NCBI RefSeq assembly: GCF_014274465.1
Contig: NZ_CP060394.1
Span: 124,001 to 188,000, forward strand
Reading direction: 5' to 3'
Length of the DNA stretch: 64,000 nucleotides
Source: Alloacidobacterium dinghuense
Lineage (GTDB): Bacteria > Acidobacteriota > Terriglobia > Terriglobales > Acidobacteriaceae
Shown here: piece by piece, positions 1 through 64,000 of the stretch
Layout: each line of letters begins with the position of its first letter
How positions within the stretch are numbered: the first letter of the stretch is position 1
Notes under the pieces: model-generated
Told to the model about the DNA's origin: nothing
The model's database searches: none
Seen by the model: only the letters and a program-made list of their open reading frames with translations
Translations under genes and position numbers: made by a program

Positions 1-136
1 TGGCGGTCTTCTTCAGAGCTTCCGTGTCATAGCGGACGTAGAGCGCTCCTGCACATTTGGGGCAAACGGTCTCGTATTTGTTGGCTGAGATTTGATTTTG
101 GCAGCGGGAGCATTCCAGGTACGCAATTGCGGGCAT
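1..136 (-). CDS. Threonine synthase-like protein, N-terminal fragment (runs off left edge)
   Basis: Only the first 45 codons lie in the window. They start at an ATG (positions 136-134) and read MPAIAYLECSRCQNQIS. Two CxxC pairs (LECSRC and CPKC) form a small rubredoxin-like zinc ribbon, followed by ALYVRYD. Threonine synthases of the ThrC type in many Acidobacteria and other bacteria begin with this kind of ribbon before the PLP-dependent fold, so a role in making threonine from O-phosphohomoserine is the best guess. The catalytic part is outside the window. Another PLP enzyme with the same ribbon cannot be excluded. Confidence 0.55.
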   Translation of the reverse strand, partial: MPAIAYLECSRCQNQISANKYETVCPKCAGALYVRYDTEALKKTA

Positions 137-243
137 GAATTCAGAGTAAATGAAGACTTTGATTTGTTATCGATGGGGGCGCAGGCACTTCCGGATCGAT
201 GGCTGCTGCTGTTCGCGTGGCCTCGATCCGAGTGTAGAGGTGG

Positions 244-2025
244 TTATGGATGAGGCGTGTTTGCCTGTTTCTGTGTCTGGGGCGTTGTCTGTTGTTGTGT
301 TTGCGGCTTGGCGGATGACGTGTTGTCGTCATCGCTGTTGTCGTCCTGATCTTGCCTGGCGCTGTGCGGCGGCTCGAAGGGCTGCTTGATGCCTTTTTCG
401 GCGGCGGCTTTGGTGTCGGGCTGGCCGTCGCGAACGGTGAGCGCGGTTTTGTATTCGACCAGGGCTTCGTCGCGCTCTTCACGGATGTCGTGAATGCGGC
501 CGAGGTAGATGTGCGACCAGGCGAGAATGCGTGGGTCTTTGGAGAGGCGGAGGGTTTCGTTGAAGCTCTTTTCGGCATCGTCCATGCGCCCCTGCATGAC
601 GCTGGTGAGGGCGAGGATGTAGTCGGCGCGGCCAGGATCGGGCGTGTGCTCGGCTAAGGCTTGCTGGGCAAGCTTTTCCGCTCCGGCGGCGTCGCCCTGG
701 TGCAATTTGATCTCGGCGAGATCGAGACCGTGCGGCGTGCGGGTGGCGTGGCGGATGACGTCGGAGTCGCCTTCTTCGGCGAAGTGGATGTCGCGGGCGC
801 GGTGGGTCTGCTGGTCGATGTCCATGCCATAGACCATGGGGCCGATGGCTTCCTTGAGGCTGTCTGGCGTGCGCTCGAAGGCAATGAGCTGGTCGTAGAA
901 ATATTGAGTGAGGACGAAGCCTGCGACCATGCTCTGGTTCACTGCTTTCTGACGGACGGCGGCGATTTGCTGCAGCGATGCATTGTGCTTTTGCGTTTCG
1001 CGCTCGAGGTCGTTGCGGCGCACATCGTCGGGAATTTTGTATTCGGCGACGTCGGTGTCCATGGTGCGAGCTTCAATGGCGCGGATGAGGCACTCGATGA
1101 CGAGCGAGACGACATCGCTGCGGTACTGGAAGTCGAGAGGCGCGTCGCGCACGGCTTTGAGGATGGGCAGCAGGCGGTCCATGGCGCTGGCGCGCGAGTA
1201 GAGCAGCGGCTCGATCTCATAGTGGAGATACGTGTGACGCGCTTCCTGCATGTGGATGGCGCCGTTCACGGGCGAGGCGACCACGACATAATCAGGGCCA
1301 TAGACGCGGGCGTTGGTTTCCGCGGGCGAGAGCAGCGGCTCAAGCACGACGAGGAAACGGCTGCCGCTGTAGGTGCTGGCCGGCATCTTGAGGTAGACGT
1401 TGGTGGTGACGATCATACGCGTAAGCGGATCGTGCAGTTTGGCTACTTCATCTTCATACGCAGTGTGGTTTGCGATCCAGATGAGGTGAAGCTGGGTGGC
1501 GTCGACGAAGGCGTGCAGCAAGGGCAGCATGTCGATGACCTGGGTTGAGTCAGGGGGCATGTCGTCCTGATCGACGCTGAGGGCGAGCTCGGGCGGCGGG
1601 GTGAGATAGAGCGCGAGCGAGACGTACTGCGCGAGGTCACGGCTGGCGTCGCCGAGGCGATGCTGGCTGATGTAGACGCAGAGCTTGTCGCGGGCGTCGC
1701 GGGATGCTTCAGACTGCTGCATGGCCTGGTTGACCTGGTCGCGGATGCGGGCGCGGACGGGGTCGGATTCGGCGAGGCCGTTGTCATAGCCGCAGGCGTT
1801 GAGGGCGACGGCGACATCGAAGAGCGCTTCACTGGTCTGGAGGCTCACAGTCGGGCCGGCGGGATCGACGAGCGCGGGCGGCTTTTCTTCGCGCGGCTGC
1901 AGTTTTGGCTGCTGTTGCTTTGCCGGTAGATTGGCGGATGGTTGTTGCGCAACTGCCGGGAGCAGGCTCGAAGCGAAGAGTGTGGCGATGACGATGGAAG
2001 TGCGCAGATTCAGGCAGAACGGCAT
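244..2025 (-). CDS. Secreted TPR-containing protein of unknown function
   Basis: The 593-residue protein starts with a clear Sec signal peptide (hydrophobic stretch ending near LLPAVAQQ). A long helical region without a recognised domain follows. Residues about 440-545 contain tetratricopeptide-like repeats (LHQGDAAGAEKLAQQAL, MQGRMDDAEKSFNETL, then a third). The C-terminal 45 residues are Gln/Thr/Pro-rich and low complexity. TPRs usually mediate protein-protein contacts, so a periplasmic scaffold is plausible but not shown. The ribosome site upstream of 2025 is weak. A long open frame on the opposite strand (661-1548) is a GC-composition shadow. Confidence 0.75.
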   Translation of the reverse strand: MPFCLNLRTSIVIATLFASSLLPAVAQQPSANLPAKQQQPKLQPREEKPPALVDPAGPTVSLQTSEALFDVAVALNACGYDNGLAESDPVRARIRDQVNQAMQQSEASRDARDKLCVYISQHRLGDASRDLAQYVSLALYLTPPPELALSVDQDDMPPDSTQVIDMLPLLHAFVDATQLHLIWIANHTAYEDEVAKLHDPLTRMIVTTNVYLKMPASTYSGSRFLVVLEPLLSPAETNARVYGPDYVVVASPVNGAIHMQEARHTYLHYEIEPLLYSRASAMDRLLPILKAVRDAPLDFQYRSDVVSLVIECLIRAIEARTMDTDVAEYKIPDDVRRNDLERETQKHNASLQQIAAVRQKAVNQSMVAGFVLTQYFYDQLIAFERTPDSLKEAIGPMVYGMDIDQQTHRARDIHFAEEGDSDVIRHATRTPHGLDLAEIKLHQGDAAGAEKLAQQALAEHTPDPGRADYILALTSVMQGRMDDAEKSFNETLRLSKDPRILAWSHIYLGRIHDIREERDEALVEYKTALTVRDGQPDTKAAAEKGIKQPFEPPHSARQDQDDNSDDDNTSSAKPQTQQQTTPQTQKQANTPHP

Positions 2026-2109
2026 TTGCTGGGATTTCTCTTTTGAAAGTCTATTGAAGCGCGTTTGTGGTGGTCAATTGTTGCTTTGTCTGCTTTGCGC
2101 GGAGAGGGG

Positions 2110-2175
2110 CGTGGGTGGGGTTCGTGCTTTCCCACCCTGACTGCGTCAGGATGGGGCACCCCTTTTTTGTGCCGA
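2110..2175. repeat. Intergenic palindromic element, possible dispersed repeat
   Basis: The 172-bp gap between two minus-strand genes holds a compact dyad, CCTGAC-TGC-GTCAGG (2136-2150), flanked by G/C-rich runs that can pair with each other (GGGTGGG near 2114 with CCCACCC near 2131). A T6 run lies at 2163-2168. Short palindromes of this style are often dispersed in Terriglobia genomes. No second copy was found in this window, so the repeat status is inference. It could equally act as a weak terminator for the permease gene. Confidence 0.3.
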
Positions 2176-2197
2176 TCGATGCAATCGTTAAGGATCG

Positions 2198-3520
2198 TCA
2201 ATCGCCGCTTGGGGCGAGGGCGGATTCGGTGATGGTTTTGTGGCCCCAGCGTTTGCGGGAGAACCAATAGAAGATGGGACCGGCGAGGGCGATGAGAAAT
2301 CCAAAGAGCAGCGCGGGCATGTGCGCCATGCGTTCGTCACGCGCGGAGTACATGACGTAGCCGATCAGCAGGGCCGGTGGGATTCCGAGGGTGCAGGCCA
2401 TGAAGAGGTTGCCGGCGCGGAAGGGACGCGGGAGGTCCGGTTCTTTGAATCGCAGGACGGCTAAGGCGATGAATTCGAGCAGGAGACTGCTGCCGTAGAG
2501 GATGAGGTCGATCGAGATGAGTTCTTCGAAGCGAAAGCCGAGGGCTGCGGCCCAGAACATGCCACAGACGATGATGGCTGCCCAAGGGACTCCGCGCTTG
2601 TTTTTGAGGGCCAGCCATGCGGGGAGCATGCCATCCTGCGCGAGCACCATGGGCAGGCGGGTGTAAGACATGACGAGCGCGTTGAACATGCCGAGGCCGC
2701 TGATCGTGCCGCAGAGCACTACGGCTGCGGCGAGCAGCGGACCGCCAAGAGAACGCGCGGTGTCCGTCCATGATCCGGTGGTGAATTGGTTGACGGGTAT
2801 TCCGGCATAGGCGATGGCGACAACGGGAAGGACGTAAGAGATAGCTACCAGCGCGGCTGCGGCGAGCATGGCCAGCGGGTAGTTACGGCGCGGGTTCTCG
2901 ACTTCTCCTGCGACAGTGGAAGCGTTGTCCCACCCCATGTAGTTCCACAGCGCGACGATGACGGCGGTGCTGATGCTGCCACCGGTGAAGGAACCGATGT
3001 GGTTGTGCCAGTGCGGTCCGTGGAAGAAGCTGAGAACGATAAGAACGACGAAGGGCGCGAGCAGCAGGATGAAGAGCGTGACAGAACCTTCGCCGACGGC
3101 GGGAGCTCCACAGAGATTCCACAGGCAGCAAGCGGCGACCAGCGCTATTTCCCATGCTATGCCGCGCGATCCCGCGGTCCATGCGGGGAAAAGCTTGCCG
3201 AGATAGAGAACGAAGAGCGTGGGGTAGATGGCCATGTCGAAAATGCTGGCCGTGAGCGAGAGCCATGCTTCCTGATATCCCCAGAACGGGCCCATGGCAC
3301 GGCGTACCCAGACATAGAATCCGCCTTCGGCGGGGATGGCGCTGGTGAGTTCGCCCAACATGAGCGCGGTGGGAAAGCTCCAGAGAAAAGGGAAGAGCAG
3401 GAGGATAAGGAGCGCTTTTGTGTAGCCTGCTCCGCCGAGGATGTCCTCAATGCCGTAGGGGCCGCCGGAGACCATGAAGTAGGTGGCGGCGATGAGCGGC
3501 ACGAGACGCATGCGGCGCAT
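2198..3520 (-). CDS. APC-superfamily amino acid/polyamine permease
   Basis: 440 residues with about twelve hydrophobic helices. The N-terminus (LVPLIAATYFMVSGGPYGIE, first helix with the glycine-rich unwound stretch) and the following GGAGY and ELTSAIPAEGGFYVWVRRA segments match the amino acid-polyamine-organocation superfamily. The protein would be an inner-membrane importer or exchanger of amino acids or polyamines; the substrate is not readable. The start is uncertain: ATG at 3520 has no good ribosome site and a second Met follows three codons later. It stands alone, with no enzyme or binding protein nearby to suggest the substrate. Confidence 0.82.
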   Translation of the reverse strand: MRRMRLVPLIAATYFMVSGGPYGIEDILGGAGYTKALLILLLFPFLWSFPTALMLGELTSAIPAEGGFYVWVRRAMGPFWGYQEAWLSLTASIFDMAIYPTLFVLYLGKLFPAWTAGSRGIAWEIALVAACCLWNLCGAPAVGEGSVTLFILLLAPFVVLIVLSFFHGPHWHNHIGSFTGGSISTAVIVALWNYMGWDNASTVAGEVENPRRNYPLAMLAAAALVAISYVLPVVAIAYAGIPVNQFTTGSWTDTARSLGGPLLAAAVVLCGTISGLGMFNALVMSYTRLPMVLAQDGMLPAWLALKNKRGVPWAAIIVCGMFWAAALGFRFEELISIDLILYGSSLLLEFIALAVLRFKEPDLPRPFRAGNLFMACTLGIPPALLIGYVMYSARDERMAHMPALLFGFLIALAGPIFYWFSRKRWGHKTITESALAPSGD

Positions 3521-3620
3521 ACGAGGCTTGGGCGCCGGCAGTTTTATGACAGCGTTGACTTCAGGTTCCTCCCGGTGATCAGGGCGCTAAAGGAACTCTA
3601 AAAGAAATTCGGGGGAAATT

Positions 3621-3664
3621 TAGAAGAAAATGCGGCAGCTCATTGAATACATGAAACTGCCGCT
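3621..3664 (-). terminator. Intrinsic terminator of the stress-protein gene
   Basis: A hairpin pairs GCGGCAG (3633-3639) with CTGCCGC (3658-3664), with an inner TCAT/ATGA stem. On the minus strand it is followed by the T-rich stretch ATTTTCTTC. It begins 13 bp downstream of the stop codon at 3677. Confidence 0.65.
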
Positions 3665-3676
3665 TTTCACTGCCCG

Positions 3677-4567
3677 TCAGGATGCTTTTCGGCTTGAGGC
3701 GTCGGATCCGGCAAGGTAACCGGGATAGGTGCGTGAAAGGCGACCGAAGATGCGCACTCGCTCGCCCGGAATGTCGCTCCACGTGGCGGCTTCTGCAGTC
3801 GCCTCGTAACGGATGCGGCCGTTGTTTCGTTCAAGAATGCGCTCGGCATCGGCGAGACGTCCGGCTGCGTCGACAGAGACGATGGCTCCGCCCTGCTGCA
3901 GCGATCCAACCAACGATCGCGCATTGGATTGCGTGACGCCCATTCCGGAAAAGGCGCTTTCAAAGGCCGAGCCTGAATAGGCGTATTCGTAGTTGTCTGG
4001 ATATGTCGCCAGATGGCCTTCGCCTGTGCCGAAGTTCATGCTGGTTTCGCTGGCGACTCCTTTGCTCCGGCCTTCTTTTGCCTCTTCGCCGTAGAAGAAG
4101 TGTTTCAGCTTCTGCCACCAGCCCTCGTCGTGCTCATGGGCTTCGTGAAAGCCACCGGTCGCGGGAAGCGGGTCTGCTACTGTTGGCGCTTTGCCGGTTG
4201 CTGTGGTTGATTGGTGGTGCGGGATGTCGGAGCCGGGAATGGGTCCCGGACGGCCTGCTCCGCTGATGACGCTCCCCGAGCCGGTGGAAAGGCCAGCGGG
4301 TGTGACGGCGCGCGTGTCTGAAGCGGGTCCTGAACCGACGGTGTCTGATTCGATCGGGTTGTGAACTGTTCTGCTGCCGACCTCGTCCATCTCACGCGCT
4401 GCGGCAACACGCGTACGTGCCGTGCTATTGCGAAATGCAGCTCCCATCTGGCGCGGTTCAAAGCCCTCGGCGAGCAGATCGTCGAGCGCGCGCTGTGCGT
4501 TGGCGTTGTCTGAAAAGTAGGCAACGACCACCTCATTGCCAATGTTGCTGCGTGTTTCGGGAATCAT
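3677..4567 (-). CDS. YflT/GsiB-type general stress protein with two flanking half-domains
   Basis: 296 residues. Residues ~10-50 (EVVVAYFSDNANAQRALDDL, then GF.PRQMG) resemble the general-stress 17M/YflT-like alpha-beta domain. A second similar unit sits near residues 195-260 (SAFSGMGVTQSNARSLVGSL, then GGAIVSVDAAGRLADAERIL). Between them is a Gly/Ser/Pro-rich linker and an acidic-basic patch (EHDEGWWQKLKHFFYGEE). There is no signal peptide, so it is probably cytoplasmic. A GGAGG ribosome site lies 8 bases before ATG at 4567. It is transcribed alone and ends at a hairpin terminator. Function in stress protection is inferred from the family only. Confidence 0.6.
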   Translation of the reverse strand: MIPETRSNIGNEVVVAYFSDNANAQRALDDLLAEGFEPRQMGAAFRNSTARTRVAAAREMDEVGSRTVHNPIESDTVGSGPASDTRAVTPAGLSTGSGSVISGAGRPGPIPGSDIPHHQSTTATGKAPTVADPLPATGGFHEAHEHDEGWWQKLKHFFYGEEAKEGRSKGVASETSMNFGTGEGHLATYPDNYEYAYSGSAFESAFSGMGVTQSNARSLVGSLQQGGAIVSVDAAGRLADAERILERNNGRIRYEATAEAATWSDIPGERVRIFGRLSRTYPGYLAGSDASSRKAS

Positions 4568-4689
4568 GAAGGATACCTCCGCGTACTGAAATCGTGCGAG
4601 GCCATCTCAGACCTTCTTTCTGGTACGATGCAGGGCAATTTTGGTGGGAAAGCCGGAATGGTACTAAAACACGACGCGGAAAATGGTTG

Positions 4690-4741
4690 CCCACAGACCT
4701 GAAGCGCAATGGTTCCTATATAATCGGAAACGAAGAAGCCC
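4690..4741 (+). promoter_or_regulatory. Promoter of tRNA-Ser
   Basis: A perfect TATAAT (4719-4724, preceded by TA) lies 17 bases before the first tRNA base. No good -35 is visible at the standard distance (GACCTG at 4696-4701 is the nearest candidate), so recognition may depend mainly on the strong -10. Confidence 0.55.
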
Positions 4742-4834
4742 GGAGAGATGGCCGAGTGGCCGAAGGCGGCGGTTTGCTAAACCGTTATAGGGTCAAAAGC
4801 TCTATCGAGGGTTCGAATCCCTCTCTCTCCGCCA
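4742..4834 (+). tRNA. tRNA-Ser (anticodon GCT)
   Basis: The acceptor stem GGAGAGA pairs with TCTCTCC. The D-arm GCCGAGTGGCCGAAGGC is of serine type. The anticodon stem GCGGT/ACCGT encloses loop TTGCTAA (anticodon GCT, reading AGC/AGT). A long class II variable arm follows. The T-arm is GAGGG-TTCGAAT-CCCTC. The discriminator G and an encoded CCA (4832-4834) end the gene. Confidence 0.97.
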
Positions 4835-4854
4835 GACCTTTTCCCCGATACCCA

Positions 4855-5070
4855 TCAGGTGTAGTCATTCTTCCGGTCTACAGATTCTAAGCCCAAGGAG
4901 TATAGGTCGCTAAGGCTGCACCTGTGCTGTCCCTCTCCATCTGTGAGACGGTCTACAGACATTGCTGAACAGACAGTGCGATAACAACGGAGGCAGATTG
5001 AATCAATTGTGCCATCCTGATTCTGTCGATGGGTGAACCCAGTCTCGGCAGCGTTTTTTTTTCGTTTCAT
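4855..5070 (-). CDS. Small Cys/His-containing protein of unknown function
   Basis: A 71-residue product starting MKRKKNAAETGFTHRQ. It carries the segment NQDGTIDSICLRCYRTV followed later by GQHRCS, so a CxxC plus HxC set that could bind one zinc or act in redox chemistry. Small proteins with a DGT.DSIC..C..TV core are, to my knowledge, widespread and uncharacterised in Acidobacteria. The start is uncertain: in-frame alternatives are ATG at 5088 and TTG at 5130, and none has a strong ribosome site. The product would be cytoplasmic, with no signal peptide. Confidence 0.55.
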   Translation of the reverse strand: MKRKKNAAETGFTHRQNQDGTIDSICLRCYRTVCSAMSVDRLTDGEGQHRCSLSDLYSLGLESVDRKNDYT

Positions 5071-5164
5071 GGCAGCGTTGTCCCGCATGTATAAACCCAG
5101 AATCTTGGCTCCAGATGCGGCGGAGGGCAAGCGCCATAAGACGCCAAAGGACGGATTTGAGCGG

Positions 5165-5326
5165 TCAGGAAGAGCTGGGAATTACTTTGGATTGGGAATT
5201 CCTGTCTAACCATCGCTCTTCAATATTTCGAGCCAACAACCTTGTCCCGGGCAGGCCTACTCGTTGCGGACGATATCGCGCTGTGGTGTGAGTCTGCGGC
5301 GAAGGCGGCTCCGCGGTGATGCTCAT
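5165..5326 (-). CDS. 53-residue small protein with a consensus ribosome binding site
   Basis: Short frame MSITAEPPSPQTHTTARYRP and onward, Pro/Thr/Arg-rich, without a recognised domain or signal peptide. The reason to report it is the start region: AAGGAGG sits 8 bases upstream of ATG at 5326, a near-perfect Shine-Dalgarno match, better than that of most genes in the window. The frame can be extended upstream to 5401, but that start has no such site. It could be a true small protein or a leader peptide. Function unknown. Confidence 0.45.
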   Translation of the reverse strand: MSITAEPPSPQTHTTARYRPQRVGLPGTRLLARNIEERWLDRNSQSKVIPSSS

Positions 5327-5482
5327 ACGAGGTTCCTCCTTCACGTTCAGGCTATCGCAGCTTTTTGCTGAGAACCGCAGTGAAGGCATTGCGCAATTCA
5401 CGGTGCGAACAATATTCTTCGGATGACAATTGCGTTGGCGATTCTGATAGCCACGCTACAGCTTCCACGTTAGGTTCGCGAC

Positions 5483-7180
5483 ATGTCCCAGTCTCCAAAC
5501 ACATCCGCGCCGCAGCAGGTGACGCCTCTGCTTGCGTTGGCCACTAAGTTGCTTGAGGCCGGCCGACCAGCCGATGCGATTGCGCCATTACGCGATGCAG
5601 CGCGGCTGGAGCCGTTCAATCCCGTCATCCAGCACGATCTCGGCCTCGCCTGTCTCGAGGTTGGCCGCGTGCCGGATGCCATCGCGGCATTACAGCTGGC
5701 CGTCGCCTGCAACCCGCGCTACACCGATGCCTATTTCCGCCTGGGAATCGCCCTGGAGAAGCTGGGCGACATTGGCGGGGCAATCGTTGCATACGACCGC
5801 GCCACTGCGCTGCGCCCGTCGCTGACCGAGGCGTGGTTCCGCGCCGGCGCCCTGGTGTACACGCTGGGCCACCGCGATGAGGCGATCGGCTGTTTCCGCC
5901 GCGCGGCGGCAACCGGAGGTACGACCAGCTTCGGCCGCCTTGGCAAGGCGCGCGCGCTGCTGACCGAGGATCGCAATCAGGAGGCCGAACAGGTGTTGCG
6001 ACAGACGGTGGCGCGCGATCCGAGGAACCCCATGGCGCATGACCTGCTGGGCAATCTGCTCACTGAGTTCGGCCGTTTCGACGAGGCCCGCGAATGCTTC
6101 CAACGCGCGATCACGATTGCGCCGCTGCTGGCGGGAAGCTACTACGAACTGGTCCGGTGCCGCCCTGTTACGAGCGATGACAACGGTCTGCTTCAACGGA
6201 TGCAAGACGCCCTGGCCACGCCAGGTTTGGAAGCGGCGCAACGCTTGCGGCTTCACCTCGCCATTGGCAAGGCGGCGGAGGATCTTGGCGACTACGCCGT
6301 GGCCATGCAGCATTTCGACGCCGGAGATGCTGTGCGCCGGGGCTTTGTGTCGTTCGACTCGGCGGCGTTCTCGATCGAGATCGACCGCCTGATTGCCCGC
6401 TTTACACCCGAGTTGATCGCGCGGGCGCCTGAACTCGGAAGCAGCGATGCGACGCCGGTGCTGATCGTTGGCATGCCGCGATCCGGCACAACTCTCGTCG
6501 AGCAGATCGTCTCCAGCCATCCAGAGGCCGGGGCCTGCGGCGAACTGCATTTCTGGAACCAGCATGGTGCGGCGTGGCACCGCTCTGGGGCTGCCGTCAA
6601 CGAGACGGCGTTCCTGGCCAAGGCGGCGGCAGACTATCTCGGCTTGTTACACGCGATCGCACCGAAGGTGGCGCGAGTGACCGACAAGATGCCGTTCAAC
6701 TTCCTCTGGGCGGGGCTGATCCACATGGCATTCCCGCGCGCAACCATTATTCATTGCCGACGCGCTGCAGTCGACACGGCGCTGTCGATCCATCAAACGC
6801 ATTTCCATCCGGGCCTGGCGTTTCCGACCGGAGGCGCCGAACTGGTCGCGTATTTCCGCAACTACCAGCGGCTCACAGACCATTGGCGGAGCGTGCTGCC
6901 GGCGGATCGTTTCATCGAGGTCGATTACGAGGAGCTGACCCGCGCGCCCGAACCAGTCATCCGGCGGATCATCGCGGCCTGCGGCCTGGCGTGGCACGAG
7001 GCGTGTCTGCGCCCCGAATGCAATCCGCGGGCTGTGAATACGCCCAGCAAGTGGCAGGCACGGCAGCCGATCTTTCGCACGTCCGTCGGGCGCTGGCGAC
7101 GCTATGAACCCTGGCTGGGGCCACTACGGGCGCTCGTCGACGACGCGCCGGAACTGGATGCGGGTATCGCCCAATCGTGA
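5483..7180 (+). CDS. TPR-repeat sulfotransferase
   Basis: 565 residues. The N-terminal ~270 residues are about six tetratricopeptide units (LLEAGRPADAIAPLRDAARL, ALEKLGDIGGAIVAYDRATA and so on). From residue ~330 comes a P-loop sulfotransferase domain. VLIVGMPRSGTTLVEQIVSS is the PAPS 5'-phosphosulfate loop, and IIHCRRAAVDTALSIHQTHF fits the 3'-phosphate-binding region. Known members transfer sulfate from PAPS to protein, sugar or small-molecule acceptors; the acceptor here is unknown. There is no signal peptide. Codon choice is more GC-biased than in neighbours and the nearest-looking relatives are proteobacterial in style, which hints at transfer. It lies upstream of and parallel to the phosphoesterase gene. 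Confidence 0.85.
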   Translation: MSQSPNTSAPQQVTPLLALATKLLEAGRPADAIAPLRDAARLEPFNPVIQHDLGLACLEVGRVPDAIAALQLAVACNPRYTDAYFRLGIALEKLGDIGGAIVAYDRATALRPSLTEAWFRAGALVYTLGHRDEAIGCFRRAAATGGTTSFGRLGKARALLTEDRNQEAEQVLRQTVARDPRNPMAHDLLGNLLTEFGRFDEARECFQRAITIAPLLAGSYYELVRCRPVTSDDNGLLQRMQDALATPGLEAAQRLRLHLAIGKAAEDLGDYAVAMQHFDAGDAVRRGFVSFDSAAFSIEIDRLIARFTPELIARAPELGSSDATPVLIVGMPRSGTTLVEQIVSSHPEAGACGELHFWNQHGAAWHRSGAAVNETAFLAKAAADYLGLLHAIAPKVARVTDKMPFNFLWAGLIHMAFPRATIIHCRRAAVDTALSIHQTHFHPGLAFPTGGAELVAYFRNYQRLTDHWRSVLPADRFIEVDYEELTRAPEPVIRRIIAACGLAWHEACLRPECNPRAVNTPSKWQARQPIFRTSVGRWRRYEPWLGPLRALVDDAPELDAGIAQS

Positions 7181-7307
7181 TTAGACTGAGCAGCCCACCT
7201 CACCGGAAATTCACGAAGACAACGCCCACGCGCAAAGACAGCCGGTCAACCGGGCCATGGCGTGCGAGCGACCCTGCATATACCTGCCTCGCAATCAGAT
7301 GACAAAA

Positions 7308-7325
7308 CTGTAATCTTGCCGTCAC
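7308..7325 (+). promoter_or_regulatory. Candidate Pho box in the 337-bp gap before the phosphoesterase gene
   Basis: CTGTAAT-CTTG-CCGTCAC fits the PhoB site layout of two 7-bp direct repeats (consensus CTGTCAT) separated by 4 bp, with 6/7 and 5/7 matches. It lies 193 bp upstream of the ATG at 7518, whose product has a phosphoesterase domain. The rest of the gap (7181-7517) shows no gene or other clear signal. Short motifs of this degeneracy can occur by chance. Confidence 0.35.
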
Positions 7326-7517
7326 GCTCCCGTGCGGCGCGCAATCTAATCTCGCTTCCAGCGTAGTTCGTCCGCGCTGATCGTCATAAGTCCATTACAG
7401 ATCGTCTGCAAAGATTCGTGACCGCGATGTCCAGGGGCGCTGGTCGTATCTTCACCCCGATATCGCACGGTCGATCCCGGTTGTGTAACCAGAAAAACCT
7501 ACAGAGGAGAACGGTCC

Positions 7518-10379
7518 ATGTCCCCTAAATCGTCTCGACAAAAGTCTCGAAACAAGTCTCGGATCAACCGTCTGCGTCCGCTCGCCGGCCTGCTGGCGAC
7601 AGGGCTGAGTGTTCCGCTCGCTGCTCAGTCCGTACCGTTTCCAACATACTCGGCCGGCCCGCAACCGAACGGCTCGTGGGTCGTCAGCAGCGGCCAGGTC
7701 ATCACGCCAGCCGGCCAACAGGTCGACCTCGGCATCCGGGTCCGCGCGAAGGCCGTTGCGCTGAACCCTAATGTCAAGACTCACACCGCTGCCGTCCTCA
7801 CCATGGGTACGTCTCCTTCCGATGGCAACGGGGCCGTCGAGGTGTTCGATACCAATACCGGCGATGTCCTGCAGAACTACATCGTGTTCGGGAAGGATAC
7901 AAGCGGCAGCTTTAACGGCATAGCCTATTCGGCGGATGGCAAGCACCTGGTGTTCAGCCAGGACGATAGCAACGTCGCCATCGCCAAGGTTTCTGCGGAA
8001 GGCTTGCTGAGCGACGACGCCCAGGTCAGCGTTCCGCCGAACAATTCCTTCATCAGCTGCTTTCCGAACAGCCCTCCGGCAGCTTATGCCAACCCCTGCG
8101 GCTCCTTATATTCGGCGAGCACTGCTTATCCAGGCGGCATTGCAATCTCAAAGGATGGCAAGAGCGCCTATGCCCTGCTGAACCAGAATGATACGCTCAC
8201 CAAGATCGACATCAGCGCAGCGAAGCAGGGTACGCAGATTCGCGTCGGCAACGCGCCGCACAGCATCGTGATCAGCAGCAACGGCGCGACCGCTTACATC
8301 AGCAACGAGGGTGGCCGGGCCGCTACGGACGGGGACTTCCAGATCAACTCCGCGGGCACGGAAATTGTCGCCGACCCGGAAGTTGGCGCGGCGATCAGCG
8401 GTACCGTTTCTGTGGTGAATCTGGCCAGGATGAAAGTCACCGCTACCATCTCGACCGGTCTGCACCCAACCGGGATGGCGTTCTACGGAAAGGACCTGTT
8501 GGTCGCCAATACCTATAGCGACACCATCTCGGTCATCGACACGGACACCAACGACGTGATACGGACGATCGACCTTGGGCTGCCGATCAAATTGCCCGGC
8601 AGACGCAAATCAGCTTACGGCGCCGCGCCGAACTCGATCGCCGTCGATGCCAAGAACGGCATTGCCTATGTCGCACTTTACAATGCCAACGCGATCGGAG
8701 TGGTCGACCTCAGCCCCGGCGTGAATCCCGTCAAGGGCATGATCCCGGTAGCCTATGCTCCGAGTTCGGTCGTGCTGGACGAGGCCGATAACGTGCTCAT
8801 CGTTGCCAACGACAAGGGCATCGGGGCGCGTAATTCGTTCGAGACTGACTACGGCGTCACCAACTACAATACCCACCAGGACAATGGCACAGTCAGCATC
8901 GTCCGCGTGCCGAATAGCAAGAAGCTGGAGGCGTGGACAAAGCAGGTTTTCGAGAACAACCACTGGGACCTGACGGAAAATATCAAATCTGCCTCCGGTG
9001 GCAGGCCGGATGCCAACCCGGTCGCAATCCCGGCCAAGATCGGCGATCCGTCGCTGATCCAGCACGTGTTCCTGATCGTCCGTGAAAACCGCACCTATGA
9101 TCAGATCCTGGGCGACGTGGCCGAGGGTGATGGCGACAGCTCGCTGGCGGTGTTCGGCGGCAAGGATACGCCGAACGTGCACCAGCTGGTGAAGCGCTTC
9201 CCGCTCCTCGACAATTTCTACGACCCGAGCCGCCAGTCGGCTGACGGTCACCAGTGGATCACCGAGGCAATGGCGCCCTACTCTGATGACATACAGTCGC
9301 CCGACTGGGTCCGCAGCTATCCCGGTGGGAACATGGGCGATGCACTTGCCTATCAGAACAAAGGCTTCCTGTTCTCGGAAGCGGCGGACCGCGGTCTGCC
9401 GGTGAAGATCTACGGCGAGGCCGTCGAGAACGATACGTTCAAACAGCCGAGCGGGTCAACCAGCGAGCCGAGCTGGAGCCAGTTTTACGCAGACTCACAG
9501 AAGTTCGAGGCGGGGCTTGAGAAGACGCTGTTCTATCAGAACACGGTCCAGGCACAGTCCTCTGTTCCGGCTGTGTCTGACCACCTCATTACGAACTTCC
9601 CGCAGTTCGACCTAGGCATTCCTGACCAGTTCCGCGTCGATCTATGGGTGCAGGACTTCAAGAATGACGTCGCGAACGGTACGGTGCCCGCGTTGAGTGT
9701 CCTCTGGGTCATGTGTGACCACACAGGGGGCCCGCCAACCCCGGACGCCGAGCAGGCGGATAACGACCTGGCGATTGGGCGCATTATCGACTACATCAGC
9801 CACAGCAATGTGTGGTCCTCGTCGGCGATCTTCATCGAGGAAGACGACTCGCAGAACGGCGTCGACCACGTCGACGGTCACCGCAGCCCAGGCTATGTCA
9901 TCAGCCCATACACCGTGCAGAACGGACCCACCGACCACACCTACTACACGCAGGTCAACATGACTCGGACGATCGAACAAATCCTCGGTCTGCCGCCCAT
10001 GAACCAGTTCGACCTCGTGGCCTCACCCATGAGGACGGCCTTTGTCGAGGGCACGCCGTCCGCAGCCAACTTCAAGCCGTGGACGCACGTGCCTAACCAG
10101 GTACCGCTGAACCAGGGCGTTACGGCAAACGCAACCAAAGCAGCCAACACAACGGATAGCGCTGCGGTCAAGACCCTAAGGGCGGCCTGGCTCAAAAAGA
10201 AGACGCAGATCTTCGCCGGCAAACTGACCAAGCCCGACTCCGAAGACCCGGACACTGTCAATCATTTCAACTGGTACATGTCCACCGGGTTTACGCGGCC
10301 CTATCCCGGCGAGAAGGCGGTTCGCCCCCCGAGCGACTTCCACAAGCCGGCACCTGCCAAAGCTGACCTGGACGACTAA
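7518..10379 (+). CDS. Bifunctional YVTN beta-propeller / phosphoesterase (phospholipase C-like) protein, exported
   Basis: 953 residues, with a good ribosome site (AGAGGAG) before ATG 7518. A basic N-terminus plus hydrophobic LAGLLATGLSVPLAAQ gives a signal peptide. Residues ~60-480 are YVTN/YncE-type propeller repeats (VVNLARMKVTATISTGLHPT, VIDTDTNDVIRTIDLG, NSIAVDAKNGIAYVALYN). Residues ~515-850 match the alkaline-phosphatase/PLC-like fold: IVRENRTYDQILGD with the early Glu-Asn metal-site motif, then FYDPSRQSADGHQW, SVLWVMCDHTGG and a late IEEDDSQNGVDHVDGHRS holding Asp/His metal ligands. It probably hydrolyses phosphate esters in the periplasm or outside. A Pho-box-like element upstream would fit phosphate starvation control. 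The gene ends at a strong terminator. Confidence 0.87.
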   Translation: MSPKSSRQKSRNKSRINRLRPLAGLLATGLSVPLAAQSVPFPTYSAGPQPNGSWVVSSGQVITPAGQQVDLGIRVRAKAVALNPNVKTHTAAVLTMGTSPSDGNGAVEVFDTNTGDVLQNYIVFGKDTSGSFNGIAYSADGKHLVFSQDDSNVAIAKVSAEGLLSDDAQVSVPPNNSFISCFPNSPPAAYANPCGSLYSASTAYPGGIAISKDGKSAYALLNQNDTLTKIDISAAKQGTQIRVGNAPHSIVISSNGATAYISNEGGRAATDGDFQINSAGTEIVADPEVGAAISGTVSVVNLARMKVTATISTGLHPTGMAFYGKDLLVANTYSDTISVIDTDTNDVIRTIDLGLPIKLPGRRKSAYGAAPNSIAVDAKNGIAYVALYNANAIGVVDLSPGVNPVKGMIPVAYAPSSVVLDEADNVLIVANDKGIGARNSFETDYGVTNYNTHQDNGTVSIVRVPNSKKLEAWTKQVFENNHWDLTENIKSASGGRPDANPVAIPAKIGDPSLIQHVFLIVRENRTYDQILGDVAEGDGDSSLAVFGGKDTPNVHQLVKRFPLLDNFYDPSRQSADGHQWITEAMAPYSDDIQSPDWVRSYPGGNMGDALAYQNKGFLFSEAADRGLPVKIYGEAVENDTFKQPSGSTSEPSWSQFYADSQKFEAGLEKTLFYQNTVQAQSSVPAVSDHLITNFPQFDLGIPDQFRVDLWVQDFKNDVANGTVPALSVLWVMCDHTGGPPTPDAEQADNDLAIGRIIDYISHSNVWSSSAIFIEEDDSQNGVDHVDGHRSPGYVISPYTVQNGPTDHTYYTQVNMTRTIEQILGLPPMNQFDLVASPMRTAFVEGTPSAANFKPWTHVPNQVPLNQGVTANATKAANTTDSAAVKTLRAAWLKKKTQIFAGKLTKPDSEDPDTVNHFNWYMSTGFTRPYPGEKAVRPPSDFHKPAPAKADLDD

Positions 10380-10394
10380 AACACGTTCGACTGC

Positions 10395-10429
10395 AAAAGC
10401 CCTCTCCCGATCGGGAGAGGGCTTTTTTT
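10395..10429 (+). terminator. Strong intrinsic terminator
   Basis: A perfect 12-bp palindromic stem, GCCCTCTCCCGA/TCGGGAGAGGGC (10399-10422), is preceded by AAAA and followed by TTTTTTT. It lies 16 bp after the phosphoesterase stop. Confidence 0.92.
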
Positions 10430-10651
10430 CCCCTGCCTCAAACGCAAGTCCCCACAAACTGAACCCACTTGCCTCCGGCGTGAACGTTACTGCCCCGGGT
10501 TCGTCCCGCGACAACGCAAAGAACACATCGCCTGTCGCTTTTCTGTATCAGTGGAAATCGGGTGAAAAAGGGCAAATCCGAGTCCCGGGATGCCGAGGTG
10601 TGGGTTTTGATGGAACGTTAATAGCGGTGTCATGTGCCTATAACCACCCGC

Positions 10652-10669
10652 GATTACAGATTCGTAATC
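10652..10669 (+). promoter_or_regulatory. Inverted repeat in the 423-bp gap upstream of the TonB receptor
   Basis: GATTAC-N6-GTAATC is a perfect 6-bp dyad about 185 bp before the receptor start, in a locally AT-rich stretch. It is a candidate operator. The remainder of 10430-10852 contains short open frames on both strands without convincing coding features. Confidence 0.3.
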
Positions 10670-10852
10670 TAAAAGAATCGAGGCACTGCTGCTCTGTGCT
10701 GAAGTTACGGGTTGTTGCAACACGATGAAACTCATACGCCCTACGACTCTTCAAACACCGCGGTGTCAACTCTATGTCAGCAAGATGAGTGGAGCCTAAA
10801 ACTTCATTCTGCTTCTGGCTGCCACGACCCCCCAAATTTTTTCGAGGCTAAA

Positions 10853-13800
10853 ATGCGATCCATCCAGCTCTTTACCCGTGCATTGTTGCTTGCGATTACT
10901 ACCTGCGTCCTTGTTTTTCCCGCCGGACCAGCTGTGGCGCAAGTCGATCGCGCCGGCTTGGACGGCACAATTACCGATCCTTCGGGAAAAGTCATTCCAG
11001 GTGTTCATGTGGTGGCGGAAATGCCGGACACCGGCCTGAAGCGCGAAACCGTGTCGTCCCCCACCGGGAGCTATGACATTCCCGAGTTACCGGTGGGTAC
11101 TTATACGATCACTTTCGATCATCCCGGCTTCAAGACTCTGACGTTTGTTGATGTGAAGCAGGTGATTGGGCGGACCCGCACTCTCGATGCAACGCTGCAG
11201 GTAGCAGGAGGCGAAGAGCATTTGCAGGTCTCGGCCAGCTCGGAGCAGATGGACGATAGCACCGACGCGCTGGGTGGACGTATTGATAAAGTGCAGGCGG
11301 ATAAGCTGCCGATCAACGGCCGCAACTGGGCAACGCTGACGGCGCTGGCGCCTGGCGCTGTGGACACCGGAGGCAGCAACCAGCGGTCTATTCGATTTGC
11401 GGGACGCGGCCGCGACGATGACAATTTCACTTACGACGGCGTGGACGCGACCAACATCGTGAACCAGCCGCAGCAACCTTACGTGCGGCTCTCTATTCCG
11501 TTGGACGCAATCGAGGAGTTTCGTATTGACTCGATGCTGACGACAGCAGAAGGCGGCGCAACGGGAGGGCCGCAGCTGGCCGTTACCTCTCCATCAGGCA
11601 CGAATCAGTGGCACGGGAACGCGTTCGAGTATCTGCGGAACAACGTCTTTGACGCGCAGCAGCCTGTGCCGGCTTCGACGTCACAGCCGCCTTTTCACCT
11701 GAATCAGTTCGGCGGGGCGCTGAGCGGTCCCATCGTGCGCGACAAGACGTTCTTCTTCCTGGCCTATGAAGGATACCGGCAACGCTGGGGATTTCCGCTG
11801 CTCGGCTACGTGCCGAGCAGCGCGTTCCGCACACAGGTTCTTGCGGATTCGCCGGAGCTGGAGCCGATCGTGAACGCATACCCGCTCGGCACGGCGCCGA
11901 CCAGCGACCCAAACATCGATCAATTTTCCAGCGAAGGCACGCAGGCGGTGAACGAGAACTCAGCCATGATCCGGCTAGACCAGCGCTTCACGGAAAAGAC
12001 CACGGCTTATGTGCGCTTCAACTACGACCGGGCGGTCAATACGCAACCACTGGCAAGCTCGGGCAATTACCTCGAGGATCTGCAGCAGCTGACGTCGACG
12101 CCGGTCAACGGAGCTATCGAGTTGCTTCATATCTTCAATCCCAATCTGGTGGAAGAGTTTAAGTTCGGATACAACCGCGGTACGGCCGACACCGACGATC
12201 TCAATCACACTGGGATTCCTTATGCGGTTTCGGTCTCTGGATTCACTACGCTGAACAACAACCGCTTCAGTACAGGCGTGGGCAATTCGTTTTCCTGGAT
12301 CGACAACCTGACGTGGATCAAGAGCAGGCATACGGTGAAGGCTGGAGTGGAGATCCGGCGTATTCAGCTGAACCAGGGAAATACAGAGGCTGGAACAATC
12401 ACGTACGCTTCGACGACAGCGTTCGACAAGAACAGCGTTAGTAGCGCGACCTTGAATGGCGCTCTGCCGATCAATGGCCTGCGCAAGACCCAGTACTACG
12501 GCTATGTCCAGGATGAATTCAAATGGACACCGAACTTTACCGTGAACCTGGGCGCACGCTACAGCTTCTTCAACATATTTCACGAAGTGCAGGGACGCGC
12601 CAACCCATTTGACTTCGCCACCTGCGGACCGCAGGGATTCTGCGGCGTTGGCGCCAGCTTCGGCCGGCCCAACTACGGCGATATTGATCCACGGGTGGCA
12701 TTCGCGTGGGCGCCGGAAAACAATGGAAAGACGTTGATTCGCGCAGGATTCGGAATGTATCACGAAGACGGGCAGCTAGACGACCAGAACCTGCCCATCA
12801 GCAACGAAGTCTTCGCGTACTCGTTGTCGAACAAGACCATCCCGAATCTTAGTTATCCCATCGATCCATTTCTAGCGAATACGACAGGAATTGTTTCGCC
12901 GCGAGCTCAGGACCGGCAGCGCAAAGACACCTATGTGGAGCAGTGGGGGCTTTCAGTGCAACGTGAGCTGCCAGGAGATTTTGTGGGCACGGTCTCGTAT
13001 GTGGGAAGCCATGGCGTATATCTCCTGACGCTCTCGGAAGTGAACGTCGTCGATGCGGCCACCGGAGTTCGTCCATACCCAGCTTTCAGCCAGGTAAGCT
13101 GGCGCGGCACGAAAGACGCCAGCAGCTACCAGGGGTTCTCGGTGGCGGTGAAGCGGTCGTTTTCGCGCGGATTGCTGTTTTCGGCCAATTACATGTGGTC
13201 ACATGAAATCGACGACGGCTCCGACGGCAGCGGTGACGGCGACTCCCTGGTGCCGCAAAATGTGGCCTGTCCGCAGTGCGAGCGCGCCAGCGGCATCTGG
13301 GATGTACGCCACGTGGTAAATGCCAATGCTATTTATCAACTGCCTTTCGGTCCGGGTAGATCCTATTTGAACCAAGCGGGAATTCTGAGCAGCATTGCCC
13401 GCGATTGGGAAGTGACTTCGGTAGCATTGGCTCGAACCGGTTTCCCAGTGAATGTGCTGGTCAATCGTTCCTCGGCGAGCGTGCCGGACGGCAACAGCAC
13501 GGATCAGCGGCCCGACCTCGTGCCCGGCGTCACGGTGACTCCGACCGGAGGCAAGAGCATCGGAGAATGGATCAACCCGGCGGCGTTTGCTCTGCCGGCT
13601 GCCGGAACATTCGGTGACGCGCCGCGAAATATCGTACGTGGCCCGGGTGCATGGCAGATCGATTTCGGCGTTGCCAAGACGATTTCGTTGGGAGAGCGAG
13701 CGCGTCTCGAATTCCGCTCGGAGTTCTTCAACATCTTCAATCATCCGCAATATGGGCTGCCGAATGCCACCTTCGCCGTTCCCGGTTTCGGCAGCATTAC

Positions 13801-13888
13801 CCAGACGGTGAACACAACAACGCCTGTGAGCCCGATCGGGTCGGGAACGCCGCGTGAGATTCAGTTCGCTCTGCGGTTTGCATTCTGA
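10853..13888 (+). CDS. Oar-type TonB-dependent outer-membrane receptor
   Basis: 1011 residues from ATG 10853, chosen because GAGG sits 5 bases upstream and the protein then begins with a signal peptide (MRSIQLFTRALLLAITTC... ending AVAQ). A longer frame from 10712 would bury this signal. Residues ~30-110 form a carboxypeptidase-regulatory-like beta-sandwich (LDGTITDPSGKVIPGVHVVA). A plug-like region follows (INGRNWATLTALAPGA), then a ~750-residue beta-barrel ending in the aromatic EIQFALRFAF typical of outer-membrane barrels. This family is greatly expanded in Acidobacteria and is thought to import polymer-derived substrates using TonB/ExbBD, which are not encoded here. It is followed closely by a small secreted protein, perhaps co-transcribed. 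Confidence 0.88.
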   Translation: MRSIQLFTRALLLAITTCVLVFPAGPAVAQVDRAGLDGTITDPSGKVIPGVHVVAEMPDTGLKRETVSSPTGSYDIPELPVGTYTITFDHPGFKTLTFVDVKQVIGRTRTLDATLQVAGGEEHLQVSASSEQMDDSTDALGGRIDKVQADKLPINGRNWATLTALAPGAVDTGGSNQRSIRFAGRGRDDDNFTYDGVDATNIVNQPQQPYVRLSIPLDAIEEFRIDSMLTTAEGGATGGPQLAVTSPSGTNQWHGNAFEYLRNNVFDAQQPVPASTSQPPFHLNQFGGALSGPIVRDKTFFFLAYEGYRQRWGFPLLGYVPSSAFRTQVLADSPELEPIVNAYPLGTAPTSDPNIDQFSSEGTQAVNENSAMIRLDQRFTEKTTAYVRFNYDRAVNTQPLASSGNYLEDLQQLTSTPVNGAIELLHIFNPNLVEEFKFGYNRGTADTDDLNHTGIPYAVSVSGFTTLNNNRFSTGVGNSFSWIDNLTWIKSRHTVKAGVEIRRIQLNQGNTEAGTITYASTTAFDKNSVSSATLNGALPINGLRKTQYYGYVQDEFKWTPNFTVNLGARYSFFNIFHEVQGRANPFDFATCGPQGFCGVGASFGRPNYGDIDPRVAFAWAPENNGKTLIRAGFGMYHEDGQLDDQNLPISNEVFAYSLSNKTIPNLSYPIDPFLANTTGIVSPRAQDRQRKDTYVEQWGLSVQRELPGDFVGTVSYVGSHGVYLLTLSEVNVVDAATGVRPYPAFSQVSWRGTKDASSYQGFSVAVKRSFSRGLLFSANYMWSHEIDDGSDGSGDGDSLVPQNVACPQCERASGIWDVRHVVNANAIYQLPFGPGRSYLNQAGILSSIARDWEVTSVALARTGFPVNVLVNRSSASVPDGNSTDQRPDLVPGVTVTPTGGKSIGEWINPAAFALPAAGTFGDAPRNIVRGPGAWQIDFGVAKTISLGERARLEFRSEFFNIFNHPQYGLPNATFAVPGFGSITQTVNTTTPVSPIGSGTPREIQFALRFAF

Positions 13889-13948
13889 GGTTCGTCAACA
13901 TATCCATGCTGCAGCGGCAGATCAGTCGCCGTGCGGATTGAGCGTGAG

Positions 13949-14452
13949 ATGCGCATGAGAAACAGCAGGAAGTTGATACATCGCTCGATGCGAATCGGCC
14001 TGAGCATGCTTCTGCTCGGGATGGTGACGGTCGCGGCGTGGTCGCAGGCCATGCCGGATTTCTCGGGCCTGTGGAAGCAGGATAACGATCGCTGCCAACC
14101 GAAGCGCAGCGGCGATGTAACGCTGCATATCGAACATCACAACCCTGAACTCACAGTGGAAACGTCGATTTCACATGGTTCGCAAATCTCCGGGCACGCA
14201 GTGCAGAAATACACGACCGATGGACGAGCTTCCGTATCGACGGGCGCGGACGGAGACGAATTCCACACATCGGTCGTCTGGACGGATTCGAGCCTCGTCT
14301 TCACGATCGAGGAACACGAAGATGGGCGTATTCTTCACTCGCAAGAGACGTGGTCACTCATCGAGAATGGCGCAACGCTCCAGAGAACTCGCGAGCGCCC
14401 AAATGGAGAGAAGCAGATCCTCTTCTATCGCCGCCAGACCGGGGCGGGGTAA
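13949..14452 (+). CDS. Small exported protein of unknown function
   Basis: 167 residues from ATG 13949; GTG 13931 and ATG 13955 are equally possible because no ribosome site is clear. A basic N-terminus with a hydrophobic core (IGLSMLLLGMVTVAAWSQA) is a signal peptide. The mature part begins PDFSGLWKQD and looks beta-rich, with FHTSVVWTDSSLVFTIEEHE. PDFSGxW starts are common in small exported acidobacterial proteins without assigned function. It begins about 60 bp after the TonB receptor stop on the same strand, so co-expression is likely. It ends 3 bp from the stop of the convergent kinase gene. Confidence 0.65.
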   Translation: MRMRNSRKLIHRSMRIGLSMLLLGMVTVAAWSQAMPDFSGLWKQDNDRCQPKRSGDVTLHIEHHNPELTVETSISHGSQISGHAVQKYTTDGRASVSTGADGDEFHTSVVWTDSSLVFTIEEHEDGRILHSQETWSLIENGATLQRTRERPNGEKQILFYRRQTGAG

Positions 14453-14455
14453 TCA

Positions 14456-15898
14456 TCACGCGGCTGGTATGTGCAGAGTCACCCGCGTGCCATGGCCCGG
14501 TTGACTCGCAATTTCCGCGCGGCCGCCGTGAAGCACCATGATGCTCTGGACAATGGCTAGCCCGAGACCGGTGCCGCCTGACGTTTGCGAGCGCGACGTA
14601 TCTACACGGTAGAAACGATCGAATACTCTGGGGAGAGCTTCGGGCGGAATGCCGTCTCCTGTATCGGAAACTTCGATGCGAATCGTGGAATGCTCGGTAT
14701 TCGACTCAAGTATCACGGTTCCACCTGGCGGTGTATGCGCTAAGGCGTTTGCGATCAGATTACCGACCGCCCGTTGTATCAACGGACGGTCCAGTTCGCC
14801 GATCACCGGCCCTGTACTGACAGCCGTCATGAGCGAGATGCCACCCTCTGCCGCCGAAGCTTCATAGTATTCGCGAACACTGCCGAGCAATTCGTGCACA
14901 TCTACGGTTGCGCGACGCAAATGGTTCAATGGGCTTTCGGCGCGGGCAAGGAACAAGAGATCGCCGATGAGGTCAGATAGACGCACGGTTTCTTCCAGGC
15001 AGGATCCGAGCACATCGCGGTACTCGTCGACGGTTCGAGCACGGGCCAAAGCCACTTCTGCCTCCCCGCGGATGTTATTCACCGGTGTGCGCAAGTCGTG
15101 GGCGATATCGGCGGAAAATCTGGAGATGCGCTCGAAGGACTCTTCCAGACGATCGAGCATTTTATTGAAGGTGTCGGCCAGCGACGCCAGCTCAACCGGA
15201 TACCCTTCCGGGAGAATGCGCTCGTGCAAATTGCTGGAGCTGATGTGGCGAGCCGTGGTCGCCATTTCTTCCACGGGACGAATGCCGCGGCGCGCGATCT
15301 GATATCCGGCTACCGGGAAGATCACAAACGTTCCCAGCATGATAGCCCCGAACCAACGCCGATAGCGCGCCAGCAACTCTTCTTTCTGCGAGACGTCAAC
15401 CGCAATCTGAATGATGTCGGTATCAGTTGGCGGCGAGCCCACGGGCACTGCCGCACGCGTGACGCGAAATGGCTTCCCTTGCTTTCCCATCAACGCAATG
15501 GCGCGATCCGGGTGACTCTGGGCTTGGGCGATGAATTGCGGCAGGTCCAATTGCTCCGCCATGCCCGGCGTCGCCATCAACTGATTTCCTCGTTGATCCA
15601 GTAGACGAATATAAAACTGCTCGTATCGGCGTGCCGCTGATTCCAGTTCAACTTCTTCCCGCAGGGCGTCGATGTCATCAGGCCTTTCCCGCAGCATCGT
15701 GCCGAGCACATTCAGCTTGTCCGCGATGAACAGATCCGTGCTTCGCTCAAGCTCTGAGACCAGCACCACATAAAGCCCGGCGGTAGCGAGGAACACCGTG
15801 AGCAGGCCGGAAATCGCGTAGCCCGCGGTTAACCGGAAGGCCAGAGTACCCCACCATCTTCCGAGGGGGCCGATACTACTGGTCATGTTCCATGACAT
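14456..15898 (-). CDS. CusS/CopS-type sensor histidine kinase
   Basis: 480 residues with two membrane helices (~22-47 and ~182-202) enclosing a ~135-residue periplasmic sensor, then HAMP, HisKA and HATPase domains. The phosphoacceptor is H267 in DIAHDLRTP. The N box is [11 protein letters not shown], the G1 box DTGDGIPP, the F box FDRFYRVD and the G2 box GGTGLGLAI. The architecture matches the heavy-metal sensor kinase group. The gene overlaps its upstream response regulator by 23 bp, so they are translationally coupled. No metal efflux or copper genes lie beside it, so the signal is not established. Confidence 0.88.
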
Positions 15899-16550
15899 AG
15901 CCTGCGCCTCGTACGGTATGGATCAACTTCAGCGGAAAGGGTTCATCCACTTTGGCGCGCAGCCTCCTGACATTGACGTCTACGACATTTGTGTCGCTGT
16001 CGAAATTCATGTCCCAAACCGCTTCGGCGATCAAGGTGCGGGACAGCACCTCGCCTGCTCGGCGCGCCAACAGTGTGAGGAGGAGAAACTCCTTGTAAGT
16101 CAGATCCAACCGTTGGCCAGCCCGCGTCGCACGCTGGCGCAACAGATCAATTTCCAGGTCAGCCATGCGGATGGATTCCTGGGGTCGAGAGGGCCCCCGG
16201 CGCAACAGCGAACGGACGCGCGCCAGCAATTCTGAGAAGGCGAACGGCTTCACAAGGTAGTCGTCAGCACCGAGTTCCAATCCTCGTACGCGCTCCTGTA
16301 CTGAATCGCGGGCGGTTAAGAGAAGGACAAGGGACCGTCGTCCTGACTCGCGCAATCGGGTAAGCACTTGCCAGCCATCCAGGCCGGGCAGCATGACGTC
16401 CAGAATGAGCAAATCGAACTCAACTTCCCTCGCCAGGTGGAGGCCTTCCAAACCACCTCTCGCTACGTCGACGACAAAGCCCGCTTCATTGAGCCCCTTC
16501 TTGAGGAACTTCGCCGTTTTGACTTCATCTTCGACAACCAGAATTTTCAT
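15876..16550 (-). CDS. OmpR-family response regulator (CusR/CopR type)
   Basis: 224 residues from ATG 16550 (an in-frame TTG lies two codons upstream). The receiver has the acidic pair ED near residue 8, phospho-Asp D51 in [10 protein letters not shown], and the conserved TAR and K (YLVKPF). The C-terminal winged helix includes [16 protein letters not shown] and [18 protein letters not shown]. It heads the two-gene unit with the overlapping sensor kinase downstream. The likely role is a DNA-binding activator responding to the kinase. Targets are unknown; the TonB receptor and small secreted protein just beyond the kinase are candidates by position only. Confidence 0.88.
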
Positions 16551-16881
16551 GGGCAACAGCTCTGGACCCCTGGAATCAATATGCTTCGCCTGCTAGACCG
16601 ACTGGAATAGGAAGAGGAGCGGGCAACCATCCTTCTGTTAACCAATCAATACCTGACTATCCTCGAATCGATTGGCTGCGAGAAATACCCAAGATCAAGG
16701 GAATAGTCGCCCGTTGTTAAGGGAATGTCACAAAAACATTAATGCCATTCAAAACAGAACGAGGGCCGACAGCGCTTCGAGAGAGTAGATGGCTTGCGCC
16801 ACGACACATATGTCGGCATGCAACAGGCCTTGGAATTGTCCGATCTCGGAAGGGCTCGCTGAATCGGCGGCACGGCTCACT
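16551..16881. other. 331-bp intergenic region upstream of the two-component operon
   Basis: It holds the presumed promoter for the minus-strand regulator-kinase pair. AT-richer stretches (around 16640-16670 and 16720-16745) and a loose CCAATC/GATTGG dyad (16642-16675) are visible. Open frames crossing it on both strands lack start signals and recognisable sequence, so no gene is called. Confidence 0.4.
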
Positions 16882-17508
16882 TCAAACCGTGGAATATCTT
16901 CTACGCGTTCGGATGATGACTCCGGCCAAGACGATCGCGAAGGAATCAGCAAAATACCACGTCAGCCGCCAAAGCATTGCGCTGTCCCTTGTACTGCTGA
17001 CGATGTAAACAGACGCGACGACAGCCATTGCAGCGTAAATCATGGCCAAGGTCGTTGTTGCCACTATTTCTACTTCTCCGGCAACGAGGGCAACGACAAA
17101 GCCAACGATCAGGAACACGAGAAGGTGCGCCGCATCGATGCCAGTTGATGCGAAGAATTTGTAGGCGCCAAAGTGTCGTTCGAGCAACTGAGACCTTTCA
17201 ATCAGCGCAAACATAGCAGGCTCTACCAAGGGACCGAGAACTTTCCGAACCAAGAAACCACCGACAACTGCGGAAGCTGTCAACCATGGGCGAGTTCGCG
17301 CACTGACGCTCGCGAGATGCACAACAGTTCTCAGCGTCTGCGACCAATACCACCGTCGCGCGAAGGCCAGGCCAAATCTCGATACCTTCAGAGAAAATTC
17401 CTCTTGCAAGTCGCCGAGAATGGATTCAGCTTCGTCAAGAACGGCGAACAGGCTTATCAGCCAATCCGCTATACGCGGAGGGCGGGCGGCTCGTGATTCT
17501 GATGCCAT
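16882..17508 (-). CDS. Small membrane protein with ADOP-type permease-prefix domain
   Basis: 208 residues. The first ~45 (RIADWLISLFAVLDEAESIL, then GDLQEEF) match the short prefix domain that normally precedes the MacB-like duplicated permeases (ADOP) of Acidobacteria. Here the permease is absent. Instead there are about four to five hydrophobic helices (for example AAHLLVFLIVGFVVALVAGE and TTLAMIYAAMAVVASVYIV). The gene overlaps the upstream PadR gene by 40 bp. The prefix domain is usually found beside PadR regulators, so this looks like a stand-alone or remodelled partner. It might interact with a permease encoded elsewhere. Molecular function unknown. Confidence 0.65.
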   Translation of the reverse strand: MASESRAARPPRIADWLISLFAVLDEAESILGDLQEEFSLKVSRFGLAFARRWYWSQTLRTVVHLASVSARTRPWLTASAVVGGFLVRKVLGPLVEPAMFALIERSQLLERHFGAYKFFASTGIDAAHLLVFLIVGFVVALVAGEVEIVATTTLAMIYAAMAVVASVYIVSSTRDSAMLWRLTWYFADSFAIVLAGVIIRTRRRYSTV

Positions 17509-17837
17509 GCGAAGCTCCGAGTGAAATTGAGACCATCTGCCATGCGTTGGAAAGCGTGATGTGTGCGGCTTGCAGCTGCCGATCCCTTCGCCGTGACGCG
17601 AAAGAAACGCTTTGAACGTCCACCGCGCTCGGGGGTTGGATCCCCCATGTAAGACGTGACGTATCCTTTGGCTTCCAGGCGGTCAAGGGTTGCGTATACA
17701 GCTCCGATCGAGACCTCGCGTCGCGTTCGTTGCTCGATCTCCTGGCGCACGGTAACGCCATAAGCGCGATCTTCCAGCCGAAGCAACGCAAGAACAGTTA
17801 TGTGTTCGAATTCGCCGAGATAGTCGCGTCCAGACAT
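17469..17837 (-). CDS. PadR-family transcriptional regulator
   Basis: 122 residues. The winged helix reads EHITVLALLRLEDRAYGVTV, then SIGAVYATLDRLEAKGYVTS, then RSKRFFRVTAKG, the standard PadR helix-turn-helix and wing. The C-terminal dimerisation helix is short (PadR-s1 class). In Acidobacteria such genes commonly sit directly upstream of ADOP permeases. Here the partner is the short prefix-domain membrane protein, overlapping by 40 bp. It is a likely repressor of its own operon. An AT-rich partial dyad overlaps the start codon. Confidence 0.9.
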   Translation of the reverse strand: MSGRDYLGEFEHITVLALLRLEDRAYGVTVRQEIEQRTRREVSIGAVYATLDRLEAKGYVTSYMGDPTPERGGRSKRFFRVTAKGSAAASRTHHAFQRMADGLNFTRSFAWHQNHEPPALRV

Positions 17838-17851
17838 TACATATACATAAT
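17836..17851 (-). promoter_or_regulatory. Likely PadR autoregulatory site / promoter
   Basis: Read on the minus strand this is ATTATGTATATGTAAT, symmetric at 12 of 16 positions and overlapping the PadR start codon. PadR proteins typically bind ATGT/ACAT-type dyads. The TATTAT just upstream of ATG could also be a -10 for a leaderless transcript, as there is no ribosome site. Confidence 0.4.
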
Positions 17852-17924
17852 AGGACTAATTCTCGAGTCGGTCGAGATCAAGGCATTTGGCGATCCATGA
17901 GGTTGGCACAGTGGCCGCACTCGA

Positions 17925-18770
17925 TCAACTCCCTGTAGGAGTTGTCTGAATCTGACTGTGAGCAAGCCACTCGGAGGGCGGCAATCCGAGGTGTTGCGTA
18001 AAGACTCGCGATAGAGCTGTCGCATTCGCATATCCGACAGCGGGCGCGATGAGTTTCAGCGAATTGCCTTTACGCAACATTGTTTGGGCAACCGCCAGGC
18101 GCCAATTTGTCAGGTAATCGAATGGTGTGACGCCGACAACCCGGCGAAAGTGGGCGGCGAAGCGCGCACGAGACATGCCAGCATGTTGCGCCAGTTGTTC
18201 GAGCGACCAGGATGTCCCAGGGTGTTTATGCATGGCCTCAATTGCCCTGCCCAGACGAGAATCACTGAGTCCTATCAGGACTCCGCTATCGATCAGGCGC
18301 GCATTCATTGCTGATCGTATGAGAAGCACAAAGACATACTCGAACAATCGATCGATGGCGGCCTGACGGCCTGGTGATTCTGAGAAGGCCTCTGAGAACA
18401 AAAGCCGCAGTGTCGGCGCAAGTTCGGGAAGGGCATCGAGCGGAAGGACGAGCGGCTCAGGAAATGACGCAATGAGGGGATTCAACATTCCGGCGCCAAA
18501 TTCGATGGTGGCGCATACGAGTTCGGCGCCATCTTGCTCAGGGCCACGAAGACGGTGGCGGTGAGGGCGTGGAAAAAACACGATGCTCGGGATATCAATG
18601 ACTATCTGACGAGCATTTGGCTGAATGATTTTCAGCTTTCCTTTCTTGAGCACGTGAAGATGGCCAGCGAATTCGCTGTCATGATTACCGGTACTTCCGC
18701 ACAGGCGTCCCGAATAGAACACACGAGCCGTGAGAGAAAATCTTTCGAAGAAAGGCGTCAGTCGATCCAT
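17925..18770 (-). CDS. AraC-family regulator, RclR-like
   Basis: 281 residues. The N-terminal cupin-type sensing half (HVLKKGKLKIIQPNARQIVI, FFPRPHRHRL, AELVCATIEFG) is followed by the C-terminal double helix-turn-helix (SWSLEQLAQHAGMSRARFAA, then LKLIAPAVGYANATALSRVF). It is transcribed divergently from a DUF417 membrane protein. In E. coli that pairing is RclR (reactive-chlorine-sensing activator) and RclC, so a similar role is inferred. Cysteines are few (SGRLCGST, LVCATIE); whether they match RclR's redox cysteines needs an alignment. A cupin AraC of other specificity is the alternative. Confidence 0.82.
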   Translation of the reverse strand: MDRLTPFFERFSLTARVFYSGRLCGSTGNHDSEFAGHLHVLKKGKLKIIQPNARQIVIDIPSIVFFPRPHRHRLRGPEQDGAELVCATIEFGAGMLNPLIASFPEPLVLPLDALPELAPTLRLLFSEAFSESPGRQAAIDRLFEYVFVLLIRSAMNARLIDSGVLIGLSDSRLGRAIEAMHKHPGTSWSLEQLAQHAGMSRARFAAHFRRVVGVTPFDYLTNWRLAVAQTMLRKGNSLKLIAPAVGYANATALSRVFTQHLGLPPSEWLAHSQIQTTPTGS

Positions 18771-18899
18771 TTGAGACTACAGGATATCTGAAGGAGACGT
18801 TTAGTGACAATGCGTATCATCTCTTCCTTCAGAATACTTCTTGTGCAGCAGAGGCTGACAACAGTAAATCGCGTGGCCTCGCCTGGAAAGGACAAAATC

Positions 18900-19397
18900 G
18901 TGAAAATGCTCATCAGGCTCCTATCAAAAACGAGCCTCTTCAAAGGAGAGCTTGACAACCATCTCGTTCGCGCATCGATGGTGATCATCTATTTCTTCTT
19001 CGGGTATCAGAAATGGTTTAACTATGAAGCGCAGGGGCTGATTCCATTTTTTACCCACGGGGCTCTCATCTTTTGGATGTATCCGGTCTTTGGCATCAAA
19101 GGCTCCTCTTACTTCCTGGGCGTCTCCGAATGGCTGTTCGGGGCGTTGTTGTTGGCGGGGTTCTGGAACAAGAAACTGGGAGTGTTGGGAGCTCTCGGGT
19201 CAATATTTACCTTCATCGCGACGGTCACGATCATCCCCTTCATGCCGGATGGCTGGGCCGCTTCCGCTGGCGGATTTCCGGCAATGGTCGGAAATGTTGC
19301 TTTCCTGATGAAAGATGTGGTGCTGCTGGCTGTGTCGTTTTATCTAATGAAGCAGGATATTGTTAAGGTCACGTCTGCTGCTGAGATTGCGAGATGA
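18900..19397 (+). CDS. DUF417/YkgB (RclC-like) inner-membrane protein
   Basis: 165 residues from GTG 18900, chosen for its AAAGGA site 7 bases upstream, because it matches the usual N-terminus of the family, and because it leaves ~130 bp for divergent promoters. GTG 18804 also has an excellent AAGGAG site, so a 197-residue form or a leader is possible. Four helices are visible, with the family signatures VIIYFFFGYQKWFNYEAQGL, FGIKGSSYFLGVSEW and FPAMVGNVAFLMKD. E. coli RclC belongs to this family and protects against reactive chlorine; the mechanism is poorly known. It lies next to the AraC regulator and near katG/oxyR. Confidence 0.85.
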   Translation: MKMLIRLLSKTSLFKGELDNHLVRASMVIIYFFFGYQKWFNYEAQGLIPFFTHGALIFWMYPVFGIKGSSYFLGVSEWLFGALLLAGFWNKKLGVLGALGSIFTFIATVTIIPFMPDGWAASAGGFPAMVGNVAFLMKDVVLLAVSFYLMKQDIVKVTSAAEIAR

Positions 19398-19572
19398 GAA
19401 GTCCGAAGTCCGTGTGGACCGTGGTACGGCGCCGAGCGCACCATTCCTACAACCTTGTCGTTGATCGTGCTTTTAACAGACAGCAACGCATGAATGAAGG
19501 GCGCAGATATCGGCGTCGGCCACGTTACAGTGGGCTGAGATTCTGTTTAGGCCACACCTGGGATGGGATGTT

Positions 19573-21156
19573 ATGAACGACCAGAATGCGAAATTATTAG
19601 TAGTGGAATCTGACGATCTCCTGAGAGAAGCCCTCGCGGCCACGTTGAGAGACTCTGGATACGAGGTCTCAACCGACTACAGCGGGGGAATGAAAGCCGT
19701 TCTCGCTTTCGAGCCTGACCTCGTCATTCTCGGGGCGGACCCACCGCAGCTTGATTGTTGCGACCTTCTTTCTGAGATCAAAGGTTCAAAGCACACTCGC
19801 AATGTGCGAGTTGTGATGTTAGTTCATGGGAGTTCGGCGGAGCGAACTCGGGGATTGGATCTCGGGGCCGACGATGCATTGTCGCTGCCTCTTGATCCAC
19901 CCGAGTTCCTTTCGCGGATACGCTCTCAGCTTAAGAGCAAACAGGTCGCTGACGAGCTTGGGGAGCGGCTTCGCCTTACCGAGGAGCACGAGAACACCAA
20001 TCGGCAAGTGGTAACGGCGGTGAACGAGGAGCGACGGACGCTGCTTCTGGGCGCCGTAGCCATTGTTGCTGTGCTTATCATTGTTGGCCTTGTCTCATTC
20101 TCCTTCTACCGTCGTGGACATGCAGAAAACGTCAGGGTCTATGCCGCTATTACACGACTGCAAACCGGCGCGCTCTCGCAACAAAGCCTGATGCAACGTT
20201 CTCTCCAGAGCCTCGGAAACGAGACGGCGCGAACCACAAGCAGCCAACCGGAAGACAATGTTGCTCTCAAAGACCAGGTATCGGCAGTGGAAGGCCGCCT
20301 TCAGAAGCTCGAAACCGAAGGAAAAGCTGCACACACAATCATCGAGGCCGATGAGCCGAGCGTCTGTCTCATCCATGTTGCGCTCGCCTTCCGCGATCAC
20401 GATACCGGGTTGAAATTGCACTATGCGGCGCTGACAAGCACCGGCGAGCCTGAGACCGACAAGTCCAACAATCCCTTAGTGAGCCTTACAGGGATCGGTC
20501 CAGAGGTACACCTCGATGTTTTTGGCACCGGATTTCTTGCATCCGATGATGGACAGATCCTCACTAACCATCACGTCGCCGAACCCTGGTGGCAGAACGA
20601 CGAGATTAAGGAGATGCTCGATCAGGGGCTCGATCCGGAGATTGCTGAGATGACGGCTTATTTCCCCAGCGTGACTCATGGCATCTCGATCACAACCAAG
20701 AAGATTTCTTCCGACGCAGATGTTGCACTCGTCAAAGGAAATGTTTCAGGGCTTGGTATTCGGCATATTGCGCTGGCCGATGGGCGCGACTCGGCTGTCG
20801 GTGGCAGTCCGGTACTGTTGCTTGGCTATCCTACCGGCGTGGATGCGATTCTGGCACGAACTGGAGCAGCTACTCTTCAGGCGATTGCGGCGTCATCGAA
20901 GGGCGATCCGAAAGAGGTGATGGAAGAGCTCGCGCACCGTCATTTGATCAAGCCTGTCGCCACTCAGGGACACATCGGCGATGTACTGCCGGACAAAATC
21001 ATTTATGACGCCCAGACCACCCACGGCGGTTCTGGCGGCCCGCTCTTCAATGATCAAGGCCAGGTTATTGGTATCAATTTTGCGATGGTACGTGACTTCG
21101 GGGGGTCGAATTTTGCTATTCCCGCCCGTTTTGCAGAATCGCTCTTAAAGCCCTGA
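19573..21156 (+). CDS. Receiver-like domain / TM helix / trypsin-like serine protease fusion
   Basis: 527 residues. Residues 1-125 are a response-regulator receiver fold (LLVVESDDLLREALAATLRD, then LGADDALSLPLDPPEFLSRI). The position of the phosphoacceptor Asp in PDLVILG is glycine (G54), so normal phosphorylation is unlikely. A TM helix spans ~158-178, then a coiled-coil linker (~190-250). From ~310 there is a DegP/HtrA-style protease with H334 (TNHHV), D383 (SDADVALVK) and S487 (THGGSGGPLF). No PDZ domain is seen. The predicted layout is a cytoplasmic pseudo-receiver with a periplasmic protease. It sits between the DUF417 gene and the convergent katG. A signalling-controlled periplasmic protease is inference. 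Confidence 0.83.
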   Translation: MNDQNAKLLVVESDDLLREALAATLRDSGYEVSTDYSGGMKAVLAFEPDLVILGADPPQLDCCDLLSEIKGSKHTRNVRVVMLVHGSSAERTRGLDLGADDALSLPLDPPEFLSRIRSQLKSKQVADELGERLRLTEEHENTNRQVVTAVNEERRTLLLGAVAIVAVLIIVGLVSFSFYRRGHAENVRVYAAITRLQTGALSQQSLMQRSLQSLGNETARTTSSQPEDNVALKDQVSAVEGRLQKLETEGKAAHTIIEADEPSVCLIHVALAFRDHDTGLKLHYAALTSTGEPETDKSNNPLVSLTGIGPEVHLDVFGTGFLASDDGQILTNHHVAEPWWQNDEIKEMLDQGLDPEIAEMTAYFPSVTHGISITTKKISSDADVALVKGNVSGLGIRHIALADGRDSAVGGSPVLLLGYPTGVDAILARTGAATLQAIAASSKGDPKEVMEELAHRHLIKPVATQGHIGDVLPDKIIYDAQTTHGGSGGPLFNDQGQVIGINFAMVRDFGGSNFAIPARFAESLLKP

Positions 21157-21206
21157 TACGCCGCGGTTCGAAGCGAGAGTTGGCTAAGAACGGGGAAAGC
21201 GAAATT

Positions 21207-21249
21207 GCTCGAACCTCGACCTTATCCCGGATAGGGTCGAGGTTCGAGC
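21207..21249. terminator. Long hairpin between convergent genes
   Basis: A perfect 15-bp stem, GCTCGAACCTCGACC (21207-21221) with GGTCGAGGTTCGAGC (21235-21249). The 13-nt loop can itself pair (TATCC/GGATA). It lies between the stops of the protease-fusion gene (plus) and katG (minus), so it could serve both, although neither side has a T-tract. Confidence 0.6.
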
Positions 21250-21277
21250 GGTGTAAGCTGAAGGCTATCTTCCGAGT

Positions 21278-23602
<2,325 letters not shown>

Positions 23603-23733
23603 TCAATCAGTGGATGTTGTGTTTATGGCATCTCGCATTTCGCAATGCCATCATTCTTCCAGTCGCGTGATAAAACACGCGCAGTAATATCTCCATTTGT
23701 CTCGACTCAATGAATGTAGCATCATGGAGAGAG

Positions 23734-23757
23734 ATAGTTCCAATAGATAGCTTCCAT
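23734..23757. promoter_or_regulatory. Possible OxyR half-sites in the katG-oxyR intergenic region
   Basis: Two copies of the OxyR half-element pattern ATAG-N-T-NNN-A-N occur at 23734 (ATAGTTCCAAT) and 23747 (ATAGCTTCCAT), 13 bp apart, just before the oxyR ATG at 23778. The full CTAT arms of the E. coli consensus are not conserved, so this is suggestive only. Confidence 0.35.
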
Positions 23758-23777
23758 CCGGAGTATAGGCACCAACT

Positions 23778-24644
23778 ATGGAGTTTCATCAGCTGCGTTA
23801 TGTCTGTGCTATCGCGGAAACAGGAAGTTTCAGCCGCGCCGCCGAGCGCTGCCAGGTCGCCCAGCCCTCGCTCTCGCAACAAGTTCTTAAGCTTGAGGAA
23901 GATCTGGGTGCAAAACTCTTCGACCGCCTGGGGCGAAGCGTGCGCCTCACCGAGGCCGGTCGTGCCTTTCTGCCCCACGCCCGCTCAATTCTGAGCCAGA
24001 TGGAGACGGCGCGATCAAGCGTGGCCGATAAGTGCGCGGACGTTCGCGGCAGCGTGGCCGTAGGCGTTATCCCGACCATTGCGCCCTACCTGATGCCGCG
24101 CTGCACGACGGCCTTCACGAAGAAGTACCCTGATGCGAAGCTGCGCATTGTTGAAGAAACAACGCCGATCCTGGTCGAAAGCCTGCGAGACCTGTCGATC
24201 GATCTTGCGATTCTTGCTCTTCCGCTGCGTCACAAAGACCTGGAGTTGTTTCCCCTTAGCACCGAACCACTCTTCGCCGTGCTGCCCAAGGATCATCCCC
24301 GCGCCAGCGTAAAATCGCTTGCCCTCAAAGACCTCCGAGGAGAGTCTTTCGTCATGCTGCGCGACGGCCACTGTTTCCGCGACCTCAGCATCGCTGCCTG
24401 CGTCCACGCCCGCGTCACGCCGCGTATCGCGTTCGAGAGCGACCAGTTCAGCAGCCTTTTTGGAATGGTCGCCGCCGGGGTTGGCATCTCGCTCGTCCCA
24501 GAAATGGCGATAGACCGGAACGCCGGCTGCCGCTTCGTGCACCTCAGTGACGCGCGCGCGACTCGCACCATCGTTGCCGCCATTCTGCGCGGACGCAGCT
24601 TCAACCGCGTCCAGCAGGCCTTTTTGTCAGGAATCAAGAATTAG
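23778..24644 (+). CDS. oxyR: OxyR-type LysR-family peroxide sensor
   Basis: 288 residues. The LysR helix-turn-helix lies at 1-60 (EFHQLRYVCAIAETGSFSRA, then QPSLSQQVLKLEEDLG). The effector domain carries DGHCFRDLSIAAC, in which the cysteines fall at residues 199 and 208, exactly the positions and 8-residue spacing of the peroxide-sensing disulfide pair C199/C208 in E. coli OxyR. MVAAGVGISLVPEMA also matches OxyR. It is divergent from katG with 235 bp between starts. The predicted role is activation of katG on oxidation and probably autorepression. Confidence 0.92.
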   Translation: MEFHQLRYVCAIAETGSFSRAAERCQVAQPSLSQQVLKLEEDLGAKLFDRLGRSVRLTEAGRAFLPHARSILSQMETARSSVADKCADVRGSVAVGVIPTIAPYLMPRCTTAFTKKYPDAKLRIVEETTPILVESLRDLSIDLAILALPLRHKDLELFPLSTEPLFAVLPKDHPRASVKSLALKDLRGESFVMLRDGHCFRDLSIAACVHARVTPRIAFESDQFSSLFGMVAAGVGISLVPEMAIDRNAGCRFVHLSDARATRTIVAAILRGRSFNRVQQAFLSGIKN

Positions 24645-24749
24645 TGCGGCGGTCAATTTGCATCGCCTTGAAAAGGACACATCTCCAAGCACGAGGATCA
24701 CGCAGTCCATCACAATATTTCGCAGCGGGCGAACAGTTGGAGTTGCTCA

Positions 24750-26216
24750 TTACGAATGTGGCTTTAGGGCCGTGATGTCCGTACCCGACTGCCATCCGCC
24801 TCCCAACGCACGAATCAGTGCAACCGTGGACACTGCCTGGGCGCCGTTAACCTGCGCAGCAGTCTGTTCGTTGGTTAGCAGCGTCTGCTGCGCAACAACT
24901 ACGTCCAGATAGCTGACGAGACCAGCCTGATACTGGTTCAACGCAATGTCGGCTGCGCGTTTTGCATCTGCGACAGCGCTCGCTTCCGCCTGAGACTGAC
25001 GCGCAAGATAATGAATGGACGCGAGTTGATCTTCGACATCACCATAAGCCACAAGTACAGATTTCTCGTACTGCAGGACTGCCTGGCGATATGCAGCTTG
25101 GGCCTGATCTACATTGGCGCGCAGCCTTCCACCTGTAAAGATCGGTGCTACAGCTGACCCCATAAGAGATGCAATCGTGTTCTGCCAATTAAGAAGCGAC
25201 GCTGGATTGCTGCTTTCATATCCTGCGAATCCGGTGAGAGAGAACTGAGGATAATACGCAGCCTTGGCAACGCCGATCTGTGCGCTCGCTGAAGCTGCCA
25301 AGCGTTCAGCCGAGGCAACGTCCGGACGTCGTTCAAGCAGATCGGACGGCAAGCCGGGTGGAATGCGCGGTACGTTGACGGACTGGACATCGGGGCTGAT
25401 ATGAAAGCCTTCCACTGTCTGTCCAGTCAGCACGGCGATGGCGTGTTCCGACTGATCGCGCTGAATATGCAGTCCTTCAATCTGCGCGCGCGTCTGCTCG
25501 AGCAAAGTCTGAGCCTGCTTGACTGCAAGCTCACTGATCAGGCCATGGCGAAACTGATCATCTGTGATGTTGTATCCGCGTTGTAAATCTTTTTCAGTTT
25601 CCTGGAGAATTACAACTTCAGAATCTGTTTCGCGCAGCATGTAATAGTCGGTTGCGACAGATGCTGCAACTGTCAGCTTCACGAAACGCAAGTCGTTTTG
25701 CGAAGCTTGTTCCGCTGCTGTTGCCGATTGCACCATACGCCGGACTCGACCCCAGACATCAATCTCATAGCTCATGGTTAGCGGCAGTAGCAGGTCGTTG
25801 TATGTGGATGCTTGACCATAGGTATTGCCATTGTTGGGACGTTGCTGAGCTTCGCGTGTTCGTGAGACAGAAGGCTGGGCAGCTACTGTCGGATAAAGAT
25901 TCGATCGTACCGAGCGCCTTGCCGCATCCGCCTGATCAACATGCGCAACAGCGATGCCGATGTCGCGGTTAGCTTTTTCCGCCTGGACTTCAAGCTCGTT
26001 CAGCTTCGGATCACGAAAAACCTCCCACCATGCAGCCGAGGAAGGAAGAGTCGCATTGCTCGTTGTTGCAGGCTCCTGGAAAGCCGGAGGCGTAGGCACT
26101 GCCGGACGTACATAATTCGGGCCGACCGTGCAGCCTGAGAGAAGTAATCCTGAAGCAGACAGTGCCGTCAAGCTGCAAACTAAGAAGCGTCGGTGCAGGG
26201 CGTTGTATTCACGCAT
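24750..26216 (-). CDS. RND efflux outer-membrane lipoprotein (OprM/NodT family)
   Basis: 488 residues from ATG 26216; this start overlaps the adaptor's stop (ATGCGTGA), as in a coupled operon. The signal ends in the lipobox LLLSGC with Cys29 lipidated, then TVGPNYVRPAVPTPPAF, the standard N-terminus of this family. Two outer-membrane-efflux repeats of coiled coil and strands follow (QADAARRSVRSNLYPTVAAQ and RRPDVASAERLAASASAQIG). It forms the trimeric outer-membrane duct for the RND pump encoded upstream. Being third in the operon, its dosage follows adaptor and pump. Confidence 0.92.
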   Translation of the reverse strand: MREYNALHRRFLVCSLTALSASGLLLSGCTVGPNYVRPAVPTPPAFQEPATTSNATLPSSAAWWEVFRDPKLNELEVQAEKANRDIGIAVAHVDQADAARRSVRSNLYPTVAAQPSVSRTREAQQRPNNGNTYGQASTYNDLLLPLTMSYEIDVWGRVRRMVQSATAAEQASQNDLRFVKLTVAASVATDYYMLRETDSEVVILQETEKDLQRGYNITDDQFRHGLISELAVKQAQTLLEQTRAQIEGLHIQRDQSEHAIAVLTGQTVEGFHISPDVQSVNVPRIPPGLPSDLLERRPDVASAERLAASASAQIGVAKAAYYPQFSLTGFAGYESSNPASLLNWQNTIASLMGSAVAPIFTGGRLRANVDQAQAAYRQAVLQYEKSVLVAYGDVEDQLASIHYLARQSQAEASAVADAKRAADIALNQYQAGLVSYLDVVVAQQTLLTNEQTAAQVNGAQAVSTVALIRALGGGWQSGTDITALKPHS

Positions 26217-27411
26217 GGCTTGCCTGACCTTTTGCATTGCCACTGTGGCCCTGAATTGTGACCGGCATTCCATCAACGAGATAGTCCGGAGGATTGGCGA
26301 CAATACTGTCTTGTGCTGTGATTCCACTGGTGATTTCTACGGTATTGCCGAAGTCGCTGCCAATTGTCACCTTGCGAAGCTCGATCTGATGTTCAGCGGT
26401 CACTACGGCGATCTGAGGTCCGGCAGACTGAAACAAGATGGATCCCGCCGGAACGAGAAGAGGGCGAGTAGGAGCAAACAGCTTGATGTGAACCTGCGCG
26501 TATGCTCCCGGCAGGAGTTTTCCCGCGGGGTTAGGAACATCAACCTCAACCATGAGCGTGCGCGACGATACATTGATCGATTCCGTGCTCCGCGTCACTT
26601 GTCCGTCGAAGCGCTGGCCAGGCAACTCAGTGAGCTCCACGCTTACATGCATGCCATCATGAATCTGTTGACTATACTCCTCTGGAACGGGAATGAAGAT
26701 GCGCATGGTGCTGGTTCTCGATACCCGGAACAGCTCTGCACCTGGTCCACTGTTTCCGGCATTAATCAGATCACCAATGTCTGTATGGCGTTCCGTGACG
26801 ATTCCATCAAAAGGAGCGATCACTTTTTCATAGATCTGTTGTTGTTCCAGATTGGCCACGTCAGCGGAAGCAGCCGCTACATTTGCCTGTTGAGCGGCAA
26901 GATTCTGGTTGTTCTGATCGACTTGTTGCTGAGCTACCGAGTTATCCGCAATCAGCTCCTGATAGCGTTTTGCAGTCACTGCGGCCAGGGTCAGGTTCGC
27001 TTGTGACTGGCTGAGCATGGCACGAGCACGAAGGAGTTGTTGATCGACTTCCGGTGCATCAATAACCGCGAGCAATTCTCCGCTCTTTACGCGCTGCCCA
27101 ATGTCGACATACCACTTACGAACATAGCCATTCGTGCGTGCATATACCGGGGACTCATCGTAGGCCTGGAGCGTAGCGGGCAGCACGATTTCATTCGAAG
27201 CCTCACCCTGATTTGCTTGAATGACATTGACAGGAATTGCCAGCGAAGAGTGAGTATTCGCAGCAAGTACTTTACCGCCTTGCGCATTCTCGCGCAGAGT
27301 GATAAGACCCAACACACACAGGAGACAAGGAATCACCAGAAACCACAGCAACTTCTTGCCATTTGCACGAGGCACCATTGGCGATGTTCGCAAAATATTT
27401 TTACCTTCCAT
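26209..27411 (-). CDS. RND efflux periplasmic adaptor (HlyD/MFP family)
   Basis: 400 residues from ATG 27411. That ATG lies inside the 3' end of the pump gene and has GAGGAAA upstream, so the two are translationally coupled. A single N-terminal TM/anchor (KLLWFLVIPCLLCVLGLITL) is followed by a lipoyl half-motif (GYVRKWYVDIGQRVKSGELL), an alpha-hairpin with LAQQQ-type heptads, the second lipoyl half (QIYEKVIAPFDGIVTERHTD) and a beta-barrel/MP domain (KLLPGAYAQVHIKL). It bridges the inner-membrane pump and the outer-membrane duct. The anchor lacks a lipobox. Confidence 0.92.
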   Translation of the reverse strand: MEGKNILRTSPMVPRANGKKLLWFLVIPCLLCVLGLITLRENAQGGKVLAANTHSSLAIPVNVIQANQGEASNEIVLPATLQAYDESPVYARTNGYVRKWYVDIGQRVKSGELLAVIDAPEVDQQLLRARAMLSQSQANLTLAAVTAKRYQELIADNSVAQQQVDQNNQNLAAQQANVAAASADVANLEQQQIYEKVIAPFDGIVTERHTDIGDLINAGNSGPGAELFRVSRTSTMRIFIPVPEEYSQQIHDGMHVSVELTELPGQRFDGQVTRSTESINVSSRTLMVEVDVPNPAGKLLPGAYAQVHIKLFAPTRPLLVPAGSILFQSAGPQIAVVTAEHQIELRKVTIGSDFGNTVEITSGITAQDSIVANPPDYLVDGMPVTIQGHSGNAKGQASHA

Positions 27412-30400
27412 TGGGTGTTTCCTCCGATGTGTGATCCATTCCAGATCGATGGCGCATGAGCGCGAAGACTGTGGGCACAAAGAAAAGTGTGGCGACGGTC
27501 GCAAAGAGCAAGCCACCAATGACAGCGCGTCCGAGAGGGGCATTCTGTTCGCCGCCTTCTCCGAGGCCCAGAGCCATTGGAACCATGCCAATGATCATTG
27601 CGAGCGCCGTCATCATGACCGGCCGCAATCGCGTTGCTCCCGCCTCCAAGGCGGCCTTAAATGCATTCCTGGTTTCCGCGAAACGCTCATTGGCAAAAGT
27701 GATCACAAGCACGCTGTTTGCCGTTGCCACACCGATGCTCATGATCGCCCCCATCAATGCGGGAACGCTGAGAGAGGTACGAGTGAGGAAAAGCATCCAG
27801 CAGATCCCTGCCAAAGCCCCAGGGAGGGCCGTAATGATGATGAAGGCCTCACTCCACGATTGAAAGTTCACAACGAGAAGCAGATAAACGAGCGCAATTG
27901 CGAAAGCAAGGCCCGCAAACAGACCAACAAAAGAGGACCGCATTGTCGAAACCTGTCCACGGGTTACAAGAAAGCTGCCCTTGGGAAGCTGCTTTGCTGC
28001 CGTGTCTGTGATTTTCTTTACTTCTGCGGCAACCGAACCAAGGTCTCTGCCTTGAACACTTGCATACACGTCAATAACAGGCTGTACGTTGTAGTGACTT
28101 GCAACTGCCGGTTCTTCCATCAGCCTCATGCTGGTCAGATTCTCAAAAAGCTCGGCTGATGATCCGGTCGTTCCGGTTATAGGGATGGTGCGCAGCGCAT
28201 CAAGAGAGTTCACCTTATATTGGGGTGTCTGAACTGCAATGTTGTAGGACACACCATTCTGAGGATTGAGCCAGAGATTGGGACTGGTCTGGAAGCTGGA
28301 ACTCAGCGAAACAAGTAGCCCGCTTGACACGTCACGCGCAGTCAGTCCGACCTCCTGTGCTCGCACACGATCAAGATCGAACTGAAGACGCGGCTGGTCC
28401 ATAAGCTGCTGAATATGCACATCCACGGCTCCCGGAATTGCCCTCATTTTTTCAGCGATCTGTGAGGCCACAGCGAAATTGGCATTTGTGTTCTTGCCCA
28501 CGATCTGAATGTCGATCGGCGAAGGCAGGCCAAAGTTGAGGGTCTGGCTCACAATATCGGCTGGCTGAAAAAAGAACTCAGTTCCTGGAAATTCCTTTGG
28601 GAGTTCCTCTCGCATGCGAGCAATGTAATCGGCAGTCGGATGGTGTTTTGTATTGAGCGAGCCTAATATCTCCGCGTCCGCGTTGCCAATTGTTCCAGCG
28701 TTGGAATAAGACAAGTTGATTCCGCTGGTGGGGAGACCAATATTGTCCAGGATTCCACTCAACTCCCAAGCAGGAATTTTGGCTCGAATCGAGCGCTCAA
28801 TCTGGTCCACAAGACGCGCCGTTTCCTCGATACGCATTCCCGTCTTAGCGCGAACATGAAGGCGGAACTGTCCTGTGTCGACCGAGGGGAAGAAATCATT
28901 TCCCAGTATCCGGACAAGAGTGAGACTGAGCAGGCAGAAAACAAGGAAGCAAGTTGCAAAGAGAGCGCGATGATTCAGGCAAAGCAGCAAGAGAGAGGAG
29001 TACGCATTTTGGAGCTTGAGGAAAGCCTCGTCAAAACGGCGGTGAAGCCGGGCAAACCAGCCGGACTCCTCTGCGGAGTGAACACTACGTTTTCTCTCTA
29101 CTTCCTTGCGCAGAAGAAACATCACTAGTGTCGGAATGATGGTGCGTGAGAAGAAATACGAGGCTAGAAGCGCAAATACGACTGCTTCCGCCAAAGGCAC
29201 AAAGAGATACCGTGCCACCCCACTCAGGAAAAACATCGGAACGAAGACAATGCTGATGCACAGCGTGGAGACAAAAGCAGGTACTGCGATCTGCTGAGCC
29301 CCATCAAGGATGGCTTGCCGTAGCTCTTTGCCCAAGCCCAATTGACGCTCGATATTCTCTATCTCCACTGTTGCATCATCGACCAGGATGCCGACTGCCA
29401 GAGCAAGTCCACCCAAGGTCATGATGTTGATCGTCTCGCCGAGTGCGCTAAGGATCAGCACAGAGGTGAGGATCGAGAGAGGAATCGATATGCAGATAAT
29501 GAGTGTGCTGCGCCAGCTGCCAAGGAAAACGAGTATCAGGATCGATGTCAACCCCGCGGCGATCAAACCTTCTCGAAGAACTCCTTGTAGCGATGCGCGC
29601 ACAAAGATGGATTGATCTAACAGAGGCCGCATCACGAGTTGAGAGGGCATCGAGGCAGCAATTCGTGGAAGCAACGCACGCACCCCAGAAACAATGTCCA
29701 GCGTAGAGGCATTACCAGATTTCTGAATGCTGAGAAGAACCCCGCGCTGTCCATCCTGGCGCACGATATTCGTCTGAACTGCGTAACCATCGCGCACGTG
29801 GGCAACGTCATGTAGATAAACGACAGCACCGTTTACAGATTTCACCGGTATGTTATTCAGCTCTTTAACCGTAACCGGAGTGCCGTTGAGTCCCACGTTG
29901 TATTCGGTGGAATTGATCTTCGCAGTGCCGGACGGAAGGATCACATTCTGAGCGTTAACTGCATTCACGATGTCAGTGGCTGACAACCCCTTGGCTGTAA
30001 GTTCCTGTGAATCGATGTCGACCATGATCTGCCGCACCTTACCGCCATACGGAATCGGCACAGCCGCACCGGGAATCGTTGCAAGCTGTGGACGGATGAA
30101 GTTCACGCCAAGATCGTTTAATTGCTGCTCTGAAAGTCCTTGTCCGCTTAGTCCCAATTGAAGGATCGGTACGGTAGACGCGTCATAACGGATGACAAGG
30201 GGTGGTGTAATGCCCGGTGGCAACTGCTTCATTGTTGCCTGTGCCTCTGCAATTACCTCCGCAATCGCTCCATCGACATTGGCATTTGGCTGGAGATATA
30301 CCTTAACAACGGACACACCATTGAGTGATTGCGATTCGATGTGCTCGATATTGTCGACTGTGGTCGTAAGCGCGCGTTCATAGATGGAGGTGATGCGCGT

Positions 30401-30580
30401 CTCCATCTCTGACGGCACGAGTCCGGTGTAGGTCCAGATAATGCTGACAACAGGAACATTAATGGACGGAAAGATGTCCACCGGCGTGCGCAAAATCATG
30501 ATCGGCGCAACCAGAAACAGGAGCAGCGCCAGAACGACAAAGGTGTAAGGGCGTGAGAGCGCTACTTTAACAATCCACAT
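27401..30580 (-). CDS. RND-superfamily multidrug efflux pump (HAE1, AcrB-like)
   Basis: 1059 residues with 12 TM helices and two large periplasmic loops. It begins MWIVKVALSRPYTFVVLALL and continues PVDIFPSINVPVV, a family hallmark. TM4 has the proton-relay Asp pair in GILVDDATVEIEN. The second half has GVATANSVLVITFANE and RLRPVMMTALAMIIGM-PMALGLGEGG. A GAGG ribosome site precedes ATG 30580. The operon order is pump, adaptor, duct. A kinase-regulator pair ends about 100 bp upstream on the same strand, so regulation by that pair is likely. Substrates are unknown. Confidence 0.95.
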   Translation of the reverse strand: MWIVKVALSRPYTFVVLALLLFLVAPIMILRTPVDIFPSINVPVVSIIWTYTGLVPSEMETRITSIYERALTTTVDNIEHIESQSLNGVSVVKVYLQPNANVDGAIAEVIAEAQATMKQLPPGITPPLVIRYDASTVPILQLGLSGQGLSEQQLNDLGVNFIRPQLATIPGAAVPIPYGGKVRQIMVDIDSQELTAKGLSATDIVNAVNAQNVILPSGTAKINSTEYNVGLNGTPVTVKELNNIPVKSVNGAVVYLHDVAHVRDGYAVQTNIVRQDGQRGVLLSIQKSGNASTLDIVSGVRALLPRIAASMPSQLVMRPLLDQSIFVRASLQGVLREGLIAAGLTSILILVFLGSWRSTLIICISIPLSILTSVLILSALGETINIMTLGGLALAVGILVDDATVEIENIERQLGLGKELRQAILDGAQQIAVPAFVSTLCISIVFVPMFFLSGVARYLFVPLAEAVVFALLASYFFSRTIIPTLVMFLLRKEVERKRSVHSAEESGWFARLHRRFDEAFLKLQNAYSSLLLLCLNHRALFATCFLVFCLLSLTLVRILGNDFFPSVDTGQFRLHVRAKTGMRIEETARLVDQIERSIRAKIPAWELSGILDNIGLPTSGINLSYSNAGTIGNADAEILGSLNTKHHPTADYIARMREELPKEFPGTEFFFQPADIVSQTLNFGLPSPIDIQIVGKNTNANFAVASQIAEKMRAIPGAVDVHIQQLMDQPRLQFDLDRVRAQEVGLTARDVSSGLLVSLSSSFQTSPNLWLNPQNGVSYNIAVQTPQYKVNSLDALRTIPITGTTGSSAELFENLTSMRLMEEPAVASHYNVQPVIDVYASVQGRDLGSVAAEVKKITDTAAKQLPKGSFLVTRGQVSTMRSSFVGLFAGLAFAIALVYLLLVVNFQSWSEAFIIITALPGALAGICWMLFLTRTSLSVPALMGAIMSIGVATANSVLVITFANERFAETRNAFKAALEAGATRLRPVMMTALAMIIGMVPMALGLGEGGEQNAPLGRAVIGGLLFATVATLFFVPTVFALMRHRSGMDHTSEETPNGR

Positions 30581-30655
30581 CGCAATCCTCTGACTTACAG
30601 GACTACGTTAGCGAAAATCGCTCCCTGTTTAACACGCGAATGTAGGCGTATGGAA

Positions 30656-30675
30656 ATACACCCTTTCGGGTGTAT
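30656..30675. promoter_or_regulatory. Perfect 8-bp dyad between regulator gene and RND operon
   Basis: ATACACCC-TTTC-GGGTGTAT lies 8 bp past the response-regulator stop and 76-95 bp before the pump start. It may be a binding site for the LuxR-type regulator or a short hairpin that partly terminates or attenuates transcription into the efflux operon. No T-tract follows on the minus strand, which favours a binding site. Confidence 0.45.
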
Positions 30676-30683
30676 CGCGATTC

Positions 30684-31313
30684 CTAAAGGTGAAGTATGC
30701 CGCGCCTGAGTGCAATCGTAACTGCTTCCGTGCGATCGTTTACGGCGAGCTTGCCAAGAATATTTTTTACGTGCATCTTCACCGTATCTTCAGCGATGGA
30801 CAGCTCTGCGCCGATTTCCTTATTCCGCTTGCCGTGTGCCATAAGAGTAAGCACCTCGAGTTCACGCGAGCTGAGCTTTTCCGACGCGAAGTGTTCAGCC
30901 AGTCTCTGTGCTACGTCAACGGGAACGTGCTTCTTCCCAGCACTCACCGCGCGTACGGCGCGAACCAACTCGTCTCGGCCAGTGCCCTTGACGACGTAAC
31001 CCCTGGCTCCGAGTGCAAGTGCACGCTCGATGTCTGCATCACCCTCCAGAGAGGTGAGCACGAGGACCTTTGCTCCGGGAAATGTCGAAAAGATCTGCTG
31101 CATCACCTCATAACCCGTCATATCTCGCAGGCGGAGGTCCAGAAGCACCACGTCTGGTTGCAATTTCTGGTAAAGCTCGATCGCATCTTGGCCTGACCCA
31201 GCTTCGCCCACGAGTTCCATATCAGGCTGAAGAAGAAATATGCCGGCCAACCCGTCGCGAACGATCGGATGGTCATCCACGCAAAGTACCCGAATTCGCG
31301 CTGAAGGATTCAT
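30684..31313 (-). CDS. NarL/FixJ-family response regulator
   Basis: 209 residues from ATG 31313, which overlaps the kinase stop as ATGA. The receiver has the acidic pair DD at 13-14, phospho-Asp D59 in VVLLDLRLRD, and K in YVVKGTG. The LuxR-type helix-turn-helix is SSRELEVLTLMAHGKRNKEI, followed by ELSIAEDTVKMHVKNILGKL. It is the evident partner of the propeller kinase. The RND efflux operon begins ~100 bp downstream on the same strand and is the probable target. Confidence 0.92.
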   Translation of the reverse strand: MNPSARIRVLCVDDHPIVRDGLAGIFLLQPDMELVGEAGSGQDAIELYQKLQPDVVLLDLRLRDMTGYEVMQQIFSTFPGAKVLVLTSLEGDADIERALALGARGYVVKGTGRDELVRAVRAVSAGKKHVPVDVAQRLAEHFASEKLSSRELEVLTLMAHGKRNKEIGAELSIAEDTVKMHVKNILGKLAVNDRTEAVTIALRRGILHL

Positions 31314-34147
31314 GGCCGACGCCTTCCGGTCAGGAATCTGCCAATCGATTGTAGAAAACGCTCGAACGTGGGAAGGTTCATTGGGATGTCTTCCGCCTCG
31401 TATGCATTCTTGGCGGGAACATGCAGTGTCCACTCTGTGCCTGTGGAAGCAGATGAATTGAGTGTCAGCGATGATCCGATACGGCCCGCTCTCTCTCGCA
31501 TCCCACGGATCCCGAAATGTCCAGGCTTGCCTTCACGCAAAATTTCTTCACGAATGCCGGGTCCATTGTCACGTAACACAAACGTAACTGACTCCTCACC
31601 GTATTCAGACCGAATAATAATTTCGCTCTGGACTCCATGCTGAATGGCATTCCTCAATGCTTCACGCAGGATCTGGACGATCTCCTCTCCAGTAAGAGCT
31701 TGGATCGGGCGCTCCTTTCCTGAGATGGCAAATCGTATGGCTTCCTTTGATCCTGTCATGCTCTGCGCTGTGTCTCTCAGAGTATTTTCAATATCTGTGC
31801 GGCTGAATGGCTTCTGCCTCAGGATATGCAGCGCGTCCCTGCCGTTCGCCAGTGCGGCTTGAGACAGAGCCACTGCGCGGCGAATGGGGCCCTTCGCTGT
31901 TGACTCATCATCAGTCACCTCGTCGGCGATCTCCAGCTGCAGGCTGATGCCCATCATCTCCTGAATAAGATTGTCGTGCAGGTCCTGAGCAATCCTGGTA
32001 CGTTCGGCCAACCTTTCTTCATAGCGAGCCCGAAGCTCCCTGGCGGCAAATCGGATGCGCAAGCGATATGTGATGAAGATCAGAGACAAGATTACGAGCG
32101 TGCACAGTACGAGAAACCATCGAGTCTGATAGAAGGCGGGAAGGATATCGAACGTAACGCTGTCGCCTGTTTCATTCCATATTCCGTCGTTGTTGGCTGC
32201 AAGCACCTGAAAGCGATAGAGACGAGGGTGCAGATTTGTATAGAACGCATTGCGTCTCGATCCTGGATCCTGCCAATCGGACTCAAATCCTTGAAGGCGA
32301 TAGCGGAATCGAACCTTCCGGGGTTCAGTGAGACTGATGCCCGTGTAGGAGATTTGCAGTGTGCGCGTGTGCGCCGGAATCCTGACTCCATTTACTGGAG
32401 CCAAACTATGTCCATCAGCAGTGAGATCGAGAATATGAACCGGAGGCACAACGGCATTTAGATGCACATGAGCCAGATCGATCACGCCGATACCTTCGGA
32501 CATGCTCGTCCAGAGACGACCATCTGAAGTTAGCGCAACAGGGCTGTTGCCATGTGCTTCTGGATTGCTTTTCAGTCCGTCCCCGTCATCGTAGAAGTCA
32601 TATTGCGGTTGATTTCGAGAAGAAGGCTGTAATAGTTCGCTGACGCTCAATCGGGCGATGCCTGTACTGTATCCAAGCCAGAGATTTCCGCGCTGATCGG
32701 GAATCGCCCATATCAATCGGTCGCCGGGCAAGCCGGAAGAGCGATTCCAATGATGAAAATGTTCTCCATCGAAGAAGGCGAGTCCTTTGTCAGAGGCAAC
32801 CCACAATGTACCGTCTGGTTGTGGAGACAAGAATCGAATTGCACCTCCTGTCAGCCCATCAGCTGTTGCAAAAATGTGCGAGCCTGCAAATGGACGCTGG
32901 ACAACTTCGCCACTATCCAGCCCAAGCCACACCTGATCACGCTGGCCGCCGTGCATGCAGGCGACGACCTGTCCAACTAGCGCAGGCTCATTCACGCGCT
33001 CTGGCTTTGAGCCGCTTCGCGAGTGCCATAAACCAACCTGCTGTCCATAGAGCCATATATCGCCATTTTCAGATTGAGCCATCTGCTCGATGTGTTGCGT
33101 GTCCGGGATGATTTGAGGCGAATGAGTTTCGCGCGGAAACAGCCTTTCAATTCCGGCAGGCGTGGATAGCAAAAGGGCGCCGTCTTTGAGCAGAAGAAGA
33201 TTGTTTGCTGTTCTACCTTTGAACCGTATGTCATGGGTACTCCCGGCGCCGGCGAAATGCTCAAGCCCCGATCGTGAGCTGATCCAGATTCCACCATCCG
33301 AAGCGGGGACAAGTGAGTTAGCAATATCGGACAACAACCCATCGCGAGTGGTGTAGGTGATGAACTTATCCTGTCTTAAGCGCGCGAGTCCATTCTGCGT
33401 GCCGACCCAGATATTTCCTTCGCGATCTTCAAAAATATCCGATATGTGATCGCTGGGAAGCCCTGTCGAATTTGTGAAATGCTGGATATCACCTCTTTGG
33501 CCGATCCTGAAAAGCCCCTCGTTTTCAGTTGCCAACCATGTAGCCCCACCCGCGCCATGAAGTATTTTTCGAATGGCTGATTCGCTGAAGAGGTTCAGGT
33601 GAACTGTTTGAGCGAGCGTTCGTTCTTTTGTGCGATCCGCTTGAAGATCGCTTATGGCTTCGGATGAAATCGTTGAGAGAGTATTCCCGAGGTGAAAGAT
33701 CTTGTTGTGGGTCTTCACCTCGAAAGTATGATCGACCATTTCTTGCACGTGCTCGACAGCAGAATCGAGCGTCGTATGTACCTCAATCTTCCCGTTCCAA
33801 TTGATCAGCCTGCCTGCAACTGTCCCAATCAAGAGACCATCAGAGTTTATGGCAACCAGCGTAGTTACGGATCCGAGTGGGTTAAGCGCCGCACTTGGCA
33901 TCTCTAACTGCACAAACTGAAAACCGTCGAAACGAATGAGCCCGTCTCCGGTTCCTATCCACAGGAATCCATCCTTGGTTTGCGTAAGAGCGTAGACCGT
34001 TGTCGATGGAAGGCCATCCTTATGGCCCCAACTTGTAACGGAAAACTGTTGCGCAGATGCACATAGCGCAAGTAGAAGCATTCCTGCTGTCCAAATCCGC
34101 AGGCAGGCAGGGATCTTCCTGAAGGACAAGCGGCTCATCAAACTCAT
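31310..34147 (-). CDS. Beta-propeller (reg_prop/Y_Y_Y) sensor histidine kinase
   Basis: 945 residues from ATG 34147 (ATG 34138 is also possible); both put a signal peptide first (TAGMLLLALCASAQ). Residues ~30-580 are two-component-regulator propeller repeats (DGLPSTTVYALTQTKDGFLW, DHISDIFEDREGNIWVGTQN, GDRLIWAIPDQRGNLWLGYS) folding outside the cytoplasm. A Y_Y_Y domain follows (~590-655; VRFRYRLQGFESDW). TM is ~677-696, then HisKA_3 with H724 in RIAQDLHDNLIQEM and HATPase (NAIQHGV, LRDNGPGI, FGIRGMRERA). It resembles sensors of polysaccharide breakdown products in Bacteroidetes, but here it is coupled to a NarL-type regulator and stands before RND efflux genes. Confidence 0.9.
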   Translation of the reverse strand: MSLMSRLSFRKIPACLRIWTAGMLLLALCASAQQFSVTSWGHKDGLPSTTVYALTQTKDGFLWIGTGDGLIRFDGFQFVQLEMPSAALNPLGSVTTLVAINSDGLLIGTVAGRLINWNGKIEVHTTLDSAVEHVQEMVDHTFEVKTHNKIFHLGNTLSTISSEAISDLQADRTKERTLAQTVHLNLFSESAIRKILHGAGGATWLATENEGLFRIGQRGDIQHFTNSTGLPSDHISDIFEDREGNIWVGTQNGLARLRQDKFITYTTRDGLLSDIANSLVPASDGGIWISSRSGLEHFAGAGSTHDIRFKGRTANNLLLLKDGALLLSTPAGIERLFPRETHSPQIIPDTQHIEQMAQSENGDIWLYGQQVGLWHSRSGSKPERVNEPALVGQVVACMHGGQRDQVWLGLDSGEVVQRPFAGSHIFATADGLTGGAIRFLSPQPDGTLWVASDKGLAFFDGEHFHHWNRSSGLPGDRLIWAIPDQRGNLWLGYSTGIARLSVSELLQPSSRNQPQYDFYDDGDGLKSNPEAHGNSPVALTSDGRLWTSMSEGIGVIDLAHVHLNAVVPPVHILDLTADGHSLAPVNGVRIPAHTRTLQISYTGISLTEPRKVRFRYRLQGFESDWQDPGSRRNAFYTNLHPRLYRFQVLAANNDGIWNETGDSVTFDILPAFYQTRWFLVLCTLVILSLIFITYRLRIRFAARELRARYEERLAERTRIAQDLHDNLIQEMMGISLQLEIADEVTDDESTAKGPIRRAVALSQAALANGRDALHILRQKPFSRTDIENTLRDTAQSMTGSKEAIRFAISGKERPIQALTGEEIVQILREALRNAIQHGVQSEIIIRSEYGEESVTFVLRDNGPGIREEILREGKPGHFGIRGMRERAGRIGSSLTLNSSASTGTEWTLHVPAKNAYEAEDIPMNLPTFERFLQSIGRFLTGRRRP

Positions 34148-34240
34148 TGTATGAGCTACCAGTGCAGTCACATCGCTTTGGGAAATCGTTGTGCGGCAAT
34201 TTGAAACATAGACAGTAGGACTGGGCACCACGCGATCAGT

Positions 34241-34276
34241 TCGCGCGGCCTTCTGCTTAAAAGAAGGCCCGCGAAG
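34241..34276 (-). terminator. Hairpin terminator of the Ig-repeat protein gene
   Basis: A 14-bp stem with one bulged C pairs 34241-34255 (TTCGCG-C-GGCCTTCT) with AGAAGGCCCGCGAA (34263-34276). The loop is GCTTAAA. It begins just after the stop at 34280 on the minus strand. There is no strong T-tract. Confidence 0.6.
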
Positions 34277-34279
34277 CGA

Positions 34280-37200
34280 CTATTGCTCGAAATGCAGGAT
34301 GGTGGGTTGCGTCGCGGATGGATCGAGACTCATCCCGACTACTTCAGAGTTGCTTACGACCCACAGGGCGGTAGTGGAAGCGCTTGGCGAGGTCAGGGTC
34401 AGGGTTCCGCGCCCGTTGTTGAGAGACGTTGAGAGGCTGTAGGTGCCAAGCAGACTTTGGTTAGGTGTTTGGGAGGAAGTAGTGCTGGTGTCTATGGTTC
34501 CGGTTGCATTGCCCTTGCCGTTGAAGGCGGCTGTTCCGGACTCAAGCGGACTGGTGAAGGAGACGGCCTCGCCTGAGCCCAATAAATAGGTTCCGAGCGC
34601 GTCAGTGTTCACGATGGGTGGCTGGATCGTCTGAGGTTCAAGATCTCCATCCATTACGAAGTTCGTTGTCTCGTCGAGCAGGAAGGCGCGATCCGGCGCG
34701 ATTGCGTAGAAGACCCATACGGTGCTGGAGCCGTTATTGTTATCCAGATTGAGCGTGCCGCGTCCGGTGATCTGAACAGAGCTGGCCCCGGTGAGTACGA
34801 TGCCGGTCGTAATAGCTCCGCCGTTATTTTGATCGAAGGTGACGAGCAGACCCTCAGGGCCATTAAATGCCAGTTGTCCGATGATGTCCTGCGTTGTCGT
34901 GCCATTGTTCCCACTGAGATTGAACACGGTTGTTCCGGTGAAGGAGGCGGGCGCGAAGGGTAATCCCGTCTGCATTTCTGCAGGCCCAGAGAACAACGGA
35001 TTGCTGGTGCTGAGTTGGTCGATGGAGACGATGAAGAATTCATTCGCGGAGACGACGTAAAGCGCGAACTTGAATGAGCCGCCTTCAAAGCCAGGAATGT
35101 TGAGCTCGAGCGTGCCGCGACCATTGCGACCATTGCTCAGTACGAGATAATCGCCATTAAATGGCCCGTAGGTAGGCGATACCACGCCGCCATCATTCAC
35201 ATCGAGGCTGCCCAGCGGGATGAATCCGGAGCGCAGGAAGAGCTGGCCGACTGCGCCGATTCTCTTGCCCTTTACGTCCATGCCGGTGAGATTGATGGCG
35301 TAGCTGCCGGATAGAGCGGTCGTGCTGAAGGCGGTGGGATCCTGACGCTCGATGACTCCCGATCCTCGGGTTCCGGAATTGTCGAATTCGATAAAGCGTC
35401 CTTTATTGGCAAGCAGATCAAGTACAAACTGGTATGTCGATGTGCCCAGCGAATCGACGATGGTCATCGTTCCGCGACCATCGCCTCCTACCTGATAGGT
35501 ACCGGTGAACGATGTGTCCGGCGTGACTCCGCTGGCTGTATTCACGTCTTCGATGCCGGAGGTGAGATTGCCGTCACCATCTGCGATAAATGAACCAGTG
35601 ACCTGATAGGCTCCGTTGTTGTCGAATCCTTTGAACTGGAAGGCATATTGGCCGTCGAATTTCGCGTTATTGGTCGCGACGAGAATGATGGTAGCTGAGG
35701 CCGTTTGCGACGGAGCTGCCTGCGAAGCTGCCGTGACCGTGATCGTTGCGGGGCTGGGCAGGCTTGCGGGCGCGGTGTAAAGGCCGCTCGCCGAAATCGT
35801 TCCGCATTGCGCGCCAGAGCAGCCAGCGCCGGTAACACTCCACGTAACCGCGGTGTTCAGACTTCCAATGATGTTTGCGAAGAACTGCTGTTGCGACTTC
35901 AGGGCTACCAGAGCGTTGGGCGGGGTAACTGTGATGTTAAGCGGGTGAATAATGGTCACCGACGCCGAATCTGATTTGGTGGCATCGACCGTAGAGGTTG
36001 CCGTAATTGTGATTTGCGGAGATGCGGGCACAGTTGCGGGCGCGGTATAAAGCCCAGTGGAAGATAGCGTGCCGCATGCACCACTGCCGCAGCCAGAGCC
36101 ACTCAATGTCCAGTTCACGGAGGGGTTCGATGTTCCCGTTACAGTCGCGGTGAATTGCTGCTTCGTTCCTACGGCAACCTGCACCTTGGCGGGCGACACG
36201 CTTACGGCAATAGTCGGCAAAATCGTTACGACCGCGGTGGCTGTCTTTGTCGAGTCGGCAACAGAGGTTGCTTTGACGCTCACCTGTGCGGGTGTTGGCA
36301 CGGTTGCTGGAGCAGTATAAAGTCCTACGGAAGAGACTGTTCCGCAAGCGGTACCGGTGCAGCCTGTGCCGCTGACGCTCCAGGTCACGGCGGTATTGGA
36401 GGTGCCGCCGGTTACCGTCGCCGTAAACAGCTGGCTTTTGTTGATGGCTAGCTGCACAGTCGTTGGCGATACCTTGATGACGACGGGCGGGAGAATCGTG
36501 ACTGAGACCGACGCCGACTTCGCGAGGTCCGCGCTCGATGTGGCCGTGACCGTCACTTGCGGTGGCGTGGGTTGCGCGGCAGGCGCGGTATAAAGGCCAG
36601 TCGATGTGATCGTGCCGCAGGTAGCGCCGGTGCAACCGATCCCGCTGACACTCCACGCCACGGAAGTATTTGAATTGCCGGTGACCGTGGCAGTGAACTG
36701 CTGCGTTTTCCCAGCAATTACCTGGGCAGTCGTGGGAGAAACTTTTATGACGACCCCAGGAACGAGGGTAACGACCGCCGACGCGGATTTTGTGTTGTCT
36801 GCGTTGGAGGTAGCCGTAACGGTGACGCTTGCCGGGCTGGGCGGCGTTGCAGGTGCGGTGTACAGTCCGGTAGTCGAGATCGTGCCGCAGGCTGCACCAG
36901 AGCAGCCGCTGCCTTTAACAGTCCACGTAACGGCGGTATTCGAAGTATTCGCTACGGATGCAGTGAATTGCTTAGTGTCTCCCGCGAAGACGGATGCGCT
37001 TGTCGGCGATATTGTGACGGAGACCGGCAATGTAACAGTTACGGTCGCGGACGCGGACTTCGTGGTGTCTGCTTGCGACGTGGCGGTGACAGTGACGGTT
37101 GGCGGGTTAGGCACTGCGGCTGGCGCAGTGTAGAGGCCGGTCGTAGAGATAGTGCCGCAGGTTGCGCCGGAACAGCCGCTGCCTTTGAGGCTCCAGGTCA

Positions 37201-38722
37201 CGGCAGTGTTCGATATGCCAGTCACAGTAGCGGTGAATTGCTGTGTTTTGCCGATCACGATTGTTGCCGCTATCGGAGACACGCTGACCCCGACTGGAGG
37301 CAGAATCGTCACGCTGGCTGAGGCGGTCTTTGTTGGATCAGCGTTCGACTTCACCGTTACAGTGACCAGCGCCGGGCTTGGCAGCGTACCAGGCGCCGTA
37401 TAGAGTCCACTCGACGAGATGGCGCCGCAAGCAGCACCTGTGCAGCCGCTTCCAGTGACGCTCCACGTGACGGATGTATCGGAGGTGTTTTTGACGGTAG
37501 CGGTAAATTGTTCCGTCTTACCTGCGATGACTTGCGCTGTCGTCGGGCTGATCGATATTGAGACCCCTGGGAGGATGGTGACGGCGGCAGAGGCGGATTT
37601 TGAGGAATCAGCGACGGAGGTCGCTGTGACGGTTACCAGTGCGGGCGAAGGAACGCTGGAAGGCGCGGTGTAGAGTCCGCTGGACGAAACGGTACCACAC
37701 GAGCTTCCAGTGCAACCGCTGCCGCCAACACTCCAGGTAACAGCTGTATTGGCGGCGTTGGTTACTGTGGCAGTGAATTCCTGCGTCTTACTCACGACCA
37801 CCTGCGCGCTGGTGGGTGAAATAGATACGGCGACTGGCGGGAGGATGGTCACGGATGCTGCGGCGGACTTGGTGGAATCCGCAACTGAAGTAGCGGTGAC
37901 TGTGACCTGTGCGGGACTCGGGACAGTTGATGGAGCGGTATAGAGTCCGCTGCTCGAAACGGTACCGCATGCTGCGCCCGAACAGCCGGAACCGCTCACC
38001 GACCATGTGACCGCAGTATTTGATGTATTCGATACGGTGGCAGTGAATTGCTGTGTCTTGGCTGCGACCACCTGAGTGGCGGTGGGCGAGATGCTGACGG
38101 ACACGGGTTTGATTACGGTTACCGTGGCTGAGCCAGACTTCAAAGGATTCGCAACCGATGTTGCGGTTACCGTGACAGTTGCTGGACTTGGGACTGTGGC
38201 GGGAGCCAGGTACTCACCAGTGGACGATATTGATCCGCAAGACGCTCCAGAGCAGCCACTACCGGATAAGGTCCAAGTGACATTGGTATTGGAAGAGCCA
38301 GTAACATCGGCGGTGAAAAGCTGCTGCTGGCCGGTGACGACATTCGCAGCCAGCGGATTGACGGAGACATTGACATTGAACGCGGTCCCAACAAAAACAC
38401 TTGCGCTTGCGGATTTCGTGAGGTCGGCGAGAGATGTTGCGGTGACGACAACGATTGGAGGGGTAGGCGCGGTTTGCGGCGCGATATATACTCCGAGCGA
38501 CGTGATCTGACCGCAGGTGATGCCGCTGCATCCCGAGCCGGAAAGGCTCCAGTTCACGACTGAATTGGTGGTTCCTGAAACGGTCGCAAGGAACTGCAGT
38601 TGGCCACCGGGTACGACTTCGCCTGGGTTTGGAGAGATCGATACGGAAACTTGAGCAAAGGCGGCAGTGCAGAAGACTGCAAGAAAAAGTGAGAGCCAAG
38701 CGATCCTGAACCAGCGCTTCAT
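34280..38722 (-). CDS. Secreted protein with eleven tandem Ig-like repeats
   Basis: 1480 residues from ATG 38722, chosen because it opens directly with a signal peptide (MKRWFRIAWLSLFLAVFCTA). ATG 38755 is an alternative. Eleven ~88-90-residue repeats follow. Each has an Ig/BIG-like pattern: SISPT..QV, then FTATV..TSNTAVTWSV, then a C-x(4)-C loop (GSGCSGAACG), then GLYTAP, then VTVTATS.AD..KSAS. From ~residue 990 to the end are several repeats of another beta-rich unit (G.Y.F..G.D..G.....GSF.ADG.GN) with GRGT motifs. No sortase, PEP-CTERM or TM anchor is seen. The likely role is surface or extracellular adhesion or matrix. Cys pairs in each repeat probably form disulfides. Function is inferred. 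Confidence 0.82.
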   Translation of the reverse strand: MKRWFRIAWLSLFLAVFCTAAFAQVSVSISPNPGEVVPGGQLQFLATVSGTTNSVVNWSLSGSGCSGITCGQITSLGVYIAPQTAPTPPIVVVTATSLADLTKSASASVFVGTAFNVNVSVNPLAANVVTGQQQLFTADVTGSSNTNVTWTLSGSGCSGASCGSISSTGEYLAPATVPSPATVTVTATSVANPLKSGSATVTVIKPVSVSISPTATQVVAAKTQQFTATVSNTSNTAVTWSVSGSGCSGAACGTVSSSGLYTAPSTVPSPAQVTVTATSVADSTKSAAASVTILPPVAVSISPTSAQVVVSKTQEFTATVTNAANTAVTWSVGGSGCTGSSCGTVSSSGLYTAPSSVPSPALVTVTATSVADSSKSASAAVTILPGVSISISPTTAQVIAGKTEQFTATVKNTSDTSVTWSVTGSGCTGAACGAISSSGLYTAPGTLPSPALVTVTVKSNADPTKTASASVTILPPVGVSVSPIAATIVIGKTQQFTATVTGISNTAVTWSLKGSGCSGATCGTISTTGLYTAPAAVPNPPTVTVTATSQADTTKSASATVTVTLPVSVTISPTSASVFAGDTKQFTASVANTSNTAVTWTVKGSGCSGAACGTISTTGLYTAPATPPSPASVTVTATSNADNTKSASAVVTLVPGVVIKVSPTTAQVIAGKTQQFTATVTGNSNTSVAWSVSGIGCTGATCGTITSTGLYTAPAAQPTPPQVTVTATSSADLAKSASVSVTILPPVVIKVSPTTVQLAINKSQLFTATVTGGTSNTAVTWSVSGTGCTGTACGTVSSVGLYTAPATVPTPAQVSVKATSVADSTKTATAVVTILPTIAVSVSPAKVQVAVGTKQQFTATVTGTSNPSVNWTLSGSGCGSGACGTLSSTGLYTAPATVPASPQITITATSTVDATKSDSASVTIIHPLNITVTPPNALVALKSQQQFFANIIGSLNTAVTWSVTGAGCSGAQCGTISASGLYTAPASLPSPATITVTAASQAAPSQTASATIILVATNNAKFDGQYAFQFKGFDNNGAYQVTGSFIADGDGNLTSGIEDVNTASGVTPDTSFTGTYQVGGDGRGTMTIVDSLGTSTYQFVLDLLANKGRFIEFDNSGTRGSGVIERQDPTAFSTTALSGSYAINLTGMDVKGKRIGAVGQLFLRSGFIPLGSLDVNDGGVVSPTYGPFNGDYLVLSNGRNGRGTLELNIPGFEGGSFKFALYVVSANEFFIVSIDQLSTSNPLFSGPAEMQTGLPFAPASFTGTTVFNLSGNNGTTTQDIIGQLAFNGPEGLLVTFDQNNGGAITTGIVLTGASSVQITGRGTLNLDNNNGSSTVWVFYAIAPDRAFLLDETTNFVMDGDLEPQTIQPPIVNTDALGTYLLGSGEAVSFTSPLESGTAAFNGKGNATGTIDTSTTSSQTPNQSLLGTYSLSTSLNNGRGTLTLTSPSASTTALWVVSNSEVVGMSLDPSATQPTILHFEQ
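35680..38655 (-). repeat. In-gene tandem repeat, 11 units of ~265-270 bp
   Basis: The DNA encoding the Ig-like array repeats with a period of about 270 bp. Central units (3-8) are the most similar at protein level and the first two and last two the most diverged, as expected when copy number changes by recombination in the middle of an array. Because of the repetition, the opposite strand also carries periodic open frames. Confidence 0.8.
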
Positions 38723-39061
38723 GTGCACCCGCTTCAACACATTTGTTGCAGTCATTGCGTGTCGTGAGGACAACCGGGGCCGGGAAAACGAGTCTAAGAC
38801 TCGGGTTGAATTCCATCATGAAGAATGGGCGGGGTGCAATTGTGCAATTGGCTTAGTCCGATGGGTGAGCCATTGATCCCATTGCTTGCGCTTAGAGAAG
38901 AGTCACGATCTTTCAGTCCCTTTTTGTTGCGAACGACGAACGATTTCTTGATTGGGTGGACTTTCTTAACGCTCTGCCGGACCAATTCGAGGCGGTAAGG
39001 GAGCGGATGTCAGACCTGCGGATAAATCCGGTCGGCTATATATAGAGGGAGTACTTTGCCA
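38723..39061. promoter_or_regulatory. 339-bp divergent intergenic region
   Basis: It lies between the minus-strand Ig-repeat gene and the plus-strand hydrolase gene and must hold both promoters. Two adjacent copies of the palindrome CAATTG (38837-38842 and 38845-38850) form CAATTGTGCAATTG, a possible operator. TATATATAG at 39037-39045 is -10-like for the hydrolase gene, although close to its ribosome site (GAGGGAG, 39045-39051). No gene is supported here. Confidence 0.35.
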
Positions 39062-40255
39062 ATGGTTAGAGATTTAACTTCAAGGAGCGATCGTCGGATG
39101 AGGCGTGCTCAGTTCCTGCAGTTAGCAAAATATTGGGTCAGGCAGCAATGCATTGTGGCAGTTGTTTTTTGCGTGTCCGGGATTTTCGCGTTTCTGGCAA
39201 CTGTCCGAATCGCTTATGCGCAGGATTCTTCCGCGTGGTCTGCACCGCAGGAAGGAGATTATGTCGCGAAGGACTTTCATTTCAAAGATGGGTCGGCGCT
39301 GCCCGAGTTGCGCTTGCACTACATAATTCTGGGCAAACCGCACCGCGACGGGAGTGGTCATGTCGACAATGCAGTGCTCATTTTGCATGGTACGGGCGGA
39401 GCGGGCACGCAGTTCCTTGTTCCGCGATTCGCCGGGGTTCTGTTTGTTCCCGGCGGCCTGCTGGATGCGCAGAAGTATTTCATCATTCTTCCTGACGATA
39501 TCGGTCACGGGAAGTCGTCGAAGCCGAGTGACGGGTTGCATGCGCGCTTTCCAAAATATGACTATGACGACATGGTGCTCGGTGAACATCTTGTTGTTAC
39601 GCAAGCGCTGGGCGTCGATCATCTGCGGCTGATTATGGGTACTTCGATGGGGTGCATGCACTCCTGGGTCTGGGGAGAAACGTATCCCGGATTTGCGGAT
39701 GCTCTGATGCCGCTGGCATGTATGCCAGTCCCGATTGCCGGACGGAATCGCATGACGCGAGAAATGGCCATGGATGCGATTACCAGCGATCCGAAATGGC
39801 AAGGCGGGGAATACAAGACAGAGCCAGAGCAGGGATTGAAGACCGCGATCGATATTCTCCTGATCATGGGGTCTTCGCCACTGCAGATGCAGAAGCTCTA
39901 CCCGACGCGAGATGCGGCGGATGAGTATCTGAAGAAAGCCTATGCGAACTATCTGAGCACGCTCGACGCCAACGATTTTCTTTATCAATTTGCGTCGTCG
40001 CGTAATTATGATCCTTCACCGAATCTCGAGAAAATCTCGGTTCCAGTGATGGCGATAAATTCTGCCGACGATTTTGTCAATCCGCCGGAACTTGACATCA
40101 TGCCCAAAGAGATTCGCCGCGTGCCTCGCGGCAGGTTCGTTCTGCTGCCTATTACTGACGCAACACGAGGTCACGGCACGCATACGCTTCCGGCAATTTG
40201 GGGCCAATATCTGGCAGAGTTGTTGAAGGAGTCTGAGCCTGCAACCGCGCATTAG
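39062..40255 (+). CDS. Exported alpha/beta-hydrolase (homoserine acetyltransferase-like fold)
   Basis: 397 residues from ATG 39062 (GAGGGAG 10 bases upstream). A long basic N-terminus leads into a hydrophobic signal or anchor (VAVVFCVSGIFAFLATVRIA). The fold is the MetX-like alpha/beta-hydrolase: oxyanion loop LILHGTGGAG, nucleophile S195 in MGTSMGCMHSW, acid in INSADDFVNPPE, and His in RGHGTHTLP. MetX itself is cytoplasmic, so an exported esterase or lipase-like enzyme is more likely than homoserine acylation. It is monocistronic and convergent with the GH3 gene 30 bp away. Confidence 0.8.
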   Translation: MVRDLTSRSDRRMRRAQFLQLAKYWVRQQCIVAVVFCVSGIFAFLATVRIAYAQDSSAWSAPQEGDYVAKDFHFKDGSALPELRLHYIILGKPHRDGSGHVDNAVLILHGTGGAGTQFLVPRFAGVLFVPGGLLDAQKYFIILPDDIGHGKSSKPSDGLHARFPKYDYDDMVLGEHLVVTQALGVDHLRLIMGTSMGCMHSWVWGETYPGFADALMPLACMPVPIAGRNRMTREMAMDAITSDPKWQGGEYKTEPEQGLKTAIDILLIMGSSPLQMQKLYPTRDAADEYLKKAYANYLSTLDANDFLYQFASSRNYDPSPNLEKISVPVMAINSADDFVNPPELDIMPKEIRRVPRGRFVLLPITDATRGHGTHTLPAIWGQYLAELLKESEPATAH

Positions 40256-40285
40256 CATTCGCAGACTCAGGTGTCTCATTTTGCG

Positions 40286-42664
40286 TCATGGTGTTACGTT
40301 GAAGTCTGCTTCGTCTGAGGAGAGGGAACTGCCGCCAATCCATACGGTGTAGTGTGTTGGTTCAATGACGGCGTTGCTTTCCGCATTGTAAAAGGAGAGT
40401 TCCGGAAAGCCCAGATCGAAAGTTACCTCTTTGGATTCGCCCGGTTTGAGCGTGATTCTGCTGAAGCCCTGAAGACTGCGTATCGGCTGCTCGACGCTTG
40501 CACCGAGATTGCGAACATAGCATTGCGCGATCTCAGTAGCTGTGCGGTTTCCTCTATTTGTCACTGTCGCGGTTGCAGTTATGACCTTCTTCGCGCTTTC
40601 ACGATTGGCTTCGCGCAGCGGAACAGTCGGCCGCGACAACGCGACTTTTCCGTATGAGAATTTTGTGTAGCTGAGACCGAACCCGAATGGAAAGAGCGCA
40701 TCATTGGGCACGTCGATATAGCGGGAGACGAAGCGGGAGTCGGGACCGGGAGGCTTGGTGAGATCCGCGTGAAACGGAGGGCGTCCGGTGGGGAATTGGT
40801 TGTAGTAAAGCGGCTCCTGACCTACTGCACGCGGGAAGCTCATGGGCAGCTTGCCGCTGGGAGAGACATCGCCGTAGAGCACGTCGGCGATGGCAGAGCC
40901 GGCTTCGGTTCCGGGAAACCAGACTTCGATGATGGCGGTAACATGCTGCGCGGCCCAGTCCAGCACGAGCGGGCGTCCTGAGAAGACCAGCAGCACGATG
41001 GGCTTGTTGGTGGCGGCCACTGCTTCGAGAAGTTTCTCCTGATTTCCGGGAAGATCGAGATATGCGCGTGATCCGGCTTCGCCGCTCATCGCACCGGATT
41101 CGCCCAGCGCCAGCACGGCGACATCTGCCTGTTCCGCAGCGTGCACGGCTTCGGCGAATCCATCCTCTGATGTTCCGGTGATTTCTGTGCCTTTGGCGTA
41201 TGTCACCGATCCGCCGTATTGTTTTGCCCGGGCGTCGAGTGCGCTCCTAATTGTGACAACGTCCGCCAGTTGTGGGCCGCCGCTCCAAGAGCCCATCATT
41301 TCGCCGGGGTTGTCAGCAAGCGGGCCGATGAGAGCAATCTTTCTGGCATCGGTGGAGAAGGGAAGTACCGATTGGCTCTGGCCGGCGGAGTCATTCTTGA
41401 GCAGCACGAGGGATTCTTCCGCTGCTTTTCGCACTAGAGGACGGTGCTCCGGGACGGCGGCCGTGACTTCTGTTCCGCGCGCGTAGGGATGTTCGAAGAG
41501 GCCGAGTGCGAACTTTACGCGAAGCACCCGGCGCACCGATTCATCGACGACACTCATCGGGACCTGTCCGGAGCTGATAAGTTCCGGCAGTTTTGTGTCG
41601 TAGAAGTGCGACATCATGTCGATATCGACGCCAGCGAGAAGCGCTTTGCGGGTTGCTGTTGCCGCGTCGAGGGCGATGCCGTGATTGACCAGCTCCATGA
41701 CCGCTGTGTAGTCGCTGACCACGAGGCCGTTGAAGCCCCACTCATCGCGGAGAATGTTCTGCATGAGGAAGCGATTGGCGGTGGCCGGCGTGCCGTTGAG
41801 AGCATTGAAGGCGCTCATAACGGTGGCTGCGCCCGCGTCGATGGCGGCTTTGTAGGGCGGCAAGTAGATTTGGCGCAGGCGAATCTCGGACATGTCCGTC
41901 GTGTTGTATTCGCGGCCCGCCTCGGCGGCTCCATACGCAGCGAAGTGCTTTACGCATGCGGCGACGCTGTCGGGATTGGAGAGACTGGTACCTTGGTAAC
42001 CGAGCACATAGGCTCGCGCCATGGCAGCGCCAAGGTACGGATCTTCACCTGCGCCTTCAGTGGTGCGGCCCCAGCGCGCATCGCGGGAGATGTCTACCAT
42101 GGGAGAGTAGAACCAGCGTATGCCTGCGGTTGTAGACTCTTCGGCTGACATGCGCGCGAGGGATTGAACGAGATCAGGGTCGAAAGTGGCTGCGAGGCCG
42201 ATGGGTTGGGGATAGATGGTGCGATAGCCGTGAATGATGTCGGCGCCAAATAGCAGCGGGATGTGAAGGCGGCTCTTATCGACTGCCGCATGCTGGAAGG
42301 CGTTCGTGCGCTCGGCCCCGACGGTATTGAGCATCGAGCCGAGCCTTCCGCTGGAAGCCAGATCCATTGAGTTCACGTTATTGTTCGCTTCCGGATTCGC
42401 GGCAATCTGTGTGGGACTTGTGGCAGATTGATAGCCGCTGTCGTTGTACTGCACGAGTTGGCCAATCTTTTCTTCGAGGGTCATTTGCTTCAGGAGATCG
42501 TTGACCCGTCGTTCGATGGCGGGAGTGGCAAGCTGCGGGCTCGATGGTGCGGGCCGTTGCTGTGCGATTGCTGTCGGCAATAAAGCGAGGCTGAGTCCGA
42601 AAACTGCAAGTGTTCGGGTTGCGGCCCGTGATGCGGAGGCGAAGTGAAGTGCTTTGAGAGCCAA
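40286..42664 (-). CDS. Exported GH3 beta-glucosidase/xylosidase (BglX-like)
   Basis: 792 residues starting at TTG 42664, supported by AGGGGA 6 bases upstream and by a signal peptide directly following (AVFGLSLALLPTAIAQQ). The upstream frame would overlap the LacI gene by ~100 bp. The GH3 N-terminal barrel includes GRLGSMLN, LLFGADIIHGYRTIYPQPIG and ACVKHFAAYGA; the nucleophile is D318 in LVVSDYTAV. The C-terminal sandwich and fibronectin-III-like domain are present. It releases terminal beta-linked glucose or xylose from oligosaccharides in the periplasm. It is third in an operon after GH39 and LacI, beginning one base after the LacI stop. Confidence 0.93.
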   Translation of the reverse strand: MALKALHFASASRAATRTLAVFGLSLALLPTAIAQQRPAPSSPQLATPAIERRVNDLLKQMTLEEKIGQLVQYNDSGYQSATSPTQIAANPEANNNVNSMDLASSGRLGSMLNTVGAERTNAFQHAAVDKSRLHIPLLFGADIIHGYRTIYPQPIGLAATFDPDLVQSLARMSAEESTTAGIRWFYSPMVDISRDARWGRTTEGAGEDPYLGAAMARAYVLGYQGTSLSNPDSVAACVKHFAAYGAAEAGREYNTTDMSEIRLRQIYLPPYKAAIDAGAATVMSAFNALNGTPATANRFLMQNILRDEWGFNGLVVSDYTAVMELVNHGIALDAATATRKALLAGVDIDMMSHFYDTKLPELISSGQVPMSVVDESVRRVLRVKFALGLFEHPYARGTEVTAAVPEHRPLVRKAAEESLVLLKNDSAGQSQSVLPFSTDARKIALIGPLADNPGEMMGSWSGGPQLADVVTIRSALDARAKQYGGSVTYAKGTEITGTSEDGFAEAVHAAEQADVAVLALGESGAMSGEAGSRAYLDLPGNQEKLLEAVAATNKPIVLLVFSGRPLVLDWAAQHVTAIIEVWFPGTEAGSAIADVLYGDVSPSGKLPMSFPRAVGQEPLYYNQFPTGRPPFHADLTKPPGPDSRFVSRYIDVPNDALFPFGFGLSYTKFSYGKVALSRPTVPLREANRESAKKVITATATVTNRGNRTATEIAQCYVRNLGASVEQPIRSLQGFSRITLKPGESKEVTFDLGFPELSFYNAESNAVIEPTHYTVWIGGSSLSSDEADFNVTP

Positions 42665-42665
42665 C

Positions 42666-43781
42666 TTAGTTCCCCTGTAGATTGGATTCTTTGTGTGGAT
42701 GCGCGGAGTCGCTGAAAGCGGCTTCGCTTGCTTGCGGAGCCCAGGCGGTTGATTGGCGTTCGACAAACGTCGGCAGAAGGCGGATAGGGTGCGTCGACCA
42801 GTCCTGTTTCTCGGTGTGAATCATTTGCAGCAGAGTGCTCGCGGCGACGCGGCCCATCTCCTGCAAAGGCTGCCGCACGGTGGTGAGAGGAGGATTGTTT
42901 GTCGCTGCGCTCAAGATGTCGTCGAAACCGACGACGGACACCTGTGCGGGCACTTGTATTCCTGCTTCGCGGAGAACCGTGATGGCGCCGATTGCAGCGA
43001 GGTCGTTGAAGGCAAAGATGGCAGTGAAACGAACGTCCCGTTCGAGCAGCGCGATTGTTGCCGTTCTGCCTGGCTCGGTGCCGAGTCCATGATCTTCCAA
43101 TTGAATCACCAGGCGTGGGTTGATCTCGATTCCAAGTTCGGCGGCTACTTTGCAGATTGCGCGCCAGCGCGCGAGCGTGTCAGAGCTGAAGCTTTGGCCC
43201 TTGATGAACGCGATCTCGCGGTGTTGCAGGCGAGTGAGGTGATCGAGAGCATAACGCGCGGCGAGCAGATGATCGAGCTCAATATTTACCACTGATGGAC
43301 GATGATGGTGATCGGACACTGCGACGACCGGTATTGGCAGATCTTCTTCGATTGTGGAGTCTACGGCGATGATTCCGTCGACAGCACGCGAGAGCAACAG
43401 GGAAGGATATTCGCGCAGAAGGTCAGTGCGATGCCGGTGGCTCACGACGAAGTAGAAGAATCCGGAAAGAAGCAGAACTTCTTCAATGCCTCCCAGAACA
43501 GCAGTGGAGTAGCCTTCGCTGATTTCGGGAACCATTACGCCTACAGTTTTGCTTCGCTTACTGCGAAGGCTTCGCGCCAGAACGTTCGCCTTGTAGTTAA
43601 GCTTCGCGGCAGCGGCGAGAACACGCTGCTCCGTTTCGGACGAAATGCGGTGGTTCTTAGCTGATCCGCTTAGCACGCGAGAGACGGTGGTTTGTGAGAG
43701 CCCGAGATGGCGAGCGAGTTCCTTGAGATCGGGCCGAGTGACGATTCTATCCGAAGTAGTCTTACTATCCTTCGAAGTCAT
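42666..43781 (-). CDS. LacI-family transcriptional regulator
   Basis: 371 residues from ATG 43781 (GGG run just upstream); ATG 43805 gives eight more residues. The helix-turn-helix is DLKELARHLGLSQTTVSRVL, followed by the hinge and a periplasmic-binding-like effector domain (VGVMVPEISEGYSTAVLGGI through VSVVGFDDILSAATNNPPLT). It sits between GH39 (ends 43812) and GH3 (starts 42664) in one operon, so it most likely controls these genes and perhaps the adjacent TonB receptor in response to a beta-xylo- or gluco-oligosaccharide. Confidence 0.9.
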   Translation of the reverse strand: MTSKDSKTTSDRIVTRPDLKELARHLGLSQTTVSRVLSGSAKNHRISSETEQRVLAAAAKLNYKANVLARSLRSKRSKTVGVMVPEISEGYSTAVLGGIEEVLLLSGFFYFVVSHRHRTDLLREYPSLLLSRAVDGIIAVDSTIEEDLPIPVVAVSDHHHRPSVVNIELDHLLAARYALDHLTRLQHREIAFIKGQSFSSDTLARWRAICKVAAELGIEINPRLVIQLEDHGLGTEPGRTATIALLERDVRFTAIFAFNDLAAIGAITVLREAGIQVPAQVSVVGFDDILSAATNNPPLTTVRQPLQEMGRVAASTLLQMIHTEKQDWSTHPIRLLPTFVERQSTAWAPQASEAAFSDSAHPHKESNLQGN

Positions 43782-43811
43782 GCCGCCCTTTCGAGCCTGC
43801 CGCATCGCTAG

Positions 43812-45329
43812 TTATTTGCTCCGCTTTGGTTCTAATCCGACTTCGATAAGCAATAGCGCATTGCTGTCGAGCTTCAGGTTCAGCGTGCCGTCGGTGAGGG
43901 TAAGGTGTTCCGGCGCGCCGAGCGCTGTTTGCTTGTTCATCTGTTCTACCTGAGCTTCGGTAGGATCGAGCGGACTGCCGATCGCTTTATACGCTGCGAG
44001 CGTATTTCCGTGCGTATTGTCAACGCGGCTGATGGAGACAACTGCGTTTGTTGGCACTCCTTGGAGGACGAGCTGGATGTCCTTTTCGCTTCCCGTCTTG
44101 TCGGGATCGACCAGATTCCACAGTGCAATTGCAAGACTTCCGTCCTGACGTTTTGTCGCAATGACATTTGTAGAAGGATTGGCGATGCGTTGATCTCCCA
44201 GATGGTGAAGCAGCGCGAATGCGTAATAGCTGGGTTTGTTTATGCCTCCCTTTGCGCGCAGCCCGAATTGTCCTTCAAACGGTTTCGGAATCGGGCCTCC
44301 CTCTTCGAAGACGTCGGAGAACGTCCAGAAGGACATCATGTCGACGACGCCATCGCATTCGCGGATAGTGTTTGCCAGACCTGTTCCGACAAAGGAGGTA
44401 TCGCGCGATTCATTCATGCCCTGGACATTCCATTCGGTCCAGAAGAGGGGCAGATGAGGCATGGCTGAGGCTTGAATCTGCTTTCTTACTTTTTCAATGG
44501 CGCGGCAGACGCGATCATCCATCGGGATGTCTTCGTTGGTTCCGAAGAGATTCTCGACGGTGTCGTCTGCATAGCCGTGGCTGGAGACGAAGTCAACAGG
44601 TACGTGATTGTCGGCGGCATATTTCAGGAAGTCGTCTACCCAGGATGCTGCGGCGGTGGCGGGTCCTCCTACGCGAAGACGCGGGCTTACAGACTTCAAA
44701 TCGCGCGCGGTGTGAGCGTAGAGGTCGAAATAGCTTTGTTTGCGCGGGATGCCATTCCAGAAATCAATGTTGGGCTCATTCCAAACTTCGAAGTACCACT
44801 GCGAAACTTCATCGATGCCGTAACGGTCGACGAGATGCTGTGCGAAGTGTGTTATCAGAGCATCCCAGGCTTCCATGCTTTTCGGAGGAGAAACATTCTG
44901 CTTGTACCAGAAGGGGTGCAGCGCATCGGGATTAAAGGCGAGCTTCTTGGGCATGAAGCTGATCTCGACGACAGGGCGCACGCCGTTTTTCAGCAGGCCA
45001 TCGTAGATCTGGTCGACGTAGGAGAAGTTGTAAACCGGATTGCCATGTTCATCTTCGTTGTAGACGCCGTTCTCATCATGAAGAATGGCATGGAAGCGCA
45101 CATAGCGGAAATCGGTGGCCTGCTTTACCGCGCGCAGGTCGTTGCGGTAGCTCTCACGCAGCGTAAGGTTGGCGCGGCCGGAGCCGAACATCTGCTCCCA
45201 GAAGTGCGGGAAGGGCGTCGTCTGCGCCTGTGCGTTGATTTCTATTTTTTCCTGGGCGAATAGGGGCTGGCTCGATGTCAGCAGTGCCGCGAGAACCAAA
45301 CCGATGCAGAAGGAATCTTTCAATCGCAA
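43812..45329 (-). CDS. Exported GH39 beta-xylosidase-like glycosidase
   Basis: 505 residues with a signal peptide (GLVLAALLTSSQPLFAQ). It is a (beta/alpha)8 clan-A glycosidase of family 39: acid/base E185 in FEVWNEPNIDFW and nucleophile E299 in LPLFWTEWN, after RYVRFHAILHDENGVY near the N-terminus. A C-terminal beta-sandwich completes the usual length. It probably removes xylose or related sugars from short oligosaccharides in the periplasm. It is first in the operon with LacI and GH3. A palindrome (CCTCTAGAGG, 45339-45348) lies in its leader. Confidence 0.9.
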   Translation of the reverse strand: MRLKDSFCIGLVLAALLTSSQPLFAQEKIEINAQAQTTPFPHFWEQMFGSGRANLTLRESYRNDLRAVKQATDFRYVRFHAILHDENGVYNEDEHGNPVYNFSYVDQIYDGLLKNGVRPVVEISFMPKKLAFNPDALHPFWYKQNVSPPKSMEAWDALITHFAQHLVDRYGIDEVSQWYFEVWNEPNIDFWNGIPRKQSYFDLYAHTARDLKSVSPRLRVGGPATAAASWVDDFLKYAADNHVPVDFVSSHGYADDTVENLFGTNEDIPMDDRVCRAIEKVRKQIQASAMPHLPLFWTEWNVQGMNESRDTSFVGTGLANTIRECDGVVDMMSFWTFSDVFEEGGPIPKPFEGQFGLRAKGGINKPSYYAFALLHHLGDQRIANPSTNVIATKRQDGSLAIALWNLVDPDKTGSEKDIQLVLQGVPTNAVVSISRVDNTHGNTLAAYKAIGSPLDPTEAQVEQMNKQTALGAPEHLTLTDGTLNLKLDSNALLLIEVGLEPKRSK

Positions 45330-45410
45330 AGGGGAACTCCTCTAGAGGTACGGAAGTCTGGTTGCGAACTCACTTGCAGCGCGTAGATTGCGTTGCTCTA
45401 TTTCCGAATG

Positions 45411-45447
45411 AAGAAAAGAGGGTACGCCTGCACGCGGGCGCACCCTC
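45411..45447 (-). terminator. Terminator of the TonB receptor gene
   Basis: The stem GAGGGT.CGCC (45418-45428) pairs with GGCG.ACCCTC (45437-45447) with one mismatch. On the minus strand it is followed by CTCTTTTCTTC. It starts 15 bp after the stop at 45463 and separates the receptor from the GH39 operon. Confidence 0.75.
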
Positions 45448-45462
45448 GCAGGGAGGCGGAAG

Positions 45463-48400
45463 TTAGAAGCTGAAGCGCGCCTGAAACGTAATGATTCTCG
45501 ATCCAAGTGCACTTCCCGCTTGGCCCAGCCCAGAGTTTGCAATGTTGTTCGAAATGCTGGTGGGGTTAATGTTCAGTGAATTAAAGATATTCAGGAAGTT
45601 GGCCTGAATTTCGATCTTTGCGTTTTCTCCAACCCCCGGAATCCTGGGCAGGCCGAATGCCTTGGCAAGGTTCATATCCACGTCACGGTACGTGGGACCG
45701 GGGAACGCGTTGCGGCCGATTCCCGGCGGAGGAATAAAGGCGGTTGCGAACTGTCCAGGATTATCTGCAATCGCATTGGCATAGTTCGGAACCGTGAAGT
45801 AGTTATTCGTGAACTGATCGTTGTTTGTGCCGGTATTCGAACTACCCGGGTTAGTGAAGTTGCTTCCGGTTTTGAAGGCGTCGTTGCTGGTGCTTTTGCC
45901 GCCGGTGCCGTTGTAGGAAGGCCGCAGATTCTGGAAGCCGTAGTTGCAAAGGTTGCAGTAGATCTGGTGCGGCGCGATATAGAACGGAGTCCAACCAAAG
46001 CCAGTGTGGTAGGTAAAGATGCCGCTGATCGTCCATCCGCCAGCGACCTTCTCCTTCCAGTCATTGCCGTGGAAAATGACGGGCTGCCAGATGCCGAACA
46101 GCTTGATGGTGTTTCTGATGTCGAAGTCCGATCGTCCGTAGGCAAACTGGGTGTTGTAAATATAGGGCGAGCGAAAGTACGGGCCCGAGTTCGTATCGAG
46201 GCTATGAGCCCAGGTGTACTGCCCCTCAAAAGAGAAGCCTTGCGAGAACTGATGCCTTAAGTCGGCGATCATCATGTTGTTGGTCGCTTTGCCCTGGTTG
46301 CCGGCAGTATTGACGCTGTTGACCAGAGGATTGAGCGGCGCACCGAGAGTGAACCCGTATCCGTTTGCGTCATAGTTGAACAAGAGGTGCTTGCCGGAGC
46401 TGCCCAGATAGGTAAGGGTTCCCACCCATGCATGCGATAGATCCATTTCTACTTCAAGAGACCAATGGTGCACATACTGCGTGGGCAGATTGTTCGTCAG
46501 TGCATTCAGGTTCGCGGCTCCCACCGTTGGCAGTCCGGCAGAATTAAATGTGGTAATCACGCTCGGGTTCGGCGGATACCCATTGATATTCGTTGGGCTT
46601 GAGGAAGTCGCGTAGAGAATATTCGGATTGATGTTGCTTGGACTGGTGCTGGTTCCCGGAACAGACGAGGTTCCCGGCGGGTTGAAGTCGTTGGCGTTCG
46701 CGTTCGCAATTTGCTCCTGGTTGTAGTTCAGACCGTAACCGCCGCGCCAAACGATCTTTCCGTTGTAAAAGTTCGGAGCCCAATTAAAGCCGACCTGTGG
46801 TCCAAAGTTGAGCTTTTGGGCGTTCCATGCGTTGATTCCGGGTTTGATGCTGATGCCAGTGAGAAAAGTGGAGCCGCTGCCGAAGCGAAGAACGCCCATG
46901 TTGCTGTTCTTATCGGAAAGCGGTCCGAAGTAAGAGTAGCGAAGACCTGCGGTCAGGGTCAGATTCGGACGAGCCTTCCAGTTGTCCTGGAAGAAGAAGC
47001 CCCAGATGTTCTGGCGGTTATCGTTGCGGAATCCGCCAGGAAAACCTGTCGTTGCCTGGAACGGTCCGCCTTCGGCTTGCGGAGCATCATTCAGGAAATC
47101 CCAGATGTTGTAGAAGGTGTAGTTCGGTGCGCCGATCGGGTCGTTCAGATAGTAGAGCCGTGTAACGTCACCCCCAAACTTCCAGGTCTGCGAGCCATGA
47201 ACCATAGTCGCGACGTCCTTATAGCCGTAGGTCCATTGATTCAGATGCGCAGGCGCGGTCACACCGAGTTGTCCGAGGGCGATGTTCCCAAAGTTGTTCG
47301 GCGAGCCGAACCACAGGATCTGGGGTAGCCCAAACGGAGCCTGAGGGTTGCTGCCCAGTTCGTTATAGCGCCACCCCGCAGCATTGGCGCGAGCTTCGTT
47401 CAGGAAGTTTGCGGAAAAAATGTGATTCCAGATGCCCGAGAAGGCGTCGTTTATTTGCTCATGGTGAAAGAGTTGGTAACCGAGGGCGCCGTTCAAATTG
47501 GTTTTGCTGGCTGGAACCCAATAGATGACAAAAGCCGCATGATCCTTGCTGCCAATCTGGCCATCCATGCGTCCGCTCCATTGCTGAAAGTTTGTGGTGG
47601 TAGGGTTGCTGACGGTGTACAAGGCAATATCGGGGACATTCGAAAGGCCGCTGCCGACGCCAGGGTTGGCGGGGCTTTGCCAGGTGAGGTCCTGCTTGCC
47701 TAGCCCGGTCGTCAGCGGCGAGCCGAGATTCAGGCCCTGACCGGCAATGGTCCTGCAGTTTACTCCTTCAGTGAGTCCGTACGCGTTGCATGTTGTTGAG
47801 CCGACCACGGTGCCGTTCACGCTTGAACCCGAAAAACCGAGAAATGTGGCAGCAATGCTGCCTGCAGGCGCCAGTCCGTTAAATTGGGAGGTTGGATACC
47901 ACTCGGTGCCGGTCGCCCCGATAGTCTGCGCTTGTTTCTCGTACGCGAAGAAGGCGTATAGCTTGTTTTTCCAGATGGGCCCCCCAATGCTGCCGCCCCA
48001 CTGGTTGTATCGATCCTCATCGCGGAGAAGACCGCGCTCCGCAGGAGTCTTCTTTGTCCCGTCTGCATTAAATGCCTCTACCGATCCCGGACCATTCCAA
48101 CGTTGATACGCATTCAGACCGGGGCGAGTGATCTGGTAGAAGAAGCTACCGTGCGGATTGTTCGCTCCGCTCTTGGTGATCATTTCGACTACGGCACCCG
48201 CGAAGCGGCCATTCTCCGCGTCGTAGGCGTTCGAAACAATCTTGAGATCGCCGATCGACTCCGGACTTGGAGTGATGACCGTAGCTCCGCCCCAGACCGC
48301 ACTATCCGTGCTGATACCGTCGATGGTGTAACCGTTATTCTCGAACTGGCCGCCGTTCACATTGGCCGAAGGGCCGTTTTCCGTGGCGAAGATACTGCTG

Positions 48401-49014
48401 GAATGCCCGAGGTTGCCGCCCCCTCCCGAGGAAGCGCCGGTCTGAGTGCCTGGAGCCTGAAATCCGCCGCCTCCGGCTGCCTGCGCACCATCGGAGAGAG
48501 CTCCGGGCGCCAGGCGAATGAGACTGGTGGGGTCGCGTTGATACACCGGCATGTGCTCGATCTGGTTGGCAGAGATGGACGTTTGAGTGTTCGCGGTCTC
48601 GGTATCGAGAGCCGACTGAGTGGAGGCATCGACGGTCACCGTCTGCGTTTCCACTCCTGGGTCCATCTGCACATTGACTGAGTTTGCCTGCTCCGGAATC
48701 AATTGCAAATTATTAAGATCTTTCTCTTGGAATCCATCCTTCGTGACGACGAGGGTGAAGGTATCCGGTGGCAATGCGTTGAAGTTGTAAACACCGCCGG
48801 CATCGCTGGTGCGAACCTGCTTTTCGTTGGTTGCGCTGTTAGTCAGGGTCAAGGTAGCGCCAGGAATCACCGCGCCAGAGGTATCAGTTACTACACCTTG
48901 AATCGAGGTACGGTACTGCGCGGAAGCCGTGAGGGCTGTGGCGCAGATTAAGACGAAAAGGGTCAGATAATGAATGCACCGTGCAAAAGGTGTTTGGTGG
49001 GGTATTTCCTGCAT
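45463..49014 (-). CDS. Oar-type TonB-dependent outer-membrane receptor
   Basis: 1183 residues from ATG 49014, which has GGAGG 5 bases upstream and begins directly with a signal peptide (YLTLFVLICATALTASAQ); a longer frame to 49110 lacks support. The N-terminal carboxypeptidase-regulatory-like domain (IQGVVTDTSGAVIPGATLTL) is followed by a plug (MPVYQRDPTSLIRLAPG) and a barrel ending RIITFQARFSF. Position next to GH39/LacI/GH3 suggests import of the oligosaccharide these enzymes cleave. It is separated from them by a terminator, so it has its own promoter, in a region with TTGCGCAA-type elements. Confidence 0.92.
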   Translation of the reverse strand: MQEIPHQTPFARCIHYLTLFVLICATALTASAQYRTSIQGVVTDTSGAVIPGATLTLTNSATNEKQVRTSDAGGVYNFNALPPDTFTLVVTKDGFQEKDLNNLQLIPEQANSVNVQMDPGVETQTVTVDASTQSALDTETANTQTSISANQIEHMPVYQRDPTSLIRLAPGALSDGAQAAGGGGFQAPGTQTGASSGGGGNLGHSSSIFATENGPSANVNGGQFENNGYTIDGISTDSAVWGGATVITPSPESIGDLKIVSNAYDAENGRFAGAVVEMITKSGANNPHGSFFYQITRPGLNAYQRWNGPGSVEAFNADGTKKTPAERGLLRDEDRYNQWGGSIGGPIWKNKLYAFFAYEKQAQTIGATGTEWYPTSQFNGLAPAGSIAATFLGFSGSSVNGTVVGSTTCNAYGLTEGVNCRTIAGQGLNLGSPLTTGLGKQDLTWQSPANPGVGSGLSNVPDIALYTVSNPTTTNFQQWSGRMDGQIGSKDHAAFVIYWVPASKTNLNGALGYQLFHHEQINDAFSGIWNHIFSANFLNEARANAAGWRYNELGSNPQAPFGLPQILWFGSPNNFGNIALGQLGVTAPAHLNQWTYGYKDVATMVHGSQTWKFGGDVTRLYYLNDPIGAPNYTFYNIWDFLNDAPQAEGGPFQATTGFPGGFRNDNRQNIWGFFFQDNWKARPNLTLTAGLRYSYFGPLSDKNSNMGVLRFGSGSTFLTGISIKPGINAWNAQKLNFGPQVGFNWAPNFYNGKIVWRGGYGLNYNQEQIANANANDFNPPGTSSVPGTSTSPSNINPNILYATSSSPTNINGYPPNPSVITTFNSAGLPTVGAANLNALTNNLPTQYVHHWSLEVEMDLSHAWVGTLTYLGSSGKHLLFNYDANGYGFTLGAPLNPLVNSVNTAGNQGKATNNMMIADLRHQFSQGFSFEGQYTWAHSLDTNSGPYFRSPYIYNTQFAYGRSDFDIRNTIKLFGIWQPVIFHGNDWKEKVAGGWTISGIFTYHTGFGWTPFYIAPHQIYCNLCNYGFQNLRPSYNGTGGKSTSNDAFKTGSNFTNPGSSNTGTNNDQFTNNYFTVPNYANAIADNPGQFATAFIPPPGIGRNAFPGPTYRDVDMNLAKAFGLPRIPGVGENAKIEIQANFLNIFNSLNINPTSISNNIANSGLGQAGSALGSRIITFQARFSF

Positions 49015-49067
49015 ATTGCCTCCAAATTGAGTTGCTTCGTTCTTTTTTAGTTGTGCTGAGTTATAAC

Positions 49068-49087
49068 TTGCGCAACCGATTGTGCAA
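49068..49087. promoter_or_regulatory. Two LacI-operator-like boxes upstream of the TonB receptor
   Basis: The perfect palindrome TTGCGCAA (49068-49075) and near-copy TTGTGCAA (49080-49087) lie 12 bp apart, 54-73 bp before the receptor start. CG-centred palindromes of this size are typical LacI-family operators, and a LacI gene lies in the neighbouring operon. Confidence 0.4.
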
Positions 49088-49217
49088 ACAGCAACCTGTA
49101 ACATCGGCAAAATACGGCTGTCAAATTCGAGGGAGTTGTCGCGCGCGGAAGTATCAGAAGCAAAGTCATCAGCTTCACGGCGAAGAGAACAGAGTCTCTG
49201 GCAAGAGTTGAGTTAAA

Positions 49218-49264
49218 ACTGCCGTCTTAGGCCCCGGGCATCGAGACAGACCCAATACGGCAGT
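49218..49264. other. Long-range inverted repeat in the 351-bp divergent region
   Basis: ACTGCCGT (49218-49225) pairs with ACGGCAGT (49257-49264) around a 31-base interior containing GGCCCCGGGC. It could be a structured leader, a terminator-like hairpin or chance. A T-run lies further on (49317-49324). No gene is supported between 49015 and 49365. Confidence 0.25.
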
Positions 49265-49344
49265 CACAACGACACTTTGATGCCCTGCGCTATCACTTGG
49301 AATCATGGCACTTCAATTTTTTTTGTTGCCATGTCGAATACTTT

Positions 49345-49365
49345 AATGTTACCGTGTGTAACGTT
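49345..49365 (+). promoter_or_regulatory. Candidate BlaI-type operator
   Basis: GTTAC-CGTGT-GTAAC (49348-49362) is a perfect 5-bp dyad, extendable to AA.GTTAC...GTAAC.TT with one mismatch pair. It ends 3 bases before the repressor ATG at 49366. Autorepression is usual for BlaI/MecI proteins, whose sites are short dyads of this kind. Confidence 0.5.
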
Positions 49366-49776
49366 ATGATTAGTAGCGATGCAAATGGACATGATCCTGT
49401 TGAGCTCGGGGAACTAGAGCTGAGCGTGATGCAGCTGATCTGGCAGCATGCGGCAGAAAATGGCGCGATCAGCGCGGAGCAGGTACGTAAGGATCTAGGA
49501 CGTCCACTGAAGGACTCGACGATTCGCACCGTCCTGCGGCGTCTCGAAGAAAAGGGCTACCTGACACACACCGTTGAGGGCCGCACGTATTTCTATCGTC
49601 CGGCTGAGGCGAGGCAGAGGGTGGCTGGTCGTGCTGTAAAGCGCATCATCGACTGGTTCTGCGATGGATCGGTGGAAGCCCTGCTGGTGGGCATGGTCGA
49701 CTCGGAAGTGCTGGATCAGAAGGAATTGACGCGCCTAGCAGAAAGAATTGCGGCGGCAAAGAAAGGAAAACGATGA
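49366..49776 (+). CDS. BlaI/MecI/CopY-family transcriptional repressor
   Basis: 136 residues from ATG 49366. An upstream in-frame start (49297) would run through the apparent operator. The winged helix is ELGELELSVMQLIWQHAAEN, SAEQVRKDLGR, STIRTVLRRLEEKGYLTHTV, GRTYFYRPA, the standard BlaI signature, followed by the dimerisation helices. It overlaps the M56 peptidase gene by 4 bp (ATGA), the classical repressor-sensor pair. In BlaR/BlaI systems the peptidase triggers repressor cleavage. What this pair senses is not known. Confidence 0.9.
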   Translation: MISSDANGHDPVELGELELSVMQLIWQHAAENGAISAEQVRKDLGRPLKDSTIRTVLRRLEEKGYLTHTVEGRTYFYRPAEARQRVAGRAVKRIIDWFCDGSVEALLVGMVDSEVLDQKELTRLAERIAAAKKGKR

Positions 49777-51593
49777 TGATGATGGCGTGGGTGCTCGAAT
49801 CCGCTCTTCGTTCTTTGGCGATGGCAGTGATTGTGTGGTCGGGTATCAAGATGCTGCGTGTGCGCAACGTAGCTGTGCAGAAGACGGCTTGGGTGCTGGT
49901 TCTGTTGGCGGCCGTCGCCATGCCGGGACTTGTAGGTTGGCGCTTGCCGCAATCGCGGGCGGCGGTGGTTGTGCCGGTTCAAAGATTCGTGCCTCGGGCG
50001 GCAAGCGTACATGATCCTGGGCCACCTTCAAGCGCGGCGCTGAGCACAACGACGATCACGGTGAGTACCTCGTCCACAGTGACCCCGGTTAACCGCTGGG
50101 ATCACATCCCGTGGAAGGAATTGATCGTTCCCGCTTATCTTGCCATCTGTGCTGTGCTGCTGTTGCGGCTTTTGTTTGGGTTGGGGATGGCGCTCCGCAT
50201 TCTGCATCGTGCGGAAGAGGCGTCGCCGCTGCTTGAGCCGCGCGCATCGGTTTGCATCAGTGGCGACATACAGACACCAGTGACGATTGGATCCACCATC
50301 GTACTGCCGGAGGCGCACGAGGACTGGAATCTGCATAAGCTGCGTGTTGTGCTCGCGCATGAGCGCTCGCATGTGCGGCAGGGCGATTTTTATCTGCAGC
50401 TGATTGCGGGGCTGCATGTAGTGTTCTTCTGGTTTAGTCCTTTGAGCTGGTGGTTGAAGAAAGAGATATCCGACTTAGGTGAGGCGATTAGCGACCGGGC
50501 TGCTTTGGAAGAGGCGCAGAGCCGCTCCAACTATGCTGAAGTGCTGATCGAGTTTGCCGCCATACGGCGCAGGCCGCTGGCCGGAGTGGCCATGGCGCGA
50601 TCGAGCAACATTCGCAGGCGCATCGACCGCCTGTTGGTTGAGCAGAAATTCCGTGGCGCATTTACTACGTGCAAGTGGCACCTGGCGGCGGCTGCGACAT
50701 TGGTTCCGGTGGCGCTGGTTGCAGCGATTGCGCTTGTGCATGTTGAGGCAGCGGAAGCAATGCAGACACCGGTCGCTGCGCTGCGGCAGGTTGTTCCGGT
50801 TGCGCAGACGATTGCGACGCTGCCCACCCTCGCCGTGCACGCAGCGATTCCGGCAGCCGCAGTGGATCCGGTCACGCCTGTAGAGGCGCAAGCGAAAGCC
50901 GCAACTGATTCGACTCAGATTCAAATCGCAGATGATGACGAAAACTCCTATGCGATTGTGAGCGGCGACTCAGGCAATGTGATGGGCTCATGGCATTCCG
51001 GGAACTCCTTCGATCGGGTTAAGAGCAAAATGCATGGGAATTACATCTGGTTTGAGCGCGATGGCAAATCCTATGTGATCGACGATCCGGCATTGGTTGC
51101 GCAGGCACGAGGATACTTTAAGCCGATCGAGGAACTTGGCCGGCAGCAAGGAGAGTTGGGCGAAGAGCAAGGACGCCTGGGGGAGGAGCAAGGACGGCTC
51201 GGAGAAATGCAAGCCAAAGCGGCGGCTACGCCTCCTGACTTCTCGAAAGAAATGGCTGATCTACAGGCCGCTCTCAAGGATTTGCAGCAACACAAGCTCC
51301 AGGCAGAAGTAAAGGAAGACGATCTTAGCGAGATGCAGGGCAAGCTGGCAGAACTGCAAAGCAAAATTGCAGAGATGCAAGGCAAGTTTGGCGACGCGCA
51401 GGCGAAGATCGGTGAGAAACAGGCAGAATTTGGCGACCAGCAGGCTAAGCTCGGGGAACAGCAGGCGAAGCTGGGGGAGAGACAGGCGGTACTCGGCGCA
51501 CAACAAGCAACGTTTTCCAAGGTGGCTGAGCAGAAGATGAAGTCACTGATTGACAGCGCCATGCAGCAGGGAAAAGCGCGGCCTGTCGAGTAG
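49773..51593 (+). CDS. M56-family (BlaR1-like) membrane metallopeptidase with heptad-repeat C-terminus
   Basis: 606 residues. There are about four TM helices in the first ~310 residues. Zinc site H196-E-R-S-H200 (VLAHERSHVRQGD) and downstream E237 (DLGEAISD) are typical of M56. After the last helix (~residues 300-325), the periplasmic part has no penicillin-binding domain. Instead it contains a small region (YAIVSGDSGNVMGSW, YIWFERDGKSYVIDDPA) and two blocks of heptads of the form LGEEQGR/LGEQQAK (~450-475 and ~525-590) that predict a long coiled coil. It is coupled to the upstream BlaI gene and followed by a terminator. Likely a membrane sensor protease; its ligand is unknown. Confidence 0.88.
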   Translation: MMMMAWVLESALRSLAMAVIVWSGIKMLRVRNVAVQKTAWVLVLLAAVAMPGLVGWRLPQSRAAVVVPVQRFVPRAASVHDPGPPSSAALSTTTITVSTSSTVTPVNRWDHIPWKELIVPAYLAICAVLLLRLLFGLGMALRILHRAEEASPLLEPRASVCISGDIQTPVTIGSTIVLPEAHEDWNLHKLRVVLAHERSHVRQGDFYLQLIAGLHVVFFWFSPLSWWLKKEISDLGEAISDRAALEEAQSRSNYAEVLIEFAAIRRRPLAGVAMARSSNIRRRIDRLLVEQKFRGAFTTCKWHLAAAATLVPVALVAAIALVHVEAAEAMQTPVAALRQVVPVAQTIATLPTLAVHAAIPAAAVDPVTPVEAQAKAATDSTQIQIADDDENSYAIVSGDSGNVMGSWHSGNSFDRVKSKMHGNYIWFERDGKSYVIDDPALVAQARGYFKPIEELGRQQGELGEEQGRLGEEQGRLGEMQAKAAATPPDFSKEMADLQAALKDLQQHKLQAEVKEDDLSEMQGKLAELQSKIAEMQGKFGDAQAKIGEKQAEFGDQQAKLGEQQAKLGERQAVLGAQQATFSKVAEQKMKSLIDSAMQQGKARPVE

Positions 51594-51607
51594 TCCTTGA
51601 TTCCAGA

Positions 51608-51646
51608 AGAAAAGCCCTGCGTTCCACGACGGCGCAGGGCTTTTCT
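51608..51646. terminator. Bidirectional intrinsic terminator
   Basis: A perfect 14-bp stem, AGAAAAGCCCTGCG (51608-51621) with CGCAGGGCTTTTCT (51633-51646), ends in A/T tracts on both sides. It lies 15 bp after the M56 gene and 11 bp beyond the end of the minus-strand pseudogene. Confidence 0.9.
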
Positions 51647-51657
51647 GTTGTCATGAA

Positions 51658-52257
51658 TTAGACGTAAAGCTTGGCTTTTTCAACCGCTAGCTTATTCAGC
51701 GCGGCCCGACGTTCCTTGCCGTATTTGTGCAGGGCTTTGTTCTTTGGTTTTTCGGCGATGGCGTTAGTTGTCTGCATTACGCCATCAATCCACTCCCGCA
51801 GACTCTTGTCCGCCGAGGCTTTTCCTAGATTCACTATCTTGGGAATGGCACTCAGGTATTGCAGCTATTGCCACTCATCCGCCGCATGGCTCACCCAGGA
51901 AATGTAGCCTCCCGGCAAGATCTGCCGCGGAGCTTTGAGCGCGCCGGTGAAGCTGTAACGTGTTCCGGGCGTCTCCAGGGGATCGTAGAAGTGCGGGGTG
52001 ATGAAGTCGGATACGACGACGCCATTGATCGTGTATCCGTACTTGTCGTCTTCGCAGGGGTCGCAGGCTTCCACCAGATAGCCATACTGACCAGTGCCGT
52101 CGACGATCTTTTTCGCTTTAATTTCAATTGCGACGGAAGACTGCAGGCGATTGCCGTAGGGATCAACCAGCATCTCGATCGTTTCGTGACTGGCTGCGAT
52201 GGTCCATCCGTCGTTTTGCGGAGTGGCAATGACTTTTGCGTAAGGCGTTATCCGACT
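51658..52257 (-). pseudogene. Decayed gene: 5'-truncated, with in-frame amber codon
   Basis: One continuous minus-strand frame reads SRITPYAKVIATPQNDGWTI, then ASHETIEMLVDPYGNR, then GVVVSDFITPHFYDPLETPG, then ILPGGYISWVSHAADEWQ. It meets TAG at 51867-51865 and continues LQYLSAIPKIVNLGKASADK to TAA at 51660-51658. The sequence reads as coding on both sides of the TAG, which is one transition from CAG (Gln). There is no start codon before the conserved part: the frame emerges directly after the stop of the TPR gene. The ASHE..EM..DP.GN segment recalls an uncharacterised, metalloprotease-like family. A shorter intact frame (51865-52173) could still be translated. Confidence 0.6.
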
Positions 52258-52262
52258 GCAGG

Positions 52263-53789
52263 TTATTGGCTCGTAGCCGGCGACGATGCGGGTATTTCTT
52301 CGAGCTGGTATCGCTTCTTCTGCGTACCTTCCGTTTGTGCGGCAGTTCGCAGATCGGTCAATTGCTTGAGCAAAGCCGGGACCTGATCTTTCTCATCGGT
52401 TTTGCGGAGCGCGAGAATCAGGTGATAGATCGCCTGCTGATCTTTCGGATCGATGGCGAGAGCTGCGCGAGACTCTCTTACGGCGAACTGAGTCTGGCCG
52501 TTCTGCAGATAAAGCGTCGCTAGAAGGTCATGGGCGGTGACCATATGGGGATCTAGCTTGGCGGCACGCTCGGCCGCTGTTACTGCCTCTTTATATTCGG
52601 GAGTGCCTTCTGTTTGGCCCTGCTGCGAAAGTGCTTCCGCCAGGAGGTATTGCGTGAGTGCGTCGTCGGGATGAGCTTTGGCAGCGGCGCGGAAAGTGCT
52701 CAGAGCCTCGCTCGATTTATGTTCCTGTGATTCGACCAGGCCTTCTGCCACGCCGGTAAAGGAAAGGTTGGGATCGAGACGATTGGCGGTTTCGAAATCG
52801 GAAGCTGCGTTGCTGAATTGGCCGAGCTGGGCGTGGAGTACCCCGCGCGCAACGTAGAGGCGAGCTTCCTTCGGCAATTGCGTGAGGCCGGCGTTGAGGA
52901 TGTCGATGCCCACTTGCATCGATGCGTGGTCGAAGGAGATGGAAGCGAAATTGAGGTAAGCGTCAACGTTTTTCGTGTTGGCGAGAATTGCCTTCCTCAG
53001 CAGTTGAACCGCGTGCGATGTGTCATTGGTGGATTCATCGATGTTCGCGGCCAGGAGCAGTGCATTCTCTTCGGGCGGGGAAGAATCAAGTGCTGGCTGC
53101 AGCGTTGCCAGCGCATCTGAGGCGCGGTTCGCTTTCCACTGTGCAATCGCAAGATTCAAACGGATGCGTTGACTGTCGGGCTGCAAATTGAGCGCCTGCT
53201 GAAATACCGGAATCGACTCGTCATATCGACTCAGCATGGCGAGGCAGGCAGCATAGGCTCCGAGACCGTTGGGTTGATTTGCCAGGGCCTGTGAACCTCT
53301 TTCGAAATCGGAAACGGCATCGGTGCAATTCTTCTCGCGGTATTCAAGAAAACCGAGCATGGCGTGCGATGTGGGGTCGGTCGGCCGTTGAGCCAGAATC
53401 TGAAGAGCGAACGCTTTTGCTTTGGGGCTTCCCGCCTGGAATTCGATTTGCGCGGCGCCTTCGAGAGCCGGCAAGTAGGAAGAGTCTAATGTGAGTGCGT
53501 GCTCGAATGCTTTGAGTGCCGATGCTGGCTCGTTTTTGCCGGAGTAGGCCATGCCTTGGAGTGTCCAGAGGCGCTTGTCTTCGGGAGCCTGTTTGAGTGC
53601 GGAGTCGGATAGAGTTAATGCTTCATCGAACTGATGGTTCTGTAAGGCATGGACAATCGGGCCGACTGGCGATGTTTGTGAAATCGCGTGCGCGATGGGT
53701 AGCAATGAACAAATTAGCAGGAGGAGGGTTCGAGAGGCTTTGATGATGCTGCTCTGCCGCACCTTAATTTTGGATTCCCGGCTGACCAC
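52263..53789 (-). CDS. Exported tetratricopeptide-repeat protein
   Basis: 508 residues with a signal peptide (TLLLLICSLLPIAHAISQ) followed by roughly ten to twelve TPR units covering most of the protein (ALQNHQFDEALTLSDSALKQ, MLSRYDESIPVFQQALNL, QLGQFSNAASDFETANRLDP). The last ~25 residues are low complexity. It lies on the same strand as, and 167 bp downstream of, the TonB receptor at 53957-57406, with a long hairpin between them. Exported TPR proteins frequently accompany such receptors in Acidobacteria. A scaffold role in the periplasm is inference. Its 3' end abuts a truncated pseudogene. Confidence 0.82.
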   Translation of the reverse strand: MVSRESKIKVRQSSIIKASRTLLLLICSLLPIAHAISQTSPVGPIVHALQNHQFDEALTLSDSALKQAPEDKRLWTLQGMAYSGKNEPASALKAFEHALTLDSSYLPALEGAAQIEFQAGSPKAKAFALQILAQRPTDPTSHAMLGFLEYREKNCTDAVSDFERGSQALANQPNGLGAYAACLAMLSRYDESIPVFQQALNLQPDSQRIRLNLAIAQWKANRASDALATLQPALDSSPPEENALLLAANIDESTNDTSHAVQLLRKAILANTKNVDAYLNFASISFDHASMQVGIDILNAGLTQLPKEARLYVARGVLHAQLGQFSNAASDFETANRLDPNLSFTGVAEGLVESQEHKSSEALSTFRAAAKAHPDDALTQYLLAEALSQQGQTEGTPEYKEAVTAAERAAKLDPHMVTAHDLLATLYLQNGQTQFAVRESRAALAIDPKDQQAIYHLILALRKTDEKDQVPALLKQLTDLRTAAQTEGTQKKRYQLEEIPASSPATSQ

Positions 53790-53892
53790 GATAGCTGCTT
53801 CTCATCATACTTCCGGTCAGCGACCTGAAGTGAGGCAGTGGAACAAATACAAAGCAGACGGCTGAAGGATCAAGGCCCGAGCGATGAATTAG

Positions 53893-53935
53893 GCCACATT
53901 GGCGAGCATGCTGGTCCAATGCTCGCCAATGTGGC
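53893..53935 (-). terminator. Very long perfect hairpin after the TonB receptor gene
   Basis: A perfect 17-bp stem, GCCACATTGGCGAGCAT (53893-53909) with its exact complement (53919-53935), and a 9-base loop. It begins 21 bp past the receptor stop on the minus strand. There is no U-tract, so it may instead be an mRNA 3'-stabilising or processing structure that separates receptor and TPR gene expression. Confidence 0.55.
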
Positions 53936-53956
53936 ACGGGGAAAATCTGAAAGTCG

Positions 53957-56900
53957 CTAAAAGTTGATTCGGGCTCCTAAAAGCATGTTGCGTGGCGGGA
54001 GAGTGGATGAGGTTTGTCCAAAATTCCCGTCCTGCAGATTTGTGTCCACACCGTTGAGATTGACTCGATTGAACAGGTTGAATGTATCGAAGCGAAGTTC
54101 AAGGTTCACGTTTTCCCAGATCGTTGTCACTTTCTTGACGGTAAGGTCTGTGTCGGCGTAACCGGGATTGCGGAATTGATAGGGCGTCTGATTTCCTTCC
54201 TGTCCTAGTTGCGGCAGAGTGAACTGACCGCATGGGAGTATGCCGCCGGGGCAGGTTGGGAAGATGCCATTTCCGACTTGATAGTCTTTTCTACTGTGTT
54301 TCTGCTTGTAGCTGGTCACATTTGGATAGTCGTTATTGTTTCCGTCGGCATTGAAGTCGCCGCTGCCGGGTGCAAATTGCAGATTCCCTGCAGCCATCTC
54401 AGCTGCGTAGTTCTGCGATGTGAGTGGCGATCCATCGGCTGCGGTTGTGCTGATGGCGAGCGGTGCACCAGTGGTGACCGTAAACGGATAGCCGGATTGT
54501 AAGATGGTCGTACCGGCCAAAGTCCAACCTCCGAGAATATGCCGTGCAACTACGTTTGAGAGGTGTTCTCCAGGTAGGAGATAACTCACGCCAAGCGAGA
54601 ATCGGTTGGGTACGTCCCAGGGGGATGGTGCGTAGAAGTGATAGAAGGGGTAAGCGATGGGATAGTTTTCCCAGTTGTCCATCGCTTTTCCGTGAGTATA
54701 AGAGGCTGTCAGGAAGCCTCGGTGAGCGAAGCGTCCCTTTGCCGCAAGGATGAGTCCCTGATAATTGGCGATCGCTCCATTGAATGCATAGTTGATTCCA
54801 CCAAAGCTGGTGTTCAGGCGGGTTTGAGTGCCGGAGCCTGTGTAGGCGCCGGATGAATCGAAGTTTGGGTGTTGCAGCAAGTCGCCAGAATAGGCGTTCA
54901 CATCATTTCCGTACGATGTTGCTCCGGTGTTGCCGCCGCCCGTCACGAGATTGCCCGAGTGCGATCCGACATAGCCGATGCTGGCGACCATATCGCGCGT
55001 GATTTCATGCTCGACGGTCAACGACCAGTTCATAGTGAATGGTGAAGACAGGTTTGGATCGACAGCGCCTACACCAATCTGCGAGCCGACGATGCCTCCT
55101 TTGGCATCAAGTGGTTTGCCTTGAAAGGCCGGATAGGGGAAGCCGAAGGGGTACTTGTTTTGTGTTCCGTAACCGAAGACAGGTGGCGCGGTCGAACCGT
55201 TGTTGAAGAATGTCGGCACAATTGGTCCGGGAGGATTGGAACCGAGTCCGTTTTCTGCGTTCCCGAGTGTGAAGTAATCGTGATAGAGACCGATGCCGCC
55301 GCGGACCACCCACTCGGCGTTACCAAACGGGTCGTAGGCAAAGCCGCCACGGGGAGCGAAGTTCCAGTTCAGGTCGTGATTGAAGACGTGATTTTGCTGT
55401 GTCATGACAGCGTTCGCGACTTGATCGGTGAAGGTGGATGCGCTGGCGAGGTGTAAATTCGCCAGCACTGTTCCCTTCAAGGCGACATAAGGATTTCCAA
55501 AGTTGTCGTAGCGAATGCCGAAGTTCAGCGTTAGCTTGCGCGTGGTCTTCCAAGTGTCCTCGATGAAGGCGCCGCCTGTCGTTTCCTGATAGCCGTAGTT
55601 TCGATCGGCAGGCTTCCCGGTTACAGGGTTATAGGCGAGACCTGTTTCGCTGTAGGGATTATTGTTGATCAGGTCGATCATGTTGGTGTACTGGATCGTG
55701 GGCTGACCGTAGGCTCCTGCGAAGTAGGCTAGATCGTCACCGTGCCATCCCTCGTAGCCGACTTTGATGGTGTGAGAGCCCAGGATGTGAGTCAGCACGT
55801 CGCGCCAGTGGTAGCTGTGCTGGATGTAGTCACCGAGCGCGAAACCATCGCCGAAGTTCACGCCTAAGCCAGTGACATTTACGACTGGCACGGTGAATAG
55901 CCCGGATGATGGCGCGAAGCCTTCGATACGGTTGTAGCCGCCAAACGCTTCATTCAGAGTGTAGGGAGAGAACGTGTGCGTCTCGTTCCCCTGCAGCGAG
56001 AACGTGTAGTAGTTGTTCGTGGTGTTGAAGGCAGGACGAACGGAAGGGCCGCCGGTGCTGATGGTATCGCGATAGAAGAGGCCATAGACGCGATCCTTGG
56101 TGAAGTACTTATCGATGCGGATGTTGTATTGCTTTGAGTTGTTATAGCTGGACGAGTTGAAATTGCCCTGATCAAAGACAGCCGTGCCGCAGGGGATATT
56201 GTCGGTGCTCGATGTCTCGCAGCCGGTGTTTGCCGTCAGGTTTTGTGGGCCGAAGGCCTGCTCCGCTGTCTGAAAGACATTTCGGAACGTTGCGTTCGAC
56301 GGAGGATATTTTGCGAGCAGTTGTACCTCTGGGCTGTTTGGCTGCACTGTCTGGGCAAAACTCACGAATGCGGGATCTTCGTACGTTTGCAATGACGATC
56401 CGTTCGAAGTGAGCGAGAGATATGGCTCATAGCTGACGAAGAAAAAGAATTTGTGATGCGGAATCACAGGGCCGCCTACTCCGAAGGACATGTTGTTGGT
56501 GTGATAGGGGGCAAGTTTTTCTGGTTGCGGCACACCAAACTCTCCTCTGGCCTGCAATCCCTGATAGGTGTAGTACTCACTGGCAAAGCCATGGAACTGG
56601 TCATTGCCGGAACGCGTGCTCATGACTGTCTGGAGCGAACTTGCACGACCATAGTCGACGTTGTAGGTATTTGTCTGAACCGTGGTCTCGGCGAGTGAAT
56701 CGACGTTCGGTGTCAAATTCACAATGCCGGGACGAATGCTGCTGGTTACGTCAAGACCGTCGACGATGTACATGTTACCGTTTTGTCCGCGCCCATTCGC
56801 ACTCGCGTCGATAAAGTTTTCCGGGTTGAAGTTGGTGGCGGTTCCGGCGCCGAGGCCTGTTACTCCGGGCGTGAGAGTCAGTAGCGCGGTTGGATTGCGC

Positions 56901-57406
56901 GCAGCCAACGGGAGATTCTCGAGAGCGGTTTGATCGAGAGTCTGCTGATTGCGGCTGTCGCCGGTATCGAGCAGCGGCGCCTGCGTGGTTACGGTGACGC
57001 TGGTGCTGACCTGGCCGACTGCGAGAGTAAGAGAAACATTTCGTGTCTCGGCAGCGTTCAGGACGATTTGTGTGCTCGCCGAAGCGAAGCCCTGCGCCGA
57101 GACCGAGACGGTGTAGTTTCCGGGACCAAGGCTGGCGAAGCGAAAGACGCCGCTAGCGTCGCTGGTTGTTGTCTGGCTGATTTGATTATCGACGTTGGTG
57201 AGGGTGACGGTTGCGTTTGGAACCGATGCTCCGCTGGTATCCTGCAGGCTGCCTTGCACGCCTGCAGTGAACTGTGCCATCGCTACCGATGTTGTTGCGA
57301 TGAGGAACAGCGCGAACGCTCTCAGCCCTTCTCGGATTAGCTTGTGGATGATCAACGCGTGCTGTTGGAGGATGTAGCCGCTGCATTCAGTCTCTTGTTT
57401 ACTCAT
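53957..57406 (-). CDS. Oar-type TonB-dependent outer-membrane receptor
   Basis: 1149 residues from ATG 57406 with GAGG 6 bases upstream. The signal peptide ends near FLIATTSVAMAQ. The N-terminal carboxypeptidase-regulatory-like sandwich (VQGSLQDTSGASVPNATVTL) is followed by the plug (LENLPLAARNPTALLTLTPG, YIVDGLDVTSS) and a long barrel ending PPRNMLLGARINF. It is divergent from the binding-protein/kinase/regulator unit across 266 bp of inverted-repeat-rich DNA, and is therefore probably the transporter regulated by it. The substrate may be the sugar seen by the binding lipoprotein; this is inference. Confidence 0.92.
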   Translation of the reverse strand: MSKQETECSGYILQQHALIIHKLIREGLRAFALFLIATTSVAMAQFTAGVQGSLQDTSGASVPNATVTLTNVDNQISQTTTSDASGVFRFASLGPGNYTVSVSAQGFASASTQIVLNAAETRNVSLTLAVGQVSTSVTVTTQAPLLDTGDSRNQQTLDQTALENLPLAARNPTALLTLTPGVTGLGAGTATNFNPENFIDASANGRGQNGNMYIVDGLDVTSSIRPGIVNLTPNVDSLAETTVQTNTYNVDYGRASSLQTVMSTRSGNDQFHGFASEYYTYQGLQARGEFGVPQPEKLAPYHTNNMSFGVGGPVIPHHKFFFFVSYEPYLSLTSNGSSLQTYEDPAFVSFAQTVQPNSPEVQLLAKYPPSNATFRNVFQTAEQAFGPQNLTANTGCETSSTDNIPCGTAVFDQGNFNSSSYNNSKQYNIRIDKYFTKDRVYGLFYRDTISTGGPSVRPAFNTTNNYYTFSLQGNETHTFSPYTLNEAFGGYNRIEGFAPSSGLFTVPVVNVTGLGVNFGDGFALGDYIQHSYHWRDVLTHILGSHTIKVGYEGWHGDDLAYFAGAYGQPTIQYTNMIDLINNNPYSETGLAYNPVTGKPADRNYGYQETTGGAFIEDTWKTTRKLTLNFGIRYDNFGNPYVALKGTVLANLHLASASTFTDQVANAVMTQQNHVFNHDLNWNFAPRGGFAYDPFGNAEWVVRGGIGLYHDYFTLGNAENGLGSNPPGPIVPTFFNNGSTAPPVFGYGTQNKYPFGFPYPAFQGKPLDAKGGIVGSQIGVGAVDPNLSSPFTMNWSLTVEHEITRDMVASIGYVGSHSGNLVTGGGNTGATSYGNDVNAYSGDLLQHPNFDSSGAYTGSGTQTRLNTSFGGINYAFNGAIANYQGLILAAKGRFAHRGFLTASYTHGKAMDNWENYPIAYPFYHFYAPSPWDVPNRFSLGVSYLLPGEHLSNVVARHILGGWTLAGTTILQSGYPFTVTTGAPLAISTTAADGSPLTSQNYAAEMAAGNLQFAPGSGDFNADGNNNDYPNVTSYKQKHSRKDYQVGNGIFPTCPGGILPCGQFTLPQLGQEGNQTPYQFRNPGYADTDLTVKKVTTIWENVNLELRFDTFNLFNRVNLNGVDTNLQDGNFGQTSSTLPPRNMLLGARINF

Positions 57407-57429
57407 GTTGACCTCGAAGTGGTAAAACG

Positions 57430-57512
57430 CACGGTGCCCGAACCGTGTCCTTGAAGCGGCTCATTGTGTGTTAGCTTCAAGGTTGTAATCGGTTTCAAGC
57501 CTCAGTGAAACC
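57430..57512. promoter_or_regulatory. Cluster of three inverted repeats in a divergent promoter region
   Basis: CACGGT-N6-ACCGTG (57430-57447), CCTTGAAGC-N16-GCTTCAAGG (57449-57482) and GGTTTCA-N8-TGAAACC (57491-57512) follow each other within 83 bp, all perfect. They start 23 bp upstream of the TonB receptor and lie 160-240 bp before the binding-protein gene. They are good candidate operators for the NarL-type regulator encoded at 60826-61467. Confidence 0.5.
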
Positions 57513-57672
57513 TGGCTTTGCGTCCGCTGGAGAGACTACTGATCGAGGTGAAGGACACGCATGAGTCAGGTGGGTAAGCATCACGTAGTCCATATGGGCT
57601 ATGCGGGCTATGGGCCAATTGTCAGTCTTGCTGATTGGTTTAGCCTGCAGATAGACTCCAGCCAATTGCTTC

Positions 57673-58695
57673 ATGCGAATCGCGAACAATAGAGATGGTT
57701 GCGCACAAATAGGACCGGTTGAACGCAGCCGCATTAGCGCTATTCTTCTCGCGCTGATTCTGCTTTCCGGTTGTGGGAAGTCTGCCGCGCCGAGGATCGC
57801 TGTGATTCCGCGGACGACTGGAACGATGATGTGGGAGCCGGAGCACGGCGGGGCATTGGCGGCAGCTCTTTCTTCCGGCACTCACGTTTACTGGAATGCT
57901 CCGACTCGTGAAGATGATATTCACGGCCAGATCGCAATAGTGGATCGGGTGGCTGAAGGAGGCTACCAAGGATTAATTCTTGCTCCCGATCATGCGCTAG
58001 CACTTGTCACGCCTGTTCGTCGCGCCATTTCACGCGGCTTGCGCACGGTAATCATCGGATCGCCGCTTGCAATCCCGCCGGGCGGACGATTGTGGTACGT
58101 CCTGAATGACGAGGATGCAGGCGGGCGTATCGCGGCTCAGCGAGTGGCCTCAATACTGCATGGCGAGGGATCGATCGCAATTGTTGGCATAGATCCTGAT
58201 ATCAGTGGAATCATGGATCGCGCGCGTAGCATGGAACAGTATCTAGCCGAACACTACCCACGGATCCGTATCGTCGCGAACAAAATTGGCTCCTTCAATG
58301 TGCCACACGAACAACAAGTAGCTGAGGAGACACTCAAGGACAATCCGGATTTGGATGCAGTCATCTCACTCAATGCAACGTCAACGCGTGGAGTACTTTC
58401 GACGATCCGGAGCAATCCGTCGATTCGCACGCGCGTCATTGCATTCGATCCTGACTCTCCGGCTTTCGATAGCCCGAATCTGGATTCCTTGATTTTGCAG
58501 GATACGAGAAAGATGGGCGCCGAGGCTGTGCGTACGATCGTTGCGGATCTTCAAGGACAGTCGATGCCAACGACGATGCGCCTGGAACCAGTTTTGGTCA
58601 CGAGAGAAAACGTCAGCAGCGAAGAGGTCCATCAGTTGACCTCGATGGATTGGCGGCCGGCTCCAATGCGATGGAAGTGGAGTGTTCATCCATGA
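57673..58695 (+). CDS. Sugar-binding-type periplasmic lipoprotein (Peripla_BP_4/RbsB fold), sensory
   Basis: 340 residues. The lipoprotein signal ends LLALILLSGC with C34. The mature part is a LacI/RbsB-like binding fold: AIVDRVAEGGYQGLILAPDH, WYVLNDEDAGGRIAAQRVAS, AIVGIDPDISGIMDRARSME, DLDAVISLNATSTRG and VIAFDPDSPAFD all match type I ligand-binding proteins. No ABC permease or ATPase is nearby. Instead its last four bases overlap the ATG of a sensor kinase (ATGA). It therefore probably works as the ligand-binding partner of that kinase, as LuxP does for LuxQ. The ligand is unknown, likely a saccharide. Confidence 0.85.
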   Translation: MRIANNRDGCAQIGPVERSRISAILLALILLSGCGKSAAPRIAVIPRTTGTMMWEPEHGGALAAALSSGTHVYWNAPTREDDIHGQIAIVDRVAEGGYQGLILAPDHALALVTPVRRAISRGLRTVIIGSPLAIPPGGRLWYVLNDEDAGGRIAAQRVASILHGEGSIAIVGIDPDISGIMDRARSMEQYLAEHYPRIRIVANKIGSFNVPHEQQVAEETLKDNPDLDAVISLNATSTRGVLSTIRSNPSIRTRVIAFDPDSPAFDSPNLDSLILQDTRKMGAEAVRTIVADLQGQSMPTTMRLEPVLVTRENVSSEEVHQLTSMDWRPAPMRWKWSVHP

Positions 58696-60872
58696 GGCGG
58701 CGCGTCGTTATCCCTGTTGCCCTCACGACACTGTTCATTGTGGGAGGGCTTTGCCTTTTTGCTTATTGGAGAAGCCCAAGCCGCGGACTTCCTTATCGCG
58801 ACTCTTTCGGAGCAGCCAAAGCGGAGGAATGGACTGCATTGGGTGGAACCTGGGAGGTTGTGGGTGGCGCGATGCGCAACGACTCTGATGAGCGCGGAGC
58901 GAAGCTTCTCACCGGTTCAACTCACTGGCAAAATTACTCGATTGAGGCAGATGTCATGCTGCTGGGTCTTGGCGGCGATGCGGGGCTTCTCGTGCGATCG
59001 AGCCATGAAGAAGAAGGCGTAGACGCTTATGACGGCTATTACGCCGGCCTGCGCACGATTGATAACTCCCTTACACTCGGACGGGCTGGTTACGGCTGGA
59101 TGGAAGCTAATTTTCCGCTGAAGCCTCGAGGGATTCCTGTGCAGGCTTCGCGGTGGTATCACATGAAGCTTCTCGCTTACGGCTGCCAGCTGGTGGCATC
59201 GGCATCGCTCTTGCCGCATGGGAATCCCACGGTCGCCTCCATTACTGACGAAGACTGTATCCAGTCAGGTCGCGGAGGCCTGCGCTCATATTCATCTGGC
59301 GGGGTGTGGCGGAATGTTGTCGTTCGCGCTGCCACACAGCGTGACGTCGACGAGATGCTCACCCAGGGTCGATCCGAGGAGAATTCTTCGAGCCAGTATT
59401 CAATCAATGACCTGCTTTCACGTGGCGTGACACTAGCGCCGCCGCTGGACAATCAACCGAGTGCGCTGCCTTCCAGTCCGAACACGCAATCGATCAGCAG
59501 TTTGCGCATGGTATCCCTGGCGAAGGAAACACAGGCGACGGTACGAGGGATCGTCATACTCAACTCACCTGCGCTCTTTGTTCAGGACTCGACGGGCGGC
59601 GTAGCTGTGCAGCCTATCAAGTCGCAGGCGTTGAAGGTTGGCGATGAGGTTGAAGTCAGTGGCCAGGTGAAGACAAATGCATTCAGCTCGATGCTGGAAA
59701 ACGCCACAGTTCGTGTTTTGTGGGAAGCCACGCCGATGCCTGCAGTCTCGGTCACCGCGTCACAAGCGGCAACCGGAGCCTTTGATGCGACCTTCATCGA
59801 GGTTTCTGGGCTACTGCGCGACAAAAGGTATGGACCGGGTGACGAGCTGATCTTTGACTTTGACTCAGGATCGCAATCATTTCGCGCGATCATGAACCGT
59901 GGCCGCGGGAACTATCTGTACGGAAAGTTGAAACTGGGTAGCCTGCTGCGTCTGCGCGGTGTGTCGGTCGTTGACCCTGCCTACACGCAATTCGTTACTC
60001 CGTTCGCTGTGCTTGTGCGCTCAAGCGATGATGTAGAAGTTCTCGCTGGGCCTCCATGGTGGAGCGCCGGACACCTGGTTGCGGCGGCAATCGGACTACT
60101 GCTGCTTGCACTCATCATCAACTTTGTCTATCACCGCATTGAAAGCATGCGGTTGCGCGCGGTGGTCGAGGAGCGCGAACATCTGGCTTATGAAATGCAT
60201 GACACGCTGGCTCAGAGTGTCGCCGGGATCGGCTTTCAGCTTGAAGCGATCCGCATCGGCACGCCGGAAGAGCTGTCGAATGTGCATCGGCAACTCGATC
60301 TTGCGAGTGAGCTGGTGCGGCACAGTCACGCTGAAGCGCGGAGAAGTATCAATATGCTTCGTCCTCAGCAACTCGAATCGGAAGGTCTGCTTAACGCGCT
60401 GACTCGTTGTGCGCAACGCCTCGTCGAAGGGGGAGCTGTGCAAGTTGTTGTCGGAGCAACAGGAGATGTGCGGCCACTGCCGCTGCGCACTGCTGACACT
60501 CTTTATCGCATCGGACAGGAGGCAATCGCGAATGCGGTACGACATGCGCATCCGAGCAGAATTGCGATCAACATCAAGTACGAGAAAAACGCCGTTCATC
60601 TGCTCGTCAGCGATGATGGCTCGGGTTTCAGAGCGGGTGAGGATATGCAGGGGTTCGGGGTTCTTGGCATGCGCAAGCGCGCAGCCAGCATTGCGGCACG
60701 ATTTGAGGTTTGCAGCAGCACGGCTCATGGCACTGAAGTGCGTGTAGCCGCACCCCTTGCGCCGCGCGTCACATTCGTTTCATGGCCAATATTCGTGTGG
60801 AATTTCCTAAAGGAGCGCGCTCGCAATGTCGCAGCCAGCAACAAGTCCAATCCGCATCCTTATAGTCGATGA
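58692..60872 (+). CDS. Sensor histidine kinase with LamG/DUF1080-like and OB-like extracytoplasmic domains
   Basis: 726 residues from ATG 58692 (overlaps the binding-protein stop). A TM/signal anchor (VVIPVALTTLFIVGGLCLFA) leads to a concanavalin-like beta-sandwich (~35-215: EEWTALGGTWEVVGGAM, YSIEADVMLLGLGGDAGLLV, WRNVVVRAA). An OB-like domain follows (~275-440: TVRGIVILNSPALFVQDSTG, KVGDEVEVSGQV). A second TM is ~460-480. The cytoplasmic part has HisKA_3 with H503 in AYEMHDTLAQSVAG and HATPase (IANAVRHA, SDDGSGF, FGVLGMRKRA). The sugar-sandwich domain suggests direct carbohydrate sensing in addition to the bound lipoprotein. The response regulator gene begins inside its 3' end. Confidence 0.87.
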   Translation: MRRRVVIPVALTTLFIVGGLCLFAYWRSPSRGLPYRDSFGAAKAEEWTALGGTWEVVGGAMRNDSDERGAKLLTGSTHWQNYSIEADVMLLGLGGDAGLLVRSSHEEEGVDAYDGYYAGLRTIDNSLTLGRAGYGWMEANFPLKPRGIPVQASRWYHMKLLAYGCQLVASASLLPHGNPTVASITDEDCIQSGRGGLRSYSSGGVWRNVVVRAATQRDVDEMLTQGRSEENSSSQYSINDLLSRGVTLAPPLDNQPSALPSSPNTQSISSLRMVSLAKETQATVRGIVILNSPALFVQDSTGGVAVQPIKSQALKVGDEVEVSGQVKTNAFSSMLENATVRVLWEATPMPAVSVTASQAATGAFDATFIEVSGLLRDKRYGPGDELIFDFDSGSQSFRAIMNRGRGNYLYGKLKLGSLLRLRGVSVVDPAYTQFVTPFAVLVRSSDDVEVLAGPPWWSAGHLVAAAIGLLLLALIINFVYHRIESMRLRAVVEEREHLAYEMHDTLAQSVAGIGFQLEAIRIGTPEELSNVHRQLDLASELVRHSHAEARRSINMLRPQQLESEGLLNALTRCAQRLVEGGAVQVVVGATGDVRPLPLRTADTLYRIGQEAIANAVRHAHPSRIAINIKYEKNAVHLLVSDDGSGFRAGEDMQGFGVLGMRKRAASIAARFEVCSSTAHGTEVRVAAPLAPRVTFVSWPIFVWNFLKERARNVAASNKSNPHPYSR

Positions 60873-61467
60873 CCATCCTGTTGTGCGCGCGGGCCTGACC
60901 AGTATGCTCGGCACGCAGGCGGATCTGGAGGTGGTCGCTTCTGCCTCAAGCGGTGAAGCGGCGCTTGCCATGATCGGCAAGACCGAATCGGACATCGTGC
61001 TTCTCGATCTGCGAATGCCAGGTCTGAGCGGAGTCGAAACGATTCTTAAAATGAAGAAGGCTGGCTCTGCGGCTCGCATCATCATTCTCACCAGCTTCGA
61101 AACGGATGAAGACATCTACCGCGCTGTGCAGGCGGGCGCTCAAGGGTATCTTCTGAAAGATACTTCTTTGAAAGAAATGATCGAGGCGATCAAGACTGTC
61201 CACTCGGGCAAGCGGTATATTCCCCGCGATATTGCAGCGCGGCTTGCGGAACGCATGATGCGCGCGAATCTTACATCGCGCGAACTTGAGATCTTAAAGA
61301 TGCTTTCGAAGGGCCTGACCAATAAACAGATCGGTCACGCGCTTGGCATCAGCGACAATACGGCAAAAAATCACGTCAACAGCATTATCGAAAAACTCGA
61401 AGTATCTGACCGCACCGAAGCAGCGACCACAGCGATTCAGCGCGGGCTCATTACGATGGAAGACTAG
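60826..61467 (+). CDS. NarL/FixJ-family response regulator
   Basis: 213 residues. ATG 60826 lies 47 bp inside the kinase gene with AAAGGAG upstream, so the pair is translationally coupled. The receiver has DD at 15-16, phospho-Asp D61 in IVLLDLRMPG, and K in YLLKDTS. The LuxR-type helix-turn-helix is TSRELEILKMLSKGLTNKQI, followed by ALGISDNTAKNHVNSIIEKL. It is the output of the binding-protein/kinase relay. Probable targets are the divergent TonB receptor and the downstream exported enzyme gene. Confidence 0.93.
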   Translation: MSQPATSPIRILIVDDHPVVRAGLTSMLGTQADLEVVASASSGEAALAMIGKTESDIVLLDLRMPGLSGVETILKMKKAGSAARIIILTSFETDEDIYRAVQAGAQGYLLKDTSLKEMIEAIKTVHSGKRYIPRDIAARLAERMMRANLTSRELEILKMLSKGLTNKQIGHALGISDNTAKNHVNSIIEKLEVSDRTEAATTAIQRGLITMED

Positions 61468-61591
61468 GATGATCGCCGCGGGAATGGTCCAGATGGACTA
61501 TAGACCGGAAGGGTGGAACAAATAAGACTGTTCCGAGCGATGTGTGTAGTGCAGTACCGTCGTCCGATCTTACAAGGAGAGAATTTCCCAG

Positions 61592-64000
61592 TTGATTCAA
61601 CGTCGTGATTTTCTCAAGCTTCTCGCCTCAATCGGGGCAGGTTCTGCGGTTCACTCTGGTTTCGGCTTCGCGCTTGAAACCTCGCCGGGACTTCGCAAAG
61701 GGGAGTATTCACCCGGGAGAATTCCCAATGAGTTTTCTCTTTTCCTGCCCGGTGAAGAAGATGCCCTTCGATCCGTTCCAACAGTAAGCGGAATCCAGCG
61801 CGGAGAACTGACAGCCAAGGCTGGAACGCGATCGGCTGCTATTCGCCCAGGAGAAATGTTCGATGGCTGGCAGCTCATCACGATCAGCGACATAAACGGC
61901 GTGACTACTGCAGTATTTGAAAAGCACGTTACGCATCGTGGAGCGATCGCGTATGTGACCGAGCAGGAAGGCATGATTGCATGGATTCCCAAGTTTGTTG
62001 GCAGCCTCGCAAAGATTCGACCACGGCCAACAAATACACCTCATGGCGTAAAGCTGGAGAGGGCCGCGCGCTACGTCCCAGGCCCAGATGTTACCGGGCT
62101 CTATCTGCTGAACTCATCCGAAGATCCCTGTTATGAGAATGTCGCGGCTCTGGGTGCTGAGTATATTGGCTGGACGCTCGTAGCGAATGAACAGGGAGGG
62201 CCGAAGGTCTGTTTGTATCTGGAGCCTGATGGCAAATCGCGGGAGATAGCAGGCAAGCCGGATGGAGATGGATCATGGGAACAGGATCAATTGGGAGCGT
62301 ATTTCGACCCGGCTGAATTGCTTTCGGATGAAAACCCGAAGGTTTACGAATATACCCCGGGCTATAGCAAGCGCGCATTGCTCGGTGGCTATCTTCCCGT
62401 GGCCGATATCGGCGTGTGGAATCCTCAGTATCAATGCGGCTATGAAACCATGCTTCTGTTGCCACCGGGCACCGACGCGAAGCCCCTCGGGCGTGTTCGT
62501 GTGATGATTCCGGAGGATCGGGCTGGTGCGTATTCGAGCATGCATGCTATTGCGAAGGATGCAGACGGCAGATCCTATGTAGATCGGTATTGGAACTGTT
62601 CACCCGAGTCTTTTTACGCCGAGCTTGCGGGGATATGGAATCGTTGGTCGTCGCTCTATGAAACGGCGATGCAGGTCAGGATTCCCGATGAGTGGTTGTT
62701 GAATGCTGCGCGCGCGAGCATCACGCTATCGCGGTGCAGCTATCGAGGACTTGAACCCACCTATCAGATCGGCGAGGGAGCTTACACGAAGATTCCCGAG
62801 CGTAGTCATGCGCTCTTCCCTGTGGCCGAATATGAGTTCATCTGGGCGCAGCAAATCTGGAATCTTACCGATGATGCTGATGCTTATTATCAGTACTACC
62901 TCGAAAAATACGTGTTGCCGAACGGGGATTTTGTGTACAACACGCAGGACCAGGTAGAAGCGCCGCTGAATGTCGGAGTTTTTCTCGCAAATTCGGCGCG
63001 TTCTTACGACTACAGCAGGAATCTCGATGCCTTGCAAAAGCGGCTGCCGATTCTCGATCGCATGATCGCTTTCGTCCTTAGGCGTTACGAGTACAGCAAA
63101 GAGATATTTTCTCCGGGCGACCGGCGCTATGGGCTGATCTACGGATCGCCGGAGGCGGATTTGGGTGATCCGAATAATGATTTTCCCAAGTCGCATCCGC
63201 TCTACTATCAGAATTCGGCCTGGATCTGGCGGGGGCTGAACGAGCATGCGCGCTGCCTCGCTCTTGCCGCGCAGGCCGGTCATGATGAAAGTCTCATCGG
63301 AGCCGCGACGCGATATGCGGGGATTGCGACGGAGATGCGGGCGAACATTCAGGCGTCGCTCGAAGCAACGCTTTCGCTCCGCACGCCGGAGATGAAGGCC
63401 GCGGGCATTTCTCCGTTCACACCGGACGATATTCATCGCCGTCCGACTGAATTAGCCAGCTACGAAAACCACCGCTTTATGCAGGATTGGTTCCTTGCCG
63501 ACTGGGGAGATCCAGCACTCGACCTCGGCCATCTGAAGCATCGTGAGTTGGCGGGCATGCAGATTCTTGGGCTCCACACGGACGGAGCCGAGGCGCGTAC
63601 GTCGAACTTTATGGACCATGGCAGCCTTGCAGTGAAGATCCGACAGGAAGACTATCGTCCATTTTTGCTGAATCTCTACGCGCTGGTTTGTTACGCTGCC
63701 GACTCTGGGAATCGCTATGCGCCCGAGGACGCCTTGATTCCCGGAAGCTTTGCAGGTGAGGGGAATCGGTATGGCTGGGCCTCCGTCATCAACAGCACGC
63801 TTCAGCCCTCGGTTGGCCTTCGCTGGCTGCTCTGTTATGAAGAATCGGATAAGGATGTGTGCCATCTGCAGAAGGCCGCGCCCAAACACTGGTTTGCAGC
63901 TGGAGAGACGATCGCGGTTGCGAAGTGCCCTACACGCTTTGGTCCGGTGAGCTGGTCGACGCGAGCCATATCCGACCGTCAGTGGAAGGTTATGCTCGAC
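61592..64000 (+). CDS. Tat-exported putative six-hairpin-type glycoside hydrolase (partial at right edge)
   Basis: An 803-codon frame stays open from TTG 61592 to the window end, which is why it has no visible stop. AAGGAGA sits 11 bases before the TTG. The N-terminus is a twin-arginine signal (IQRRDFLKLLASIGAGSAVH). The first ~370 residues look like beta-sandwich (PKVCLYLEPDGKSREIAG, RVRVMIPEDRAGAYSSMHAI). The second part is helical and aromatic-rich (WLLNAARASITLSRCSYRGL, YYQYYLEKYVLPNGDFVYNT, HPLYYQNSAWIWRGLNEHAR), resembling the (alpha/alpha)6 toroid of six-hairpin glycosidases. No GH family can be named with confidence. It follows the two-component genes on the same strand with a 124-bp gap and is a probable target of them. 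Confidence 0.7.
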   Translation, partial: MIQRRDFLKLLASIGAGSAVHSGFGFALETSPGLRKGEYSPGRIPNEFSLFLPGEEDALRSVPTVSGIQRGELTAKAGTRSAAIRPGEMFDGWQLITISDINGVTTAVFEKHVTHRGAIAYVTEQEGMIAWIPKFVGSLAKIRPRPTNTPHGVKLERAARYVPGPDVTGLYLLNSSEDPCYENVAALGAEYIGWTLVANEQGGPKVCLYLEPDGKSREIAGKPDGDGSWEQDQLGAYFDPAELLSDENPKVYEYTPGYSKRALLGGYLPVADIGVWNPQYQCGYETMLLLPPGTDAKPLGRVRVMIPEDRAGAYSSMHAIAKDADGRSYVDRYWNCSPESFYAELAGIWNRWSSLYETAMQVRIPDEWLLNAARASITLSRCSYRGLEPTYQIGEGAYTKIPERSHALFPVAEYEFIWAQQIWNLTDDADAYYQYYLEKYVLPNGDFVYNTQDQVEAPLNVGVFLANSARSYDYSRNLDALQKRLPILDRMIAFVLRRYEYSKEIFSPGDRRYGLIYGSPEADLGDPNNDFPKSHPLYYQNSAWIWRGLNEHARCLALAAQAGHDESLIGAATRYAGIATEMRANIQASLEATLSLRTPEMKAAGISPFTPDDIHRRPTELASYENHRFMQDWFLADWGDPALDLGHLKHRELAGMQILGLHTDGAEARTSNFMDHGSLAVKIRQEDYRPFLLNLYALVCYAADSGNRYAPEDALIPGSFAGEGNRYGWASVINSTLQPSVGLRWLLCYEESDKDVCHLQKAAPKHWFAAGETIAVAKCPTRFGPVSWSTRAISDRQWKVMLD

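Follow-up and report, generated by a model that had tools for sequence, protein, structure and literature searches.

Introduction

HtrA enzymes are usually trimers, and HtrA domains like that of DegS function in sensing stress. Dimers of OmpR/PhoB response regulators are marked by the alpha4-beta5-alpha5 face of the receiver domain (PMC2586830). According to the available passages of two sources (PMC12632262, PMC4395418), bacterial pseudo-receivers and aspartate-less receivers such as RitR, HP1021, KaiA and ShkA retain the common PF00072 fold without the phosphotransfer residues, and some of them use cysteines or ligands instead; a protease output of pseudo-receivers is not named in these passages. 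How such domains are switched on and off was called a mystery in a 2025 review (PMC12632262).

Here, a protein that combines features of these systems is described from Alloacidobacterium dinghuense. The window, i.e., the whole stretch of DNA that was analysed, comprises 64,000 nucleotides (NZ_CP060394.1, positions 124,001 to 188,000). A search of the open-access literature for receiver-protease fusions, membrane-bound response regulators and FHA-proteases found no relevant reports.

Architecture of the protein and its protease domain

The following features of the window are referred to below.

17925..18770, minus strand: AraC-type regulator (RclR-like), context only; also present beside the nearest orthologue
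18804..19397, plus strand: DUF417 (RclC-like) membrane protein, context only; DUF417 match 2.9e-24, under the RclC cut-off
19573..21156, plus strand: gene for a pseudo-receiver / membrane helix / HtrA-type protease of 527 aa (ORF, Pfam, full-length homologues)
19573..19938, plus strand: pseudo-receiver domain, residues 1-122, alpha5 extending to about 139 (Pfam Response_reg 9-116; receiver fold, Z 17-18.6)
19732..19734, plus strand: Gly54 at the phospho-Asp position (codon GGG; alignments)
19756..19761, plus strand: Cys62-Cys63 pair at the start of alpha3 (CC in 42/56 receiver-bearing homologues)
19843..19923, plus strand: alpha4-beta5-alpha5 face, residues 91-117, with R91, D96, D100, D101, E111, R115 and R117 kept (homologue conservation; RstA salt-bridge counterparts, PMC4117788)
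20038..20106, plus strand: single membrane helix, residues 156-178 (hydropathy scan; model helix 161-176, low pLDDT)
20119..20361, plus strand: helical, probably coiled linker, residues 183-263 (model; confident long helix in an FHA-type relative; weak periodicity)
20362..21153, plus strand: HtrA-like trypsin-fold protease domain without PDZ, residues 264-527 (Pfam, fold comparison)
20572..20574, plus strand: His334 of the catalytic triad, invariant
20719..20721, plus strand: Asp383 of the catalytic triad, invariant
21031..21033, plus strand: Ser487 of the catalytic triad (GGSGGP), invariant

A sequence-only reading of this DNA had proposed that a receiver, a single membrane helix, a coiled-coil linker and a serine protease are joined in one chain, and this order of domains was confirmed in the ORF at 19573-21156. 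The Pfam scan of the protein returned Response_reg at residues 9-116 (6.6e-11) and Trypsin_2 at residues 318-501 (2.7e-17). The full-length AlphaFold2 model has a mean pLDDT of 66, the two domains being modelled better and the membrane helix and linker poorly. The same domain order is conserved, in fused form, in 56 receiver-bearing homologues from Acidobacteriota, and is not a local fusion; a fusion artefact or misassembly was ruled out by the full-length homologues in other genomes.

The protease part has the trypsin fold and the intact H334/D383/S487 triad expected from the earlier description, the three residues being invariant in a 17-member alignment. In structure alignment, the modelled protease part matched DegS without its PDZ domain with a Z of 17.3. 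Like DegS and other membrane-anchored HtrA proteases, the family has an N-terminal membrane helix, a trypsin fold and a His-Asp-Ser triad, but it differs from them in the long helical linker, in the cytoplasmic signalling-fold domain in front, in a three-helix insert between GYP and TQG, and in the absence of the C-terminal PDZ domain, which was found in none of the 17 receiver-type and 16 FHA-type members scanned with Pfam. The protease is presumably active.

The hydropathy scan detected one strong hydrophobic stretch (residues 156-174; mean hydropathy 3.02, next best 1.23), in agreement with the single membrane helix proposed before. The positive-inside rule does not fix its orientation, the charges on the helix flanks being symmetrical (mean K+R 3.1 and 3.0). 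As receiver and FHA domains are cytoplasmic, an N-in topology with the protease in the periplasm is predicted. As for the coiled coil, its periodicity is weak in the window protein (p=0.05 for residues 228-263), but the model of an FHA-type relative (pLDDT 87) contains one confident helix (residues 138-224) that runs continuously through the membrane; the linker of the window protein is helical and probably coiled.

Receiver domain and loss of the phosphorylation site

In the AlphaFold2 model, residues 4-139 form a (beta-alpha)5 fold, and structure alignment with the solved receivers of NtrX, PleD, YycF and PhoB gave Z values of about 17-18.6. Both lines of evidence agree with the earlier assignment of residues 1-125 to a receiver fold, and the Pfam match places the domain in PF00072, to which pseudo-receivers belong. 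The residues of a canonical response regulator (a phosphorylatable Asp, an acidic pair and a Lys) are not in place: D54, K105, T84 and the second acidic residue are all missing from the window protein, which has Gly54, Leu105 and, at the acidic position, Ser13. It is thus a pseudo-receiver, as had been suggested.

The glycine on which that suggestion was based is real in the window protein but not general. Among the 56 receiver-bearing homologues, position 54 is occupied by Gly in 25, Glu in 14, Asp in nine, Ser in five and Asn in three, and it has changed at least eight times on the protease tree. An acidic residue at position 13 and a Lys at position 105 are absent from all 56, and none of these homologues has more than three of the five canonical active-site residues. 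The dN/dS values of the receiver (0.06-0.21; 0.05-0.11 for the protease) indicate purifying selection, and hence that the receiver is maintained.

The cysteines of the window protein are found at positions 62, 63 and 265, so that C62-C63, which lie next to the former active site where alpha3 begins, are the only ones in the putatively cytoplasmic part. The pair is present in all 36 members of the Gly and Glu clades and in 42 of the 56 homologues overall, with two changes on the tree, and the beta3-alpha3 segment has a mean conservation of 0.85. C62-C63 is a candidate input site; the pair sits at a different position (62-63) from the cysteines of the redox-sensing pseudo-receivers RitR and HP1021.

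Conservation of the alpha4-beta5-alpha5 face

Unlike the active site, the alpha4-beta5-alpha5 face is nearly invariant in the 56 homologues: E111 and R117 are found in all of them, R115 in 55 (Lys in the other one) and D100 in 55, and the position of D101 is Asp or Glu in 56, that of R91 Arg or Lys in 56, and that of D96 Asp or Glu in 54. The charged pairs typical of the OmpR/PhoB subfamily are therefore kept, D/E101 with R/K115 in 56/56 and D/E96 with R117 in 54/56. Their counterparts in RstA form the intermolecular salt bridges D97-R111 and E92-R113 (PMC4117788). Most of the dimer-face residues are common to three OmpR-like receivers of the same genome, while several are missing from a fourth, non-OmpR receiver. 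The window protein thus resembles OmpR/PhoB response regulators (e.g., the one encoded at window positions 15876-16556) in receiver sequence and in the residues of this face, but it has no phospho-Asp, Lys or DNA-binding domain and is membrane-bound. Compared with RitR, HP1021, KaiA and ShkA, its output would be a protease across the membrane, and the part that it has retained is the OmpR/PhoB dimer face.

Exchange of the cytoplasmic module

Outside the receiver clade, homologues with the same helix-coil-protease part (31-47% identity) begin with an FHA-type domain. Among 16 such members, Pfam detected FHA (PF00498) in five and the related domain Yop-YscD_cpl (PF16697) in eight, and in L170, which belongs to the class of the window organism, the FHA match reached 2.2e-15. 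Thus, these relatives carry FHA or YscD-type cytoplasmic domains on the same protease in the place where the clade of the window protein has its receiver. The protease of a modelled FHA-type relative (pLDDT 87) is DegS-like (Z 25.4); since the structure search with this model returned only protease matches among the matches listed, the evidence for the FHA fold comes from Pfam and predicted secondary structure.

In FHA domains, the Arg that follows a conserved Gly serves phosphothreonine binding. All 16 FHA-type rows of alignment A2 lack this Arg, and, as far as the alignment can tell, the FHA-type relatives mostly lack the phosphothreonine-binding arginine. No conserved operon was found around the FHA-type relatives; Ser/Thr-kinase-like genes were seen by eye near two of the 16.

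In the protease-domain trees, a branch (100*) separates the receiver-bearing rows from all others; they are adjacent to the FHA types, and the short-tailed forms from the window organism's family make up a separate group. These trees are unrooted, so that the direction of the exchange between FHA and receiver domains can only be suggested. Two members, L129 and L132, have lost most of the receiver but kept the helix, coil and protease, and a separate receiver gene lies just upstream. The stand-alone receiver genes directly upstream of receiver-losing members (L085:9233-9637 and L084:1850-2260) have the Asp.

This protease can therefore carry any of two or three exchangeable N-terminal modules, the receiver being one of them, a point that the sequence-only reading had missed. 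Judging from the sequences, the cytoplasmic module of the protease is swappable, and twice it is a phospho-signalling fold that appears to have lost phosphate recognition.

Gene neighbourhood

The gene had been reported to lie between rclC-like and katG/oxyR genes. These neighbours are present as described, but the OxyR and RclC matches are below the curated NCBIfam cut-offs. The "OxyR" next to katG (window 23778-24644) belongs to the LysR regulators; GltC is its best NCBIfam match, and every match is below cut-off. Upstream of G182, the nearest orthologue, the AraC-DUF417 pair occurs again, and the gene is followed by an AhpD-like CMD gene in both G182 and L091; no neighbours are shared with more distant orthologues. 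As a general clue to function, the katG/oxyR/rclC setting did not hold: the only recurrent neighbours are AraC-DUF417-CMD, and they are confined to the closest relatives, so the stress-gene setting is weak evidence.

Possible mode of action

Taken together, these data give about an even chance to a model in which phosphorylation-independent pairing of the cytoplasmic domains is relayed by the membrane helix to the protease in the periplasm. The protein would then be a membrane-anchored HtrA-type serine protease with a periplasmic catalytic domain and a cytoplasmic receiver-derived domain, which would have given up phosphorylation to act by protein contact, pairing through its OmpR/PhoB-type alpha4-beta5-alpha5 face. 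A cytoplasmic partner, ligand or redox change might act on the rebuilt beta3-alpha3 pocket (Gly54, Cys62-Cys63), and the pairing, or its loss or regrouping, would alter how the continuous transmembrane helix packs, with consequences for how the protease on the outside assembles or how active it is. This model is suggested by the loss of the phosphorylation site in the 56 homologues while the dimer-face residues stay near invariant, and by the conservation of the helix-coil-protease part while the cytoplasmic module is exchanged (FHA-type and short forms). On the other hand, the trimers of HtrA enzymes and the dimers of receiver faces do not match simply in symmetry, the helix and linker are of low confidence in the full-length model, and the loss of most of the receiver in L129 and L132 indicates that a fused receiver is not indispensable.

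The main rival, which we regard as unlikely, is that the receiver is a passive tether that receives no signal: a constitutive dimer clamp that would only concentrate the protease locally or set its oligomeric state. The free drift of position 54 under a constant dimer face would fit such a clamp, as would the receiver loss in L129/L132 and the family's short-tailed forms without any such domain, but the cysteine pair and the beta3-alpha3 segment are over-conserved for a pure clamp acting on the opposite face. In a redox switch, Cys62-Cys63 would respond to peroxide, hypochlorite or quinone in the cytoplasm, altering the dimer as in RitR and HP1021 and thereby triggering proteolysis outside. 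Pseudo-receivers under redox control and the binding of quinone at beta3-alpha3 of KaiA have been described (PMC12632262), and the AraC-DUF417 and AhpD-like CMD genes beside the gene in the nearest relatives, together with the occurrence of the pair, are consistent with a redox switch; however, the pair is missing in 14 of the 56 homologues, the gene context is not conserved beyond three genomes, and adjacent cysteines could also be structural or metal-binding, which makes this explanation quite improbable. Slightly less credible still is a sensor working from the outside in, in which the periplasmic domain would detect damage or misfolded protein, to be reported to a cytoplasmic partner by the receiver-like domain: the anatomy fits either direction and HtrA domains such as DegS are stress sensors, but the invariant catalytic triad argues for cleavage as the output. 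That the receiver is still phosphorylated, on the Asp of the deeper members or at another site of the pocket, is highly implausible, as Lys105 and the second acidic residue are missing in all 56 homologues and the window protein has Gly54, even though nine homologues keep Asp at this position and some altered receivers retain weak phosphorylation (PMC12632262).

If signalling runs outward, relatives of response regulators would have gained an output outside the cytoplasm, which was not described in the literature found, and the family may represent an unusual inside-to-outside control of protein cutting. The exchange with FHA-type domains means that the protease accepts different cytoplasmic modules. 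More broadly, and only tentatively, we propose that in these membrane proteases of Acidobacteriota FHA-type and receiver domains were exchanged and both forms gave up phosphate recognition, coming to rely on pairing and on a new kind of input, which may be a redox signal via the cysteine pair, giving response-regulator descendants whose output is regulated extracytoplasmic proteolysis. The family offers a natural series in which the phosphorylation site decays in many ways against a constant pairing face and enzyme, and it allows one to ask directly what a receiver does after the loss of phosphate.

Distribution, paralogue and decayed copies

Besides its own genome, 19 of 200 genomes sampled from the window organism's family contained a match to the protein at E < 1e-100, mostly spanning both receiver and protease. 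In the class sample, E <= 1e-60 was reached in 74 of 399 genomes, a second family (f91) accounting for most of them, and three of the weaker matches (L170-L172) were FHA types. A scan of genome contigs with the single protein as query gave no match; the alignment-based scan of 84,980 species then found 48 relatives and one receiver-only match in Lentilactobacillus. Records named Acidobacteriota or its subgroups account for 46 of the 48 relatives, and the other two are Verrucomicrobiota MAGs, which may be misbinned.

The same genome encodes an intact paralogue (C1:2531344-2532921) with Glu at position 54, directly followed by a DUF3300 gene (L009:8922-10064; PF11737, 1.1e-68). Decayed copies of the gene, in which an internal deletion has fused the N- and C-terminal ends or only the C-terminus is left, are located at G000:C1:5221574-5221826 (L010:7575-7827), C1:421004-421075 (L011:8005-8073) and C1:2996828-2996905 (L012). 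Each of them lies beside a CMD gene, and two also lie beside AraC/DUF417 genes or remnants. It seems that the whole stress-gene block was duplicated and then eroded in this genome. A search for tRNA in the L010 locus found none; a phage-integrase-family gene (L010:5119-6357; PF00589, 7.6e-24) adjoins the duplicated block there. Short-tailed membrane-anchored protease relatives of 320-420 aa, without a cytoplasmic domain (L032-L041 and others), are found in many genomes of the window's family.

Follow-up and report, generated by a model that had tools for sequence, protein, structure and literature searches.

A probable three-component sugar sensor at a TonB-type locus of the Acidobacteriaceae

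In the genome of Alloacidobacterium dinghuense, three adjacent genes for a sugar-binding lipoprotein, a sensor histidine kinase and a response regulator probably constitute, to judge from sequence comparisons, a three-component sugar sensor controlling the small glycan-use locus to which it belongs, including a receptor and a probable enzyme. Acidobacteria degrade polysaccharides in soil, where they are abundant. The source is a single-contig genome of 6.27 Mb, and the window discussed here, i.e. the whole stretch of 64,000 nucleotides that was analysed, corresponds to its positions 124001–188000.

Organization of the locus

The trio of SBP, kinase and regulator spans window positions 57673–61467 on the plus strand, with the following features in and around it:

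52263–53789, minus strand: TPR protein (Pfam TPR families), downstream of the TonB receptor
53957–57406, minus strand: TonB-dependent-type outer-membrane receptor (OMP_b-brl_4, PF25183, 4.1e-108; CarboxypepD_reg, PF13620, 4.5e-21)
57586–57601: candidate site 1 for the regulator (inverted repeat TAGTCCA-TA-TGGGCTA), within the divergent TonB/SBP promoter
57673–58695, plus strand: type I periplasmic sugar-binding lipoprotein, SBP (PF13407, 1.2e-31; lipobox LLSGC)
58692–60872, plus strand: sensor histidine kinase (TM, CBM66-like sandwich, tandem OB, TM, HisKA_3/HATPase)
58782–59336, plus strand: CBM66-like/PF06439 beta-sandwich of the kinase (residues 31–215)
59529–60047, plus strand: tandem OB-like, membrane-proximal region of the kinase (residues 280–452)
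60171–60761, plus strand: kinase core, HisKA_3 and HATPase_c by Pfam (residues 494–690)
60826–61467, plus strand: NarL/LuxR-type response regulator (Response_reg, 8e-29; GerE, 2.4e-18)
61485–61500: candidate site 2 for the regulator (inverted repeat TGGTCCA-GA-TGGACTA), 5' of the hydrolase-like gene
61592–64000, plus strand: Tat-type orphan secreted protein, hydrolase-like (TTG start; continues to genome position 188159; 855 aa)

The stop codon of the SBP gene and the ATG of the kinase share the ATGA at 58692–58695, and the kinase and regulator genes overlap by 47 bp (60826–60872). A preliminary description of this DNA had claimed both of these couplings, as well as a type I sugar-binding lipoprotein, a kinase whose ectodomain is a concanavalin-like sandwich plus an OB-like part, a NarL-type regulator and, on the opposite strand, a TonB receptor and a TPR protein; all of this is borne out by the matches listed above and by the kinase model described below. 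Elsewhere in the window (49773–51593, plus strand) is a gene for a BlaR1-type M56 peptidase whose long, repetitive tail is rich in glutamine.

The sensor kinase and its outer domain

The Pfam matches of the kinase comprise HisKA_3 (7.5e-12), HATPase_c (1.1e-8) and PF06439 (7.7e-7), and in an alignment of 46 kinases the catalytic residues (H503, D504, N614, D641, G643 and G656) are invariant. Its structural model (pLDDT 83.7) begins with a TM helix (residues 2–26) and a beta-sandwich (~31–215), followed by two five-stranded barrels (~280–345 and ~367–452), a second TM segment and the kinase core. PF06439 is present in 32/32 members of the kinase family and an OB match (PF01336) in 15/32; the OB region also gives a weak match to YgiW (E 0.0067).

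The Foldseek list for the model was taken up by the kinase core, and it was in VIA-align that the outer domain surfaced, with matches that covered the sandwich and not the OB part. The sandwich aligns with the CBM66 structure 4azz at a Z of 21.1 (2.1 Å over 158 residues), and a galactocerebrosidase domain (3zr5) reaches an equal Z of 21.1. In Bacillus subtilis levanase, CBM66 (4azz, 4b1l) has the same fold as the outer domain of the kinase, at an identity of ~20%; the difference is that here the domain is built into a kinase.

Conservation of the SBP–kinase–regulator trio

The query used in the search for relatives was the kinase ectodomain only, and thus the co-occurrence of the SBP came from a kinase-based search. 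Matches were found in 144 of the 397 genomes of the order, many of them partial (LamG or OB only), and among 396 genomes of the phylum full-length matches are confined to the family of the window's organism, the OB part alone being matched elsewhere. From the 242 loci found we kept 80, all acidobacterial save for one MAG labelled Binataceae. The contig in question (L228, labelled Candidatus Binataceae) carries an Acidobacteriaceae kinase and is probably mis-binned.

The 161 loci (the window's own, plus 80 and 80) were reduced to distinct kinases, of which 91 are fused, 13 are split (with a separate LamG gene beside an OB-kinase) and 11 are LamG-kinases without OB. Duplicates sharing the same 120 kinase-core residues were dropped, as were frames with no kinase-core match or with neither LamG nor OB. 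These criteria took out L100, L108 and L109, which have LamG and kinase in separate frames and no OB or SBP. They also took out the kinase of L151, which is broken, although its LamG-OB half is accompanied by an SBP. With its two systems, L133 appears among both the fused and the split kinases. In L151 (genome G053) the kinase and TonB genes are each broken into two frames, so that this is perhaps a decaying copy. In three of the split systems (L096, L097 and L098) the LamG gene is opposite in strand to the OB-kinase that it presumably serves.

The SBP gene adjoins all 91 distinct fused kinases and 12 of the 13 split ones (the contig of the thirteenth ends 676 bp away), but none of the 11 OB-less LamG-kinases. 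A regulator lies within 2.5 kb in 85/91 fused, 12/13 split and 11/11 OB-less cases, two of the six fused loci that have none ending within 75 bp. For a TonB-type receptor within 6 kb, the corresponding counts are 81/91 (it is missing in 10), 12/13 and 9/11. On this comparative evidence the trio is a conserved unit of the Acidobacteriaceae and, because it is conserved in 91/91 fused loci, the pairing of the SBP with the kinase is more than chance. The preliminary description had proposed such a neighbourhood survey, with five genes expected to co-occur: the lipoprotein and the kinase do indeed stay together, but the TPR family occurs in only 23/55 related loci and the hydrolase-like family in 9/55, and the full set is not invariant.

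The OB-less LamG-kinases form one clade (support 92), and hence the contrast that links OB to the SBP represents a single evolutionary event, not many. In this sister clade (L110, L111, L138–L145 and L229) the regulator is on the opposite strand, a TonB receptor is usually near and there is no SBP. The OB region as a universal docking part for SBPs was considered and rejected: the OB-less kinases form just one clade, and around the OB regions of other acidobacterial proteins, in 17 loci with flanks of ~1.5 kb, there was no SBP match.

Among the related systems, that of genome G162 is closest (74% over residues 4–454 and 77% over the ectodomain). Two genomes of the same genus have matches, G073 with only a 44% relative and G349 with a split and weaker system; this patchy distribution suggests loss or transfer.

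The sugar-binding lipoprotein and the absence of a PF02653 permease

The family profile of the SBP matches solved sugar-binding proteins, 4wut best and after it several more, among them 5xsj, 5xss and 5xsd (~2e-39), which we take to be XylFII, and 2x7x (8.2e-22), presumably the fructose sensor BT1754. Across the family, the assignment as a lipoprotein is based on the alignment column of the lipobox cysteine, a residue shared by at least 90% of the 53 homologues in the alignment, and not on the strict lipobox pattern, which is found in 66/103 SBPs with frame starts that are the longest possible. A few SBPs (e.g. L208 and L217) seem to be without this cysteine. The binding pocket was compared at what we assume to be the ten ribose-contact positions of E. 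coli RbsB: R141, F164, N190, D215 and Q235 are identical in the SBP, F16 is replaced by a Trp (W in 48/53 homologues), and F15, N64, D89 and R90 are lost. A sugar pocket, though one unlike a ribose pocket, is plausible from these residues.

A search of the 6.27-Mb genome for a PF02653-type (CUT2) sugar ABC permease found none (the control matched in 12/14 reference genomes), in agreement with the earlier claim that this lipoprotein has no ABC transporter; a cognate ABC permease of this class was rejected on this result. An alternative is that the SBP serves an ABC sugar importer whose other genes lie elsewhere, its place beside the kinase being accidental. This would suit its closest solved relatives by profile, which are ABC binding proteins, and a PF02653 permease is present in 12 of the 40 carrier genomes. 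However, this class is absent from 28/40 carriers as well as from the window's own genome, and with the coupling of the SBP and kinase genes and their 91/91 co-occurrence the importer explanation is very improbable. With no PF02653 permease for the SBP to feed, we propose instead that it reports to the kinase.

There are three other strong Peripla_BP_4 proteins in the genome, two of which have LacI or IclR DNA-binding domains; as for the third, neither of its two scanned neighbours is a transporter. The fusion of an IclR-type DNA-binding domain to Peripla_BP_4 (L115:9494–10588, plus strand; genome ~704993–706087) is an unusual hybrid regulator.

Co-divergence of the SBP with its partners

Over 79 loci, the distances of the SBP correlate with those of the kinase ectodomain (r 0.835), the kinase core (0.775), the regulator (0.723) and the TonB receptor (0.578). 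The partial correlation (also 79 loci) between SBP and ectodomain, given the core, is 0.546, compared with 0.272 between SBP and core, given the ectodomain. Such co-divergence fits a contact between SBP and ectodomain, bearing in mind that operon co-inheritance alone also raises distance correlations.

It is possible, if somewhat doubtful, that glycans are sensed mainly by the CBM66-like domain, the response of which the SBP only modulates (two-input sensing). Although it lacks an SBP, the OB-less clade keeps this domain along with a regulator in 11/11 cases and a TonB receptor in most (9/11), the inverted repeat considered below is present in 5/11 of its loci, and the sandwich matches CBM66 at a Z of 21.1. 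Nevertheless, the SBP is present in all 91 fused systems and its divergence tracks that of the ectodomain closely.

An inverted repeat as candidate operator

A new element of this analysis, adding a regulatory link beyond the preliminary description, is the repeat TAGTYCA-N2-TGRACTA. It emerged when words and dyads were counted in 40 promoters lying between divergent TonB and SBP genes, a six-sequence promoter alignment serving only to view it in place. Candidate site 1 lies 71 nt 5' of the SBP start and 179 nt 5' of the TonB start; site 2, which was outside the motif discovery set, is 91 nt 5' of the hydrolase-like gene. With at most one mismatch, these (57586–57601 and 61485–61500) are the only two sites in the window's own genome; at up to two mismatches there are 41 sites, versus 72 for a control pattern. 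Shuffles of the window contained no site.

The 91 fused loci (1.69 Mb) have 16 exact and 22 one-mismatch sites, as against 0 and 1 in one shuffle set. When the fifth base is left free and up to one mismatch allowed, a site is found in 48/91 fused, 2/13 split and 5/11 OB-less loci, in the last of these between the regulator and TonB genes. Nearly all of the site records (64/67, one L133 site being counted twice) fall within promoter windows, where 9.3 would be expected; these windows extend from 320 bp upstream to 150 bp downstream of the starts of SBP, TonB, regulator, kinase, LamG, GH127 and hydrolase-like genes. Five sites precede hydrolase-like genes and seven precede GH127 genes. Ten other carrier genomes have from 0 to 5 sites with at most one mismatch (none in G036 and G008), and in G026, G085 and G155 there are exactly two each, all inside their own locus. 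A backwards control yields 1 to 6 chance sites per genome in the ten, so that lone matches elsewhere mean little.

The presence of the repeat at both promoters suggests that the locus may behave as one self-controlled feeding switch. The earlier picture of a self-contained sense-import-degrade module gains from this common element, but the gene set varies between loci, and import and degradation are read from the gene families. As inverted repeats suit several regulator families, the site could belong to a regulator of a different type, such as LacI or IclR, instead of to the NarL-type one. This seems unlikely: the repeat accompanies the kinase–regulator family, OB-less loci included, and the sites with at most one mismatch in the window's own genome are confined to this locus. 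That the neighbouring genes are unrelated, clustered in the ordinary way and without any function in common, is extremely unlikely, given the SBP–kinase conservation and the distribution of the candidate operator, even though the TPR and hydrolase-like genes are found in only part of the related loci.

The hydrolase-like protein and neighbouring enzymes

Of the downstream gene it had been claimed that its product is Tat-exported and hydrolase-like. The twin-arginine N-terminus is there, and TAT_signal is matched in 6/10 family members, but no enzyme family was matched, and beyond the Tat signal there is no Pfam, NCBIfam or PDB match. The protein belongs to an orphan family (A3) of ~850 aa, with a mean column identity of 72% over 10 members, that occurs in 12/91 fused loci. 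The weak Foldseek matches of its model (pLDDT 50.7) to GH78, GH127 and GH146 are leads only, as is a local similarity of its C-terminus to the MGH1-like family; past the leader, there is no similarity to GH127. In view of the poor model and the lack of a family match, we rejected an enzyme class drawn from these GH78, GH127, GH146 and MGH1-like leads.

The GH127-type family (PF20736/PF07944) occurs in 29/55 related loci, versus ~0.9 expected in 20-kb loci from a background of 164 genes in 40 genomes (~4.1 per genome), and a stricter single-query scan places it in 26/91 fused loci. The window's own locus has the orphan hydrolase-like family instead. Further recurrent neighbours have matches to GH130/GH43, MGH1-like, arabinofuranosidase and GH35/GH42-type families; from the enzyme families near related loci, one might guess that arabinose-containing glycans are the substrate. 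A second orphan family, of ~970 aa, is found beside the TonB receptor in five loci (L120:15678–18590, L080, L084, L085 and L122), and the member scanned has no Pfam match.

Proposed mechanism

A sugar or small glycan fragment would enter the periplasm via the TonB receptor, and the SBP would bind it there and report to the kinase through the periplasmic CBM66-like/tandem-OB part. The kinase, with its intact domains and its gene coupled to that of the regulator, would then phosphorylate the NarL-type regulator, a dimer of which may bind TAGTYCA-N2-TGRACTA, a site defined by comparison. The predicted targets are two promoters, the divergent one of the TonB gene and the SBP–kinase–regulator trio and that of the hydrolase-like gene. 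The result would presumably be a positive loop, in which the substrate brings about more receptor, sensor and enzyme.

A more elaborate version, which we advance tentatively and do not hold to be probable, is a family-wide type of glycan sensor not described before: a two-input kinase that combines its own lectin-like CBM66 domain with an SBP docked on a tandem-OB adaptor. Each copy would act through its private repeat on no more than the neighbouring receptor and enzyme genes, and the Acidobacteriaceae would have parallel self-contained switches instead of the HTCS of Bacteroidetes.

One regulator family and one operator, with several related systems per genome, would offer a direct handle on acidobacterial glycan loci. 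The putative operator would predict which receptor and enzyme belong together, and it points to the enzyme-like orphan family.

Comparison with known systems

The best reading, by analogy, is that this is a new version of a known type of SBP–kinase sensor, which would work like XylFII-LytS or CuaDSR with different parts; among the matches listed from the open-licence literature, no title dealt with an acidobacterial counterpart. XylFII-LytS, from the work of Li et al. in 2017 (cited in PMC10384115), is reportedly a xylose three-component system of Clostridium. In it a sugar SBP signals to a membrane kinase, as proposed here, and the profile of our SBP finds some of its best matches in 5xsj, 5xss and 5xsd. 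The present system differs in its HisKA_3 kinase, its CBM66-like/tandem-OB ectodomain and its NarL-type regulator; it would, moreover, act on genes for a TonB receptor and a secreted protein instead of those for an ABC importer. With respect to the SusC/SusD type of PUL, where a SusD-type lipoprotein lies beside the TonB receptor, none was found in the window; the neighbours of the receptor are instead the TPR protein and the SBP.

Sets of SBP, sensor and regulator are termed three-component systems in PMC10384115, which describes CuaDSR, a cellobiose system of Ruminiclostridium cellulolyticum in which the SBP binds the sensor and induces sugar-use genes. CuaDSR resembles our trio in that a lipoprotein SBP, a sensor and a regulator are encoded together, whereas it controls the ABC transporter genes cuaABC-cbpA (PMC10384115). 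In Bacteroides, the hybrid two-component systems (HTCS) sit with and control a glycan locus; BT1754, according to PMC3243724, is an SBP-fold sensor in such a hybrid PUL regulator, and in its fold it is like the SBP here. In BT1754, however, a single chain carries the SBP fold, the kinase and the regulator (PMC3243724), while here the three are encoded by separate genes. Most sensors of the HTCS type are built with Reg_prop (PMC3243724), for which the kinase here has no Pfam match at E 0.01. The earlier view of an acidobacterial counterpart of Bacteroidetes PUL sensors, built from different parts, is supported; here there are three genes, no Reg_prop, and an SBP combined with a HisKA_3 kinase and a NarL-type regulator. 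If our reading is correct, signalling from an SBP to a kinase, as in XylFII-LytS and CuaDSR, would extend to TonB-type loci.
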